DNA of 64,000 nt from the NCBI GenBank assembly GCA_027627225.1, contig CM051038.1, forward strand, positions 44,203,343-44,267,342, given 5' to 3'. Under the pieces are notes generated by a model. It made no database searches. It saw only the letters and a list, made by a program, of their open reading frames with translations, and was not told where the DNA came from. The DNA comes from Congeria kusceri. Its lineage: Eukaryota > Mollusca > Bivalvia > Myida > Dreissenidae. A program made the position numbers and the translations under genes. Of the stretch, positions 1-64,000 are shown piece after piece; positions within the stretch are counted from its first letter, which is position 1, and every line of letters starts with the position of its first letter.

Positions 1-240
1 CGTTGTTTAGAGTTGCAATGACCTCATCGTTGTTTAGAGAGGTGCAATGGCATCATCGATGTATAGAGAGTTGCAATGGCATCATCGTTGTTTAGAGAGT
101 TGTAATGGCATCACCGTTGTTTAGAAAGTTGCAATGACATCATCGTTGTTTAGAGAGTTGCAATGACATCATCGTTGTTTATATTTTCAATGACATCATC
201 GTTATTTAGAGAGTTGCAATGACGTCAGCGTTGGTTAGAG
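1..240. repeat. Minisatellite, about 27-30 bp unit, at the window edge
   Basis: About eight imperfect copies of a unit resembling CGTTGTTTAGAGAGTTGCAA followed by TGACATCAT. Copies differ by point changes and small indels. The array runs off the left edge of the window, so its full length is unknown. No coding potential is apparent. Confidence 0.9.
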
Positions 241-880
241 AGTTGAACAGTATCGCATTATGTTGTATGAAACCATTATATCTGAATAAAATCTAAATTA
301 AAGCAAGACAGCATGTTCGAGAAATGACAAATAAATATTTTTATTTTAAAATGTACATGCAATTGTGTAAAATGACACGTTTCAGTCAGTGTGTTAGTAT
401 TACTGTAGGTACATATATGCATTCAGAAAATTTTTCATTTTGTTAAATACAAATAATACTTTGCATTTGCTTGAATGGACCATTTGTGTTTGTTACAACC
501 GTAAGACTAGTGTAGTGAGTTAAAGAGAATGCTACATTTGCAAGACTTTAGTGATGTCATAGTGACTACCGGGTTTCATACAGCATAATGATTAATGACA
601 TGAATGTAAACAGAATGGACGTTTCCAAAATTCAAAATTCGACTGACCTATCCAATTAATGTACTTATTATACTTGTTTCTATACACGTGATACTGCAAT
701 CGCCAAGACAACTATATTGAAACTAATAATCGAACCTAAAAAGACCTTGCAAAGTAAAGGTCTGTTGTGTAATATATCTAAAAGTATAGCGCTAGAACAA
801 ACTCCATTACTCTTTATCTCGTGACTTTTATCATGGCGACTTTTAACTAATGCCGTAAATAACGACTAAACAACACAACA
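241..880. other. AT-rich intergenic stretch, no gene seen
   Basis: No ORF with protein-like composition, no tRNA and no clear TIR element. The last 100 bases, containing a TCTCGTGACTTTTATC motif, recur near 4683-4750. They belong to the duplicated module described at 4670-5580. Confidence 0.5.
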
Positions 881-1413
881 CGTTGACGATATCTAGATCC
901 AATGGTGTTTATATAAGTCACAGGTGACCATACAAGTTTTATTGTTGCGCAGGGCCCGTTGACGACATTTAGATCCAATAGTGTTTATATAAGTCACGGG
1001 TGACCATACAAGTATGATTGTTGCGCTGGGCCCGTTGACGATATCTAGATCCAATGGTGTTTATATAAGTCACAGGTGACCATACAAGTTTTATTGTTGC
1101 GCAGGGCCCGTTGACGACATTTTTAGATCCAATGGTGTTTATATAAGTCACAGGTGACCATACAAGTATGATTGTTGCACAGGGCCCGTTGACGATATCT
1201 AGATCCAATGGTGTTTATATAAGTCACAGGTGACCATACACGTATGATTGTTGCACAGGGCCCGTTGACGATATCTAGATCCAATGGTGTTTATATAAGT
1301 CACAGGTGACCATACAAGTATGATTGTTGCGCAGTGCCTGTTGACGATATCTAGATCCAATGGTGTTTATATAAGTCACAGGTGACCAAAAATGTATTAT
1401 TGTTGCGTAGTGC
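881..1413 (+). repeat. 76-bp tandem array (7 units)
   Basis: Units start at about 881, 955, 1031, 1107, 1185, 1261 and 1337, each opening with CGTTGACGATATCTAGATCC and closing with TTGTTGCGCAGGG. The period is 76 bp, once 78 bp because of an extra TT. The last unit leads directly into a sequence reading GTATTCACAAAGCTTCTTAG, which resembles a MITE terminus. A single related unit at 4753-5000 has the same downstream junction, so the array is probably an expansion inside a dispersed element. The short ORF on the minus strand here is a by-product of the repeat. Confidence 0.9.
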
Positions 1414-1678
1414 CGGTATTCACAAAGCTTCTTAGGGTAATCTTAAGTCCATTTCCTAAATTCATAACATTCCTTAGGTCTGGGGCAATTCATGAATATG
1501 TCTTTCAACATTAACATTAACACAGGTGAATGTTGCTTAGATTTTAAGTATTTTAGCCGTTTGTAAGCGGACATCATTGGAGTTCACATAGAAAATTTGA
1601 TTTGAAATGTTCACTTGAATACAACTTAAGTTAAGATTTCCTTTACGAGCTTTTTGAATACCTGCCAGACAAAGTAAG
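1414..1678. repeat. Left part of duplicated module, paralogous to 4990-5240
   Basis: Begins GTATTCACAAAGCTTCTTAG, then TAATCTTAAGTCCATTTC and CATTCCTTAGGTCTGGGG. The same order of motifs occurs at 4990-5240. It represents an older dispersed-repeat body duplicated with its flanks. It is interrupted at 1679 by a mariner-like insertion that the second copy lacks. Confidence 0.7.
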
Positions 1679-2433
1679 TACGAGGGATGATCAAAACGTT
1701 TGTGGAATTTCTTTATAACTTTTACATTTGACGTCCAATCAATTTCAAACTTTCAATAAATGCATTGCAAAAATCATTCTTGTTCGTTTACTTTTAAAAT
1801 ATTACTACATGTATTATTTTCGGTGAAAAAATATCCGATAGGATTCTCGGGCATTGTAGTGTTTATTACGAAATGATTCAATCGCGAATTCATTTGATGA
1901 ACACTTAATTAGTAGGGAATAATATTATGCCATTTATGCCATCATTATTAGATATTTTAAAAGTGTAAATGTTTGAGTTTACTGTGTTTCAAACAAGTTA
2001 AATTTGAAGTGTGGGGTCAGCGATTTAGCGGGCGGACTGATCTGTGTAAGGTTGTAATACCGAAACTGGCGAGAAGAATGAAATCTGGTACTGGGAGATG
2101 TTTAGCAGTTGGATAAAACACCACTATAAATCTCCACAACGCAATCTAAATACTTAAATAATAAAAAATATATAACGCAGACATTATTAAAGAAACGCCC
2201 AACATATATATTAATTAAGATCGCGAATTTTGGCGTTGTTAACGTCGTTGTTTTCTGACTTGCTCTGCATCGTGTTGAATGTATTTGTGATTTTGACTCT
2301 TACTTCATTTTTAGTTGATATTTATTGCAGAAATTTGACATACATAGAGGTAATATATTAAGTAATATGTTGATTAAATTGAGAAGTGTCCGACTACTTT
2401 TTTTATTTATGAAAATTTTGATCATCCCTCGTA
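1679..2433. mobile_element. Mariner-like non-autonomous DNA transposon with perfect 18-bp TIRs
   Basis: Left end TACGAGGGATGATCAAAA (1679-1696) and right end TTTTGATCATCCCTCGTA (2416-2433) are exact reverse complements. The 755-bp element contains no transposase ORF. Termini starting TACGAGGG resemble Tc1/mariner-class ends, where TA is duplicated; the superfamily call is inference. The paralogous module around 5225-5250 reads through without it, so that is a natural empty site. Confidence 0.8.
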
Positions 2434-4670
2434 TTTACTTTATTTTACTTCCGTTTAGACGCTTTGAACGGTCTGCATGGAAATAGCAGACATGAGGATC
2501 TGTTACGATCTTCAGAATGATATACATAAATATTATATAAAGGAAAAAAAAGTTTTCTGTGAATTTATAGTTCATTGTGACGCAAAAAATGGTGTGGGTA
2601 TTCTGAACATTCAACGTGTAGTAACACCAGTATAATTATGAAATGTCATTGCTATTAAAACGCAAATGTCAGACGTACATCCATAGAGCTTCCTTATTAG
2701 ACATATATGAACGTAATACTTGACTCTAAAATATACAGATACCAATGATCAATCCGATGAGAAGGAAATGTGAGGAGTAAAGTACATCAAATGCCGTTTA
2801 CCTATTTGGAATTAGGACATGCTGAGATACTTTACGACAGAAACTGCTAAATACTCTTTATCCACATCAGAGTCTTAAGTTTGTAGACCCATGACTCTGA
2901 AGAATGTTATGTAAGGATTTTTCAGTTTTAGTTTCTCGGACATTTTTTAGCTGTAACAATCTTCCAAAAGATATAAAATTGAAAAAAAGTCTTCTGTTAT
3001 TTTTTAGTCCATAGTGACGCAAAAAATGGTGTGGATATTCGAAAAATTCAACGTGTAATAACACCAGTATAATTATAAAATGTCATTGCTATTAAAACGC
3101 AAATGTCAGATATAGAGCTTTCTTGTTAGACATATATGAAATATGTGACGTAAAGTACGGGCGAATACCAATAACCCATAAGGAATAAGACATGCTGAGA
3201 TATTTTATGGCAGAAAATGTCGAAATTCTACAGCGATTTCCATTTACCTATTAGTAATTTAGGCATGCTGAGGCATTTTAAAATGTCAAAATACTTTTTA
3301 TCCACATCAGAGTATAAAGTTCGTAGACGCATAATGCTAGGTATGTAATGTATAGTACATCGACCCTTCTTAATGACGAAAACCCTAGAAGTAATGTTTC
3401 GTCATTTCTAGATGATCTATTAATAAACACTGCCGTCAATGTTTTTGACGTAATTTGACGTTAGCAACTGAAGGGTGATTGGTACTGAATTCCGCCGCCT
3501 CTGATTCCAAATCCCGCACCCGCGCCCGAACACGGTGTTTAAAATGGAAACAGCTGTCTTCACAATGAATGAATATTCACGGAAAGGACGTATCCAACAA
3601 TCGCAATCATATTCAAATTTCAAATGACTTATCAAATCAATATACATGCACTTGCTAAAACTGTTTCTACACGTTGAAGTACATTGTTCAGGAACTTAAA
3701 TGGAAATTAATTATATAAAAAAAAAACTGTTCGCGGTTCTTGAATTAAAAGCATAAAGAGTTGAATTTTTTTTTTATCTCTATATAAAATATGTGCTACA
3801 CTCTTCTGTAAATTTATAAAGCATTCAGATGAACAAAAATGGTATTGGTTTTCTAAACATTCAACAATTGTAAATACGCCAGTATAATTATAAAATGTCA
3901 TTGCTATTAAAACACAAATGTCAGATGTACATACATAGAGCTTCCTTATTAGACATATATGAACGAGTGACGTAATACTTGACTCTAAAATCTACAGATA
4001 CCAATGATCAGTCAGATGAGAAGTAAATGTGAACAGTACAACAAATGCCATTGCAACGTTTGTTGTTTAAACCTGCATATAAAATCAACATGATATACGA
4101 TACCTGTGAGTTGAAAACGTTTAATATTCATAAGGAATACGTCGTCAGTAAAAATAAACTTGTTTTATCAATTATTTGTTTATATTATTAACAATATTGG
4201 TTGTGTTCTAGTATTTATATTTTCAAAAAAATTCGGTCGGTGCATCCGAGAAACAAAAAATCAACAAACTCTGGTTTAAAGTACAACGCGTTTTCTAAAT
4301 GACGGCAAATCTTGTATTCATGCTTGAAGACCGACGCCTAGATGATATATTATTAAACATTATCATGCGGTTAATGTATTTGACGTAATTTGCCGTTAGC
4401 ATCTTCTTATAGTACGCACACGTCATTGCGTTCTTAGCACACATCAATAATCGTGGAATGAAATCGGTAACCATAGAAAGGAAAAAAACTATTATCCGAT
4501 ACAAACTTCGACCAATGTGTGAACATTCGCCACATTTTAAAATGGTGATCATATTTATGTTTGAATGCACGTTAAATTACATAAGATTACTTAGTATACC
4601 CAACATCAGATACATGGCATTATATGAAAACACAAAATTAATGAAAAATATAATAGCATTAAAAAACGCA
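2434..4670. repeat. Mosaic of locally duplicated segments
   Basis: A block with the motifs GTGACGCAAAAAATGGTGTG, CAGTATAATTATAAAATG and AGAGCTTCCTTATTAGACAT recurs at about 2575-2715, 3005-3130, 3825-3965 and 5350-5475. A second motif, TTTGACGTAATTTG followed by GTTAGCA, recurs at about 3445, 4380 and (diverged) 7120. The stretch is therefore a set of tandem or segmental copies of an interspersed repeat. The small ORFs here show no protein-family signal. Confidence 0.65.
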
Positions 4671-5580
4671 TTGACACGCTATCTCGTGACTTTTATCGTG
4701 ACGGATTTTTGAACTATTGACATAAATGATGACTTAGCGACTTGATACACATTACGTTGACGATATCTAGACGCAATGCTGGGTGTATAACAGTCACAGG
4801 TGACCAAAAATGTGGCGCGTCGTGAGAAAACCGGTCTTAATACATGTGCGGAAAGTGTCGTCCTGGATTAGCCTGTGCGGATTTATGGTTAGAAGACACT
4901 TCATTGAAACAGAAAATACCATAACCATACCACATGCATTAAGACCGGTTTTCCCACGACGCGCCTCAAATGTTTTATTGTTGCACAGGGCCCGTATTCA
5001 CAAAGTTTCTTATGGTAATCGTAAGTCCATTTCTTGAATTCATAACATTCCTTAGGTCTGGGGCTGTTTCACGAATATGTTGTATAACCTTACAACATTT
5101 AAACAGGTAGATGTTGCTTAGATGTTTAGTATTTTATCCGTATGCTAGCAGAAATCATTGGATTTCACAGAAACAATTTCATCTATAATTATCAGCTTTT
5201 CCTTAGGAGTTTTGTGGATACCAGCCAGAGAAAATAACTATTTACTTAACTTTACTTCTGTTTAGATGATTTTAACGGTCTGCAAGGAAATAGTAGACAT
5301 GGGGAGCTGTTACGATCTTCCAAAAGATATAAAAGGAAAAAAGTATTCTGTGAATTTTTAGTTCATAATGACGCAAAAAATGGTGTGGGTATTCGAAACA
5401 TTCAAGGCGTAATAACACCAGTATAATTATAAAATGTGATTGCTATAACAACGCAGACATAGAGCTTCCTTGTTAGATAAACATCGCAGAGTGACGTAAT
5501 ACTTGACTCTTAAATCTACAGATACCAATCATCAGTCAGATGAGAAGCAAATGTGTGACGTATAGTACGGGCGAATACGG
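4670..5580. repeat. Second copy of the duplicated module
   Basis: This stretch parallels 800-1678 plus 2434-2720: the TCTCGTGACTTTTATC motif, one unit of the 76-bp repeat (from 4753), the GTATTCACAAAG junction (about 4990), CATTCCTTAGGTCTGGGGC, then AACGGTCTGCAAGGAAATAG and the GTGACGCAAAAAATGG-type block. It lacks the 755-bp mariner-like insertion of the first copy but carries a different MITE at 4813-4967. Confidence 0.7.
4813..4967. mobile_element. Foldback MITE (GAGGCGTGTCGTGGG family), short copy
   Basis: The left end TGGCGCGTCGTGAGAAAACC and right end GGTTTTCCCACGACGCGCCTC are imperfect inverted repeats. The paralogous empty site near 1388-1400 reads ACCAAAAATGTATTATTG. Here the insertion is bracketed by AAATG on both sides, suggesting a 5-bp target duplication. 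Other copies lie at 16107-16355, 43665-43929 and 48385-48629, with fragments at 24003, 37215 and 40645. Confidence 0.8.
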
Positions 5581-8500
5581 ATGACCCATTACGAATTAAG
5601 AGATGCTGAGATATTTTATGGGAAGGCAAACTGGTACAAAGTGCGTCAATATGCTAATTGTTTTCGCTCGCTTCGCTCGCTCATATTCGTAAAATACCAA
5701 AAAGTACTTAGTAAAACATATCCGTTCTAGCTCGCTAACAATTCTCAAGTGAATAAATCCACACCCGTAGTACCTTCGCCAAGGTTCAGTGAACATGATA
5801 AAATATAGACAGTGGGTTTACTATATATACCTTTGTTCGGGGATGCTATATTATTGTTTTGTTTTCTAAATATTTCAGATCATATATATAAAGATGTCAG
5901 CAGCAATAAAGATTTGGCACAGGAAATACCACAATAAAGACATGTATACTAAATATATGCGATTTAAAGTTGAAATTAAAGTGTAATCAATGACTATTTT
6001 CGACATTAAACAGAATTGTTCCAATAGATAGTTTAGTTTCCAAAGATCTAAATTGACAAACATTTTCTGTTCAATGTTACATTAGCAATCAAACCAAATT
6101 TCATTTCGTTTTATACATTAATAAGAAATATATCTAATACGTAATAAGGTAGACGGGTGCGTTGGGACCATTTCCGAACGATTTAATACCTTCCAGGCAA
6201 CACATGTCAGCGAAACATAAGTGACACAATGTTGGCATCACTTGCCTTATTGGTTCGCAACGCAATCATAAGAGCATCTTTCATAATAGTTGGTGTAAAA
6301 GACAGGTTCTTCTGTTCGTCCGATGGTTCGTTTTAATGGAGAAAAAAAAGCAGTGAATAGTACATTTGAAAATACAACCGATAAGCATGTGTGAGTTATT
6401 TAATGACATCTACTCTAAAAGGAGGCATTTACTCTTCGGCAAATAACTAATAAATATAATTATTGTTGTGAATGTGTGTGTGTTTGAATGTAGTCAGCTA
6501 TAAATTTCACACGTTTAAAGATGTTTCTTAAAATTATAGCATTTAATAGTGGATGGGCACATCAAACAACGCAAACGTGCAACGTGCGAGCGGTCGTTCC
6601 GCTGTATGAAGAGGCTGAAAACGTACGTGCGATTAACTATACAGACAGGCTTTCCAGCCTTGCAATGATGCACATACATAGGGAGAAAGCTATTGACATT
6701 GAAAAATACATTCATACATTTGCGACCGTCGTAAGTTGTAAAATGAAGTTATATTAAAAGTGATGAGAGACAAAATTGAAAATTAAACTATCTTGCAGTG
6801 AACCACTTTAAGCAACGGACATGAAGGCATATAGTTAAAGCCCATTTTATACGCACTACATGTATATTTGTTTATAACTATTTTGTTTGAAGGTCCTGTA
6901 AAGTAAATAAATTTATGAAGTTAACAGCAAGAACGTGTTGTTTTAAATTTATCGGTTTATACTTTCACATATATCCACATAATTCATATAGTCATATAAA
7001 TTTATAAATGTTAAAGCATAAATGTCTTTGACAAACTTCTTACTTCGTATCTTGACATTTTGCCAGGGCCTACAACACGAAAATGGCCTAGCTACGCCAC
7101 TGGTCATGCGGTCAATGCTTTTGACGTAATTTGATGTTAACATCTTCAGATCGCACGTCAACACTCTAGATCTACAAAGATTTGGCCATGTGGCTCAATT
7201 GGATCTGATTTCGATTTCAAATACCAATTCGTTGAATAGTTTGTATTTTAATCATGTTTTTGCAGATTTGTGTTAACGTATTAATGAGTAATGACTTGCA
7301 ATATAGTAAAAAAATTATTTGTTATTATTAATGTCATTATATTGGTTACTGCCAACGTATGTGCCTCATATATCATAGAAATCAGAACAATTGAAACATT
7401 TGGTGATAACATTTCACAACTAGCTCAGTTAACATCAATCATTATGCCATGATAAATTAACATGATTAATCTACACAAAAACGATGATTTTAATGACAGT
7501 TTTATAACAAAGTATCTATAATTATTAAAAAACGAATCGAATTTGTTGGTTTACTATCGACAATTGAATCGGGTCTGTTACAATCGATTTATCGATGCAT
7601 CAAAAGAATCACTCTCTTAGCACATGGCAGGGCATGGAGACTGGTGACCATAGACAAGCAAAGGCGTATGTTAATTTTATTAAGTTCGACCAATATATGA
7701 CGCGGTCACAATAACCAAATTCCCAGGAGGCGCACATAATCATGATTAATTGCTGCTATATAACACGAAAAAATGTGCATTACATTTAATTCAAACATAA
7801 TTAATAATACAGGTTCTAAAACATTTTCCAATATTTGTACAATTATGAAAGTATGGTTTGTTTGCATAATCAGCAATACATGCTTTTGGTAAGAGATAGT
7901 CACGCTATAGGTACATATACACAGTGAAATGAAGATAGATTGTATAAGAAAATAATTTATAGAATGCGAAGCAACAAAGAGTCAATAATATCATTTCGTT
8001 TCAACACCGCAAAACACAATTAAATTTGTAAACCTTACGAATACGTTTGACAGACTTTGAAGACAGTAAGTTTTCAAAAATAATTCAAGGTATTAAATAA
8101 CAGCTTTACGTTGCATTTAGTCCTCAGAACTATATTTCACGTTTTTGACAGTGTTTGTATATATAGAATAATAATAATGATAAACCACATGAATATATTA
8201 GTTAATGACAGCTGCTAGTTGCCACAAAAGCGAAACAGGCATTATTGCCTAAGAAAGCACATTGTTTGGTAAAATTGTAAATAAGCATAATAATGTAACA
8301 TCACTTTTTCACATGGTTTGGTGCAACTATTTTTCTGAACGTTAGTGTATTTGTTTGCAAGGTACACTGACACACCTAATTTTGCAATATATTTTTATCA
8401 CATGCTATACCTAGTTTTCCATGTAATACAACCATTACGAATATTTTATCTTAAACATGAGTAAGATAATGTTTTAAAGCGTTTTCATTGGCCACATATT

Positions 8501-8654
8501 TTTTGACTGACTAATCGCATGACGTTATTTTGGTGAAATGACGTCGTGAACATGAAATGACGTTAATGCAGTAAACAATTTTTAGGATTTATCAACATTC
8601 TTTGGTAAAATTAGAAGCATTTTTTTCGTTTAAAAGCATGTGATAAAAAAGATT
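5581..8654. other. AT-rich intergenic stretch, no gene recognised
   Basis: Low-complexity AT-rich DNA with short ORFs only. One ORF (6521-6757, plus) has no recognisable domain, no splice context and is probably chance. A short palindromic run, CGCTCGCTTCGCTCGC, lies near 5665. A copy of the TTTGACGTAATTTG repeat lies near 7120. No RNA gene was seen. Confidence 0.5.
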
Positions 8655-8793
8655 TGACACTCGTTGTCATTTCATATCATGTTTTATTAAACTCGTCCAG
8701 GAAATTCGTTAGTAACCTCGCCAAAGGCTCGCTTACTAACACAATTCCTGAACTCGTTTAATAAAATATTATATAAAATGACAACTTGTGTCA
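8655..8793. repeat. Foldback (long imperfect inverted repeat)
   Basis: The left arm begins TGACACTCGTTGTCATTT and the right arm ends AAATGACAACTTGTGTCA. The arms extend inward about 60 bp each through TTTTATTAAACTCG and CGAGTTTAATAAAA-type matches, leaving a short GC-richer centre. It could be a small MITE or a cruciform-prone foldback. It lies just 3' of the minus-strand gene ending at 9025. Confidence 0.75.
8682..8687 (-). promoter_or_regulatory. Candidate polyadenylation signal for the 9025-9984 gene
   Basis: TTTATT on the plus strand (AATAAA on the minus strand), about 340 bases past the stop codon of the minus-strand secreted-protein gene. It is the first canonical hexamer I see downstream, but it sits inside the foldback, so its use is uncertain. 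Confidence 0.3.
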
Positions 8794-9024
8794 GATCCTA
8801 TATGTATTTACACATATAAGAACGTTACTGATTTCTTGTTACCGTAATTACTCTATATGTTGGGACACTCTTAATGTTGAGACACCTTTAAAATACGATA
8901 AAATAATTATTTTTGTGACTCTTAATTTTGGGACACTTTGAAAATTATATTTGTTCCTGTTTCTTAATTTTTTGACATAAAAATACATGTATTTAAAGAC
9001 TGTCCAACGACTGTCAGAAAAGTC

Positions 9025-9984
9025 TCAAATCCTGCAGTCTCTCTGGAAGTGGATGGCAGCCCCGTTATATTCCCAACCGTCTTCATGGTCTTGTACATCC
9101 ACATTTACATCGTTTGGATCATCATTGCCCTCAGCCTGTTGCGCAGGTTCCACGTCACTTTTCACTTTCTCAGACAGATAGCAGGACCTCCAGTCTGGAA
9201 AATAATCGAACGACCTGCACACGAACGTGTCGGCACCCTCGCACCTGCCCTTGCAGTCCTCCAGGGTGACATTCAACAACTCGAGGTTATTGTATCCTCG
9301 AATAGCGTAGTTGTTCACGGTTTGGTAGCTGCGTCCGTAGCCCCCTTCACATTTTTCAACGCACGTTTGTCGCAGACTGTCTGAGCTGAGACCTGGCTCG
9401 CACTGACAAATTCCGTTTCTGCATTCACTCCTCCCGACTCGACAAATGTCCACATCTTCCGTGCAAGCGCTACCAATCCCCATGTAATAGACCACCCCTC
9501 CTACCACAACGTTACGCTTGTTGGCCGTCGTTTCAATTCCACCTGTTATCTTATCCACACCTTTAAGATCGTACGCGATTTTGAGGTTCATTATTCTAAC
9601 CTTTTCATTTACCGCTTGTATTTCATCGTCTATTTTCTTCCCCACGTTGGCGTCTAAATTGTTAAAATATGCGTCTAGCGTGCCATCATCGTGAAGGTAA
9701 TCTTCCAGGTTGCGGATATCTCGTGCCAGTTTCTCAATCCTTTGAAGCCGATGTTTCTGACGCGCATCGTCAAGGCTCGTCAAGCTCTGCCGCTTTCGGG
9801 ACTGTTGTTCCAGAGTCAGCCGTACCAACGTCTTCTTTAACATGTCTAGTTTATTGGCTATCTCTTCTTGTGCATTTGATTCTATCTCTGCTTTTGTTTG
9901 CAGACCAGAAATGGCATCCTCATTTTCACTGTGACCTGTGACGGTATTTAACAAGGCACACAGTATCAGAAAAGTACAATACAT
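9025..9984 (-). CDS. Secreted protein with coiled coil, EGF/EB-like and PAN/Apple-like domain
   Basis: An intact 319-aa ORF in one exon. Residues 1-17 (MYCTFLILCALLNTVTG) form a signal peptide. Residues about 30-130 are Lys/Glu/Leu-rich with heptad-like spacing, a probable coiled coil. Residues 174-212 hold a compact cysteine cluster (C174, C181, C188, C193, C195, C208, C212) like an EGF or EB module. Residues about 212-317 have PAN/Apple-type features: LEDCKGRCEGADTFVCRSFDY, C268 and a final C317 in RDCRI, with an Asp-rich acidic insert at about 278-303. PAN domains bind proteins or glycans extracellularly, so a secreted lectin-like or matrix/immune recognition role is plausible but inferred. 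Codon use and GC are clearly higher than the flanks, which supports a real gene. No intron is evident; an upstream 5' UTR exon cannot be excluded. The overlapping plus-strand ORFs are shadows. Confidence 0.85.
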   Translation of the reverse strand: MYCTFLILCALLNTVTGHSENEDAISGLQTKAEIESNAQEEIANKLDMLKKTLVRLTLEQQSRKRQSLTSLDDARQKHRLQRIEKLARDIRNLEDYLHDDGTLDAYFNNLDANVGKKIDDEIQAVNEKVRIMNLKIAYDLKGVDKITGGIETTANKRNVVVGGVVYYMGIGSACTEDVDICRVGRSECRNGICQCEPGLSSDSLRQTCVEKCEGGYGRSYQTVNNYAIRGYNNLELLNVTLEDCKGRCEGADTFVCRSFDYFPDWRSCYLSEKVKSDVEPAQQAEGNDDPNDVNVDVQDHEDGWEYNGAAIHFQRDCRI

Positions 9985-10879
9985 GTTTTATAGTTACAAC
10001 GTTATTCGTTTAAAATCGTTTAGTTCTTTGCCCGCTTCTCCTAAGTTGCTGTTGTGCAGCTCGTTACTGAACTACCAATGTTATGGCCAACCAAATTTTA
10101 AAAAGTATTCAGGACGTCTACACTTCGCAAAAGGAAGTAGCCACTTGCGTGTCTATGGGTTGTACTCTATCCAGCGATATAGCTCTGACAATAATATCTT
10201 AGTGGTACAAATTGACTCTTTATATTGTATCGCTCTTGTTTAGTTACAAGCAGAAAACAAAAACTAATACCGTTTCATGTCTTAACTCTCTAACCAAACG
10301 AATTCTGCCATGTCTTTCCAAGTCCGTGACCCATATTCATAAAACGGCTTTCTAAAAACAATCTTCTGTAATGTTCTTTAAGGTATTCAAGCCATTATAT
10401 CTCGAACACTACAAATCTTACTATTTTCTTATAGTACATTCATATCTGGACTCTTCTGAAAAATTTTAAGAGATTTTACCGTTTCGTTATTCAGATATTG
10501 TTTGTTAATTACCATAACCCTATTCATATGGTTATTGTTATATATACATGTATTCGACATTTGAATAAAATTTGAAGAGCACTGTTTATTTTCAGTAGAA
10601 ATGACAATTTAAACAATTTGTGTCACTGATTTCCAAAATAAAAGACTATTGCATATAAAGCAGCGAAAGAGCACTACTGACATACTAAATATATTGGAAA
10701 TAACGTGACATAAATGAGCAGTCATCATTTGAAATGAATACAGTTATAAAGCGTGTGTAACGCGAAATGATTGAATAATTTGGAGTATTTCAGTTGTTTC
10801 GTTGACATTGCGTTGAAAACACGTGAAAAACGTACATGAAGTAAATACAATACGGGAATGATGTATGATACATATCAAT

Positions 10880-10947
10880 CCGACTGGCCGAGTGGTCAAT
10901 GTGTCACCTTTGCTCTGGAGGTCGTAGGTTCGACCCCGACGGAGGCA
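10880..10947 (+). repeat. tRNA-like pseudogene or SINE head
   Basis: A Ser/Leu-type box A (TGGCCGAGTGGTC) and box B (GGTTCGACCCC) are spaced as in a tRNA. The sequences where the acceptor arms should be do not pair, and the T stem has a mismatch. It is more likely a tRNA-derived repeat remnant than a functional tRNA. Confidence 0.45.
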
Positions 10948-11280
10948 ACATTTCTTTTCTTTTTCTTTGGTTTGCTATTATTGTTATAATGCTTGAGGTG
11001 TTTATTTCAGATTATTAATTATTTCCAGTCTAGACGTTTAATGGCATATTTAAAAAAACTACACATATCTATGAAACGTCGCTTTAAGGTTTAGATTTTC
11101 CAAGAGTCATAAGAATACCATCCCATGTCGATTGTCATAGGCGGAGCAGTTGCCAATATCATAACGTATATATTTATTAAAAATGTCTAGTTTTAGAAGC
11201 GAGGTAACTCTAATAAAATCAAATTACTCATACACCTCGCAGTTACTTCCCTTTACATTTTCAAAGTTCATAAAATTGTG

Positions 11281-11285
<5 letters not shown>

Positions 11286-11311
<26 letters not shown>

Positions 11312-11345
11312 CATTGTCATTGTCATCATCATTATTAGTTTTATC
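11286..11345. repeat. ATT/ATC trinucleotide microsatellite
   Basis: A run of TTA repeats grading into TCATTG and TCATCA units. Simple repeat without coding meaning. Confidence 0.9.
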
Positions 11346-12756
11346 ATTATTACGGCTGGTAGAAGTAGAAGTATAAAACTCACTCAGAAGTATATATTAA
11401 GAATTAAAATAAAACACAAAAAACAAATACAATAAGTAAACATAACAACGCTAGAAGTTCACAATTTCTGCTGCATGTCTACCATTTTTATCAACACCAT
11501 GTAATCTGAAGTTGGTTACATGGAAGTTGGTGACGGCAGGGATTTCATTAGCTATGATCGAAACCAGTCAGTTACTGTACTTGGCCACTGTACTTGGCCA
11601 TACTCCTTGCAGCGGTTACTTCCCTTTTGTGGTAAAACTAACCACTGCCACTACCAAGAAAATCCTTGATTTAGAAGAACGTTTTTAACATAATTATGGT
11701 TTTAAAAAAATGATGTGTTTTTTTGTTTTAAACAACTAACTAAGAAATTGTGTATTATTGGTGCAAGCATATAAATTGAGAGTTAAAATTAAAAACGATA
11801 GGTTTTAAGTTAAAGTAAACATAACGATGCCAGCATTTTATGGTATCCACGTCGTTTGCTCCTGTGTGTCCACCATGATCTGACTTTAGTTACGTGACAG
11901 TTTTCTCCGGCAGGGATTTGATTCGAACTATGCTCGGGACCGGTCAAATCTCTGCGTGGATGTTAAAGTAGCTCTTCCAAAATTACAAATGGCACAGCTG
12001 TCGCCTATGCACAGAGACTTGAACGATTGTTTGAAATATTTATTTACATTAGATGTCTTCTGAAACTTACTGGTATTCGTGTTTGATAAAACATACGTAA
12101 ATGTATACATGCATATGATATTTTGAAACATATTGTTATTTTCAACATTAACATATTACATAACTACAATTAAGCCATAGAACACGTAATTAAATCTACA
12201 TATTATTCAAACAAAGTGCACAATACAAAAATATGTATATCAACATGCCAGGTAGGGAAAGGTTTAGCCGTTTAAATTACTATAACACTATTTAAGTTAT
12301 TATCTCGTGATCATACAAATTGAGCATGTAAATACCACTGTATGTTATCAGACTTCAGCAGTGCTGCGGCGAAGATAGTGTCCGTAAATACTATCTATCA
12401 ACATAGATAAACATACCATTTCAATTTCGTTGAGGCCAATTTGCCAATTTGCTAGTCACTTATGCATTTCAATGCCAGTATTGTGTTCAACGTTTAATTG
12501 TATTGCATAAACGATTGTTCATAGAAAGTGTATTAATAAAACCAGGAAACTTTTGCCAATGGACTTGATAATTATGTTAGTAGTTTATTTCTATACGCGA
12601 ATGGACTAAAACAAATAATGAGGTGATTACATATCTGAAACAAACATATTTTTTACGCCTAAGTACAAACCCCTTTTAATACTTTGTTGGAAATGACATG
12701 ACGAATCACCTCAGTATTTGTTTTAGCCCAAAGAAATTGTGTAGGTGGGTAGGGAT

Positions 12757-12800
12757 TTATTTATTTATGTATGTATGTATTTATTTATTTATTTATTATT
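12757..12800. repeat. ATTT/ATGT tetranucleotide microsatellite
   Basis: Alternating TTTA and TGTA tetranucleotides in a purely simple-sequence tract. Confidence 0.85.
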
Positions 12801-13212
12801 TGGTAAACGGTCAACATTAAGATTATAAAACTAAATGAATATTCAAAACTTATCGGTAATATCCTTAAACATTGTTTTTAAGTGGATGCTATCAAAACAA
12901 AACACTTATTTATCAATAAAAAAAAACATTTAATTGTTGGAAAAGGGTAAATAAAACAATAAAACTGACAAACTCAATACAATGTTTTAGGGTCGGGGCA
13001 TTTTTTAGGTAGGTCGGGTAACCTGAAACAGACATTTTTACGCCTTACTAGAAATGGAATTATAACGTGGCTTCAAATAATGAAGCACGAATAATGGTTG
13101 TATGTTTATTAAGAGGACAGAGATATATATCGACATATTCGTACAAGTGAACAAAAACCATACAAATTAATCTCCAGATTAAAAAAAAGAGACAACGACT
13201 CTCGCAAAAACC

Positions 13213-13382
13213 ATGCTGTACAAGATGGCGTTGTTATGGTGTGTTCTGGTTGCTATGGCAACGGTGGTGACCGTGGTTACCGGAAAGGAATGCAGTTACA
13301 GGTCGAGCTGTAGGTGCGATTTCGATGACGGTTCGGGCATGTTGGATCTATCTTCCTTCCCACAAACGTCCGGGACCCCCAC
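13213..13382 (+). CDS. MRH/ATG27-like protein, exon 1 (signal peptide and start of domain)
   Basis: First coding exon of a gene I assembled from splice phases. The ATG at 13213 (a second, in-frame ATG is at 13225) opens a hydrophobic signal peptide, residues 1-24 (ALLWCVLVAMATVVTVVTG), then a mature start with C27, C33 and C35 and DGSGMLDLSSFP. A Cys-rich N-terminus followed by a D-G-S/D-L-S motif fits the mannose-6-phosphate-receptor homology (MRH/ATG27-like) fold. The exon ends at a strong donor (AC|gtgagt) in phase 2, which joins exon 2 cleanly. The predicted product is a luminal or secreted receptor-like protein of 223 or 177 aa depending on the last exon. The fold call rests on the pattern over all exons; molecular function is inferred. 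Confidence 0.75.
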
Positions 13383-13422
13383 GTGAGTTATGAACTACGA
13401 GATTTCGTTTTACATAAACGTG

Positions 13423-13698
13423 TTTGTGTTTGTTTGTTTCGCCATTTTAGCAGTATTTCAGTCACATCACGGCGCTCAGTTAACCTACTCACACTTTTCC
13501 TGGGCAAGCTTAGCCGATCTAAGCGGTTGATCAGTGCTAAGTGCACATACCTATGAATCAGAGGTAGGGGGAGAATGGCCGTAGAAATAATTTCATGACA
13601 AATCCCCTCACAAGTTACGTGGCCGGGTTGGGGTTCGAACTCACGATCCCCAGATTGACAGTCCAGCGCTCTACCAACTGAGCTAGCCGGGCCCGGCT
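13423..13698 (-). mobile_element. tRNA-derived SINE in intron 1 (minus orientation)
   Basis: Read on the minus strand: a tRNA-like head with GGCTAGCTCAGTTGGTAGAG and GAGTTCGAACCCC, then a body with ATTTCTACGGCCATTCTCCC and GTTAACTGAGC, ending in GACTGAAATACTGC and a poor A/C-rich tail. The same element lies in plus orientation at 40134-40430. The conserved 3' domain looks like one shared by mollusc SINEs (RUDI-like is my tentative label). The tRNA head is not a functional tRNA: the T stem is imperfect and the body continues into the SINE. Confidence 0.85.
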
Positions 13699-14085
13699 AC
13701 CATTCATTGAGCGTGCATTTCGTGTCATTGTCCTTACATATGGTTGAGGTCCAGCTGGGTACTTCTTTCAGCTTTGAAATATAATCGGCTTTATTTCGAC
13801 TTTCCAGAAATAATCCAGTATTCATGTACGGTGCATTGAATGTCTTATTTATACACGTGTAAACAATACAGAATCTTATAAATAGTTTTATAAGTATAAA
13901 GTATCATTCACAACCAATCAAACCCGGTTAAACCAATGAAAGGCGAGTATTCTGTACGAGGTAAGATACGTTTAGTTCTGATGGTCATGTTCTGTTTGTC
14001 ATTATGGTCATGTGGCATTGTATAGCACAATAAAAATTGAATACGTTTTTACAGGCTATATATAATTTACATAATATATATAATA

Positions 14086-14344
14086 GGGTCTGTATTCCAG
14101 AACATCTTAAGTGAAATCTTATCCTTATCCTTAAAATCGTCATTTTCTTAAGCACTTTATTCCATGTATACCTGAAATTCTGCTAAATTTTCACTAATTA
14201 TCAACTTATTATTAACTACTATTTACTTAACTGTAATTGGTATCATGAATTTATATGTAGTTTTACAAATATTGACTTACACAAATTAGAACTTAAGTGA
14301 AAATATTTTAAGATAAACTTAAGATGTTTCTGGAATATAGCCCC
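14086..14344. mobile_element. MITE with GTATTCCAGAACATCTTAAG-type TIRs
   Basis: The left end (GGGTCTGTATTCCAGAACAT, then CTTAAG) mirrors the right end (CTTAAGATGTTTCTGGAATA, then TAGCCCC). The length is about 259 bp, with no ORF. A close relative sits at 50498-50750, sharing AAGATAAACTTAAGATGTTT. Confidence 0.75.
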
Positions 14345-14391
14345 AGGCCTCACGAGGACGAACTATCTTATCTCTCAAACTTACTATTAAC

Positions 14392-14834
14392 TTAAAGGGA
14401 CTTGTTCACAGATTTTCGCATGTTTTGAAGTATGCCATTAAATATCTTAAAAGAAAAACGAATTGGTCCCACCGGGGAACAAACCGGGGACCTCCGGATT
14501 AAAAGGTTATTGCCTTAACCTCTCGGCTATTCAGACATCTATATATCGCTCTGCATTATTTACTTTATATAAGTGTTCCAAGTGTTGTCAACAATTTTTA
14601 AACGAAAACAACAGAAAACACTCCAAATTATTCCATCGTTTAGCGTTACAAACGCTTTATAATTTTATCAATTTCAACTGATGATTACTCATAAACTAAA
14701 ACGGTTTTTGCAGTATATTTCTAGGTATGTAGTGTTATTTTGCTCCCTTATATACACTGTTCTTTTATTTTTAGAATCGGTGACAAAAAGTTGAATTTTT
14801 TTCAGTTCGTCAGTTTGTGAACAGGTCCCTTTAA
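14392..14834. mobile_element. TTAA-flanked MITE, family A, with internal tRNA-like module
   Basis: The left end TTAAAGGGACTTGTTCACAG and the right end, whose reverse complement is TTAAAGGGACCTGTTCACAA, define a 443-bp element with long TIRs and a TTAA target. At about 14467-14528 (minus sense) there is a tRNA-like module: TAGCCGAGAGGTTAAGGC (box A-like) and GGTTTGTTCCC (box B-like). It abuts the next element at a shared TTAA (14831-14834). Confidence 0.8.
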
Positions 14835-15348
14835 AGAGCCTATGTCTTCGAACTATTGGATTCCTAAATTACACTATAAATGATATTATCGGATAGAATT
14901 GCGCTTTATAAAGTCATTTGCATGAAATAAATAAAACATAATATAATACACAATAAGATATTTGATAAACAATTAAAAACAAATTATCAAAAAGTCTGAT
15001 AAATGAATAACCCTAGAGGGATCGAACTCACGACTTAGGAGACATATGAAGAACTCACGACTTGGGAGACATATGAAGAAATGACGGTAGACAGCGCTTT
15101 AAGAAGCAGAGTGTAAACTATGGTTATAGAAACTACTCACAAGTATGACGTCAAAATGTAAACAGGCAAAGGGCCAAACAAACAAGACCCACATTATAAA
15201 TTTATTTTTATCTCAGAATGCGTGCACTCTTTTTTTATTATATATACCTTGTTTTAACTATTATTATATATCAGTATTAATATCTGAATTTCAGATTTTT
15301 TAAGAAATTGCCCCCTTGAGGCCCTTTTCGATGACATAGTCCCTTTAA
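14831..15348. mobile_element. TTAA-flanked MITE, family B, copy 1
   Basis: Left end TTAAAGAGCCTATGTCTTCG; the right-end reverse complement is TTAAAGGGACTATGTCATCG. It aligns in the same order with the copies at 22347-22838 (opposite orientation) and 49547-50044, all carrying a tRNA-like centre. In this copy a 31-bp stretch with ACTCACGACTTAGGAGACAT is duplicated in tandem (15019-15077), disrupting the tRNA-like module. Confidence 0.8.
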
Positions 15349-15578
15349 AATTTTACTAACGACATTTATTGATGTTACAAAACAAATTGTTTTTTTTTTT
15401 AATTATTTGATATACAAGTTTCATTCAAAATGTAATATGTATTTACACTATTATTTATGCACACTTTAATCAAAGCCATTTCTATTGGTCAATGTTTTAT
15501 TTTAAGACACGTTTGAGATTAATTATTGTTTCGTAGTCGTGGGGCCTGCTATATCGTTCTATTCCCCGCACGTGCCAG

Positions 15579-15669
15579 GTTCAAGGACCAGCCCTCCTCC
15601 AAAGACAACTACCTGTACTCGTACAACCCGTGCAGCCCGTTCGACGAGGGCACGTGCACCAGCGTGGCG
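15579..15669 (+). CDS. MRH/ATG27-like protein, exon 2
   Basis: Bounded by an acceptor (CGTGCCAG|GTTC) and a donor (GCG|gtaggt), 91 bp, entering in phase 2 and leaving in phase 0. It encodes residues 57-87, with YLYSYNPCSPFDEG followed by a second Cys. Y-x-Y-N-P-C with a downstream C is the typical central motif of MRH/ATG27-like domains. GC content and codon use are far above the flanking intron. It is too short to show as a long ORF. Confidence 0.75.
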
Positions 15670-17106
15670 GTAGGTGGCCCTTTGTAGCATTCATTTTTGC
15701 GTATTACTATAGTATTGTTTAAACATATTTGCTATAGAATGAGTGTGTCGAAAGTCCGAAGCTTATTGAGACACTTTCGAGCCAGTTTTCTGGGTAGAAA
15801 CAGTACTTGGTGTATTTTGAGAAAAGATCATTTGAACGTTCCTCGACTAGGTTCGAACCCCCAATCTCCCAATCGCACGGCGGACACCATATTCATAACT
15901 CCGCTGCGACAGTATTACTATAGTATAAGTTTTGGTCCCAAGGACTATTTAATTAAAATGGATGTACATGTTTATCTATGGTGATTGCAAAATGTACTTC
16001 CGGGCCACTTCTTAGTCAAGTGTGAGGTTCGGCATGTCTTTAAACCGGTTTAAACCCCCAATGCTTTGCATTGACCGCTTCATGGCGGCAGCCAAGTTAA
16101 AATCATATTTGAGGCGTATCTAGGGAAAACCGGACTTAATGCATGTGCGTAAAGTGTCGTCCCGGATTAGCCTGTGCAGTCCGCACAGGCTAATCCAGTA
16201 CGACACTTTCCGCCTACAGTGCTTTTGTGTGTAGAAGAGACTTCATTGACACAGAAAATACCATAAAAGCGGAAAGTGCCGTCCTGGATAAGCTCCTGCT
16301 CAGGCTAATCCGGGACAACACTTTACGCACGTGCCTTAAGCCCGACATAACGCTGCGAGTTTGGTAGACTTGCCTACGACATCTGCTCGTCGGTTTCTAG
16401 TAAATTGTCGTCATGTTGCTAATGTCCTCACAAGTCGTAAAGACTCGTCCACACTCGTACATCCTCGAAGACAAGTCTTTGATTGTCGAACATATATCGT
16501 ATGCACATTTCGGCTGAACTCGTGATACAATGTGATTAGCGTACTTGTGTCCTGTCAATGTCGTGTCAAGGATGAAGAGGATTCGAACAGATGTCGTCTT
16601 TAAACAATTCCGCGACCAACTCGGCCACATTACGGCGAGTTATAACTCTCCAGAACTCGTACAGAACTCGAAGATCAAACTCGCCACAGTGTGACAGGGC
16701 CTTTAAATAAAAGACCATATGATGTTTATAAGGGAATCCCTCCTGCTGATGAAGCTGGTTTTTCACATTTTTTAAACTTATTTTCGAACATTGTTCAACC
16801 AAGGCTTTATCTTTAAACTTAGACTTTATCTTACAACATAAGCCAATTTAAATGAAAGCTCATACGTATCAACATTTAATTGGCCCAAATTTTAATGTAT
16901 AATTAATTTCAGCGCGGAAACTAATTGTTTAGTGAAATTATATGTAAATTTCTGAATAACACCCCCCAAAAAATCATTTGAAGTTTGCGGTCTATTCATG
17001 TATAGTAAATGAAATTTTATTTCTTGTAAATATTGTTCTATATAAGTAAAATACATATTAACAATACATATTTGCATTTTATATGGAAAAGTTGAAATGA
17101 GAGTAT
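15670..17106. other. Intron 2, unique 5' part
   Basis: No gene in this strand or the other. It contains a foldback MITE (16107-16355) and otherwise AT-rich sequence up to the start of the exon-derived array. The minus-strand ORFs at 16397-17077 have no domain signal. Confidence 0.6.
16107..16355. mobile_element. Foldback MITE (GAGGCGTGTCGTGGG family), full-length copy
   Basis: Begins TTGAGGCGTATCTAGGGAAA, has GTGCGTAAAGTGTCGTCCC, a central palindrome (CCTGTGCAGTCCGCACAGG) and a mirrored second half ending AAGCCCGACATAACGC. Nearly the whole element can fold on itself. Confidence 0.85.
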
Positions 17107-20100
17107 AGTGTCGCTTGCTCTGTGACAGGATTGCCAGTTTGACCTGTTCTATATCTAGACGATATAGTACAGGTCAAACTGGCACACTTGTCACAGAGAA
17201 AGCGACATTAGAATTGCTACCGATCTCGCAGCAATTCTAATGTCGCTTTCTCTGTGACAAGTTTGCCAGTTTGACATGTACTATATCGTCTACTATGAGA
17301 TTGGCAGCCAGTCTAATGTCGCTTTCTCTGTGACATGTTTACCAGTTTGACCTGTACTATAACGTCTATTATGAGAGCGGTAGCAAGTCTAATGTTGCTT
17401 TCTCTGTGACAGGTTTATCAGTTTGACGTGTACTATAACGTCTACTATGAGATCGGTAGCCAGTCTAATGTCGCTTTCTCTGTGACAAGTTTGCCAGTTT
17501 GACCTGATCTATATCGTCTACTATGAGATTTGGCAGCCAGTCTAATGTCGCTTTCTCTGTGTCAGGTTTGCCAGTTTGACCCGTACTATATCGTCTACCA
17601 TGAGATTGGCAGCCAGTCTAATGTCGCTTTCTCTGTGACAGGTTTACCAGTTTGACGTGTACTATAACGTCTACTATGAGGCCGGTAGACAGTATAATGT
17701 CGTTTTCACTGTGACAAGTTTGCGAGTGTGACCTGTTCTATATCGTATTATGAGATTGGCAGCCAGTCTAATGTCGCTTTCTCTGTGACAGGTCGTGCCA
17801 GTTTGACCTGTACTATAACGTCTACTATGAGATCGGTAGCCAGTCTAATGTCGCTTTCTCTGTGACAGGTTTACAAGTTTGACCTGTACTATAACATCTA
17901 CTATGAGAACGGCAGCAAGTCTAATTTCGCTTTCTGTGTGACAGGTTTACCAGTTTGACCTGTAATATAACTTTTACTATGAGTTCGGTCGCCAGTCTGA
18001 TATCGCTTTCTCTGTGACAGGTTTGCCAGTTTGACCTGTACTATAACGACTAATATGAGATCGGTAGCCAGTCTAATGTCGCTTTTTCTTTGTCAACATT
18101 GCCATTTTGACATATCGTCTACAATGAGATTGGCAGCCAGTCTATGCCGCTTTCTCTGTGATAGGTTTGCCAGTTTGACCTGTACTAAAACGCTACTTTG
18201 AGATCGGTAGCCAAACTAATGTCGCTTTCTCTGTGTCAGGTTTACCGATTTGACCAGTAATCTAACGTCTACTATGAGATTGGCAGCAAATCTAATGTTG
18301 CTTTCTCTGTGACAGGTTTGCCAGTTTGACCTGTACTATATTTTCTACTATGAGATCGGTAGCCAGTCTGATGTCGCTTTCTCTGCGACAGTTTCACCAG
18401 TTTGACCTGTACTATATTGTCTACTATGAGATCGCTAGCCAGTCTAATGTCGATTTCTCTATGACAGGTTTGCAAGGCTGACCTGTACTATACATTCTGC
18501 TATGAGATAGGCAATTAGTCTAATGTCGCTTTCTCTTTGACAGGTTTGCGAGTTTGTCCTGTACTATAACGTCTACTATGAGATCGGTAGCCAGTCTAAT
18601 GTCGCTTTCTCTATGACAGGTTCGCCAGTTTGAAATGTAGTATGACGTCTTCTATGAGAGCGGTAGCCAGTCTAATGTCGCTTACTCTGTGACAGGTTTA
18701 CCAGTTTTACCAGTACTATATCGTCTACTTTGAGATCTGTTGCCAGTCTAATGTCGTTTTCTCTGTGACAGATTTGCCTGTATGACCTGTACTATAACGT
18801 CTACTATGAAATCGGTAGCCAGTCTAATGTGGCTTTCTCTGCGACAGGTTTATCAGTTTGATATGTATTATATCGTCTACTATGAGATAAGCAGCCAGTC
18901 TAATGTCACTTTATCTGTGATATGTTTACCAGTTGGACCTGTACTATAAGGTCCACAATGAGATCGGTAGCTGGTCTAATGTCGCTTTCTCTGTGACAAT
19001 TATGCCAGTTTGACCTGTTCTATATCGTCCACTATGAGATCGATAGCCAGTCTAATGTTGCTTTCTCTGCGACAGGTTAGCCATTTTGACCCATACTATA
19101 ACTTCTACTATGACATCGATAGCCAGTCTAATGTCGCTTTCTTTGTGACAAGGTTACCAGTTTGACCTGTGCTATATCGTCTACTATGAGATCTGTTGCC
19201 AGTCTAATGTCGCTTTCTCTGTGATAAATTTACCAGTTTCACCCGTACTATATCGTCTACCATGAGATTGGCAGCCAGTCTAATGTCGCTTTCTCTGCGA
19301 CAGTTTTACCAATTTGACCTGTACTATATCGTCTACTATGAGATCTGTAGCCAGTCTAATGTCGCTTTCTCTGAGACAGGTTTGCAAGTTTGACCTGTAT
19401 TATACATTATACTATGAGATCGGTAGTCAGTCTAATGTCGCTTTCTCTGTGACAGGTTTGCAAGTTTGACCTGTACTGTACATTATACTATGAGATCGGT
19501 ATTCAGTCTAATGTCATTTTCTCTGTAATAGGTTTGCCAGTTTTTTCCTGTACTATAACGTCTACTATGAGATCAGTAGCCAGACTAATGTCGCTTTCTC
19601 TCTGACAGGTTTGCCAGTTTGCCCTGTTCTAAATCGTCTACTATGAGAATGGCAGCCAGTCTAATGTCGCTTTCTCTGTGACAGGTTTTGCAGTTTGAAA
19701 TGTACTATAACGTCCACTATGAAAGCGGTAGCCAGTCTAATGTCGCTTACTCTGTGACAGGTTTACCAGTACTATATCGTCTACTATGAGATTGGCAGCC
19801 AGTCTAATGTCGCTTTCTCTGTGACAGGTTTGCCTGTTTGACCTGTACTATAACGTCTACTATGAAATCAGTAGCCAGTCTAATGTCGCTTTCTCTGCGA
19901 CAGGTTTATCAGTTTCATCTGTACTATAACGTCTACTATGAGATAAGCAGCCAGTCTAATCTGTGATATGTTAACCAGTTGGACCTGTACTATAAGGTTT
20001 ACTATGAGATTGGTAGCAAGTCTATTGGTGCTTTCTCTGTGACAGGTTTATCAGTATAACCTGTACTATAACGTCAACTATGAGATCGGTAGCTAGCCTA

Positions 20101-20653
20101 CTGTCGCTTTCTCTGTGGCAAGTTTTCCGGTTTGACCTGTTCTATATCGTCCAATATGAGATCGATAGCTAGTCTAATGTCGCTTTCTCTGCGACAGGTT
20201 TGCCATTTTGACCCATACTATAACTTCTACTATGAGATCGGTAGCCAGTCTAATGTCGCTTTCTCTGTGACAAGGTTACCAGTTTGACCTGTACCATCTC
20301 GCCTACTGTGAGATCTGTTGCCAGTCTAATGTCGCTTTCTCTGTGATAGGTTTACCAGTTTGACCTGTACTATATCGTCTACTATCAGATAGGTAGCCAG
20401 TCTAATGTCGCTTTTTCTGTTACAGGTTTGCCAGTTTGACATATACTATAACGTCTACAACGAGATCGGCAGCCTGTCTAATGTCGCTTTCTCTGTGACA
20501 GGTTTGCCAGTTTGAGCCGCGCTATAACGTCTACAATTAGATTGGTAGCCAGTCTAATGTCGCTTTCTCTGTGATAGTTTTTCCAGTTTGACATGTACTT
20601 TATCGTCTACTATGAGATCGGTAGCCAATCTAATGTCGCTTTCTCTGTGACAG
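17107..20653 (+). repeat. Exon-derived tandem array, about 47 units of 76 bp, in intron 2
   Basis: The consensus unit runs GTTTGCCAGTTTGACCTGTA, CTATAACGTCTACTATGAGA, TCGGTAGCCAGTCTAATGTC, GCTTTCTCTGTGACAG, then repeats. In the phase of exon 3 it reads VCQFDLYYNVYYEIGSQSNV then AFSVT, matching the first 25 codons of the real exon 3 (20654-20772). Units are mostly 70-76 bp and diverged by scattered changes; 76 is not a multiple of 3. The first unit at the left edge is followed by an inverted copy (about 17158-17231). The array abuts the true exon 3, whose acceptor is supplied by the last unit. It is therefore a local amplification of a partial exon, not a dispersed satellite. Confidence 0.95.
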
Positions 20654-20772
20654 GTTTGCCAGTTTGACCCGTACTATAACGTCTACTTCGAGATCGGTAG
20701 CCAGTCTAATGTCGCCTTTTCCATGGCCGAAAATGACGTAGTAGTTACCTATGTTAGCGACGATGGAGTCAG
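20654..20772 (+). CDS. MRH/ATG27-like protein, exon 3
   Basis: The acceptor TTTCTCTGTGACAG|G and donor CAG|gtaatc bound 119 bp, phase 0 in and phase 2 out. It encodes residues 88-126, starting VCQFDPYYNVYFEIG and continuing with VVVTYVSDDGV. Q90 and R127 (R127 is split over the junction with exon 4) sit where MRH domains place their Gln and Arg sugar contacts. Its first 62 bases are the progenitor of, or derived from, the 76-bp intronic array. Unlike the array units it continues past AFS into a unique second half, which identifies it as the real exon. Confidence 0.75.
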
Positions 20773-21065
20773 GTAATCACTGGTGTAATGGCTGCGTTAT
20801 GTACTCTAGTGGACGATTTATATTATTATATTTAATTGCAACTGTTATATTCCACAAATATATGTTATTGTTTATCTGAAAAAAAAACATAAACTGTAGC
20901 TATTTTTTTTCAAAACAATTACTGCTTTAATGATGTCTGGTTATAGGCCTGACGTTTTCTATAAATAACTTTGTATTTTGTTCCATAAATTAGTTAAACA
21001 TGCAGATTTGTTTTACAAAGTTAATTAGCTTTTTTCTATCTAGATTTCTTTTATGTTATTTTCAG
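20773..21065. other. Intron 3
   Basis: A 293-bp AT-rich intron with a gtaatc donor and TTATTTTCAG acceptor. Nothing else was seen in it. Confidence 0.7.
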
Positions 21066-21153
21066 ACAAAGTCACGTGACCTTGAAGTGTAACCCCGACC
21101 CTGCCGCCTCACCCGCCCTAACTGTCACCGGGGAGACATCATTCACCATTTAC
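21066..21153 (+). CDS. MRH/ATG27-like protein, exon 4
   Basis: The acceptor TTATTTTCAG|ACAAAG and donor TAC|gtgaga bound 88 bp, phase 2 in and phase 0 out. It encodes R127-Y156: RQSHVTLKCNPDPAASPALT, then VTGETSFTIY. R-x-S-x-V-x-L-x-C is a hallmark of MRH/ATG27-like domains. E150 and Y156 are candidates for the conserved Glu and Tyr of sugar-binding MRH domains (established for M6P receptors; the match here is by position only). Confidence 0.75.
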
Positions 21154-21189
21154 GTGAGACGTCAAGCTCTTTTACATTCCAGAAACATA

Positions 21190-22334
21190 GGCTCGTATTT
21201 ACCAACCTATTCTTAGACTTAAGACTAAGAATAAAAAATATTCTTGAAACTGTTCTGAAACGCCGTAAATCTGAAATTTAATTGGCCTTTACCAACTCTA
21301 ATTATTGTGCGATTTTATTGACCTGGCATTTATGAATATTCCGTGTATTTTCGTATATCTATTTTAAGCTACTAACCCAAATAGAAGACTCAGACATTTA
21401 TATGTATTTATTAAATCCTTACTACGTAACAGTTGATACTGTAGTGCAGTGGTGAGCACGCGAAGTTTGTAAGCATGATGTTTTGGGTTCGAATCCCTAG
21501 AACAGGCACTTTTACTTTATTCATTTTTTATTTTATTTTTAAATTTATTAACTGATCATTTTGCTGACGTCGTGACACGGAATCTCATCATCAACCTCGA
21601 TTCTGACACAGAAGAGAGCTGCATCGATACTGCGAGCGAAACCGTTACGTATGCATTTTTAGTCATTGTGTATGCATTTTTATGTAGATAAAATAATTAA
21701 ACTAAGAAAAGTAAAAAAGGAAAGACAAAAAATAAAGAAAACAATGTCACGAGAATAAGTGATGTTGAAGTAAAACAAAATAAGAAAAAAAAAGATTTTT
21801 TGCTGGATTTGACCACAGTCATTGTGATTCAAAGTCTAAAACACCATCCACCGCGCTATTCTTCCTGACACTTTTTGATGTTTTTTTTTTGTTTCTGTTA
21901 TATGACTATGAAATCCGTGCTTTGCACGCTAGATAGATGTTACACTGATATAAATAAAACAACCGAGCGCTACCGGAGATTAATGAGTGCCAGGTCAATA
22001 AAATCGTACAATACCCGGCTTATTTATTTGCCGAAATGCAAATAGACGCTTCCACAAATGTCAATCATATTCAAATTAATCGGCAATGTTATCCAATCAT
22101 AGCACTTGGATATCACGTGTTTAGCGGTTAAACGATTTCATACAAAAGAGCACGCGCATTATCTTTGTGATATTCAAATTAGCACGTGGTAATGTTTGTG
22201 ATTTTCGATAAATGGAAATTAACAGCTGGAGAGGAATTTAAACTAATCCCGGTAAAATCCGGATCCGTCTATTGTCTTTAGTCTAAGTCTGTTCTTTATT
22301 CTCAAATCTATGAAGAGGTTGCTGAATACGGTTC
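21190..22334. mobile_element. Long TIR element with GTATTTACCAAC-type ends
   Basis: The left end GGCTCGTATTTACCAACCTA, then TTCTTAGACTTAAGACTAAG, is mirrored by the right end, whose reverse complement starts GGAACCGTATTCAGCAACCT and includes GACTTAGACTAAAG. About 1.1 kb, no transposase ORF. It includes a tRNA-like sequence at about 21427-21507. The same end type brackets 48299-49137. Confidence 0.6.
21427..21507 (+). repeat. tRNA-like sequence inside the TIR element
   Basis: Box A-like TAGTGCAGTGGTGAGCAC and a good box B GGGTTCGAATCCC. The acceptor arms pair poorly, so a functional tRNA is unlikely. It may be a SINE head or co-opted promoter. Confidence 0.4.
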
Positions 22335-22346
22335 CTATTCACCGTA

Positions 22347-22838
22347 TTAAAGGGACTATGTCATCGAAAAGGGCCTCAAGGGGGCAATTTATTTATTTTT
22401 TATCTGAAATTTAGATATTAATACTGGGATATAATAACGGTTAAAACAGGGTATATATAATAGGAAAAGAGTGTACGCATTCTGAGATAAAAATCAATGT
22501 ATGGGTTGTGTTTGTTTGGCCCTGTTCCTGTTTACATTTTGACGTCAGAATTGTGAGCATTTCATATTACCATAGTTTACAAACGAATCATTACCAAGCA
22601 CGATAGCGCAGTTCGTTAAAGCGCTGTCTACTGTCATTTCTTCGTATGGCTTCTAAGTCGTGAGTTCAATACCCGTTTGGGTTTGTTTTTTTTTCAGGCT
22701 TTTTTGCTTATTTGTGTTTATCAAATTTCTTATTCTGTATTATATTATTTTTATTTATTTAATGTACATGTCTTAGTAAAGCGCATTTCTATCTATGTGC
22801 AGTAGGATGCCAATTTTTCGTTGACATAGTCCCTTTAA
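22347..22838. mobile_element. TTAA-flanked MITE, family B, copy 2
   Basis: The ends TTAAAGGGACTATGTCATCG and CGTTGACATAGTCCCTTTAA form TIRs with TTAA at both outer edges. The internal tRNA-like module at about 22596-22675 has GATAGCGCAGTTCG (box A-like) and GTGAGTTCAATACCC (box B-like). This is the least rearranged copy of the three. Confidence 0.85.
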
Positions 22839-23481
22839 TGCCAGTTAACGGACAAATAACTATGTTGTTTTCTGACAAATTGTTCATAAAATTATGACAA
22901 TGGGAACTTCGAACAAAGGTTCGAGCTCCCGCTACACAAAATAACCTACCAACTAGTCTTTCGCCTGAGACGCTAAAGACATTGGGTGTCCTAGTTTCCC
23001 GTCAAAGGAATGTTAATCCCATGCATGATTTTTGCATCGAGAAATGCCGTTATTGTGGTCAGTGAAGTGTTTAAAGTTTGAGAGGGTCGTCTCATAAATT
23101 TATACTAGTATCCGAAATCGAACAAAAAGATTGGTGCAGCAAATGGACAAAAAATAGGTAAATTATAAACAAATTGGCGTGGTTTTTCCATGCAAATTTA
23201 CTTATTGGTGGACAAAAACTTATCAAGTGATTTTCAGTTAGTAAATTGTTGAATTTATTATACAATGATAACTTCTAATAATGCCCTTCAACTGACTTGT
23301 CCATTTGATGACAGTTAATATTACCGTTAGAAGTACAGTTATTCATAGAAAGCATGAAACATGAGAAAATCAACACAGTGTTTTTAACAATAGAGTGACA
23401 TTTGTCTTTAAACTGAGGTGCAGTGTACTTCGTGATTCCCACGGGGCACTAAAAGACGCAGGGTCTCCTCTGGAACGGGGC
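22839..23481. other. Intronic stretch without recognised features
   Basis: AT-rich sequence between the family B MITE and the 36-bp minisatellite. I saw no ORF with domain support, no TIRs and no RNA gene. Confidence 0.5.
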
Positions 23482-23773
23482 GTCTCCTGTATCTTACACT
23501 ATTCCCCGTCCCAAGTCTTCTCCTGTAACTTACACTATTACCCGTCTCAAGTCTTCTCCTGTATCTTACACTATTCCCCGTCCCACGTCTTCTACTGTAT
23601 CTTACACTATTCCCCGTCCCAAGTCTTCTCCTGTATCTTACACTATTCCCCGTCCCAAGTCTTCTCCTGTATCTTACACTATTCCCCGTCCCAAGTCTTC
23701 TCCTGTATCTTACACTATTCCCCGTCCCAAGTCTTCTCCTGTATCTTACACTATTCCCCGCCCCAAGTCTTCT
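23482..23773. repeat. 36-bp minisatellite, about 8 copies
   Basis: The unit TCTTCTCCTGTATCTTACAC, then TATTCCCCGTCCCAAG, repeats with few changes. Because 36 is a multiple of 3 and the unit has no stops, both strands show 126-128-codon ORFs made of a 12-residue repeat. These ORFs are artefacts of the array. Confidence 0.95.
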
Positions 23774-24479
23774 GTGGATGATGGCCATATGGGAGAGAAT
23801 CCGGTGTACTCGTTAAAAATTCACCACACACAGATAAAAGGTCGAATATCACTTCAAATAGCGGTGTTATTTAGTCAGTTGTGTGTCGACGCTAGTTCCG
23901 GAAACAATATATTTTTATTGTTCATGGTTATTAAAAAATAAACATTAAATGAAATATGCGCGAAATTAAGAGGGCGGGAAGTTTAGACACCGCGAAATAA
24001 AATGAGGCATGTCGTGGGAAAACCAGGCTTAATCCATCTGCGTAAAGTGTCGTCAGGCAATACCAATTTGATTCTATGTAGAACGTCATCGGGCTGGTAA
24101 GTTTTCGGATGCCTGAACAACAAAAAATTTAGGCAATGAAAAAAATCAAGTTGAAAAGCGTATAAATGCCTATAATGACACACTTTGTGTCATTTCTTAA
24201 TTTTATGATCTCAGTCAATGCACGACATTGTAAATAATATAAGTCATGATGCTTAGTTCAAGTTACATTTGAGTTTTGAAAGAATATTGTTGGTGGGCAT
24301 CTTGCATGTTGGGTATGTGTGTTGATGATATTACACAATTCTGATTTGAAATCTTGCATTTGTCAGTAACTTACCTACAGCTTTATAGATCTAAAATACT
24401 TGAAATTGGTATGTTTTGTCTTATTATTATTTTGAATTGCCATTTTTATTCGCCCGTTTGAAAAACGGCCGTATAATGG

Positions 24480-25485
24480 GAACGCCCAAGCGGGCGGGTG
24501 GGCGGGTGATCTTTGTCCGCAGCATAACTTTGTCCAGCCTGGATAGATTTTCAAATAACTTAGCAGAAGTGATAAGCACGATGAGACGGAGTGGCGCAAG
24601 AACCAGGTTCCTAGGTCCAAGGTCAAGGTCACAATTCAAGGTCAAAGGTCAAGTGTAATAAATCAACCCTTACCACATTGTCCGGAGAACATCTTTGTCA
24701 AGCATGGCTGGATTTTCAAATAACTTGGCAAAAGTGACAAGCATAGTGAGACGGAGTGTCGCGCGCACGAACCAGGTCCCTAGGTCCAAAGTCAAGGTCA
24801 CAATTCAAGGTCAAAGGTCAAATTTAAGAAATCAATCCTAAACACTTTGTCCGGAGCTTAACTTTGTCCAGCATGGATGGATTTTCAAATAACTTGGCAG
24901 AAGTGACATGTATGGCAAGTCGGAGTGTCGCGCGCAAGAACCACGTCCCTAGGTCCAATGTCAAGGTCACAATTCAAGGTCAAAGGTCAAATTTAAGAAA
25001 TCAATCCTAAACACTTTGTCCGAAGCGTATCTTTGTCCAGCATGGTTGGCTTTCCTAATAACCTGGCAGAAGTGACAAGCATGGCGAGTCGGAGTGTCGC
25101 GCGCAAGAACCACGTCCCTAAGTCCAAGGTCAAGGTCACAATTCAAGGTCAAATTTAAGAAATCAATCCTAAACACTTTGTCCGGAGCATATATTTTTCC
25201 AGCATGGATTGATTTTCAAATTACTTGGCAGAAATGACAAGCATGGTGAGGCGGAGTGTCGTGCGCAAAAGCCAGGTCCCTATGTTCAAGGTCAAGGTCA
25301 CAATTCAAGGTCAAATATTGAAATCAATCCTAAACACTTAATCCAGAGCATATGTCCAGCATGGATGGATTTTCAAATAACTTGGTAGAAGTGACAAGCA
25401 TGGTGAGGTGTAGTGTCGCGCGCAAGAACCAGGTCCCTAGGTCCTAGGTCAAGGTCACAATTCAAGGTGAAACGTATAATGGCAG
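24480..25485. repeat. About 165-bp tandem array rich in AAGGTCA
   Basis: About six units, judged by the motif GATTTTCAAATAACTTGGCA at about 24546, 24712, 24881, 25046, 25208 and 25366. Each unit ends in GGTCAAGGTCACAATTCAAG, then GTCAAAGGTCAA in several copies. Minus-strand ORFs across it are repeat artefacts. Confidence 0.85.
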
Positions 25486-25489
25486 CTTC

Positions 25490-25998
25490 AACCTTTCGTT
25501 TCCGCTCTCTAACTCGAGAACAAATTGAGTTATTGTAATGAAACTTCATACGTAGATACCTTATTGCGAGACCTCGCTTAGGATTGCATTTGGGGTGGGT
25601 GGGGACAAAGGTCAAGGTCACTGTTACTAAAAATACAAAAACGGTTTCTGCTAAATAGCTTGAGAACGCATTGAGATATTTTAATGAAACTTAATACATA
25701 GATACCTTTTATCGAAACCTCACTTGTGATTGCATATGGGGTGGGTGGGGGTCAATGTCAAGGCCACTGTTACTAAAAATAGAAAAACGGTTTCCGCTTA
25801 ATAACTTGAGAACGCAATGAGATATTTTATTTCAACTTAACACATAGATACCTTATATTGAGACCTCGCTTCGGATTGCATAAGGGGTGGGTGGGAGTCA
25901 ATGTCACTGTTACTAAAAATATAGAAACAGTTTCTGCTTAATAAGTTCAGCATGCACTGAGATATTGTAATAAAACTTTGTGTGTGTGTGTGTGTGCA
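25490..25998. repeat. About 142-bp tandem array, left half
   Basis: About 3.5 units, each with CTTGAGAACGCATTGAGATA, GAGACCTCGCTT, GGGGTGGGTGGG and AAGGTCA followed by CTGTTACTAAAAAT. The array stops in a TG dinucleotide run at 25979-25996. The same unit resumes at 35810-36490, on the far side of the LINE block. Confidence 0.85.
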
Positions 25999-25999
25999 A

Positions 26000-28900
26000 C
26001 ATTTTATTTTCTCGCAGTGGCTTTACATACATGCATACATTAAAACATACACAATTATATTATACTAATACAAAAGTATTAATACATTTGCATGTACACA
26101 ATTAAAATGATATGTCATGAAAACTATTGCATGTCTATAAAAGATTGTAAGTACAACAAAGACTATGCCGAGGACACTGAGTTGCATTGAGTATATATGT
26201 ACTTATGATATTGTGAAGACTACAAAACTAATGCTATGACATACATACTAACTATTACATAACAAACAGTGTATGCATACAGCGGTATTTATACATTTAC
26301 ATGTATTAAATTGAAATATGTTGTAAAAAACACAGCACATTAAAAAAAATATATGCCAAAGACACTGAATTACATTGAGTATAATCTCTTAATTCTTCAT
26401 CTGTTTTTGTTGTATTTTTTTAAATTTCAAATGAGCGTTTCAAGCTATAAACTAGTCCACAGTTAGAAGGAATTCAGTTTTTTCTCTGGCAGTGAAAAAT
26501 ATATCGTTTAATTTCTAGGCATAAAATATTTAAATTGTTGATTTTTGAATTTGTAATACCTAGTATACTATCCTGTTAGCTGGATAGGTAAGCTTTGTCT
26601 ATTTCTATTCACTATATGAACAGCAAATTTAATAATTTCTTGAGAATGTATACAGTTCCAGAACAAGTGTGTTATATTTTCTACTTCATTTTTACAAAAA
26701 GTACATAGATTATCAGCAGCTATTTTCATATTAAACATATGGGCTTTTGTTCCTAAGGTTCTGTGGACAATTCTACATTGGAACCATTGGGCATAAGTAT
26801 CTTTACTAATATTGAACACAAGTGCATATGGATTTTTCCAGTCAATACCATAGAACTCGGCATTCTATTTTGTTTGACTGGTTGGGATATCACTGTTTTG
26901 AATATATGTTTTATGAACATGTTTTTCTTCTTTAGGACTTGTTAATATTTTCTTTACATAAGTTGCTAATACAGGTCCTTGAATTTTGTTATCATAGGTG
27001 AACATGTCTCCAAAAGTTTTATTGTATTTACTTGTTACTTTGATTAAACCTTGATACAGTAGAAAATTCACATTTTTCCAATTAGATAGTCCAAAGATTC
27101 TTTGGAGATAAAACAGTTTCTATCTATCAATATATCTCTAACGAGACGAATACCTCTTTCATATGACTTTTAATAAATATATAATTATTGTCCATTTTAA
27201 AATTGTCATTGTAAAATAGAGGCATATCTAGAATATCATTGCAATTGACTATAGGCAACTTTTTAATATACAATATATAGCTTTTAAAAACATAGCCAAA
27301 ATTTATTTTTCAAATTTAAGCAAAGTTGCTCAGCAAACATTTTACCAGTATTAAACAGTTTTTTAATGTCAATAAACGATTTAACAAGTCTATAACAATT
27401 TCCATCTCCTGTCACAAATCTCTTAAGCCATGTTAATTTCATATGTTTTTCAAATGAACAAACATCTATCATGTTTAAACTCCCTTCGTTATATTCTTTA
27501 ACAACAACTATACTTTTTATTTTGCTTGGACCTGCCCATATGAAGTCATAAAATAGTTTGTTAATTTGTTTCATAATTTCTATTCTTGGTGTTAGTAGTG
27601 AAACAAATAAATGGGTAAGCAATGGAAGAAGCAATGATTTAACAATAGTTATTTTTCCTAGAGGTGTAATATTTCTACGATTCCAGTGAGTTATTAAATT
27701 CTTGATGCTGTTGATTTGATTATCAAAATTTTGCATTACCATGTTGTCTAAATATATGTCATACACTATTCCAAGCACTTTAAAAGTTTTTGCTCCCCAT
27801 GTCAGTTTGTATTTAGTTTTTATCGACCTACCTAGTGCTGTACTTCATAGAGCCTATCCAATTAGATTAGTTTTTTCATAGTTTATTTTCAGTCCAGAGT
27901 ATGTAGAGAATTCATGAAGCATGTCTAGTGTACAATTAAGAGAATATTCAGATCCGTCAAGTAATAAAGATGTGTCATCAGCAAATTGTGATATTTTGTA
28001 TTCTATGTCTTTAATTGTAATACCTTTTATTTGTTTGCTTTCTCTAATTTTAATAGCAAGGATTTCAGCACATAAAATAAAAATGTAAGCGCTTATCGGG
28101 TCCCCGTGGCGGCAGCCCCTCTCTATACAGAAAGGTATTTGACAAGAATCCGTTTAATTGTATAGAGGTCATGGTATTGTGCAAAAACATGGATATCCAT
28201 TGGTCCAAAATTAAAAAATCTGAAAGTGGTTTCTATAAACTGGAAAGATAAGGTATCGAATGCCTTGTCAAAATCGATTGTCATAAGTAATCCAGGTAAA
28301 TTATTATCTTCAGCATATTTCAAGATGTCATAGAGTAATATAGTGTCTTCCCCAATAAATCGCCCTTTAATGAAACCAGTTTGATCTTTGGAGATTAAAA
28401 TATCAAGGACTGTTAATCCTTATTATTTATTAGAAGTCATTATTCCATGTTTTTGAGTTACAGACAATGAATTAGTATTAAAGGCATAATTTATACTTCT
28501 TACTATGAATTGGCCTAACTTGTTCCAAAGAACTTGATAGAATTCAGCAGTAAATCCATCAGAACCTGGACTTCTGTCATTTTTCATGTTTTTAAGTGTA
28601 AAGACGACTTCCTCCATACTTAGTAGTCCTTCTAAAGATTCAGATTGAACATTATTTGGTTTCGGTATATTAATGTTAGACAAATCTGTATATATATCAT
28701 AAGCAATTTCATTTTCATTTTTTTGTATAATGTTTTATAGAATGAAACTGCTTTATTTAAAATACCATTTTCCTCATTCAACTTAACACCATTTTCTGTT
28801 TCAATAAAAGGTATTGACTTGTTTGTATAATGGTTAGATTCAAGAGAGCAAATGTATTTTGTGGGTTTTTCCCCCTCTTCTAGCCATTTAGCTCTAGAAC

Positions 28901-29440
28901 GAATAAGTGAACCTTTATGTTTATTTTCCCTCAAGTTTTCTAATTCATTTTGTAAATCTTGAAGTTGATTAATATTAGTTTCAGTTAATGACTTTTCAAG
29001 TTGTTCTATTTTCATAGTTAAATTAGATTCGTGTTTTTTGTTAAACTAAGCTTTATATGATGAAAATAAAATAGTTTTTCCTCTAATTTCCATAAGTAAT
29101 GTTTCTAGGAATAACTGGTCATTGATCACAAATTGTATGTCATTGTTATTAAGTGTTTCTATGCATTATATATTGTATACTGGGATACAATATTGTTTTT
29201 TTAATATTTTCAATCAATTTAAATAGTCAATATCATTTAACAGTGAATTGTTGAATTTCCACAGACCTATTCCATGGGCTATATCTCCAAAACTAATTTC
29301 TAAGTCAATAATTGAATGATATGATTTATAACTGGAATCTATATTTGAGTTTCAAATTTTAGCGGACAAACTATTAGAAGTTAGGAAAAAATCAAGTCTA
29401 GCCTGCTGTCCTATGAAATAATTTTTAGATTATCCATTTA
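26000..29440 (-). pseudogene. Degenerate L1/Tx1-like LINE ORF2 (endonuclease end, reverse transcriptase, C-terminal zinc finger)
   Basis: Minus-strand blocks in collinear order: GQQARLDFFLTSNSL (end of an APE-type endonuclease, about 29350-29430); a linker/RT0 segment (28632-29015) with IRSRAKWLEEGEKPTKYICS; RT segments with NMKNDRSPGSDGFTAEFYQ (28423-28683) and LMTIDFDKAFDTLSFQFIE (28123-28323); the catalytic FADD box as YKISQFADDTSLLL (about 27970); a post-RT region (27284-27778); and a CCHC-like end with CTFCKNEVENITHLFWNC (26568-26819). Stops and frameshifts separate the blocks, so it is dead. The order and the FADD-containing RT make the LINE call certain; the clade is inference. Confidence 0.85.
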
Positions 29441-30039
29441 CATAGGTATGCTGGAAAATGTGCCTTAACAACTGTATTAGTAAACACTTATCTTGACAAA
29501 CAGAGTACAACATTTCTAAGTAATTCTGCAGTTTTACATAGAATAAACTAGTCCTGATTCAAGCAATTCAGAAAAACAACAATTGAAATAAAAAGATAAT
29601 GTACAAAAAGAAGTTCAAGGTACGTGGATTGATTGTAGTTGCAATCAAACAATAAGTGATATTTACATCAAAATACATGGTTTTACAACATTTATGGTAG
29701 TGACCTTTTAGATATTTTAAAATTTTATTAGTATTGTATCACCTAATCAAATCCTATAATGAATAAAATATGACATAAACACGCTGAGCATGAAAACAAA
29801 TGTATATGGCTTCAACAAACTTTACAAAGCATTTTCAAAGATACAGGAGTCAATTTCTCAATCTTCATGCTTTACAGAATTAGTACATAACACATACCTA
29901 CACAAATAGTATAGTAAATAGATTAAGACAGTTTCATCAATGTGCGTGTGTTTCAAATATTAACTGCATTAATATTCAAACTTTACAGTTATATATAACA
30001 AGCATGCATGAATCACTGCATTAATATTCGAACTTAACA

Positions 30040-30040
<1 letters not shown>

Positions 30041-30070
<30 letters not shown>
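30041..30070. repeat. TA dinucleotide microsatellite
   Basis: An uninterrupted TA run of about 15 units. Confidence 0.95.
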
Positions 30071-30072
<2 letters not shown>

Positions 30073-30235
30073 AAAGTGTGGAAAAAGAAAGCTTCATTAA
30101 AACAGTTCAAATACTATTGCATAAGTCTTCAATCTTTACCAGGGCATATTACCATCTTCAATATTTTCAAGTGTATATTACAAACAACCCCATGCAGTAT
30201 TACAAAGTCACGTAGTTTAAAGGTACAGATGCTTA

Positions 30236-30930
30236 TTTACTTACACACACATTGAAAAACCAGCATAATCATAAGGTACACATGTACACGCATAATCATA
30301 AAGTGCACAATCATGTACACGCATAATTATAAAGTGCACAATCATGTACGCGCATAATCATAAAGTGCACAATCATGTACAGACATGTTTATTTAGTCGC
30401 AAAGTATAATGTAATAAATTTAACCACTATATAGAGCGTGATAAGAACTATTCAAAATAAATTGTTTATAAAAGTCTTATAAATAAAATTATGTTATGTT
30501 ATTTAAGGAAGACATCAAACTATGTAATAAAAAATTAGGATTGTGATATTTAATCATACTACACACATGTTTTAGTAATATTGTTAACAGTAAATCTTGG
30601 TTACTTACACACACATTGAAAAAGCAGCATAATTATAAGGTACACGTGTACACTCATAATCATAAAGTGCACAATCATGTACACGCATAATCATAAATGC
30701 ACAATCATGTACAGACATATTTATTTAGTCGCAAAGTATAATATAATAAATCTAACCACTATATAGAGCGTGATAGTAACTATTCAAAATAAACTGTTTA
30801 TAAAAGTCTTATAAATACAATTATGTTATGTTATTTAAGGAAGACATCAAACTATGTTATACAAACTTAGGATTGTGCTATTTAATGATAGTACACGCTT
30901 GTTTTAGTAATATTGTTAACAGTAAATCTT
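30236..30930. repeat. Tandem duplication, about 364 bp, two copies
   Basis: Both copies run from TTACTTACACACACATTGAA to TATTGTTAACAGTAAATCTT. Inside each, a shorter repeat containing CATAATCATAAAGTGCACAA recurs three and two times. Confidence 0.85.
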
Positions 30931-31159
30931 GGTATGGAAAAGGACAAACTGTAAGACTGCCAACATGGAATATGGTTTGTAAACAATAGCACTATTTATA
31001 TTTTGAAATATAATAAATAAACAGTAAGACTGTTTTTCAAAAGAACACAGGATATATTATCAAAATGATAGTTGAATTATAATAAGATTATAATATCTGT
31101 AGTTGAAATTGAGCATACATGCATAATACTCATATAAATAAGTAACACATATACATTTA

Positions 31160-33895
31160 TAATCAATTACGTTAAATGGGATAACAATTATGGTGATCAG
31201 TTTTTATTAGATATCACCACAGGAGTTAATCAGCTATGTCAAGACTTATATCATTGTAAAGAAAATAATTTAGATACTGATGAAATGGTAAAGCGATTCA
31301 CAATGTATCTAAATAATAGTGGCAATAAGTATTTTTAAAAACATTATAAACTAAATAAATGTGCACAATTTTCAAACGCACACAATAAATGGTTTGATAA
31401 TACATGTAAACAAAAACGTAATATATATATTAATAAGTTGAACCTATACAATTTGTATAAAGATAGTGATAATAGAAATATGATGTTAATAGCGAAATAG
31501 GATTACAAGTACCAATGTAGACAATCTAAACGTTATTATAACAGGAACCAGTATCTTAAAATGAATGATATGAGATTGAAAAAAACAACAAAAGAATTTT
31601 GGAAACTATTCAAGAAAAAATCAGTTAATAATACAGGCGATCATATTGACATCGATTCGTTTTTTGACCATTTTAAACACTTGACCTCGTCAAATATCAT
31701 TGTCGAAGAAGAAGACATTAACGAATACGTAACAAATCAAAACACGAATAACATGGCGTCAGCCACATTCCAAGAATTAGACGATTTATTCACAAAAGAA
31801 GAAATACGAAAGGCAATACAACTACTGGGAACTAACAAATCACACACAATAGATAATATTATAAACGAATATTTTAAAGTGGAAAAGGATGTCCTGGATA
31901 CACCACTGGAAATATTTAACTATATACTTGAAAAACAGGTATTTCCAAAATCATGGTCAAAAGGTGTTATTATACCTATTTATAAGAAAGGCAACTCACT
32001 CGATCCCAATAATTATCGAGGCATAACATTAGTGAGCTGCTTCGCAAAATTATTTACTGTCGTTATAAACGAAAGGCTTAAAAAATGGGCTACTGCAAAC
32101 GATATGCTCACGGACGCTCAGTTCGGTTTTAAATCTAATTATAGCACGGTAGATGCATTTTTTTTACTAAAAGCTTTTATAGATAAACAACTTAGTTGTA
32201 AAAAGAAATTATATTGTTGCTATATTGACCTAATGAAATGCTTTGACTCAATATATGGAAACGGATTATGGTATAAGCTGATTAAGAGTGGAATAAACGG
32301 CAGATTGTTAAAAATTATTCAATCGATGTACGATAAAGTTAAATTATGTATTAAACATATGGGCTTGTTGTCAGATTTCTTTAATTGTGACGTCGGTTTG
32401 TTGCAACGGGAGATAATCTCACCCATACTATTTTCATTGTTCGTTAATGATGTTGAACACTTTTTGGGTAATAATAATGAAGCAACGATAACCTTAGACC
32501 AGTTGTCTTTTATTTATTACTGTTTGCAGATGATGCTGTAATTTTTCCAGAAACACCGAAAGGTCTGCAAAATTCATTAGATAATTTATACGAATACTGC
32601 GGGCGATGGAAGCTAAAAGTCAACGTAGACAAAACTAAAGTCGTTATATATAAAAAGGGCGGAAATAATTCACATAATGAGTCATTTTATTATAATAGTG
32701 AGCCACTAGAAAACGTTCAATCATTTAATTATCTTCAAATCGTATTATCAAGTGGTGGATCGTTTATACAAACTACTCAAACTCTATAAGATAAGGGTTT
32801 AAAGGCTATGGGGTCACTTTTTTCAATTACAAAAGAAATGCATGTTCCAGTTAAAATAATGATGAATCTGTTGATTCTTATGTCACGTCTATACTTTGTT
32901 ATGCTTGTGAGGTTTGGGGGTTTTCGAATGCTGATGATATTGAAAGAATTCATAGAAGATGTTTGAAAAGAATACTTGGTGTTAAAATGAGTACTTCTAA
33001 TTCAGCAGTGTATGGGGAGCTTGGACGCTACACGTTATATATAACTCGTTATGTAAGAATCTTAAAATATTTTATAAAGTTGTATACTGTTAAACAAACA
33101 AATTGCATATTGTATAGTACACTATTATATATGAGATGCGATGCATAAAATGTAATTCGATGTAACAATTGGTTATCAAAGGTGAGAGACTTGCTTCAGA
33201 ATACTGGGTTTTATGATGTATTGCTGTATCCGGAATCAGTAAATATTAATGTATTTATTCCCATTTTTAAAACCAGACTTATTGACATGTACATAGGTTT
33301 GTGGCGAAATGATTTGAATACAAAGAGTTCACTAATATTATATAAAGAATTGAAACAAAGATTTGAATTATCTGATTATCTAGACATTGTAAAAAGCTAT
33401 AAGTTAAGAATTTATATATCAAAAATAAGACTTTCATCTCATATATTTGAACCTGGTAGACATGCACATATTCCTAAAAATGAACGTAAATGTATTATAT
33501 GCAACACAAATGATATTGAAGACGAGTATCACTTTGTTATAGTATGACCTCTTTATATTAATATTAGAAAAAAAAATATTTACAAATATTTCTATAACCG
33601 ACCTAGTGTGCATAAATTTATACTTTTATTAACAATTACAAATTCTTAAGTTCTTTTGAAACTTGCCTTATACTGTAAAAATGCATTTAAAATGAGATTT
33701 GATGCTTTAAATGCACATGTTTAATTTGAGCATGGCCTGTATAATCATAACAACTGAAAATGTTGTGTAATGTTCACTTTCGCATTGCTATGCATGTGCC
33801 TATCTATTAATTATTATTTTGTATGTGTAACGATGAACTGTAATTGTTCAAGTTATATCAATAAACTTTCTTTTCTGTTCTGTTCTGTTCTATAA
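31160..33895 (+). pseudogene. Degenerate plus-strand LINE (non-LTR reverse transcriptase) with TTCTG tail
   Basis: A 326-codon ORF (31561-32541) encodes an RT with IPIYKKGNSLDPNNYRGIT, LTDAQFGFKSNYST, CYIDLMKCFDS (normally DF-x-K-A-F-D) and LLQREIISPILFSLFVNDV. The FADD box, LLLFADDAVIF, lies at about 32510-32545 in a different frame, so a frameshift precedes it. The C-terminal segment (33182-33547) has SSHIFEPGRH and KCIICNTNDIEDEYHF, the usual terminal Cys/His motif. The element ends AATAAACTTTC and TTCTG repeats at 33850-33895. Upstream linker-like fragments reach back to 31160. The CR1/Jockey-like affinity is an inference. Confidence 0.85.
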
Positions 33896-34404
33896 GTAAT
33901 GCATCCCGTGTATATACATTCCTGATGTGTACTTTGTTGAAAGTAAAGTATTACCTTTTTACACTGTTTTAATTTTTGATTGATAAAGACTATATTCTAT
34001 CTATTGCATTATTTTTCTCTATACCAGTCAAAGACAGACTGTAGTCACAAGCTAAAAATAGACTGATTGCAAGTTTTCTGTAGTCAGTTTTGAGCATGTT
34101 CAGCTGGTATAGTTTGTATCATTATTTACAATTTTACATATGATTTTTACAGATAACTGACATGCTTATACATTGCTGAAAAGCACCGATGGAGACTGAG
34201 ATAAATGTAGAACAATTTTATGCTATTTCTGGTATGGGTAATACTTTTTTTTTTAAATATTCTAATAAGTTTATTACAAAACAATTTTTCGAAACAATTG
34301 TATTTAAAAGTCAAATATTAATTTGTTTGTAATAATATAAAGTAATGATTAGTATACAAAATAGGAACATACCATTTTTGCTTATAATGTTTATTGGATA
34401 TCTC

Positions 34405-35260
34405 CTAGTGCCCGCTCATGCCATTTCGTCTGTACTGTCTGAAGTCTTCTATTACGGCATTCACATTATCGTCAATGTCAAATTTAATGCGTTCGTCCGC
34501 AACAGTTTGTCCATACACAGACCCATTGAAATACCAGGCACTCTCGATATCCGGGTGTATGTGGAGTCTGTTGATAAGCCCCTGGTTGGGTTTGGTCACG
34601 TCATCGACCAGTTTGTAGCCGTTGTTCTTCATTGGAGCCCGTTTCCGCATAATGGCAGACATTGCCGTGTTGTTTCTCATTTTGATGAGAACTGGGCGGA
34701 TCTGTCCCCTCTTTGTGGGAATACGGTGCACGGCCATTATGTCAACTGGTTGCAGGTCAACCTCAGTATGGGCCTTCAGGATTCCGGTTACAGTATTTGT
34801 CAGTGAATCTTCATTTTCCTCTCTATTTTCTGGTATATTTAATATTTTTATGTCGTTGTTTCTCGAATACTGTTCATTATAGTTAGCTTTTTTATGGGCA
34901 ATTTTCTCAATTCATATGTTTTGTCTATTTGCTCTTGGAGTGATTTGTTGTTGATGCCACTGTTGTTTTCTAGTTTTTGTATTTTGTCCTTAAGGTTTTT
35001 GTTGTCAAAGTCCAAAGAATCAATTGCATGTCATTAAATTTGTCACTGACTATTTGTTCTATCTTTTTATTCATGTTATGTTCAATTTTTTGCATTAAGC
35101 TGGTGACTGTGTTTGTGATCAACTGTTCAACTTCATCTTTTCGCAGCATGCCGTTGAGATCTTCCCTCAAACTTGAAATACATCAGTCATGGCATGGAGC
35201 TGTACTTGTATGGAATGGAGTTCATCCATGCTTGAATTGCTCTTGTCACTAATATCTGGT
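34405..35260 (-). pseudogene. LINE ORF1-like fragment (coiled coil plus RNA-binding domain)
   Basis: The minus-strand segment 34405-34737 encodes a 110-aa piece with HRIPTKRGQIRPVLIKMRN, VDDVTKPNQGLINRLH and SAWYFNGSVYG, the pattern of L1-type ORF1/Transposase_22 proteins in invertebrates. Upstream on the same strand, 34970-35170 encodes a coiled-coil-like stretch (MQKIEHNMNKKIEQIVSDKF). A frameshift separates them. It is probably ORF1 of the minus-strand LINE whose ORF2 lies at 26000-29440, split by the plus-strand LINE; that link is inference. The overlapping plus-strand 153-aa ORF is a shadow. Confidence 0.7.
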
Positions 35261-35809
35261 CTATATTTCTTGACTGCTGGCTTTGTTTGTGGTTTTATTC
35301 CTGAGAAATTTAGCTTAGGCTGGTTTTTTTGTTGTGTTACTGCTCATTGTTGTGTTACTGCTCATTGTTGTGTTAGGTGTGGTATTTATCTCCAAGTACA
35401 GTTACTTTCCTCTGTGTTAGGTGTGGTATTTATCTCCAAGTACAGTTACTTTCCCCTATTTCCTTCAGGTAATCCAGCAATTATTATGTCACCACTCACA
35501 GATGGTTCTCGCGTGTATGTGACAACACTTGGTTATAATCCTTTCAAGCACAGTAATGTAGGGGTCTTCTCAATAACGTTTCTGAAGATGATCACACAGT
35601 TGACCCATAAATAATCTAAAAATCCTTCGTTATAAATATTTTCAAGTTGCTTTTTAACATATTATTATTCCATAGTATCACTTTGTCACAACATTCAAAG
35701 TATATTCATGCACATGTTGTACCAAAGTTTATCATTACTTTGTCACTATAAACATGTATTTTAATGTTACTGTTGGAGAGCAAAAATGTATCCACACATC
35801 CCTCCAGTG

Positions 35810-36490
35810 GTGACCTTGACCTCTTAATAGGTAATAAAACTTAATATATGGATATTTCATATTGAGACCTCGCTTGGAATTGCGTATGGGGTGGGTGGGG
35901 TCAAGGTCACTGTTACAAAAATTAGAAAAATGGTGTCCCCTCAAAAACTTGAGAACGAATTGAGATATTTAAATGAAACTTCATACATAGATACCTTATA
36001 TCAAGACGTCGCTTGGGTTTGTATATGGGGTGGGTAGGATCAAGGTCACCATTACTAAAAATAGAATAACAGTTTCCGCTCAATAACTTGAGAACACATG
36101 GAGATATTATAATTAAACTTCACACATAGATACCTTATATTGAGACCTCGCTTGGGATTGCGTATAGGGTGAGTGAGATCAAGGTCAAGGTCACTGTTAC
36201 TAAAAATAAAAAAGCGGTTTCTGCTCAATAGCTTGAGAATACATTGAGATATTTAAATGAAACTTCATGCATATATATCTTATATCTAGACCTCGCTTGG
36301 AATTGCATATGGGGTGGATGTGGTCAAAGTCACCGTTACTAAAAATAGTCAGACAAGTTTCTGCTCAATAGCTTGAGAAGGCATTGCGCTATTTTCATGA
36401 AACTTTATATGTAGATACCTAATATCAAGACCTCACTTGGGATTGCCTATGAGGTGGGTGGGGTCAAGGTCAAGGTCACCATTTCTAAAC
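35810..36490. repeat. About 142-bp tandem array, right half
   Basis: Continues the unit of 25490-25998: GAGACCTCGCTTGG, GGGGTGGGTGGGGTCAAGGT, CTGTTACTAAAAAT and CTTGAGAAC with a spacing near 142 bp and about five copies. It is collinear in orientation with the left half, consistent with one array split by insertion. Confidence 0.85.
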
Positions 36491-36909
36491 AAAATTATTT
36501 TTATGCTGACTTTAATGCACTTCATAAAAAAAATTTGGTTTTGGGGGAATTTCCACGTTTCTTGTTTATTTTGGCATGTTGATTATAGATTTAAAAATAT
36601 ATATGGAATAGTTTTGATACCTCAACTCACCACACAGAGAGAGAGGCTTTAAAGATGAATAAGATGCACAAATACCACGAATCTACCTTAATAGTTTTTG
36701 AATTGTTTCTCTTTAGTCGTTGAAACTTAACCCCCAAAAAGCTTCTTTGACGTGCGTATCTTTGTGACAATGGCACTCTTGTTAGAACATACCTTAAAAG
36801 TTGTATATATTAAATTTAAAATATGTTCAAACATGTTTCTATGGTCATGAAGATGTTATAATCTACATGTATTCTTTGGTGTTAATGTCAGGGTTTGTCA
36901 ATACCTTTA

Positions 36910-36942
36910 TGATATGATATGATATGATATGATATAATATGA
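36910..36942. repeat. GATAT pentanucleotide microsatellite
   Basis: About six tandem copies of ATGAT/GATAT. Confidence 0.9.
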
Positions 36943-37004
36943 CTTCAGACTGAATTGAACAAAATGACTTTTATGTGTTTTTACTAATATTTGTAAAAAC
37001 AAAT

Positions 37005-37205
37005 GTGAGCAACTAGTCAATTTACTGTTAAAATACTCTGTTACAGTAGGTTCCCAATATGAAAATGAAAATTATATAATAGTTTTGTAAGTAAACATTT
37101 ACTTTAGCTTATACCACTGCCACAAATAATGTTTTTTATCGACTCATTATTTGTTTTTTCCTGCCTGGTTGGTAGGTTTTGAAAAATCATGTGGACGCTA
37201 AACAA
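37005..37205. repeat. Interspersed repeat, inverted partner at 42335-42535
   Basis: GCAACTAGTCAATTTACTG at the left and TTCCTGCCTGGTTGGTAGGT at the right have reverse-complement counterparts (CAGGCAGGAAAAAGC and AAATTGACTAGTTGC) at 42335-42535. No coding potential. Confidence 0.75.
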
Positions 37206-38304
37206 AGAATCAAATTTGTGTGGCCTAATCCGGGCGACACTTACCGCCTACAGTGGATTTATGTTTAAATATTGATTCAAAGCATCAAAGGGCGTTGTAA
37301 TATAGCTATGAAGAAAGCAATCGATTTCTAGATCTTGTTACAAAGAAGTGTTCATTGACATGTAACAAAAGACGACTAAGTTTAGTCAAGGTCGCAAAAA
37401 TAACCATTTCATATTATAATAACTTTTAAACTGTAGAGTCCCATTGACACGTATAATAAAAAGAACATGTATAAGAAATGAATGAAATAAATATTTACTT
37501 TATTTCAAATACCGACATTATTAAAATAATAATTATGAATGTTTAAAATAAAAGTTTCAGCGATATGCGCACATTGGTTCTATACAAAAACCCACCATAT
37601 GAATGATACCGGCTACGCAGCTGTATCAGCGTCTGCTACTTTGCTATGTTTAGAATGATTCACAGCCTATTTCTGGAAAGTGTTAGAGTAGACGGAGGAG
37701 CAAATTCAATTTTGACTCAGCGACCAGTCAACTTTACAGTGAGCAGCAATTAATTGCATGATATCGTTTTAATACGTTTCGAGAGTGTTGGCGAAAGTTT
37801 AAATAGCTCTTTTACATTTTCTTAAAGTCTATAGATCAATACTATACTCAGTTTGACTCAGCTACGTCAAACAAGTGTTTGTAAACATAAAATATAATAA
37901 CACTCCTTCCACATGCTTCCGTTGCGCGTCTGTGTTTGCCATAGACTTTTAAAACGATGTTTGATTAAGGCCCAGAACACATGTAGGCCTACGGGGACTT
38001 TTGCAATATCCGGTGTATGGGTCCCTACATAGATTTACGAAGAATTGAAATGCATATCTGCACTTTGAAAACCAAAAATAATGTTATAAATGAATACATT
38101 ACACGAATACGTTCAACCGTTCCTGTAGTTGGATAATTCGCCATTGTTATCCAAATGAACATGAAATTATGTTCTTTTATTTTGCATTCGAATTTAACAG
38201 CCTTGCAGAACCATTCAAACGACTGTTTTTTTATTTTTCTGACATCTCGGTTAATAAATATCACTTAAGTAAGAAAAATACTCATGTTTTTTTTTCCATT
38301 CCAG

Positions 38305-38508
38305 GAAATGACGGTTAACGCTCACCAGGCATGCGCAGTGCCTTCAAAGGGAACTTCCGGGTCTGCGTCCCTCAGTGGAGGTTCAATCATGCTCATAATG
38401 TTAGTTCTTCTACATACTAATCATTTCTTCTCGTTCTTCTTCTTCTTTATCTTCTTCTCTTCTTCATTATCATCATTTACATCAGCAGCATCAGCATTAT
38501 TATTATAA
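38305..38508 (+). CDS. MRH/ATG27-like protein, candidate last exon 5a (hydrophobic tail)
   Basis: The acceptor TTTTTTTTTCCATTCCAG|G enters in phase 0, matching exon 4. It encodes residues 157-223: EMTVNAHQACAVP completes the MRH-like domain with its last Cys, then GTSGSASLSGGSIMLIMLVL begins a hydrophobic segment. L-S-x-G-S-I-x-L-I resembles the membrane entry of M6P-receptor-like proteins. The final about 27 residues are Phe/Ser-rich and encoded by a TTC/TCA microsatellite up to a TAA. Either the tail is a genuine membrane or GPI-type anchor, or a donor I could not identify (GGAG|gttcaa at 38379 is possible) skips it. Confidence 0.6.
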   Translation, partial: EMTVNAHQACAVPSKGTSGSASLSGGSIMLIMLVLLHTNHFFSFFFFFIFFSSSLSSFTSAASALLL

Positions 38509-38518
38509 TAATCGTCTT

Positions 38519-38608
<90 letters not shown>

Positions 38609-38830
38609 GCCATCGCCATCGCCATCGTCATCATCATCATCATCATCGTCGTCGTCGTCGTCATCATCATCATCATCATCAACAACATCATCATCATTAT
38701 CATTATCAGCAGCATCACTATCATCAGCATCATTATCATCACAATGATCATCATCATCACAATGATCATTATCATCATTATCATCATCACTTATCATCAT
38801 CATTAAACATTGCAGCAGCAGCAGCTGTAG
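38410..38830. repeat. TTC then TCA/CAT trinucleotide microsatellite
   Basis: TTC-rich from 38410, then an almost pure CAT/TCA tract from 38519 to about 38800 with CGC, CGT and CAG variants. Both minus-strand ORFs across it (poly-Asp and poly-Met) are artefacts. The TTC part overlaps the end of candidate exon 5a. Confidence 0.95.
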
Positions 38831-39545
38831 CAGCAGAACTACAACTGTACCACCACCATCAATGACGTTTTACTTTGTGCGATACTATGATTCCAGTCTC
38901 TGTATATGATATTGTAGTACAGACGGATTTTATTAAATTTAGTGTATTTTATCCATTGTGTTGCTATTTTAAGATTTGTATTCTGTTCGGAGCTGTTCGT
39001 ATATGTGTCCCTGAGGATTTCGCGCCAGTTTTGTTTATCCGAGCGTTTCTATTGGATTCTTGGTAGAATGTTTGGTTGTTCAAGGCTCATTTGCCATTTC
39101 TTTACAAGGACCCACCTGCTCAAAACTGTAACGGCCAATTAAGCTTACAGCCTGTCGCTTTATATGCAAATGACATATAACAAGCAACTTTATTATCGAA
39201 CATTTGAAATAATTTGAGCATTGGAATTTATTCAGAATAAACACACAGTTTAAAATCGTTTGGTTTGATTTACATGAATAAATTCATCCAAATGTTACCG
39301 GCGTTTAGATTAATTGGCCGTTGACGTTTTGAGCAACTGAGCCCAGATCTGTAACAATATCATGTCTCTGTCCAAACGTCTTGATTTACGTGCAGATTCT
39401 TCTCCGTACTTTTCACGTATATTCTGGCGGGCGTGGCGTTCAATCGGGTTCGAAACCAGTCTGGCATGAATTTGATACCAAACCAAAGTTTCTGGACCGA
39501 CCTGCCTGCTCTTATAAAGGTGATACAAACGACACATATACCATC
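38831..39545. other. Stretch with no gene recognised
   Basis: Between the microsatellite and the hAT-like element. Short ORFs on both strands lack domain signal. The phrase TTGGCCGTTGACGTTTTGAG near 39313 partly mirrors CAAAACTGTAACGGCCAATT near 39121, bounding a possible inverted-repeat element of about 210 bp. Confidence 0.4.
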
Positions 39546-40026
39546 CAGGGGCGTAACTAGGCATACTACTATATTTTTCCCTCTACAAAAATGACACGAT
39601 CTGATTGGCTAAGAGCGGTCACATGACCACGAGGTATTTTCCACACCAGGAGTAATATTTCAATACTCCATAGAAGCCAAATGACGCAGTCCAATGACCT
39701 CATTTTGTTCATTTTCATGACGTCATTGTATGTATTTTGTGGGGGGGGGGGGGTTAAGTTTTTCTTTCGTTAATTTTTTAAGTGATATCAATTAAAAGAA
39801 ACCAGTGAAGATATATTCGTTACACTGTTAGTAACTCAGCTACTAACAGTGTAACTAATAATACCTCCTTGTGTATAAATCGAAACGCTGTTAAGTTCTA
39901 CAAAGTTAAAAATGTGCTTTAAAAACGGCATATGGTTTGTTAATAAAGGTTTATGACATTCAGATAAAAATCCCTTTAGCGTGAACCCAAATTTTTGGTG
40001 CTCAAATTCGGCATAGGTACGCCCCT
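39546..40026. mobile_element. hAT-like MITE with CAGGGGCGTA TIRs
   Basis: The left end CAGGGGCGTAACTAGGCAT and right end ATAGGTACGCCCCTG are inverted repeats typical of hAT-class ends. Inside is a perfect 15-bp stem (GTTACACTGTTAGTA, 39819-39833; partner 39841-39855) with a 7-base loop, and a G homopolymer near 39742. I could not define a clean target duplication. Confidence 0.7.
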
Positions 40027-40133
40027 GTCATACATGTACATAAAATGCAAGCATGTTTTTTTTAGTACAATGTAACCATAAATTTACACTCTTTAGAATA
40101 TGTTGACCCATTTTAAAAATCTCTTGCACACCC

Positions 40134-40430
40134 AGCCGGGCCGGCTAGCTCAGTTGGTAGAGCGCTGGACTATAAACCCGAGGATCGGGGGTTCGATTCC
40201 CAGCCCGGCCACATAACTTGTGTGGGGATTGGTCATGAAATTATTTCTACGGCCATTCTCCCTCTGCCTCTGATTCAAGTAGGGCAGTTGTCAGTTACTG
40301 GCATAAGTATGTGCACTTAGTACTGGTAAACCAGCTTACCCAGGAAAAGTGTGAGTAGGTTAACTGACCGCCGTTATATGACTGAAATACTGTTGAATAC
40401 GGCGAAAAATCAAAACAAAACAAAACAAAA
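40134..40430 (+). mobile_element. tRNA-derived SINE with 12-bp target duplication
   Basis: The tRNA-like head has GGCTAGCTCAGTTGGTAGAG and GGGGTTCGATTCCC, followed by a body with ATTTCTACGGCCATTCTCCC and GACTGAAATACTGTTGAA and a CAAAA tail. The insertion is bracketed by TCTTGCACACCC at 40122-40133 and again at 40431-40442, an exact 12-bp duplication expected from target-primed reverse transcription. It is of the same family as 13423-13698 but appears younger because the duplication is intact. Confidence 0.95.
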
Positions 40431-40644
40431 TCTTGCACACCCGTTTTTTCCAATATTCCCCTCTGTAGTTGGCTCGGAAAGTAGTCTCAACACATGCACG
40501 TGGCTTTAGTCACATGATCATCATATTCAAACGCACCGCCCAATACCACTCTGTCCATTTTGTTTATATCTGCGAACTGATTCCATTTGCGTAAATGGAC
40601 ATGAAAATAGTTCCAATTGAATACGAATCAAAATTATTAATTTT

Positions 40645-40778
40645 TTCTTCTAAAAATAAATCCACTGTAGGCGGAAAGTGTCGTCCTGGATAAGCCTGTG
40701 CAAACTGCACGGGCTAATCCGGGACGACACTTTACTAACATGCATTAATTAAGCCCGGTTTTCCCACGACACGCCTCA
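40645..40778. mobile_element. Foldback MITE (GAGGCGTGTCGTGGG family), half copy
   Basis: Only the right half is present: CCACTGTAGGCGGAAAGTGT, a central palindrome and an end reading TTTTCCCACGACACGCCTCA. It ends 49 bases before candidate exon 5b. Confidence 0.85.
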
Positions 40779-40826
40779 GATTTACTTTTCATGTAATTCC
40801 TGATTCTTCTGCTGTTTGTTTTGCAG

Positions 40827-40892
40827 GATGGCTGGTCACTGACCATGGTTGTCGTCTGCCGACGGAAATACGGATACGTCTCGGCCAAATAG
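40827..40892 (+). CDS. MRH/ATG27-like protein, candidate last exon 5b (short soluble tail)
   Basis: The acceptor GCTGTTTGTTTTGCAG|G is strong. In phase 0, as required after exon 4, it reads DGWSLTMVVVCRRKYGYVSA-K then TAG. This supplies a terminal Cys after a short beta-like stretch, as exon 5a does (MTVNAHQAC), but ends in a basic tail without a membrane segment. It is followed by about 740 bases without repeats and an AATAAA at 41631, as expected of a 3' UTR. Whether it is an alternative to exon 5a or spliced after it in another phase cannot be settled without RNA data. Confidence 0.55.
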   Translation, partial: DGWSLTMVVVCRRKYGYVSAK

Positions 40893-41630
40893 GTTACACA
40901 CCAGTAAATCTCCTATGACCTCAGAGTGAACCAGCATACCTCTTGGCTTTGTTCGTCGCTTTCATTTATCTCAGATTTTGCAAGTCTGATCTGTTTGGAA
41001 AGACAATTATGTTACTTTAAAACAAGCACTTCACTTGAAAGTAGTCACCTCTAAGTAACAGAGTATGAACGTGAGAATTCGACAAGGGTTGATTCACCAG
41101 CAATATAAACAAACTCACGAACATTCACATTTCAAGTAATTATGTGTCGGAAATACATGTGACAATTCAAGATTCCCAGTAGACACACCGATTAATGGAA
41201 ATAACCATTTAAACAACAACCATCATGCGAACTGTCTCATTTTACAAAAGAGGAATAGAACTATTTAACATAATGCATACGTTCGTAAACCACGGAGGGT
41301 TATACGATTATTTACTGGTTTCTAACCTGGTAAGAACATTGTTCTATTACAAAATGTTATCATTGTTACCGAATCATTCAAAAATGTGATAAACAGTGTG
41401 AACGATTTTTCTTTTTTGTTATCTCTGTTGTTTGTTGTTGTTTTGTTGTTGAGTGTTGACGAGTGTTGTTTTATTGTTACTGTCGTTGTGGGTGTGTTGT
41501 AGATTGTTGGTTGCGCGAAAGAAAGTCACCAATAGAAAATGTATACGAGTTTGTAATGTTATCTAAATGTGAGCGTTGATATTTATGTCTGAGAACTGTC
41601 AATGTGTGCCTTCGGTTGTATATGGCTGTT

Positions 41631-41636
41631 AATAAA
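41631..41636 (+). promoter_or_regulatory. Candidate polyadenylation signal of the MRH-like gene
   Basis: AATAAA about 740 bases after the exon 5b stop, preceded by repeat-poor sequence and followed by a T-rich region. It is the best candidate 3' end of the plus-strand gene. Confidence 0.5.
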
Positions 41637-41955
41637 ATGTATAAATGTAACTTGATTTTGTTTTGCAGTTAATGTAAATAATTAAAAAGTTGATTCGTTC
41701 GTTTGAACTATATATTGTTGGAGGTCTTTACTTTACTAAAAACTATTTATAAAAACGAAATCATTTAACTTCAAATGCCAGTAAGAAACTGTGTTAAATA
41801 TTTCACGCGGTCCAGCTAGAAAACGTGTATTCTTATACAATACAATATCATACCAACGGTTACCAACTGTCTGTGATATATTGTTTCTTTACCATATCGA
41901 AGGAACTTACTCAGCTGCCCTTAGATCGATAGTTTAACTCCTCATAAATGGCCTT

Positions 41956-42256
41956 GTAGGATCATATTTTTCACAAATCATATTTTTCACACACCTGTGA
42001 AGAATATGATCTCATTTGTCATATTTTGAAGTGCGAAGAATATGATTGGCCAAAAACGGGATATACGTGAGGATCATAGAATAATATGATTTCATTGCAT
42101 ATCAAGAACTTGATGCGATCACAAACTTTACAGAAAAAGTGAAGAATAAGACTGTGAAGTGTGAAAAATAAGATTTCATTTCTCACACCTGTGAGGAATG
42201 AGATCCTATTTTTCACCGAATGGGAAAAATATTAATTGTGAAAGATATTGTCCTAC
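41956..42256. mobile_element. hAT-like MITE (GTAGGATCATATTTTTCAC family), copy 1
   Basis: The left end GTAGGATCATATTTTTCACA and right end GTGAAAGATATTGTCCTAC are inverted repeats. Flanks ATGGCCTT and ATGGCCTC give an 8-bp duplication with one mismatch. No ORF of note. Related copies are at 48737-49051 and 49165-49470. Confidence 0.85.
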
Positions 42257-42334
42257 ATGGCCTCAATTAGGCGGTCACGTTATTCCGAATAGATTGTATG
42301 ACCTTAGTCCTTAAAAAGATTCTATGTTTAGCGT

Positions 42335-42535
42335 CCCCATGGTTTTTCAAAACCTACCAACCAGGCAGGAAAAAGCAAGCAACAAGTTGATAAAAAACAT
42401 TTTTCTTTCGCAACTTATTAAAGACAGTGGTACAAGCTAAAGCAAATGTTTACTTGCAAAACTGTGATATATCATCTTCATATTGGGAGCCTACTGTAGC
42501 ATAGTATTTTAACTGGTAAATTGACTAGTTGCACA
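42335..42535. repeat. Interspersed repeat, inverted partner of 37005-37205
   Basis: Reads CAAAACCTACCAACCAGGCA at the left and AAATTGACTAGTTGCA at the right, the reverse complement of 37005-37205 with moderate divergence. A third, shorter relative (AAAACCTACCAGCCGAGGAA) is at about 42657. Confidence 0.75.
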
Positions 42536-43664
42536 CTACGTTTTTTCAAATATTATTAAAAACGCCTATTAAAACGTCCATTTTTATCCAACTTTTTACG
42601 CTTTCCAACTCGATTTTTCACATTTTCAATTTTTTTTTTTTTCGTTCAGGCTTCCGAAAACCTACCAGCCGAGGAAGCTAAACAGAATCAAATTGGTATG
42701 GCCTTATCATAAAGATCTAAATATGATATGAATCCTAACGAGTAATGCATACAAGCAAACTATGTGTATAAAGAATAGCAGTGGACATTTTTAAGAATTT
42801 ATACGCCGCATATACCGCTACATTTGTCAATATTGAATCGTAGAACCCGTAAAAAAGTAATAAAATTATACGCCAACACCCCCACCTCCATTTATCGTGT
42901 ATGAATGTTTTTCTTTTTATTTCTGTATAATTTATCAACCTGTCTACATTCAAAATAAACCATAATATAAATAATAGTAACTTTATAAGACTGTATTCGA
43001 GTGATAATATACGTTTTCCACGTAACAGATTTTCGATATAAAGAAAGATAACTCCAGTATATTTCGATCTCATAGCTTCTCATAATCACCTCACTTACCT
43101 CGCCAAGGCTCGAGGTTCAGGTTTTCTAAGCCGCGGTGAATAAACCTATATTTATTCGATACTTACCTGGTATTCTGTGTATTTATGTATATGGGAAACT
43201 AATTTTTTTGCTACATGGAAAAATTGTGTTTGCTAAATGCATACATCATGTGAATATATTTTCTACATGGGAAAAAGTATGTATACCGCATAGGTAAAAC
43301 TACATAGGAAATATGCGATAATTACATTTTTGAGATGAAAAAGTTTTGTACATTGGAAAAAGATGTTTTATACATTGGAAACTAACGCAAGGAGAAATTA
43401 CGTTTGCTTCATGGGAAGAGAATAGTTACGTGGAAAATGTATATTTGCTACTTGGGAAAATTAGATACGCTACCTCCGATCTTACATTAATAGGGCCATT
43501 ACTAACTTTCAATGCAGACACTGCGAAAGTATACTTTGACCTAACAGCATGGATGCATCACAACTCACAACGGCGAAAACGGCATACCCCCCCCCCCCAA
43601 CACACACACCTCTTTAAAACTGTCTAACATTCGATTTGTACACCTCATAGTATCTGAAAACATA
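42536..43664. other. Stretch with a degenerate CTACATGGGAAA repeat, no gene
   Basis: AT-rich sequence. At about 43200-43460 a degenerate motif (CTACATGGGAAAA, with spacing near 25-60 bp) recurs at least six times. Poly-C occurs near 43587. ORFs here are unsupported. Confidence 0.5.
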
Positions 43665-43929
43665 TGAGGCGTGTCGTGGGAAAACCGGGCTTAATGCATG
43701 CGCGTTAAGTGTCGTCCCAGATTAGCCTGTGCAATCCGCACAGGCTAATCCTGGACGGCACTTTCCGCCTACAGTGGATTCATGTTTAGAAGAGACTTCC
43801 GAGAAAAACAGAAAATACCATTAAAGCGGAAAGTGCCGTTCTGGATTAGCCTGTGCGGACCTCACAGGCTAATCTGGGACGACACTTTACGCACATGCAT
43901 TAAGCCCGGTTTGCCTACGACACGCCTCA
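43665..43929. mobile_element. Foldback MITE (GAGGCGTGTCGTGGG family), intact copy
   Basis: The ends TGAGGCGTGTCGTGGGAAAA and CGACACGCCTCA are bracketed by ATATG on both sides. The internal halves repeat GCCTGTGCAATCCGCACAGG-type palindromes and mirror each other, so the element is almost wholly self-complementary. The 65-codon ORF inside is an artefact. Confidence 0.9.
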
Positions 43930-46900
43930 TATGTATTTCGTTGCCAATGACGTTTTCTTCAATCAATTTATTGTTATAATCAACCCCCATTCTTTTGTAT
44001 ATATATATTCCAACATGTAAAAGAGATTAAAAGCAGTTAGTTGGCAGCCTTTTTCAGTTATTGACAATGTCCGTCCCCTCTTACTCAAAACCCCGTATCC
44101 GCGCCTGGGCTAATAGATTGCAAACCCTCACAATTTCAGGGGCGTCGGCAACTTTACAACATTGGGACGGCGAGGGGGTGCGGTGGCTTCCAGATTTAGA
44201 CTATTTCTCTGCATTTCAATCAGTATAATATCGCATTTTAGACTAGTTAGAAATTAATTATTCTGCCGCCCAATTCACGACACTCTTGCTTTGCGAAACC
44301 AATAAACCTTGAAAATTGCAAATTTAAATCTGTCATCTGTCCAATACACCTGACATTAGTTGTATTGCAATAATGCACGTATATCAAACGTTTTTCAAAA
44401 TATTTCAATGCAGAAAATGACTAATTCAAATTTAAGACGCACTATTCAGCAGTTTAATGTCCTTCTTTAGAATTCGTTATTATATGAATGTGGGACAGAT
44501 CGGAATAAAGAATTTCGTAATTGGTAATTATGCGAATACACGAATAAGACCGGATTAAATAAATATTTGAGAATATTTCAAGTTTGAATATTCGATTTCA
44601 AAAGCTTAAATGATGATCATTGTTGAACTGTTGCAAAGAACATAGAAAAATAAACATAAGCGTAAACTGGCATTCAATATTAAACACGATTTTTTTTTTT
44701 TGGTGGGGGGGTAATTTGAAATTGACAGGTAACTCCATACAACTAAAGAAAACTAAAACTAGGTTTTGCTCAAACATTTCAACTAAAGATATATTCTGGG
44801 CCTATTTATGGTCGGATTTATAAATTTAATTATTAAGTATTCAACTGACAATGACGACGATGATGACGCTGAATACGACGACGACGACGACGACGATGAT
44901 GATGATAATGATGATGATGATGATGATGATTACGATATTAGAGATGATAATCATGTTAATGGTGGTGAAGTGGGTTTGTTATTTTTGCTGTTGTTGCTCG
45001 TCAGAAAATTCGGTGAACACTTATAATTGATTTCCAATTTGTACACGTTGAAAATATAAACAAACGGTTATGCCTAAACATTATCTAAACACAGTTAAAT
45101 GGGCACCGTCCTATACCGGAAGTTGAAGGGTTTTAAAGGGCTATACGACACAGCAACAATCAACAGGGCTCGTTGGTTCTGCTTTTGTCGCGGAATATGT
45201 TTAAAGGGCATATCGACGGTATTAGCAGTACTGTGGTTACCTATTAAAAACAAGATACTTTCCTATTTGTATTAAATCTATTTCTCTATTAGCGAAAGTT
45301 TGTTGATGCAGTCGTTAAGACAAATATACATGGCAACAAAATCGCATAATTTAATGAAATTGTCATCGATGACTACCGTTATATAATGATATAATATACG
45401 TTTGTCAAATATTTATATAAACAAGACTATCGTATATATCTTTGCTTTATTATCAAAGCTCTGTAAATGAATATTGCTTTTGCTATTTTATTGTCTACTA
45501 TACAGTCAGTAAACCTTTTTAAAGCGGCCATAGAAACAGTGGACTGGCAGAAATTCATTGGGAACTTGAATATTGAAATATATGTATTTACACCGTTATT
45601 GATATGTTTTATATCCACAAAGCTCCTTAAAGGTTAGATACCAGTAATTCCAATTCCCATAGGGTCCCATAATAAAACGGAAAACGTTTCAAGCATTTTT
45701 CTAGCATTTCCTTTATTTCAGATTGTGAAAGCCTGGTATCAATATAAAGATCAATCTGTCCCCTTCTAAAATGTGCAATAAAAAGAAATGTCATGTTACT
45801 TCTAAGAAAAATGCATCTCACTTGAAGCAGGCACCGGTAGAAAACAGGGTTTCGGCAGTCATATTTCGACAAAAGCCCCCATACCACAGTAAACACACCC
45901 CAAAAGTTCACCTTTCAAGTTAGACTCCAATGAAATGCACCAAAATGTTAAAGATACGCATAGGATATTAGAAATAACCACAAAAGGCATGTCTGAGATT
46001 GCTAAATTGCTTTTATGCCAGAAGAGAAGAGGAACTCATTAGTAATAGGCACTACTTTCGAACGGACCACGGAGGGATACACAATGATTTACTGGTATCT
46101 AACCTTAAGTATATTTCTTAAAATTGTAAAATTGTGTAGTAAAGTATGTAGTCGCTTCATTTAAAGGTTATTTTGTCCGAAATGGTTTAATATGATAAAG
46201 AATCAACAGTTGCATCTTCTTTCATCGTTTTTCAAAGACAAATTATTGATATTCACAATTAATTTTTTATTTAAAATTTGCACTTAAATATGACTTCAGG
46301 TAAGACTTTTCTTAAGGAACTTGTGGATATGGCCCCTGTTCTCATTATACCCCTAGCGGGCACGCGACTGGTATCCAAGCGTATGTCATTTCCGGTTTGA
46401 TACGGCCGTTTTACGTGACTTACTGTCCCGTGGGTACTCAGTTTATCCTTCGCGCGTACGCACGCCCTGTAATCACTAGGGATGTGTGTCTTTTTGGAGA
46501 TACTTTATAAAAAAAAGATGCTTCCGAGGTGGCGGTAATGAAAATAAAGTGTTGCAAAAAACATCAACATTGAAGGTTTGTACATTGTTTCAGAGTGTGT
46601 TTTAATTTAGAAAATAAGACCTTTAATAATAAACGGCCAATGTATTTTTATTTATAAAGGATTCTCCGCAAAGGCGTTTAGTAATTTGAAGACAATGCTT
46701 ATTTGCTATAAGTTTGTAAGCATCTTAGGCTCTTATTTCCACGCATCTCTAAACAGAGCTGACTCCTGCGATTACATGCCGTGTGTATGGTTATCAGCAT
46801 ACAACCCGGGCACGTTATTCGACAGTTTAGCGACGGAAAATCCGTACTTATATTTTTGTTGACAATACTCCTTTCTAAATAGCACTACTTTGTTCAATAT

Positions 46901-47109
46901 TTTAAACCGGATATTATTTTCTTAAAACAATTAAAACCTTCTTCCAATGTGTATGTTTTGCAACAATTTCCTGTCATTAGCGCCATGTCGGTATACGGTT
47001 GTTGTTTCTGTTCTGAGCGCCACGTCGGTATACATATTACAAATTACTCATATATATTAACATCTATGGACTATTGTTGTACATTATGGTATTCAGCAAT
47101 AAGATCAAA
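43930..47109. other. Intergenic stretch, no gene recognised
   Basis: AT-rich, with a GAC/GAT microsatellite (44852-44931) and a T/G homopolymer near 44690-44710. The terminal phrase AAGACTTTTCTTAAGGAACT then GTGGATATGGCCCC near 46302-46337 resembles a decayed MITE end. Minus-strand ORFs at 45427-45911 show no domain. Confidence 0.5.
44852..44931. repeat. GAC/GAT trinucleotide microsatellite
   Basis: Runs of GAC then GAT. The poly-Asp ORF across it is an artefact. Confidence 0.9.
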
Positions 47110-47610
47110 CTAAAAGACATTAGTTTCTATACAGAAACGGGCTGCAAAAATAATAATGAATAAACCGTTTTCATCTCCGTCAATCCCTATATTTAATGAA
47201 CTTGGTTGGTTGTCATTTGGCAACAGGTGTACTTTCCTTTTTGGAACTATCGTATATAATTTTATACACGGTTCAACGCCTTCTTATTTCAACGACGTAA
47301 TTACCTTGTCAAATAACAATGCATATACTCTAAGATCCACCACCCACAACGATTTATCATCTGAAAACGAACTTTCGCTTATTGTGCAAGAAATGTATGG
47401 AACTTAATTCCGAATAATATTAGACAAGCATCTGCAATTAATACTTTCAAACGGAACTTAAAACAATACTTAATAACAAATCAATAATGTTTTATGTAAT
47501 CATACTGCTTGTATTACTTTTTTTTGTATTTTTTTTTGTTTTTGTTTTTACAGTTTACATTTGCATTGTGATTGTCTGTTGTTTTGAAAGAATATAACAA
47601 CTATGAAGTA

Positions 47611-47645
<35 letters not shown>

Positions 47646-47814
47646 GTAGTAGTATTATTATTAGTATGATTGTTGTTGTTGTTTACTGGCTAATATGTTA
47701 TAAGTATGCATGATCTTGGATAAGCTAATGTTTATATAATGTATGTTTATTGAAGACCACATTGTAAAAAAGAAATGTTGTTTCTTAATGTGATATCTTC
47801 CTAAAATAAAGTTG

Positions 47815-47867
<53 letters not shown>

Positions 47868-47870
47868 TTA
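47110..47870 (+). pseudogene. 3' fragment of a LINE with ATT tail
   Basis: Plus-strand reading VSIQKRAAKIIMNKPFSS, FNELGWLSFGNRC, IVYNFIHGSTPSYFND, then after a frameshift WNLIPNNIRQASAINTFKRN, LKQYL and a stop at about 47487. This is the conserved tail following the RT in CR1/Jockey-type LINEs (QKRAAK, L-x-W, R, P-x-Y, WN-x-L/I-P, F-K-x-x-L-K). Only the 3' end is present, as in 5'-truncated insertions. It ends in AATAAAGTTGTTG and an ATT run (47817-47870). Confidence 0.8.
47613..47655. repeat. ATT microsatellite
   Basis: An ATT run with AGT variants inside the LINE 3' region. A second run is at 47817-47870. Confidence 0.9.
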
Positions 47871-48384
47871 TCGTTGATGTTTCTGTTTTGAAGTGTTTTC
47901 AACGCTACATATAAATTCCTGAACCAAGAACCGGAAATATTACAAAAAGGGCGGTTTATGGTTAAAGCAGCTTTATTCAAACGTATTTAACTAATTTCGT
48001 TTCTTATTTTATAGAACAAACAATAACTCCAACATATATTACTTTTTTCATTTTATACTATATTTAAAATAAATTAACAAATAATAAGAAAAACAATAAA
48101 TACATCTATAAACATAATACTTTGGATAAAAACATGACATGATTTGATTGTTCAAGATAAAATATGTGCATCGCATATATAATACTCGTTCGACATACAT
48201 TCGTCGTATCATATAACAAGTAACAATTTAAATATGCGCATATTTTATAAAACATAATTTGACTATATGCTGGGGGTTTGTTCACAATATAATGTCAAGG
48301 GCCCGTATTCACCAACCACTTCTTACACTTAAGTAAAAGTAATAGACTTAAACTCAACAAAAATACTCGGTGTGTATTTACAAA

Positions 48385-48629
48385 TGAGGCGTGTCGTGGG
48401 AAAACCGGTCTTAATGCATGTGCGTAGTGTCGTCCCGATTAGCCTGTGCAGTCAGGACGGTACTTTCCGCTTTTATGGTATTTTCTGTTTCAAGGAGGTC
48501 TCTTCTAAACATAAATCCACTGTAGGCGGAAAGTGCCGTCCCGGAATAGCCTGTGCGGACTGCACAGGCTAATCCGGGACGACACTTTATGCACACGCAT
48601 TAAGACCTGTTTTCCCACGACACGCCTCA
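48385..48629. mobile_element. Foldback MITE (GAGGCGTGTCGTGGG family), nested copy
   Basis: The ends TGAGGCGTGTCGTGGGAAAA and CCCACGACACGCCTCA have flanking AAATG and AAATA, consistent with a 5-bp duplication with one change. Internal palindrome GCGGACTGCACAGGC is present. ORFs on both strands inside it are artefacts. Confidence 0.9.
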
Positions 48630-48736
48630 AATATACTGGGTACTAATGTTGCTTAGGACATTAACAAATCGTTCTAAATAAAGTCTGATGCAATTAGAGA
48701 TTGCGAATACCAAGCTAGATTCAACATTAAAGCGCT

Positions 48737-49051
48737 GTAGGACCGTATTTGTCACAAATCATAGTATTCACATCTATGAACAATAGGATCTCATTCTTCA
48801 CGGGTGTGAAAATTTAGATCTTATTCTTCACACATCACAGTATTGATGTTCACATTTTCTGTGAAGTTTGTGATCGCATCCAGTTTTGGATATGCAATGA
48901 AATATATTTTTATGTGATCCTCACGCATACACCGTTTTGGGCCAATCGCATTAATCGCGCTTTAAAATGTGATATATGAGATCCTATTCTTCACACTTGT
49001 ATTAAAAATATGATTTGTGAAAAATATGATTTGTGAAAAATATGAACCTAC
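48737..49051. mobile_element. hAT-like MITE (GTAGGATCATATTTTTCAC family), copy 2
   Basis: The ends GTAGGACCGTATTTGTCACA and GTGAAAAATATGAACCTAC are bracketed by an exact 8-bp duplication, AAAGCGCT, at 48729-48736 and 49052-49059. This fixes the element boundaries and supports the hAT class. Confidence 0.9.
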
Positions 49052-49164
49052 AAAGCGCTTTTAGAACTACATACAGTTCCATGACTATTCTTTATTCTTA
49101 GTCTTAAGTCTAAGATAACGTTGGTGACATTGGCCCTGATCCTTTTTAATACCTATTTTACTCT

Positions 49165-49470
49165 GTAGGATCATATTTTTCACACATCATATTTTTCACA
49201 AATCGTATTTTTCACACACCTGTTAGGAATAGGATCACATTTGTTACATTTTTATGTGTGAAGAATGCGACTAACCAAAACGGGGTACGCGTGAGGATCA
49301 CGGAAGATTTTATTTAACTGCATATTAAAAACTTGATGCGATCACAAGAAAATGTGAATAATACGACTTTGATGTGTGAAGAATGAGATCTCAATTTTCA
49401 CAGCTGTGAAGAATTAGATCCTATTTTGCACAGATTTGAAAACTATGATTTGTAAAAAATATGTTCCTAC
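49165..49470. mobile_element. hAT-like MITE (GTAGGATCATATTTTTCAC family), copy 3
   Basis: The ends GTAGGATCATATTTTTCACA and AAAAAATATGTTCCTAC have an internal order matching copies 1 and 2 (GATCCTCACG or its mirror, CTTGATGCGATCACA). I see no intact target duplication, so it may be older or end-eroded. Confidence 0.8.
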
Positions 49471-49546
49471 AATTCCCCCATGGAATTATAGATGATTACA
49501 GCAAAACGTTTGGATGCTTAAAATTCCATCTGTCAGTATCAATGTA

Positions 49547-50044
49547 TTAAAGGGTTTATGTCAACGAAAAATGGGTTTCCTATTGCATTATAACGTATGT
49601 AAGATTATAGAAATGCGCTATCCTAGAATATGTACATTAAATAAAGAAAACATAATATGTTACATAATTAGATATTAATAAAAACAAATAAGCAACAAAA
49701 ATTTTGGGAAAAAATTAAAACCCTTATCAGGTATCGAACTCACAACTTTCGAGCGATACGAAAAATTGACAGCAGACAGCGCTTTGACCAACTGCGCTTG
49801 GAACGAACAGGTATGTAAACTATGGTTATACAAATGTTCTAACGTCAAAATGTAATCGAGAAAAGAGTCAAACAAACACGGCCCAAATGTATAAATTGAT
49901 TTTTCTCTCAGAATGCGAAAACTGTTTTCCTCGTGTATATACCGTATTTTTACCGATATTACACGTCATTATTAATATCTTAATTTCATATTTTTTAAAG
50001 AAATTATTCCCTTGAGACCATTTTCGTTGACATAGTTACTTTAA
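49547..50044. mobile_element. TTAA-flanked MITE, family B, copy 3
   Basis: TTAAAGGGTTTATGTCAACG at the left, CGTTGACATAGTTACTTTAA at the right. On the minus strand the internal module reads AAGCGCAGTTGGTCAAAGCG and GTGAGTTCGATACC, better matches to box A and box B than in the other two copies. Confidence 0.85.
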
Positions 50045-51234
50045 AGATCAATTATGTAACATAGACGTACTTATGTTCATGGTTTAAAACAAATCATAAA
50101 CCATGTTAATCACATTCTTTTCGTTAATTTCGAAATCTTTAATCATTAATCCACCAAAGCCAGCAAAACACTATTAAAACGCCTCATGTGACGTTACATA
50201 TTACGGCCTACCGGTTTTCTATATTTAAACAGTGTCATCGTGGATATCTATTTATAGACGGTTTACTTTCGCTTTCAAATGAGGTAAATCCACATTAAGA
50301 ATCGCTGATTGTTTAAGCGTTATAAAAATGCCTAATTCTGAGTTTATAACACTTTTTAAAGACGTACACAAATTAATCGCATAACGGGACTTTACGCATG
50401 TATATTGGCGGGCATATGTAGGAACTTAAGGTTTTGGGGTATCAGTGAGTATAGTTTTAACGTCAGATAAAAGCATCCAAATTTTTATCCACAAAAGTTG
50501 TATTCCATAAACATCTTAAGTCATGTTTTATCGTTTTCATTAATACAGCTATTTCTTTAGCTTTATATTCTGTGTACACAGTACTTTATGCTAAGTATTT
50601 ATTTAATATCATATTTATTATTAACGGTTGTTTATTTTACTGTAAAGGGATTCACAAATTCGTTGGTACCTATACATTTTGATTTTTTTCACTTACCGGT
50701 AAGTGAAAATATGTTAAGATAAACTTAAGATGTTTCTGGAATACCACCCCAGATCATGACGTCACGTGTCTAAGATAGAACGAACTGAGAATGTCACCTA
50801 TTTCCGAGATGATTCCGGCAGACGACACTGTATGAAAGAGACGACTGTCGAACTGTGCAATCATGGACATAGTAATACACTATGGCGTGTGAAAAATACA
50901 ACATAATTCTGAATACAGCTCGGGGGACACACGAATTAGAACACGATTCGGAATTGATGATTCAGATTACCGGGTAACAATAGAAACCACTACGCATGAG
51001 TGGAAAAGCAATGACATAAAATAGCCTGAGACATATATTTCATATGTTTGAACGCTTTAATTTCTTGTTCTGATTTTGCCTTTCATGTTTTTCTTACATC
51101 GAAATAGTCTCCTCATTGTAACAGATCCTATCAGGCTTCCTTTTGTAGCTTTAAATACTTCCAAGACATGAGAGAATTACCGCATGTAGGAATATTACCG
51201 TTAAATAGCCTCTGTATGCCTCTAATAATGAACT
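50045..51234. other. Intergenic stretch with one MITE
   Basis: No gene recognised. The MITE at 50498-50750 is listed separately; the remainder is unremarkable. Confidence 0.5.
50498..50750. mobile_element. MITE related to 14086-14344
   Basis: GTATTCCATAAACATCTTAA at the left, CTTAAGATGTTTCTGGAATA at the right, with AAGATAAACTTAAGATG shared with 14310-14330. About 250 bp, no ORF. Confidence 0.7.
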
Positions 51235-51470
51235 GGGGAGGTATTCACAAAGCATCTTACGTTAATTTTTATCTTATCCATAAATCAACAAACTTCCTTA
51301 ACTGTATCATTCCATATCAACGCATTGCAGCACTAAGTAATGTGATTAAATGACAAGTATAAAACACATGCCAATGTGGTAATTGATGAACATATACAGT
51401 AAAAGAAAATTTGACACTTAAGTTAAAACATTTAAGAAATTACTTAAGATGCTTTGTAAATGCTGCCCCT
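51235..51470. mobile_element. MITE with GGGGAGGTATTCACAAAGCAT TIRs
   Basis: The left end GGGGAGGTATTCACAAAGCA, then TCTTA, is mirrored by TAAGATGCTTTGTAAATGCT, then GCCCCT. Length 236 bp. The termini share GTATTCACAAAG with the junctions at 1414 and 4990. Confidence 0.75.
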
Positions 51471-51854
51471 GACGCCTTGTAGAGACGCATTTTCCATGAT
51501 TCAAAGGTATTTAGGCCGGTCAGTCCAACTTCCAGCACCGACACCTGCCTTGCTGTCAAGGCTCTCGGCGAAAAAAAAAATGGATGCACTGAACTGGCTT
51601 CCGGTACTCAGCGCTGTGTGTCCCGGCTTCCTATTGACGCTTCACGGTTCATGAATGTCGACGACTTCTTTATGAGATGCTTTCAAGCAGTCCGGAAAAA
51701 TTCAAAGCACCACACAGCTTCAGTGAGTTCAGATTAATCCCATATCCTCCTACTAAAATGTATTTCCCTTCATTTTAACTCTATTTGATACTGGGAGAAA
51801 TATTAAATAATTCGAATTCTTGCACTACCGAAAAGAAATTTCTAGTTAGAGCGA

Positions 51855-52208
51855 GTAAATACATCGTCGGAACCCACGTTCGCTCAAATACGCTATGCTT
51901 CTTGATCATACCGTGGGCGATTAGGCTAGCACAACTTCGTATTCATGAATAAATAACGAGACATCTCATTGGTTCCGTGGCCAAGTCGGCACGGAAATTC
52001 ATCCCATGAAACGACGCGTTATCCGGTAAATTGATAGTTGCTTTCCAAACTTATTCAAAGAGTATTTAAATTTTACTTGTAATTTCATTGGAAAGCAGGT
52101 GGCTCATCAATATTCATGAAAACGAAATTTTGACAGCCAATTTTCCCACGGTATATAATGTAGTGATAGCGGAATATATACCGTGGGTTTCGACGATGGA
52201 TTAAATAC
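51855..52208. repeat. Foldback / MITE with GTAAATACATCGTCGG ends
   Basis: The left arm GTAAATACATCGTCGGAACC is mirrored by GGTTTCGACGATGGATTAAA at the right, and a further ACCGTGGG/CCCACGGT pair lies inside. About 354 bp. It lies 270 bases past the stop of the minus-strand 474-aa gene. Confidence 0.7.
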
Positions 52209-52480
52209 AGCTCCTCCCAAACGATTCTTCGGAGCGTTCATTCTATTCGTTGCTTTCATAATAACATCACACACATTAAACTATTCTATGTTCACAGTAA
52301 TTCGTTGAAAACCAAATACACATACTGGATAACCCACTCATTCGGTGACTGTAATTTACCTTCCGCATATTTCTGAATGAATTATGTGTACGCAGTGAAG
52401 AACTTTCAACTGAACAAGTCCTCGGGGTTTGATAATTACACTATAGCACGTTTCCCATTAACATAATACATTAATTGCGT

Positions 52481-53905
52481 TCATTTATTATACTTTGTGA
52501 GCCACTCGGAACACTTGTCGATGGCGCGTTGCCGGATATCCGGCGGCGGCGTCTCGGATTCCCGCTCCTCGTGAGGCATGACGTCATTGTAGCGACTATC
52601 AAAGCCAGGTGGGGTTATTTCGAATACTGGTTCGTCGTTGGCAATGCGGTACTTCCCGATTCCAGGAAGTATGTATGACTGATTCCGCCCCTTATAGCGG
52701 TCACGCGCACTTCCGCTCTGAATTTCGGGAAGTTTGGATTCCCCTCGCCCGTGCGAACTGCTCTGAGTGCCGGAACAGGGTGATGAGCGACACGAGCCGC
52801 CATTTCCAGAATTCTGTTTCTCAGCACTGTTCACATTCACTCCATCACAATCAATGTTCGCGAGACGTTCAGCTGTGCTGTCCAACACAGCTCTGTTATT
52901 AAGCAAATCCTTCGTTCTTTTCGGCGTGTTCCAGTTCCGTACACACGTTCTGCTTCTACTCGGTACAAAATTCACGTCCCCTTCCGTCCCACTAGTCCCA
53001 GCTATGTTCATTTCCTGAATCGTCTCCGTGATCGCATGCTTAGCCTCCGCCGACATAGGAGTGAACATCTTTCGTCTGTTGGCACTTTTGCTTCTCGAAG
53101 CGAGTAGATGTTTCTGTCCGTGCGCGCGGTTAACCTGATTTTGTATTTTTGCTGGGCACGATTTCGACGTTATCTTACTCGTTCGACTTATCGATGTCTT
53201 TAGATTTTTGCGATCATAGCGGCTGGTTTTCACTTTATCACCGGCACGCTCCAGATTTGTTTGACTTTTATCAAAACTTAACCTTGGTACAGCCCGCGGT
53301 TTTGGCACGAATTCCGCTACCTTATCACAGCTGATCGTGTAATATTCTCTATCAATCAAATTCACTAAACCTTCGTTTTCGTTTAACGATTTTTCCCTGG
53401 ACTCTGAGACATCGGACGCCTCGCTCACAGCACCCTCTAGCTCCACAGTTTGATAACAACTGGGACTTGAACACGTTGATTTTGATTTGTTTTCCACGCC
53501 CTGCTCGCAGTTTGCGCAAATTTCATGGTCAACGACAATGTTTGTGTCACAATTATCCAAATATTGGTTTGGCGATTGTTCGTTTGAAATATTCGGCGAT
53601 AAATCAGCATGTTCATTGTCGCTATTTACATTATTGTCATCTCGACCGTTCATTTCATTGGCCTTTATAGGCGATTTGTTAGCCACAGTTTTGTATCTAT
53701 TTAAAGCCTGTGAAATTCGCACATCGTACACTGACCGACCTACGCAGTTTGAAAACCGCGCGTTTCCGGTGTTCTCGATAATCTTCTTGTGGAGTTTCTG
53801 GTACTTCTCTTCCAGCGTGCGCATCCACAAAGGATACCCACTTACGCTTCCTTTGCGCCGACCTGAAGTCATTGTGGCGAAGGTGCCCGCCGCGTTTCGC
53901 GTCAT
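52481..53905 (-). CDS. Uncharacterised 474-aa, largely disordered protein
   Basis: An intact ORF with clearly coding composition, from ATG at 53905 to TGA at 52481. An in-frame TAG lies upstream, after an acceptor (TTTCTCTATTCCAG|ATGG, exon edge at 53976), so this start is well founded and the 5' UTR is spliced. The N-terminus (residues 15-50: GRRKGSVSGYPLWMRTLEEK, then YQKLHKKIIENTG) looks folded, helical and basic. The middle is Ser/Asn/Lys-rich and probably disordered, with basic stretches such as SRSKSANRRK. The C-terminus (residues 400-474: YILPGIGKYRIANDEP and PPPDIRQRAIDKCSEWLTKY) again looks ordered. No signal peptide or membrane span, so cytosolic or nuclear. I do not recognise the family. 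The plus-strand ORFs over it are shadows. Confidence 0.85.
   Translation of the reverse strand: MTRNAAGTFATMTSGRRKGSVSGYPLWMRTLEEKYQKLHKKIIENTGNARFSNCVGRSVYDVRISQALNRYKTVANKSPIKANEMNGRDDNNVNSDNEHADLSPNISNEQSPNQYLDNCDTNIVVDHEICANCEQGVENKSKSTCSSPSCYQTVELEGAVSEASDVSESREKSLNENEGLVNLIDREYYTISCDKVAEFVPKPRAVPRLSFDKSQTNLERAGDKVKTSRYDRKNLKTSISRTSKITSKSCPAKIQNQVNRAHGQKHLLASRSKSANRRKMFTPMSAEAKHAITETIQEMNIAGTSGTEGDVNFVPSRSRTCVRNWNTPKRTKDLLNNRAVLDSTAERLANIDCDGVNVNSAEKQNSGNGGSCRSSPCSGTQSSSHGRGESKLPEIQSGSARDRYKGRNQSYILPGIGKYRIANDEPVFEITPPGFDSRYNDVMPHEERESETPPPDIRQRAIDKCSEWLTKYNK
52484..52489 (-). promoter_or_regulatory. AATAAA overlapping the stop region of the 474-aa gene
   Basis: On the minus strand the last codons are AAT AAA TGA, so a canonical polyadenylation hexamer is built from the final Asn-Lys codons. 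I saw no other clear AATAAA in the next 150 bases, so the 3' UTR could be extremely short. Confidence 0.45.
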
Positions 53906-53976
53906 GGCGAACCGGAAGTTCCGTTTGGACGCTTGACTATCTAGCAGAGTCGGATCTGGTCTCTACACAGCTCCAT
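53906..53976 (-). other. 5' UTR part of the coding exon of the 474-aa gene
   Basis: 71 bases between the acceptor TTTCTCTATTCCAG and the ATG. They contain an in-frame TAG and an out-of-frame ATG right at the exon edge followed by a stop 12 codons on, a possible uORF. An ETS-like GGAAGT core (ACTTCC on the minus strand) lies near the ATG. The upstream exon was not located. Confidence 0.6.
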
Positions 53977-55378
53977 CTGGAATAGAGAAACACAAGTTTA
54001 GACACTCAGACGTACAAATAACTAGCGTCACCTTATGAAATTAGTGATATTTCACTTGTTTGCGTACAACCATTATGTTTGTTCTTTTTTCTTTTCAGAA
54101 GAAACTATGCACAACATTAATTAGTATGCGTGCGAAATAAATGTACATGTTTTTTTTGTTTGTTTTTTTTAAGAGAAACTCTATTGTTCGTACGTAATAC
54201 AATAAAACAATAAAACAATTACATATCATGCTCATGTAGATAAATCAACCACAAGCTTTATTAGACGTTCTTCGTTATTTCATGATATTTTTCATTCAAG
54301 CGCACTGTTGTTTGGAAGATAAACTACAAAATACATCTACTTTAAAAATTGAATATAGCTTCAAATATTCGATTACCAATTAGCTTCCCTGAAAACAACA
54401 ATATCAACGGATTTCCTAAAAAGTGAATACTTTGACACTCAAATGATTTATCGCTTAATCGAATTATCCACTGCGGTATAACTTCACGCCCCAAATGGTG
54501 TGAAGAGTTAAAAATATTATTTAATACTATATCTTGTTATGCAATGTTTTGTTGCCTTGGAACGATATAAGACGTTTTGAAGGTCTCGATGAAACGCAAA
54601 ACGAGATGAAAGGATTGAAGTTTTTTCTTTTAACAGGACAAAACCTGATCTCCCTTAAACGCATTGCGTAGATAAAAGTAACGATACGCTTGTGTTGGGA
54701 CAAAGGTTTGAAATTGCAATCGATCATTTGGTTGGAATCGGTTGCGACGTCCGATACGATTTTACCGATTAAAATCGGTTTCAAATGTTATTTGTTATTA
54801 TACATATTTCTCTTTTTTTAACTTAGACAAATATGGATGTATGTGTGTTTCTTTTGTGCATCAATAATAAATGTTATCAAATAAACAATAATTTCAATGT
54901 TTATTTACTAAACCGATAGATGCTTGTACATTTTGAACATATAAAACAAGTATAGAACAAGTACATTTAACATGGAAAACTGTAAAACAATTCAAGATGA
55001 ATGTCGAACCGATGATTGATTTTGTAACTGTGACATCGATAATTGTTATCGAAATATATTTACACGCCACCCCATCGTTTTTTTCCAATCATCGTTCCAT
55101 CACTACGATACGCAATTTGGCCTGTCACCACTCAATCGGCAACTCGGATATTTCCGTAACTTTTCGTTACTCGCATCGTCGGTTTTCGGTGCGATTCGGA
55201 AATTATTGACGATGATTACTAGAAATACAAACGAAATGAAATAGGGGTCTAATTGGAATTGCGTCCGCATTGAGATCAGAGAACTATAAACAGTCTAAAA
55301 ATATCTGAATTTTTATCTACATCGTAAGCGCCAGCGCAGATCTGGTGTTGATTAAACCGAAAAAATAAGTATCAATAA

Positions 55379-55465
55379 ATAGTAATAATAATAATAATAA
55401 TAATACCGGTAATACTAATTTTTATTTATAATAAAAATAAATAATAATAATTATTATTATCATCG
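55379..55465. repeat. AAT microsatellite
   Basis: An AAT run with ATAAAT and ATTATT variants forming a short inverted arrangement. Confidence 0.85.
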
Positions 55466-56974
55466 TCATCATTATTATAACAACAACAACAATACATATA
55501 CCTTTAACGATAGTGAAACCATTAAAAATATCCCAGTAATGCGGAATTATCTCCAAAAACAACGTATCCAGAATCAAATGTTATACGCATGTTCAAGTTC
55601 TTAAGCATTATAAAATATACATTTTATCTTCAAAGAATAAAATTCAACCCAAGTAAGATGCTGAAAGAACAATGTCTTGGCAGCGATCCCATGACAATTG
55701 ATAAATATCCGTATTTTAAAATTCGACAATTCATTGCTGATAGTAAAAAATGAAAGAGATCAAAGCTCAAATTTAAAGCTACAATCGATCTTGAATGATC
55801 CAGCCCTGTATCAGAAAATGGACAAAACTCTTTCGAAGCATTATTCATGTTTGAAGCAGTATAAAATATGCATTCGTTTAAGGAAGTATTATATTGGGCG
55901 TAAAAAAGTTGTTTGTTTCCGCTTACCCGAGCACACCCCCCCCCCCCCCCTAATTTTTTCCGTCGACCGTAAAAGTTTGTGTGTGTCTTTTTTGTCATTA
56001 ATATTTTCTGATGTTCAAGAAAAAAAAAAGCAGTTTTCGCTTATATTACAATTTTCTTGCCATAAATCTCTTTTTCTACGACCTTATTTAAAGTTGAGGT
56101 ACATTTTACATGCACTTCAGTATACTTAAAGCTGCTACGTCACAGATTAGGAAAATGACAAAAAAAATTAAAAAATTGTTTCAAATCTAGTAAAACACGA
56201 TATTATTTTAAGTATGCAAAAAAGTAACTCGAAATGAATATTCGTTACCAAGTACTTTTTTAAAAATAATATAACACATTTCTGGAACACATGAAAAGAA
56301 GAAATGAAGTCAACAGTTTAATACGTGTTTCTTACTTTCAAAAACAAACAGTTATCTCGCAAAATTGAGGTCAAACGCTAGACGACTGTAAACTTAAATA
56401 TTTGCCTTTGAGTTCACCAAAGCAGCCAAAGTATTAATCAAATATTGATAATTACTGTGTATAATTATATCCATAGTGTTGTAAGAGGCATTAGAACCTA
56501 GGCATATTATTAGTATGGGCTTTAGAAAAGATCTTAAGATAAATACAAATTTCCACTTATTTTGCGCATGTTTAAATAAGCTTTGTTTGCTCGATGAATA
56601 CTAATGAAATCGCCCGAAGTTTAAACGGCTTATTAAATACCCTATTTATATCAATATTTCAACTCAAAGTGTCGGGGTGTTTGCATTACTGTCAGAAAAG
56701 TGAATTATTGAATTTCACTGAAGTCGGGGTGAATGTTATAGAATAGAAATAGTTGAGCGTAGCCTTTTCCCAAGGGTTCTAAATATCAAAGCAGTGAACT
56801 CGAAATTACCTTAAATATCACTTGCAAAATTTCGAGCATTTGATACGTTCGTATAATAAAATATTAATTAAGATTCATAAAAATACATTTTATGTAAAAT
56901 TGTAGGTTTTTACCGATTCCCGAATATTTGTCAAATTTGTGTTTCTTCAGCAAAGAACGCAATTTTAAAAATGA

Positions 56975-57195
56975 GTACGACAGTCATAGCGCGACTGTAC
57001 GATGATGATAACGCCACAGAACTATATAGTGATAGTACGATAATAAAATTGCGAAATCACGATACTACGATAAGGAACACACGATATTACGGTAGTACGA
57101 TGGTGAAAACGCGACACTACGACCGTGTATATCGCATTATCATAGTCGTACTATCGTATTATCGCGTTTTCTTGATCGTTGTATCGTGATATCAC
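56975..57195. repeat. Cryptic self-complementary CGATAATACGATAGTACG repeat
   Basis: The motifs TAGTACGAT, GCGAAATCACGATACTACGA and ATATTACGGTAGTACGAT occur in the left half. The right half has the reverse complements GTCGTACTATCGTATTATCG and CGCGTTTTC. The stretch is low-complexity but not a simple tandem repeat. Confidence 0.6.
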
Positions 57196-57420
57196 CACTC
57201 TGTTATCTGTTCTGTTATCATCGGATATCGCGACGCATGCAGATCTGCAAATCACCATCGTTAGCTACGCATTATAGAGCTCGATCGCGATCATGTAAAA
57301 TCAAACACTTGAGGAACAAGTCTGCATCTCGGATATTAAACGATCAATCACTCTCCATTTTATCAGCAGCCGAGAACTAGATGAGGGTCGTCTGCGTACA
57401 TTTAAAGCGACCGGTTTCCA

Positions 57421-57757
57421 AAATTCAGACCACATGGGCAAGATTCAGGCCACATGGGCAAGATTCAGGCCATATGGGCAAAATTCAGGCCACATGGGCA
57501 AGATTCAGGCCACATGGGCAAGATTCAGGCCACATGGGTAAGATTCAGACCACATGGGCAAGATTCAGGCCACATGGGCAAGATTCAGGCCACATGGACA
57601 AGATTCAGGCCACATGGGCAAGATTCAGACCACATGGGCAAGATTCAGGCCACATGGGCAAGATTCAGACCTCATGGGCAAGATTCAGACCTCGTGGGCA
57701 AGGTTCAGACCACATGGGCAAGATTCAGATCACATGGGCAAGATTCAGGCCACATTA
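57421..57757. repeat. 20-bp minisatellite, about 17 copies
   Basis: The unit CACATGGGCAAGATTCAGGC with G/A changes (GGC or GAC) and a few others. All three plus-strand frames stay open because three units make 60 bases, so the 73-131-codon ORFs are artefacts. Confidence 0.95.
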
Positions 57758-57886
57758 CTGTGTGTGTTAGAATAGGTGTGTATACAAATGTCAATCATGT
57801 GTTAATTAATGTAGTGTTTCATCCTTTCACTTCAATTACAAATCAATAGAAATCTGACCACGAAACTGTAAATATGACTCAAAATA

Positions 57887-58150
57887 TACCGTCTCCGTGG
57901 CCTAGTGGTTAGGGCGTTCGCCTACGGAGCGGGAGGTCGAAGGTTCGAGTCCTACACAGGGCGAGTTCTGATACGGCCGGTTGCCTACCCAGCAGCTAGT
58001 TAAATTAAGGGGTTCCGATTGCCTTCCTGCCAAGCGCCCGGCATATAGGATAGGAATCGGGAGTAAAGATGTTCATCAGTGAAGGTGTCTCATACGTCAA
58101 AACTGGCTGGCCCTTAATCGCGAGGGGTGACACTATAATAAACAAACACT
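57887..58150 (+). mobile_element. tRNA-derived SINE, second family
   Basis: The tRNA-like head has GTGGCCTAGTGGTTAGGGCG (box A) and AGGTTCGAGTCCTAC (box B), then a body with GATACGGCCGGTTGCC, TTAAGGGGTTCCGATTGCC and ATCGGGAGTAAAGATGTTCA, ending near AATAAACAAACA. The acceptor arms do not pair, and the body continues as in SINEs. It differs from the 13423 and 40134 family. Confidence 0.7.
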
Positions 58151-59464
58151 TTTATACATTTGTATTCGACTTCATTGTGGTATGTGGTAAGTCGATCGAA
58201 ACAGGATATACAAAAGCGACTGGTTGGCGTTACAAAATCGCTTACTTTTAAAATTCAAGATCATTACCAGCCATGCAGGAAAATGCAGGAAAATGTAAAC
58301 TGACATAGACTCTATAGGTCAAATTGGTAAATGAATTACGCATTACAATGATCGGTTTAAAATCATTACTTCTATATAAAAATAAAACAGTTGAAGGTCA
58401 TATACGTACAATACTTCATGCACGATGACATTATGGAGGTGGGCGAATTTTATTGTTGTTGTTATTATTGTTGTTGTATTTTAATATTTAGGCCAACGGT
58501 TATCACGCGCTAACAACAAGGTTTCAAACCGTATGTCATTGTTGTATGTGCGACAAACGTATTAATCTTGCCTAAAGTAGTCCAGATTTATTTTATTCTG
58601 CTTGTTTAACAGTTACACGGTCATTTTAATTACATTGTATATTCCAATATCAGGTCAATCCAATTAAGTAATTTTAGTGACATTGGAGGTTGTAATGTCA
58701 AATATATATAAGCAATATGTGGTCCATATATGAATTTTACCATGGTTTGTATATTAAACAATCTATGAGTATAATAGTTTTCGTTTAAACATGTTCTATA
58801 TTAGTCATCAATGTGGTATGAACAAATAACTTGTGATTAAATGTATAATTTCTTAACTTTCCGTTATATAATTTGTTTTATTTGCTTTCATTTTATTATT
58901 TTGTAATAGTGTTCTTTTGTGGACCACTCAATTTTCTGGACATCTTTTCAAAACATGCACAGTACTGACTTATATGTACTTAATATTTCAAACAAAGAGG
59001 TCAGCGTGAAACGGATTAATTCAATAGCAACCACAAACTCTCGTTTTAAATGAACAATCACAACCACGTGCGTTGATCCGCATTATGTCCAAAAAGGTGA
59101 CAATTCTCGCGCCAATCTGGGTCACTATGACATTTAACATTTCGTGTACAGGTTGGTTGCTCCAACAGTTTAACAGTCTCTTTAACAATGTCCAGTAAAG
59201 GCGTTTAACATCGTTCTAACATTGTTTCATGCGTTTATTTCATAGACTCCGTTTTGTCATAGCTCAATTATAGTGTACAAATATTATTTTACATGATACT
59301 CGCTAATTTTTCTATAGACAAAGAACAAAATTATCGTTGTTAATCTACCCAATAAACAACGCAAAAAGAAGTTCCGATTCTGAGCGGTGCACAGTAAAAA
59401 GTAGTTCCAATTACAATTGCAATAATATATGTCAAATCATGATAGAATCGAATTAGTTTTCGCA
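58151..59464. other. Intergenic stretch, no gene recognised
   Basis: AT-rich, with a short TTG/TTA microsatellite near 58455. No domain-bearing ORF. Confidence 0.5.
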
Positions 59465-59606
59465 TTATCGTTGTTTATCGGCAAATAAACAACTCTTTAT
59501 CGTTCTGATGCGCGGCTATTAAACAACTCGGGCTAACGCTCTCGTGGTTTAATTCCTACGCATCAGAACTCCAAAGCGTTGTTTATTGGCCGATAAACAA
59601 CAATAA
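59465..59606. repeat. Foldback with 48-bp arms
   Basis: The left arm (59465-59512) starts TTATCGTTGTTTATCGGC and ends TTCTGATGCG. The right arm (59559-59606) is its near-complete reverse complement, starting CGCATCAGAA and ending AACAACAATAA. The loop is 46 bases. It resembles a small MITE or hairpin-forming sequence. Confidence 0.85.
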
Positions 59607-60328
59607 ATCGAAAATTATTTCTTAAATATCTACAGCAGATTTGAATATTGAAATATTACGTTATACCAGTTTCAGAGTTTATTGGCTAATCGGCGAATTC
59701 CTTCCAAAGTATAGAACTTTCTATTATGTTTTGTACTTATTGTATACTTGACGATGTAAATTGTGAAAGTCATTAATAAAACACAGTTTCTCTTCTGTTC
59801 CTGCCAAATTATACCTGTTTTTGTTTTATTGCTTTAACATTTATTTATCCATGTTATTGTTTGTAAACACACATAATCCAGCACTTGTCATTTTGGTAAT
59901 ATTTCCGAAATATCACTCCGTTCTGTTACGGGACCGGTTCGACTTTGACCGAACTTATACCAACACACACTACAAGTATACGTACACATCGAAATAGCAA
60001 GATTCACAATGCCAATTTTTAAGTGACTTACATTTTGGTGGAATACCTGGTGTTGCGCTACACACATACGTTTTTGGCTCTTAAACATGTACGTACATGC
60101 ATAGAATTAGCTTGAATAACTGAAGTATTTTACGACAGTCTATGTCATTGTGTTTGATTAATCACGGATTAATTAATAATCGCATATAACCATAATAAGG
60201 ATGTTGGTAGATTAATGTATTAATAATTCATATTCAACGCGCATGACTGTATTGTGGAGTTTCAATGATTTTTTTCAGTGGCTGTATTATTGTATAAGTA
60301 CGCTTATTCGCTCATTTAGCACGGCAGA
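59607..60328. other. Intergenic stretch, no gene recognised
   Basis: AT-rich. The minus-strand 66-codon ORF at 59888 shows no domain. Confidence 0.5.
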
Positions 60329-60704
60329 CAGGGGCGTAGCTTCCTTTTTTTTCTTTAGGCACTAAAGGCACTATAGGCACGTGCCTATAAATTTTTTCCA
60401 CAGTTAAAAAATTTAAATATGCAAAAAATGCAATAAAAACAAGAGGGGGTGGGGGTGAGGGGATCTTTCTTGGCTGTGTTGATACTTTATTGTCTAACGA
60501 GTCGATTACGTCAATATGAAATAAATTTCATGAAACACACACTTATTTTAAAATTATTTTGTAGAAGCGGGGTTTAGCTGAAGTTAGTTGTTTGGAGCCA
60601 CATACGAGTATAAACACTCCTGGCCCAAATTATCGTTTACAGCGTCATTTTGTAGATTCCGCCTATTGTGCCTATACATTTTTTGAACCCGAGCTACGCC
60701 CCTG
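60329..60704. mobile_element. hAT-like MITE with CAGGGGCGTAGC TIRs
   Basis: The left end CAGGGGCGTAGCTTCC and right end GAGCTACGCCCCTG are inverted repeats. GCAGA precedes and follows the element, a partial target duplication. The internal mirrored pair GGCACGTGCCTATAAATTTT and TGTGCCTATACATTTTTT lies close to the ends. Same class as 39546-40026. Confidence 0.8.
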
Positions 60705-60768
60705 GCAGATTAAATGTCATCTTTTTAGTGCTAATGTCAAGTAAGTCTCCCAAAAGTATTTAATCTTT

Positions 60769-61224
60769 TAGAGATGCAACGATTCTTTCGATGCATCGAT
60801 CAATCGATTGTTTATGGCCCGATTCGATTGTCGATCCGAAACTACCCATTTTCGATTCGATTCTCTTATATATATTTAGATGATTTTTCATAAAACTATT
60901 AATTAAAATTATGTTCGTGTGTAGATTTATCATGTAAATTGATCAGGGCATCATAGTTGCTGTTATACTAAATTAGTTATCTTAAACATTATCACCATTT
61001 TCCACTTTTCCTATTGATATATTTAAGACATATACGTTCACATTAACCAATACAACATAAATAATAATAAATATTAATCTTTCCTATATTGCAAATCATA
61101 ACTCATAAATACGCAAAACAAGCATATATAAAGGAAAAAATAATCGATTCGAAGTAGTCAACTAAATTATATTTGAAATCGAAATCGAATCGAATCGAGC
61201 CTTGGATGAATCGTTGCTGCTCTA
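60769..61224. mobile_element. hAT-like MITE with TAGAGATGCAACGATTC TIRs
   Basis: The left end TAGAGATGCAACGATTC and right end GAATCGTTGCTGCTCTA are bracketed by an exact 8-bp duplication, TAATCTTT (60761-60768 and 61225-61232). Subterminal ATCGATTCGA-type motifs occur at both ends. Termini of this type are, to my knowledge, widespread among animal hAT MITEs. No transposase. Confidence 0.95.
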
Positions 61225-61535
61225 TAATCTTTGCATTAAAACTACTAGTAATGTATGCATGTACCTTGTGCGTAATACGATGTATAATGTACATGTAAAA
61301 TGCTATTAAACGACGATAGAACGTGACGCAACAAAAATGAGGCAAACACATTTGAAATACTTAAATTATAGTAATCGCAGCGAATTGAGCAAAAAAATCC
61401 AGTAATACTTTTGCATTTGCTGATTGTAATGATGTTGTTATCGCTGTTGTTGCTGATGGAGGTGTTCTGGTGGTGCTGAAGGTAGTGGATGCGGCGATTG
61501 TGGTTCAATTACGAAAATTATATAAACACAATGTG
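61225..61535. other. Spacer between two MITEs
   Basis: No gene recognised; the minus-strand ORF has a low-complexity His/Asn-rich start from a TGTTG/GATGG-rich stretch. Confidence 0.5.
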
Positions 61536-61735
61536 CAGGGGCTTGCCTGGCTAAAAGACTAAACTTTTTCTGTACCCAAAGTAGCTATACTGCGTACAAA
61601 CATGGTTATTGTGTGTACTTTATAATATTGTTGTTGTTTTTCTACGGAAAAGATGTAGCCAAATGGACCTTTTTTAAGCCAAATTTTGAAATCGGAAGCC
61701 ATTGGCTAATTTGGCGAGTGACAGGGTAAGCCCTG
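61536..61735. mobile_element. Short hAT-like MITE with CAGGGGCTTGCC TIRs
   Basis: The left end CAGGGGCTTGCCTGGCTAAA and right end, whose reverse complement is CAGGGCTTACCCTGTCACTC, bound 200 bp. AATGTG flanks both sides (6 bp). No ORF. Confidence 0.7.
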
Positions 61736-62035
61736 AATGTGTTTGCGCACAAATTCACAGCAGACGATATGATGGTATGTCAACACGGTAAAATATGGTT
61801 CACCTATATCAAGCATGTCAATGATATGCCTGCCGTAAACCAATTTCCAAAAATCGCATTGATCTCATTATCACAAATATTGTTCTCTTCTATAATACAT
61901 GCCATACAGAACCAAAGAACAGGGAAAAAATACTGAGTGGGTAGTTGTGATATGACAGCCGCATTGTCTTCAACGAAAGATCAAACACTTGTATTCACAA
62001 TATCAGATATCTTATGGAAGGCCGGTGTGCCATGC

Positions 62036-62290
62036 CTTTTGCTAATTGCCAATGGCTATTTGCCAAATGTCATTTGCTACTTGCCTAATGCCAATTGCTT
62101 TTTGCCAAATGCCATTTTTAGTTGCGAAATGCCGGTTGCTATTTGCCAAATGCTAATTGCTTTTTACCAAATGCCAATTGCTAAATGATAACTAATAATT
62201 GCTAACTGATAATCGCCAAATAAATATCCATTTGCCATTTGGAAATAAGCAATTGGTAATTAGCAATAGGAAATTAGCAATTCGCATTTG
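62036..62290. repeat. Degenerate TTTGCCAAATGCCAATTGCT repeat with inverted right half
   Basis: The left half (62036-62190) repeats a motif near ATTTGCCAAATGCCAATTGC with a spacing of 10-22 bases. The right half (62195-62290) has its complement (AAATAAGCAATTGGTAATTA, then GCAATAGG). The stretch is a self-complementary low-complexity repeat. Confidence 0.75.
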
Positions 62291-64000
62291 GTTTCCATAG
62301 ATATCTAGCTCTTGTTAAGACGGAAACGAAACAAGACAGGGTTACATGACCTGAATTTTATAAATGCAACAAGTTAAAATTGCAAACAAAAGTATCACCA
62401 CAGTCTGCGAAATCAAACAAGTCATTTAATGTCGTATTAACATAATATTGGTGATTATGGTTGAAACAGTTTTCTCAATGGCTTATAAACGCCTTGACGG
62501 ATTACCAAATTATCAAGGCCGATAATCCGCATTAGGGCCGGTAGGGTCAAACCCGCTGCACATGTAATTGTATAGCATTGTATTATAGCATTGTTTAACA
62601 TTGTTTACATTGTTGTATTTTGGTCGTAACTTTATCTCGCCTGCAAAAGCCTCGCCGACTCGAAGTCGTCGCGGATCAATGTATTGGAATTAACGAAAAC
62701 AGCCTTTCCTTTATGTTTCGGTTAAATCCGTTGTGAAATGGATAATACACGAGAATGAACAATTGAAAGTGTATTCTTTTATGTAGAGGAAACTGTTATG
62801 GTATTGTACATTTTAGGTATATTCTAGTCACCAACATGTATCTCAGGAAATGTGCAGTTTATAGAATACAATTTAACATATAAAAACTTTACATATATAT
62901 GATCGTCAAAAATCGCAATTTACTATTGTGAAAAATTTGTGCTTGAATTACACGCCAAGCATCGTGGCGACTCGGATTAAACCGAAATATTCACCTCCAT
63001 TTATATTTGACAAGCTTCTCCATAAAACACTATAGCGACATTATGCTTAATTTAGTTTGGTCGTGGTGAAAATGTCAACATTATAATATGATATATCTTA
63101 AACTTTTAAAATACAAGTAATGCATTTTGAATGAAATTCCTTCTAAACTCACATTTTTGTGTGTCGAATCCAAACTAATCAAGTTATATGTGATGCACAA
63201 AAAATAAAGAATTGTCCAATGTAAATAAAGAAATGCGAATACTTGTATAGGAAGAAAGACATATTGGGCGTTTTTGTTTTCGATTTAAGTAGACAATGGA
63301 TTGGGTAAAGAGGTACATATTACAATTTCTGAACGGTTACATGTTACTATTATTATAAACACTATAACAATGCTACTTACAATATCTTGCGTCTAGATTG
63401 ACGCCTGGCTGATATTTATAAAGAATCTTAGTCCAAACTTAAGAAAATGTTAAAATTTTCAAATTGTACAATTGGATTTTCTGACAAGAAATTCGTTTTT
63501 GAATATTTTTGACAGAAGATAAATTGATATGTCTTACTTTGTCATTCACATTTTCCGAAGCATAGCGGTTGAACCACAAGTTCTTATATTGACTTAATTT
63601 CAGCGTAAGTTAAGAATGGCTTAAGAATCTGGGCCCAGGTTAATGCCGCTCTCAACTTCGTGAAAAGTTCACATTAAGTAACGGATGGCATGCATTATAA
63701 ATGAAGTTGTATAAGTAGATTATCCTAACACACCTAAGGCACGTATTATTTACATGTTGTATTAATTAAATTATACCGTATCTTTCGTCGAACAAGACAT
63801 TGTTGCTATCCATGTTAAGGATTCGGTCTGCCACGGGAACACATGAAGAAAGGAAGTCAAGATGAATCTCCCTTAAAAATCTAGAGTAAGGTCCCTTGAA
63901 ATGAAATTGTATTTCCAAACATGAAACATTCATCAAAATATGAATATAATTGAATAAGAGATGAGGAAGAAAATGACTAAATATTCAAGAGTTCATTTAA
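62291..64000. other. Intergenic stretch to the window edge
   Basis: No gene recognised. A decayed MITE is likely at about 63405-63640: AAGAATCTTAGTCCAAACTT at the left, TTAAGAATGGCTTAAGAATC then TGGGCCC at the right. The rest is AT-rich. Confidence 0.45.

Follow-up and report, generated by a model that had tools for sequence, protein, structure and literature searches.

Tandem repeats that straddle exon-intron borders have been described in several animals. In amphioxus, "mirage" minisatellites occur in Adh3, in the globin genes BflGb6 and BflGb9, and in TnC, with similar repeats in PGBD5. The accessible parts of these reports state that many units, though not all, retain splice signals, that the number of units varies between haplotypes, and that Adh3 and the globins are spliced normally despite the repeats (PMC3087553, PMC3902484). 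In the chicken, the "sequence stuttering" or "exon stuttering" found mostly on dot chromosomes concerns 236 introns of 115 genes, with 1 to 44 copies that include the adjacent splice site according to the authors, who, in the portion of the study available, did not find it in other vertebrates, gerbil genes excepted (PMC12954441). Human internal tandem repeats at exon-intron boundaries average about 4 units of 30 bp and are linked to new introns in the accessible part of their description (PMC2812944). Here, we analyzed a window of 64,000 nucleotides from the bivalve Congeria kusceri, in which the edge of an exon has been multiplied, with its splice site, in the preceding intron. A preliminary description of this DNA had remarked that most described intronic satellites are not exon copies. 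The arrangement is of a known kind, since the amphioxus mirages and chicken exon stuttering share it as far as the available parts of those studies tell; what this locus adds is a mollusc, an AT-rich setting, a large array, and acceptor positions that change slowly. No molluscan case of an exon-edge array was announced in the titles and abstract openings that we searched, which does not prove that there is none.

The end of intron 2 is filled by 76-bp units, with exon 3 directly adjoining (Table 1). TRF places the array at 17236-20715, with a period of 76, 46.1 copies, and 81% matches; when we cut the array ourselves, we obtained 46 rows of units ending at 20653, of which 45 are near complete (fewer than 20 gaps against a cyclic consensus). 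Exon 3 itself begins with the 62 bp at 20654-20715, from which the exonic portion of the unit is derived. Hence, the array of about 47 units initially drawn at 17107-20715 is real, but its span took in the beginning of the exon; that the array abuts exon 3 was correct, the last unit ending at 20653. Each unit joins a 62-bp copy of the exon 3 start to a 14-bp copy of the intron 2 end, including the acceptor AG. The array consensus, which the preliminary description had suggested building, is identical to the start of exon 3 at 59/62 positions (mismatches at 17, 35, and 36), the 14 further bases being those of the intron end next to the exon. The unit had been taken as the start of the exon base for base, which holds for the 62 bp and not for the remaining 14. 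The AFS codons offered as part of the match (GCT TTC TCT in the array against GCC TTT TCC in the exon) lie on the pyrimidine tract of the array and differ at every third position. One could still suppose that all 76 bp were exonic (+1 to +76) and that the acceptor evolved from coding bases, which is conceivable because the first two bases of these codons agree, but this is less simple because intron 2 already had an acceptor. A doubled unit used as a BLAST query matched all through the array and exon 3, with E values down to 3e-65, far past chance. On average, the 45 near-complete units are 9.6% distant from the consensus, 14.3% from exon 3, and 16.6% from each other. At the 5' edge, the inverted copy and the neighboring units form imperfect palindromes in a self-comparison. 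We also asked whether other arrays of the window are exon copies: four consensus units, compared with the window and with fetched flanks, had no recognizable coding source. All that this comparison turned up was a sequence at 4755-4806 that is partly related to the 881 array.

Table 1. Features of the host gene and of the intron 2 array (positions in the window).
Feature	Positions	Strand	Basis
Exon 1, with start codon and likely signal peptide; MRH-like domain begins	13213..13382	+	GT border, phase, tblastn to homologues; start codon by eye
Exon 2	15579..15669	+	border, phase, tblastn to homologues
Partial, diverged direct unit copy at 5' edge of array	17102..17153	+	BLAST to unit, 90% over 52 bp
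Inverted unit copy	17156..17227	-	BLAST minus-strand match, 93% over 72 bp; self-comparison
Direct array of 46 units, each about 76 bp (first unit partial)	17236..20653	+	TRF, BLAST, consensus alignment
18-unit (1358 bp) stretch without counterpart in second copy	17616..18973	+	comparison of copies
Exon 3 acceptor: CTAAT 20630-20634, pyrimidine tract 20640-20646, AG 20652-20653	20629..20653	+	branch point by motif only
Exon 3	20654..20772	+	homologues, frame, borders
Exon 4	21066..21153	+	border, phase, tblastn to homologues
Exon 5, transmembrane part begins	38305..38399	+	tblastn, frame and borders
Exon 6, transmembrane part and cytoplasmic tail	39396..39519	+	tblastn, frame and borders
Exon 7, last coding exon, stop TAG	40827..40892	+	frame and AG border; tblastn weak, E 0.82

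The host gene is cation-dependent mannose-6-phosphate-receptor-like. Its 7 exons have GT-AG borders and join in frame into a protein of 250 aa, in which Pfam recognizes Man-6-P_recep (52.6 bits, cut-off 25.4) and ATG27 (64.6 bits, cut-off 27). The gene thus is open, as had been supposed, and both the reading frame and the authentic exon 3 are intact beside the array. A search with the full protein gave 10 homologues at E up to 0.01, including those of Mya arenaria, with 54% across 67% of the query, and of Mercenaria, with 47% across 92%, and a PDB search with alignment A1 gave nothing at E up to 10. The protein segment of exon 3 is recognizable in the Mya, Mercenaria, gastropod, and nemertean homologues. 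Exon 3 is therefore old coding sequence, which supports the initial annotation of 20654-20772 as an exon, and the array is derived from it. The earlier idea that a coding segment seeded the satellite is right about this source, whereas the seed itself is a piece of the intron-exon junction with its 3' splice site. At one residue, the array encodes Tyr (VYYEIGS), as in Mya, where the exon has Phe; at a second one, the exon has Pro, as in Mya, and the array Leu. Intron 2 looks old as well: the codon at which exon 2 ends also carries a likely 5' splice site in a paralogue from the same contig. Accordingly, we do not favor an origin of this intron by tandem AGGT duplication (Rogers-type intron gain), and the position of its 5' splice site (15670), outside the array, is contrary to such a process.

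How did the array arise and grow? We infer that a 76-bp piece over the junction of intron 2 and exon 3 was duplicated in tandem and propose that the duplicate was then amplified within the intron to about 46 units through slippage or unequal exchange. The seam between the exon and intron parts offers little support for microhomology at the founding event, its similarity being weak (8/14 bases, a value reached by 3 of 105 exon offsets). The history of the array can be read in part from a second copy of the locus, 820 kb away on the same contig, which is 99.9% identical (57 mismatches over 59,757 aligned bases, leaving indels aside) and could represent either the second haplotype or a recent duplication. 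The two arrays are base-for-base identical except for one in-register deletion of 18 units in the second copy, whose junction has 25 identical bases in common (17616-17640 and 18974-18998). Among the closest unit pairs, 3/25 lie 14-15 units apart, likely as the result of a block duplication. Neither polarity nor an age gradient is seen along the array (Spearman 0.15 and 0.21, both non-significant), which counts against strict seeding from the exon end, since this predicts polarity. Homogenization between nearest neighbors was also rejected, as adjacent units are no more alike than distant ones (mean distance 0.171 at lag 1 versus 0.166 overall). Together, the in-register deletion, the likely block duplication, and the missing polarity indicate that growth fits unequal exchange. 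Among the roles and origins put forward in the preliminary description, a by-product of slippage or unequal exchange is thus the best fit. We consider it probable that this is a tolerated minisatellite of the mirage type, spanning an exon-intron border, produced as a by-product of recombination, and spliced at the last acceptor.

The units carry the signals of a 3' splice site. The 25 bases of the real acceptor (20629-20653) have 8 exact occurrences in 17101-20653, the real one counted, and the branch-point motif is intact in 41/45 units, the tract in 44/45, the AG in 39/45, and the complete site in 35/45. The branch-point-like CTAAT of the unit itself derives from coding sequence. New AGs between branch point and acceptor occur in 1/45 units where about 4 are expected, which is too few to tell. 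Changes per site are equal at the three codon positions within units (3.05, 3.00, and 2.95), so coding constraint on the units is rejected. The 13 textbook positions of the 3' splice site, which were defined only after the per-position table had been seen, average 1.15 changes per site, compared with 3.17 for all other positions, about 2.7-fold less (permutation p 5e-5; 7e-4 after correction over the 76 registers). Tree-free scans agree (p 0.0016 for variant types and 0.018 for minor copies), a second tree gives a contiguous slow window of 18 nt (scan p 0.005), and with the initial set of sites, which was slightly wider, the slowness persists when base and CpG are stratified for. Only one of seven minisatellites tested has a significantly slow block, namely this array, at exactly TCTAATGTCGCTTTCTCT; the six others in the neighborhood show none (scan p 0.22-1.0), although all six have shorter units and five of them fewer copies, hence less power. 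The slow block could result from splicing constraint, in the form of weak selection, or from homogenization driven by exchange.

The presence of so many acceptors may have consequences for the transcript. When exon 3 is started at any of the 45 upstream unit starts, translation gives a truncated protein of 91-136 aa. These starts lie directly after an AG in 33/45 cases; in the remaining ones too, translation was begun at the unit start and not at a shifted acceptor. There is no consensus 5' splice site (GTRAGT) in the array. This absence is only relative because of weak donor-like sites: the best of the 311 GT sites matches 7/9 donor positions and several match 6/9, compared with 6 to 8 of 9 for the six real donors, two of which reach only 6. 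Judging from the sequence, exon definition through the 5' splice site at 20773 would select the last acceptor, and the use of an upstream one would lead to an early stop and probably to nonsense-mediated decay of the mis-spliced RNA. By analogy with comparable amphioxus repeats, which are reported to leave splicing undisturbed, splicing at the last acceptor combined with decay of mis-spliced RNA is the most likely outcome. The locus is also a natural experiment on acceptor choice, with near-identical 3' splice sites 76 bp apart before one real exon, and the two array lengths in one assembly add to it.

The slower change of the 3' splice site counts against the by-product reading, because neutral decay predicts no such difference. 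It gives indirect support to a role in splicing control, which the preliminary description had raised. In that case, the array would be a working device whose acceptors are under weak selection, as decoys that slow splicing or divert some transcripts to early stops and so lower expression. This would fit the slow positions, found with both trees and without any, the many complete sites, the lack of a similar block in the other minisatellites, and the truncation expected from all 45 unit starts. We nonetheless regard it as improbable. Apart from the late choice of sites and the lower power of the control arrays, the branch-point positions taken by themselves lose significance once corrected for scanning (p 0.24), the tract by itself just keeps it (p 0.03), and half-arrays are significant before scan correction only, or marginal (scan p 0.03-0.23). 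Shared, older variants are depleted at the splice-site positions (4 at 13 sites versus 68 at 63, p 0.001), but private ones show no clear depletion (7 at 13 sites versus 54 at 63, p 0.13), with no significant difference between the two classes (Fisher p 0.34). Selection on each of some 46 redundant sites would also have to be very weak. It seems quite improbable that the array is a splicing damper of variable copy number, in which selection would hold the branch point, the tract, and the AG while the coding part drifts, and array length would tune the frequency of early stops. Alternatively, conversion between units could be concentrated in the block and homogenize it, splicing being irrelevant. 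The sole exchange observed was indeed resolved inside the block, in its 25 identical bases, but the longest identical stretch between units is where exchange is expected anyway. Linkage of variants across the block is close to the shuffled level (mean r2 0.024-0.026; shuffled 0.023, with a 97.5th percentile of 0.0259) and, within units, a little higher at 31-50 bases (r2 0.028), a difference too small to decide. This explanation gives no reason why the slow sites should be the branch point, the tract, and the A of the AG, or why the bases separating the tract from the AG should change faster, and we see it as possible but somewhat unlikely.

The copy number of the array and the second copy could be effects of the assembly, i.e., unmerged haplotypes or repeat collapse around a real array. 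In favor of this, the duplicated block is unbroken through the window and at least 30 kb to its left (94 kb), pieces at 98-99% follow on the right, and the two copies are nearly identical; other members of the family also come in pairs on this contig, either near-identical or with the same score. Yet, the array is present in both copies and identical on both sides of one clean deletion. It is not alone in differing: among 12 other arrays listed by TRF in both copies, 3 differ in copy number (51.7/53.7 for a 39-mer, 37.4/40.4 for a 44-mer, and 12.4/7.4 for a 22-mer), and 9 are equal or cut by an end. We find such effects unlikely. Still less credible, indeed extremely improbable, is an ordinary dispersed satellite that contains, or donated, the exon sequence. 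The Pacific oyster offers a precedent in satellite-like short arrays spread by Helentron elements, according to the accessible part of that study (PMC7492417). Here, two DNA searches of the 1.549-Gb assembly, with exon plus last unit (at least 78 matches) and with internal units only (at least 40), matched only this array and its second copy; these counts are lower bounds, and a missing match is no proof of rarity. Occurrence of the unit at many unrelated loci, which the preliminary description had named as grounds against its own reading, was seen in neither search. The age of exon 3 as coding sequence also argues against a satellite origin.

Compared with the known systems, as far as the available parts of their descriptions go, the locus comes closest to amphioxus BflGb6, whose layout also combines the 3' end of an intron with the 5' part of an exon (exon 2 in that case). 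Two BflGb6 haplotypes contain 6 and 3 units, each 150-160 bp long, whereas here a bivalve has about 46 of 76 bp. As in mirages, the unit spans the exon-intron boundary (62 bp of exon and 14 bp of intron with the AG), and exon and frame are preserved in an open gene of 250 aa with two Pfam families. Mirages differ in length between haplotypes; here, two genomic copies, either alleles or a recent duplication, differ by 18 units. The slow splice-site positions are a feature of the bivalve array, and the accessible parts of the amphioxus reports do not mention a test of this kind. The resemblance to chicken stuttering lies in an exon edge that is repeated with its splice donor or acceptor in imperfect tandem in the adjacent intron, the exon being intact. 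Units of stuttering are within 20% of their consensus, and the 45 units here are at a mean of 9.6%. Intron length varies between individual chickens, where we have one pair of copies with an 18-unit difference. The available part of the chicken study places 190/236 introns on dot chromosomes, which its authors link to GC-rich coding sequence. This association, which is not part of the definition, does not extend to our locus, which lies on a 56.8-Mb contig in a window with 35.0% GC (47.1% in exon 3). The human boundary repeats are likewise minisatellites located where exon and intron meet, and near-identical copies differ in them, but they are linked to new introns, unlike intron 2, which looks old. 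Lancelets and birds are now joined by a bivalve in having an exon edge multiplied, with its splice site, inside the neighboring intron, and the phenomenon is hence tied neither to one lineage nor to GC-rich chromosomes.

The same contig carries twice, at a spacing of 820 kb, a block that includes the whole window (1-64000; fetched pieces L009-L027). Over 59,757 aligned bases the two copies show 57 mismatches, not counting indels, an identity of 99.9%. The second copy may be a haplotype that the assembly has retained, or it may have arisen by recent duplication. Apart from the main array, TRF gives unequal unit numbers in the two block copies for three minisatellites, all located to the right of the window (see the table); in nine further ones, the number is unchanged or the array is cut by an end.

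At the 5' edge of the main array, an inverted unit lies between direct units, with imperfect palindromes on either side. This arrangement may be a trace of template switching. Another array of the window, also with a period of 76, is unrelated in sequence to the main one and has a partial relative of its own.

Repeats and open frames, with the three minisatellites of unequal copy number
Feature	Position	Strand	Size or copies	Basis or remark
Array of period 76	881-1414		7 copies, 92%	TRF
Partial relative of this array	4755-4806		52 bp, 85%	
Open frame	9025-9987	-	320 residues, stop to stop	cysteine-rich; likely signal peptide
Short palindromic repeat element (GGATTAGCCTGTGCAGTCCGCACAGGCTAATCC)	16150-16340			MITE-like, by eye
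Inverted unit and palindromes	17102-17236			
Open frame	26568-29045	-		broken reverse-transcriptase (LINE-type) look, by eye
Open frame	31501-33547	+		broken reverse-transcriptase (LINE-type) look, by eye
Minisatellite	L026 7121-9247 vs L020 4018-6057		53.7 vs 51.7 units	TRF
Minisatellite	L027 4723-6502 vs L021 1526-3176		40.4 vs 37.4 units	TRF
Minisatellite	L027 9489-9650 vs L021 6164-6433		7.4 vs 12.4 units	TRF

Both LINE-type-looking open frames sit within intron 4 of the host gene, and the product of the cysteine-rich frame is, as judged by eye, a putative secreted protein. Elsewhere on the contig, two paralogue loci spaced by 14 kb, L046 (C15:45204216) and L047 (C15:45218154), are 100% identical across 3096 bp, and more receptor-like exons, many with weak E-values, were found near 40.7-40.8 Mb and 45.0-45.2 Mb. 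The receptor-like loci of this contig probably form a local gene family.
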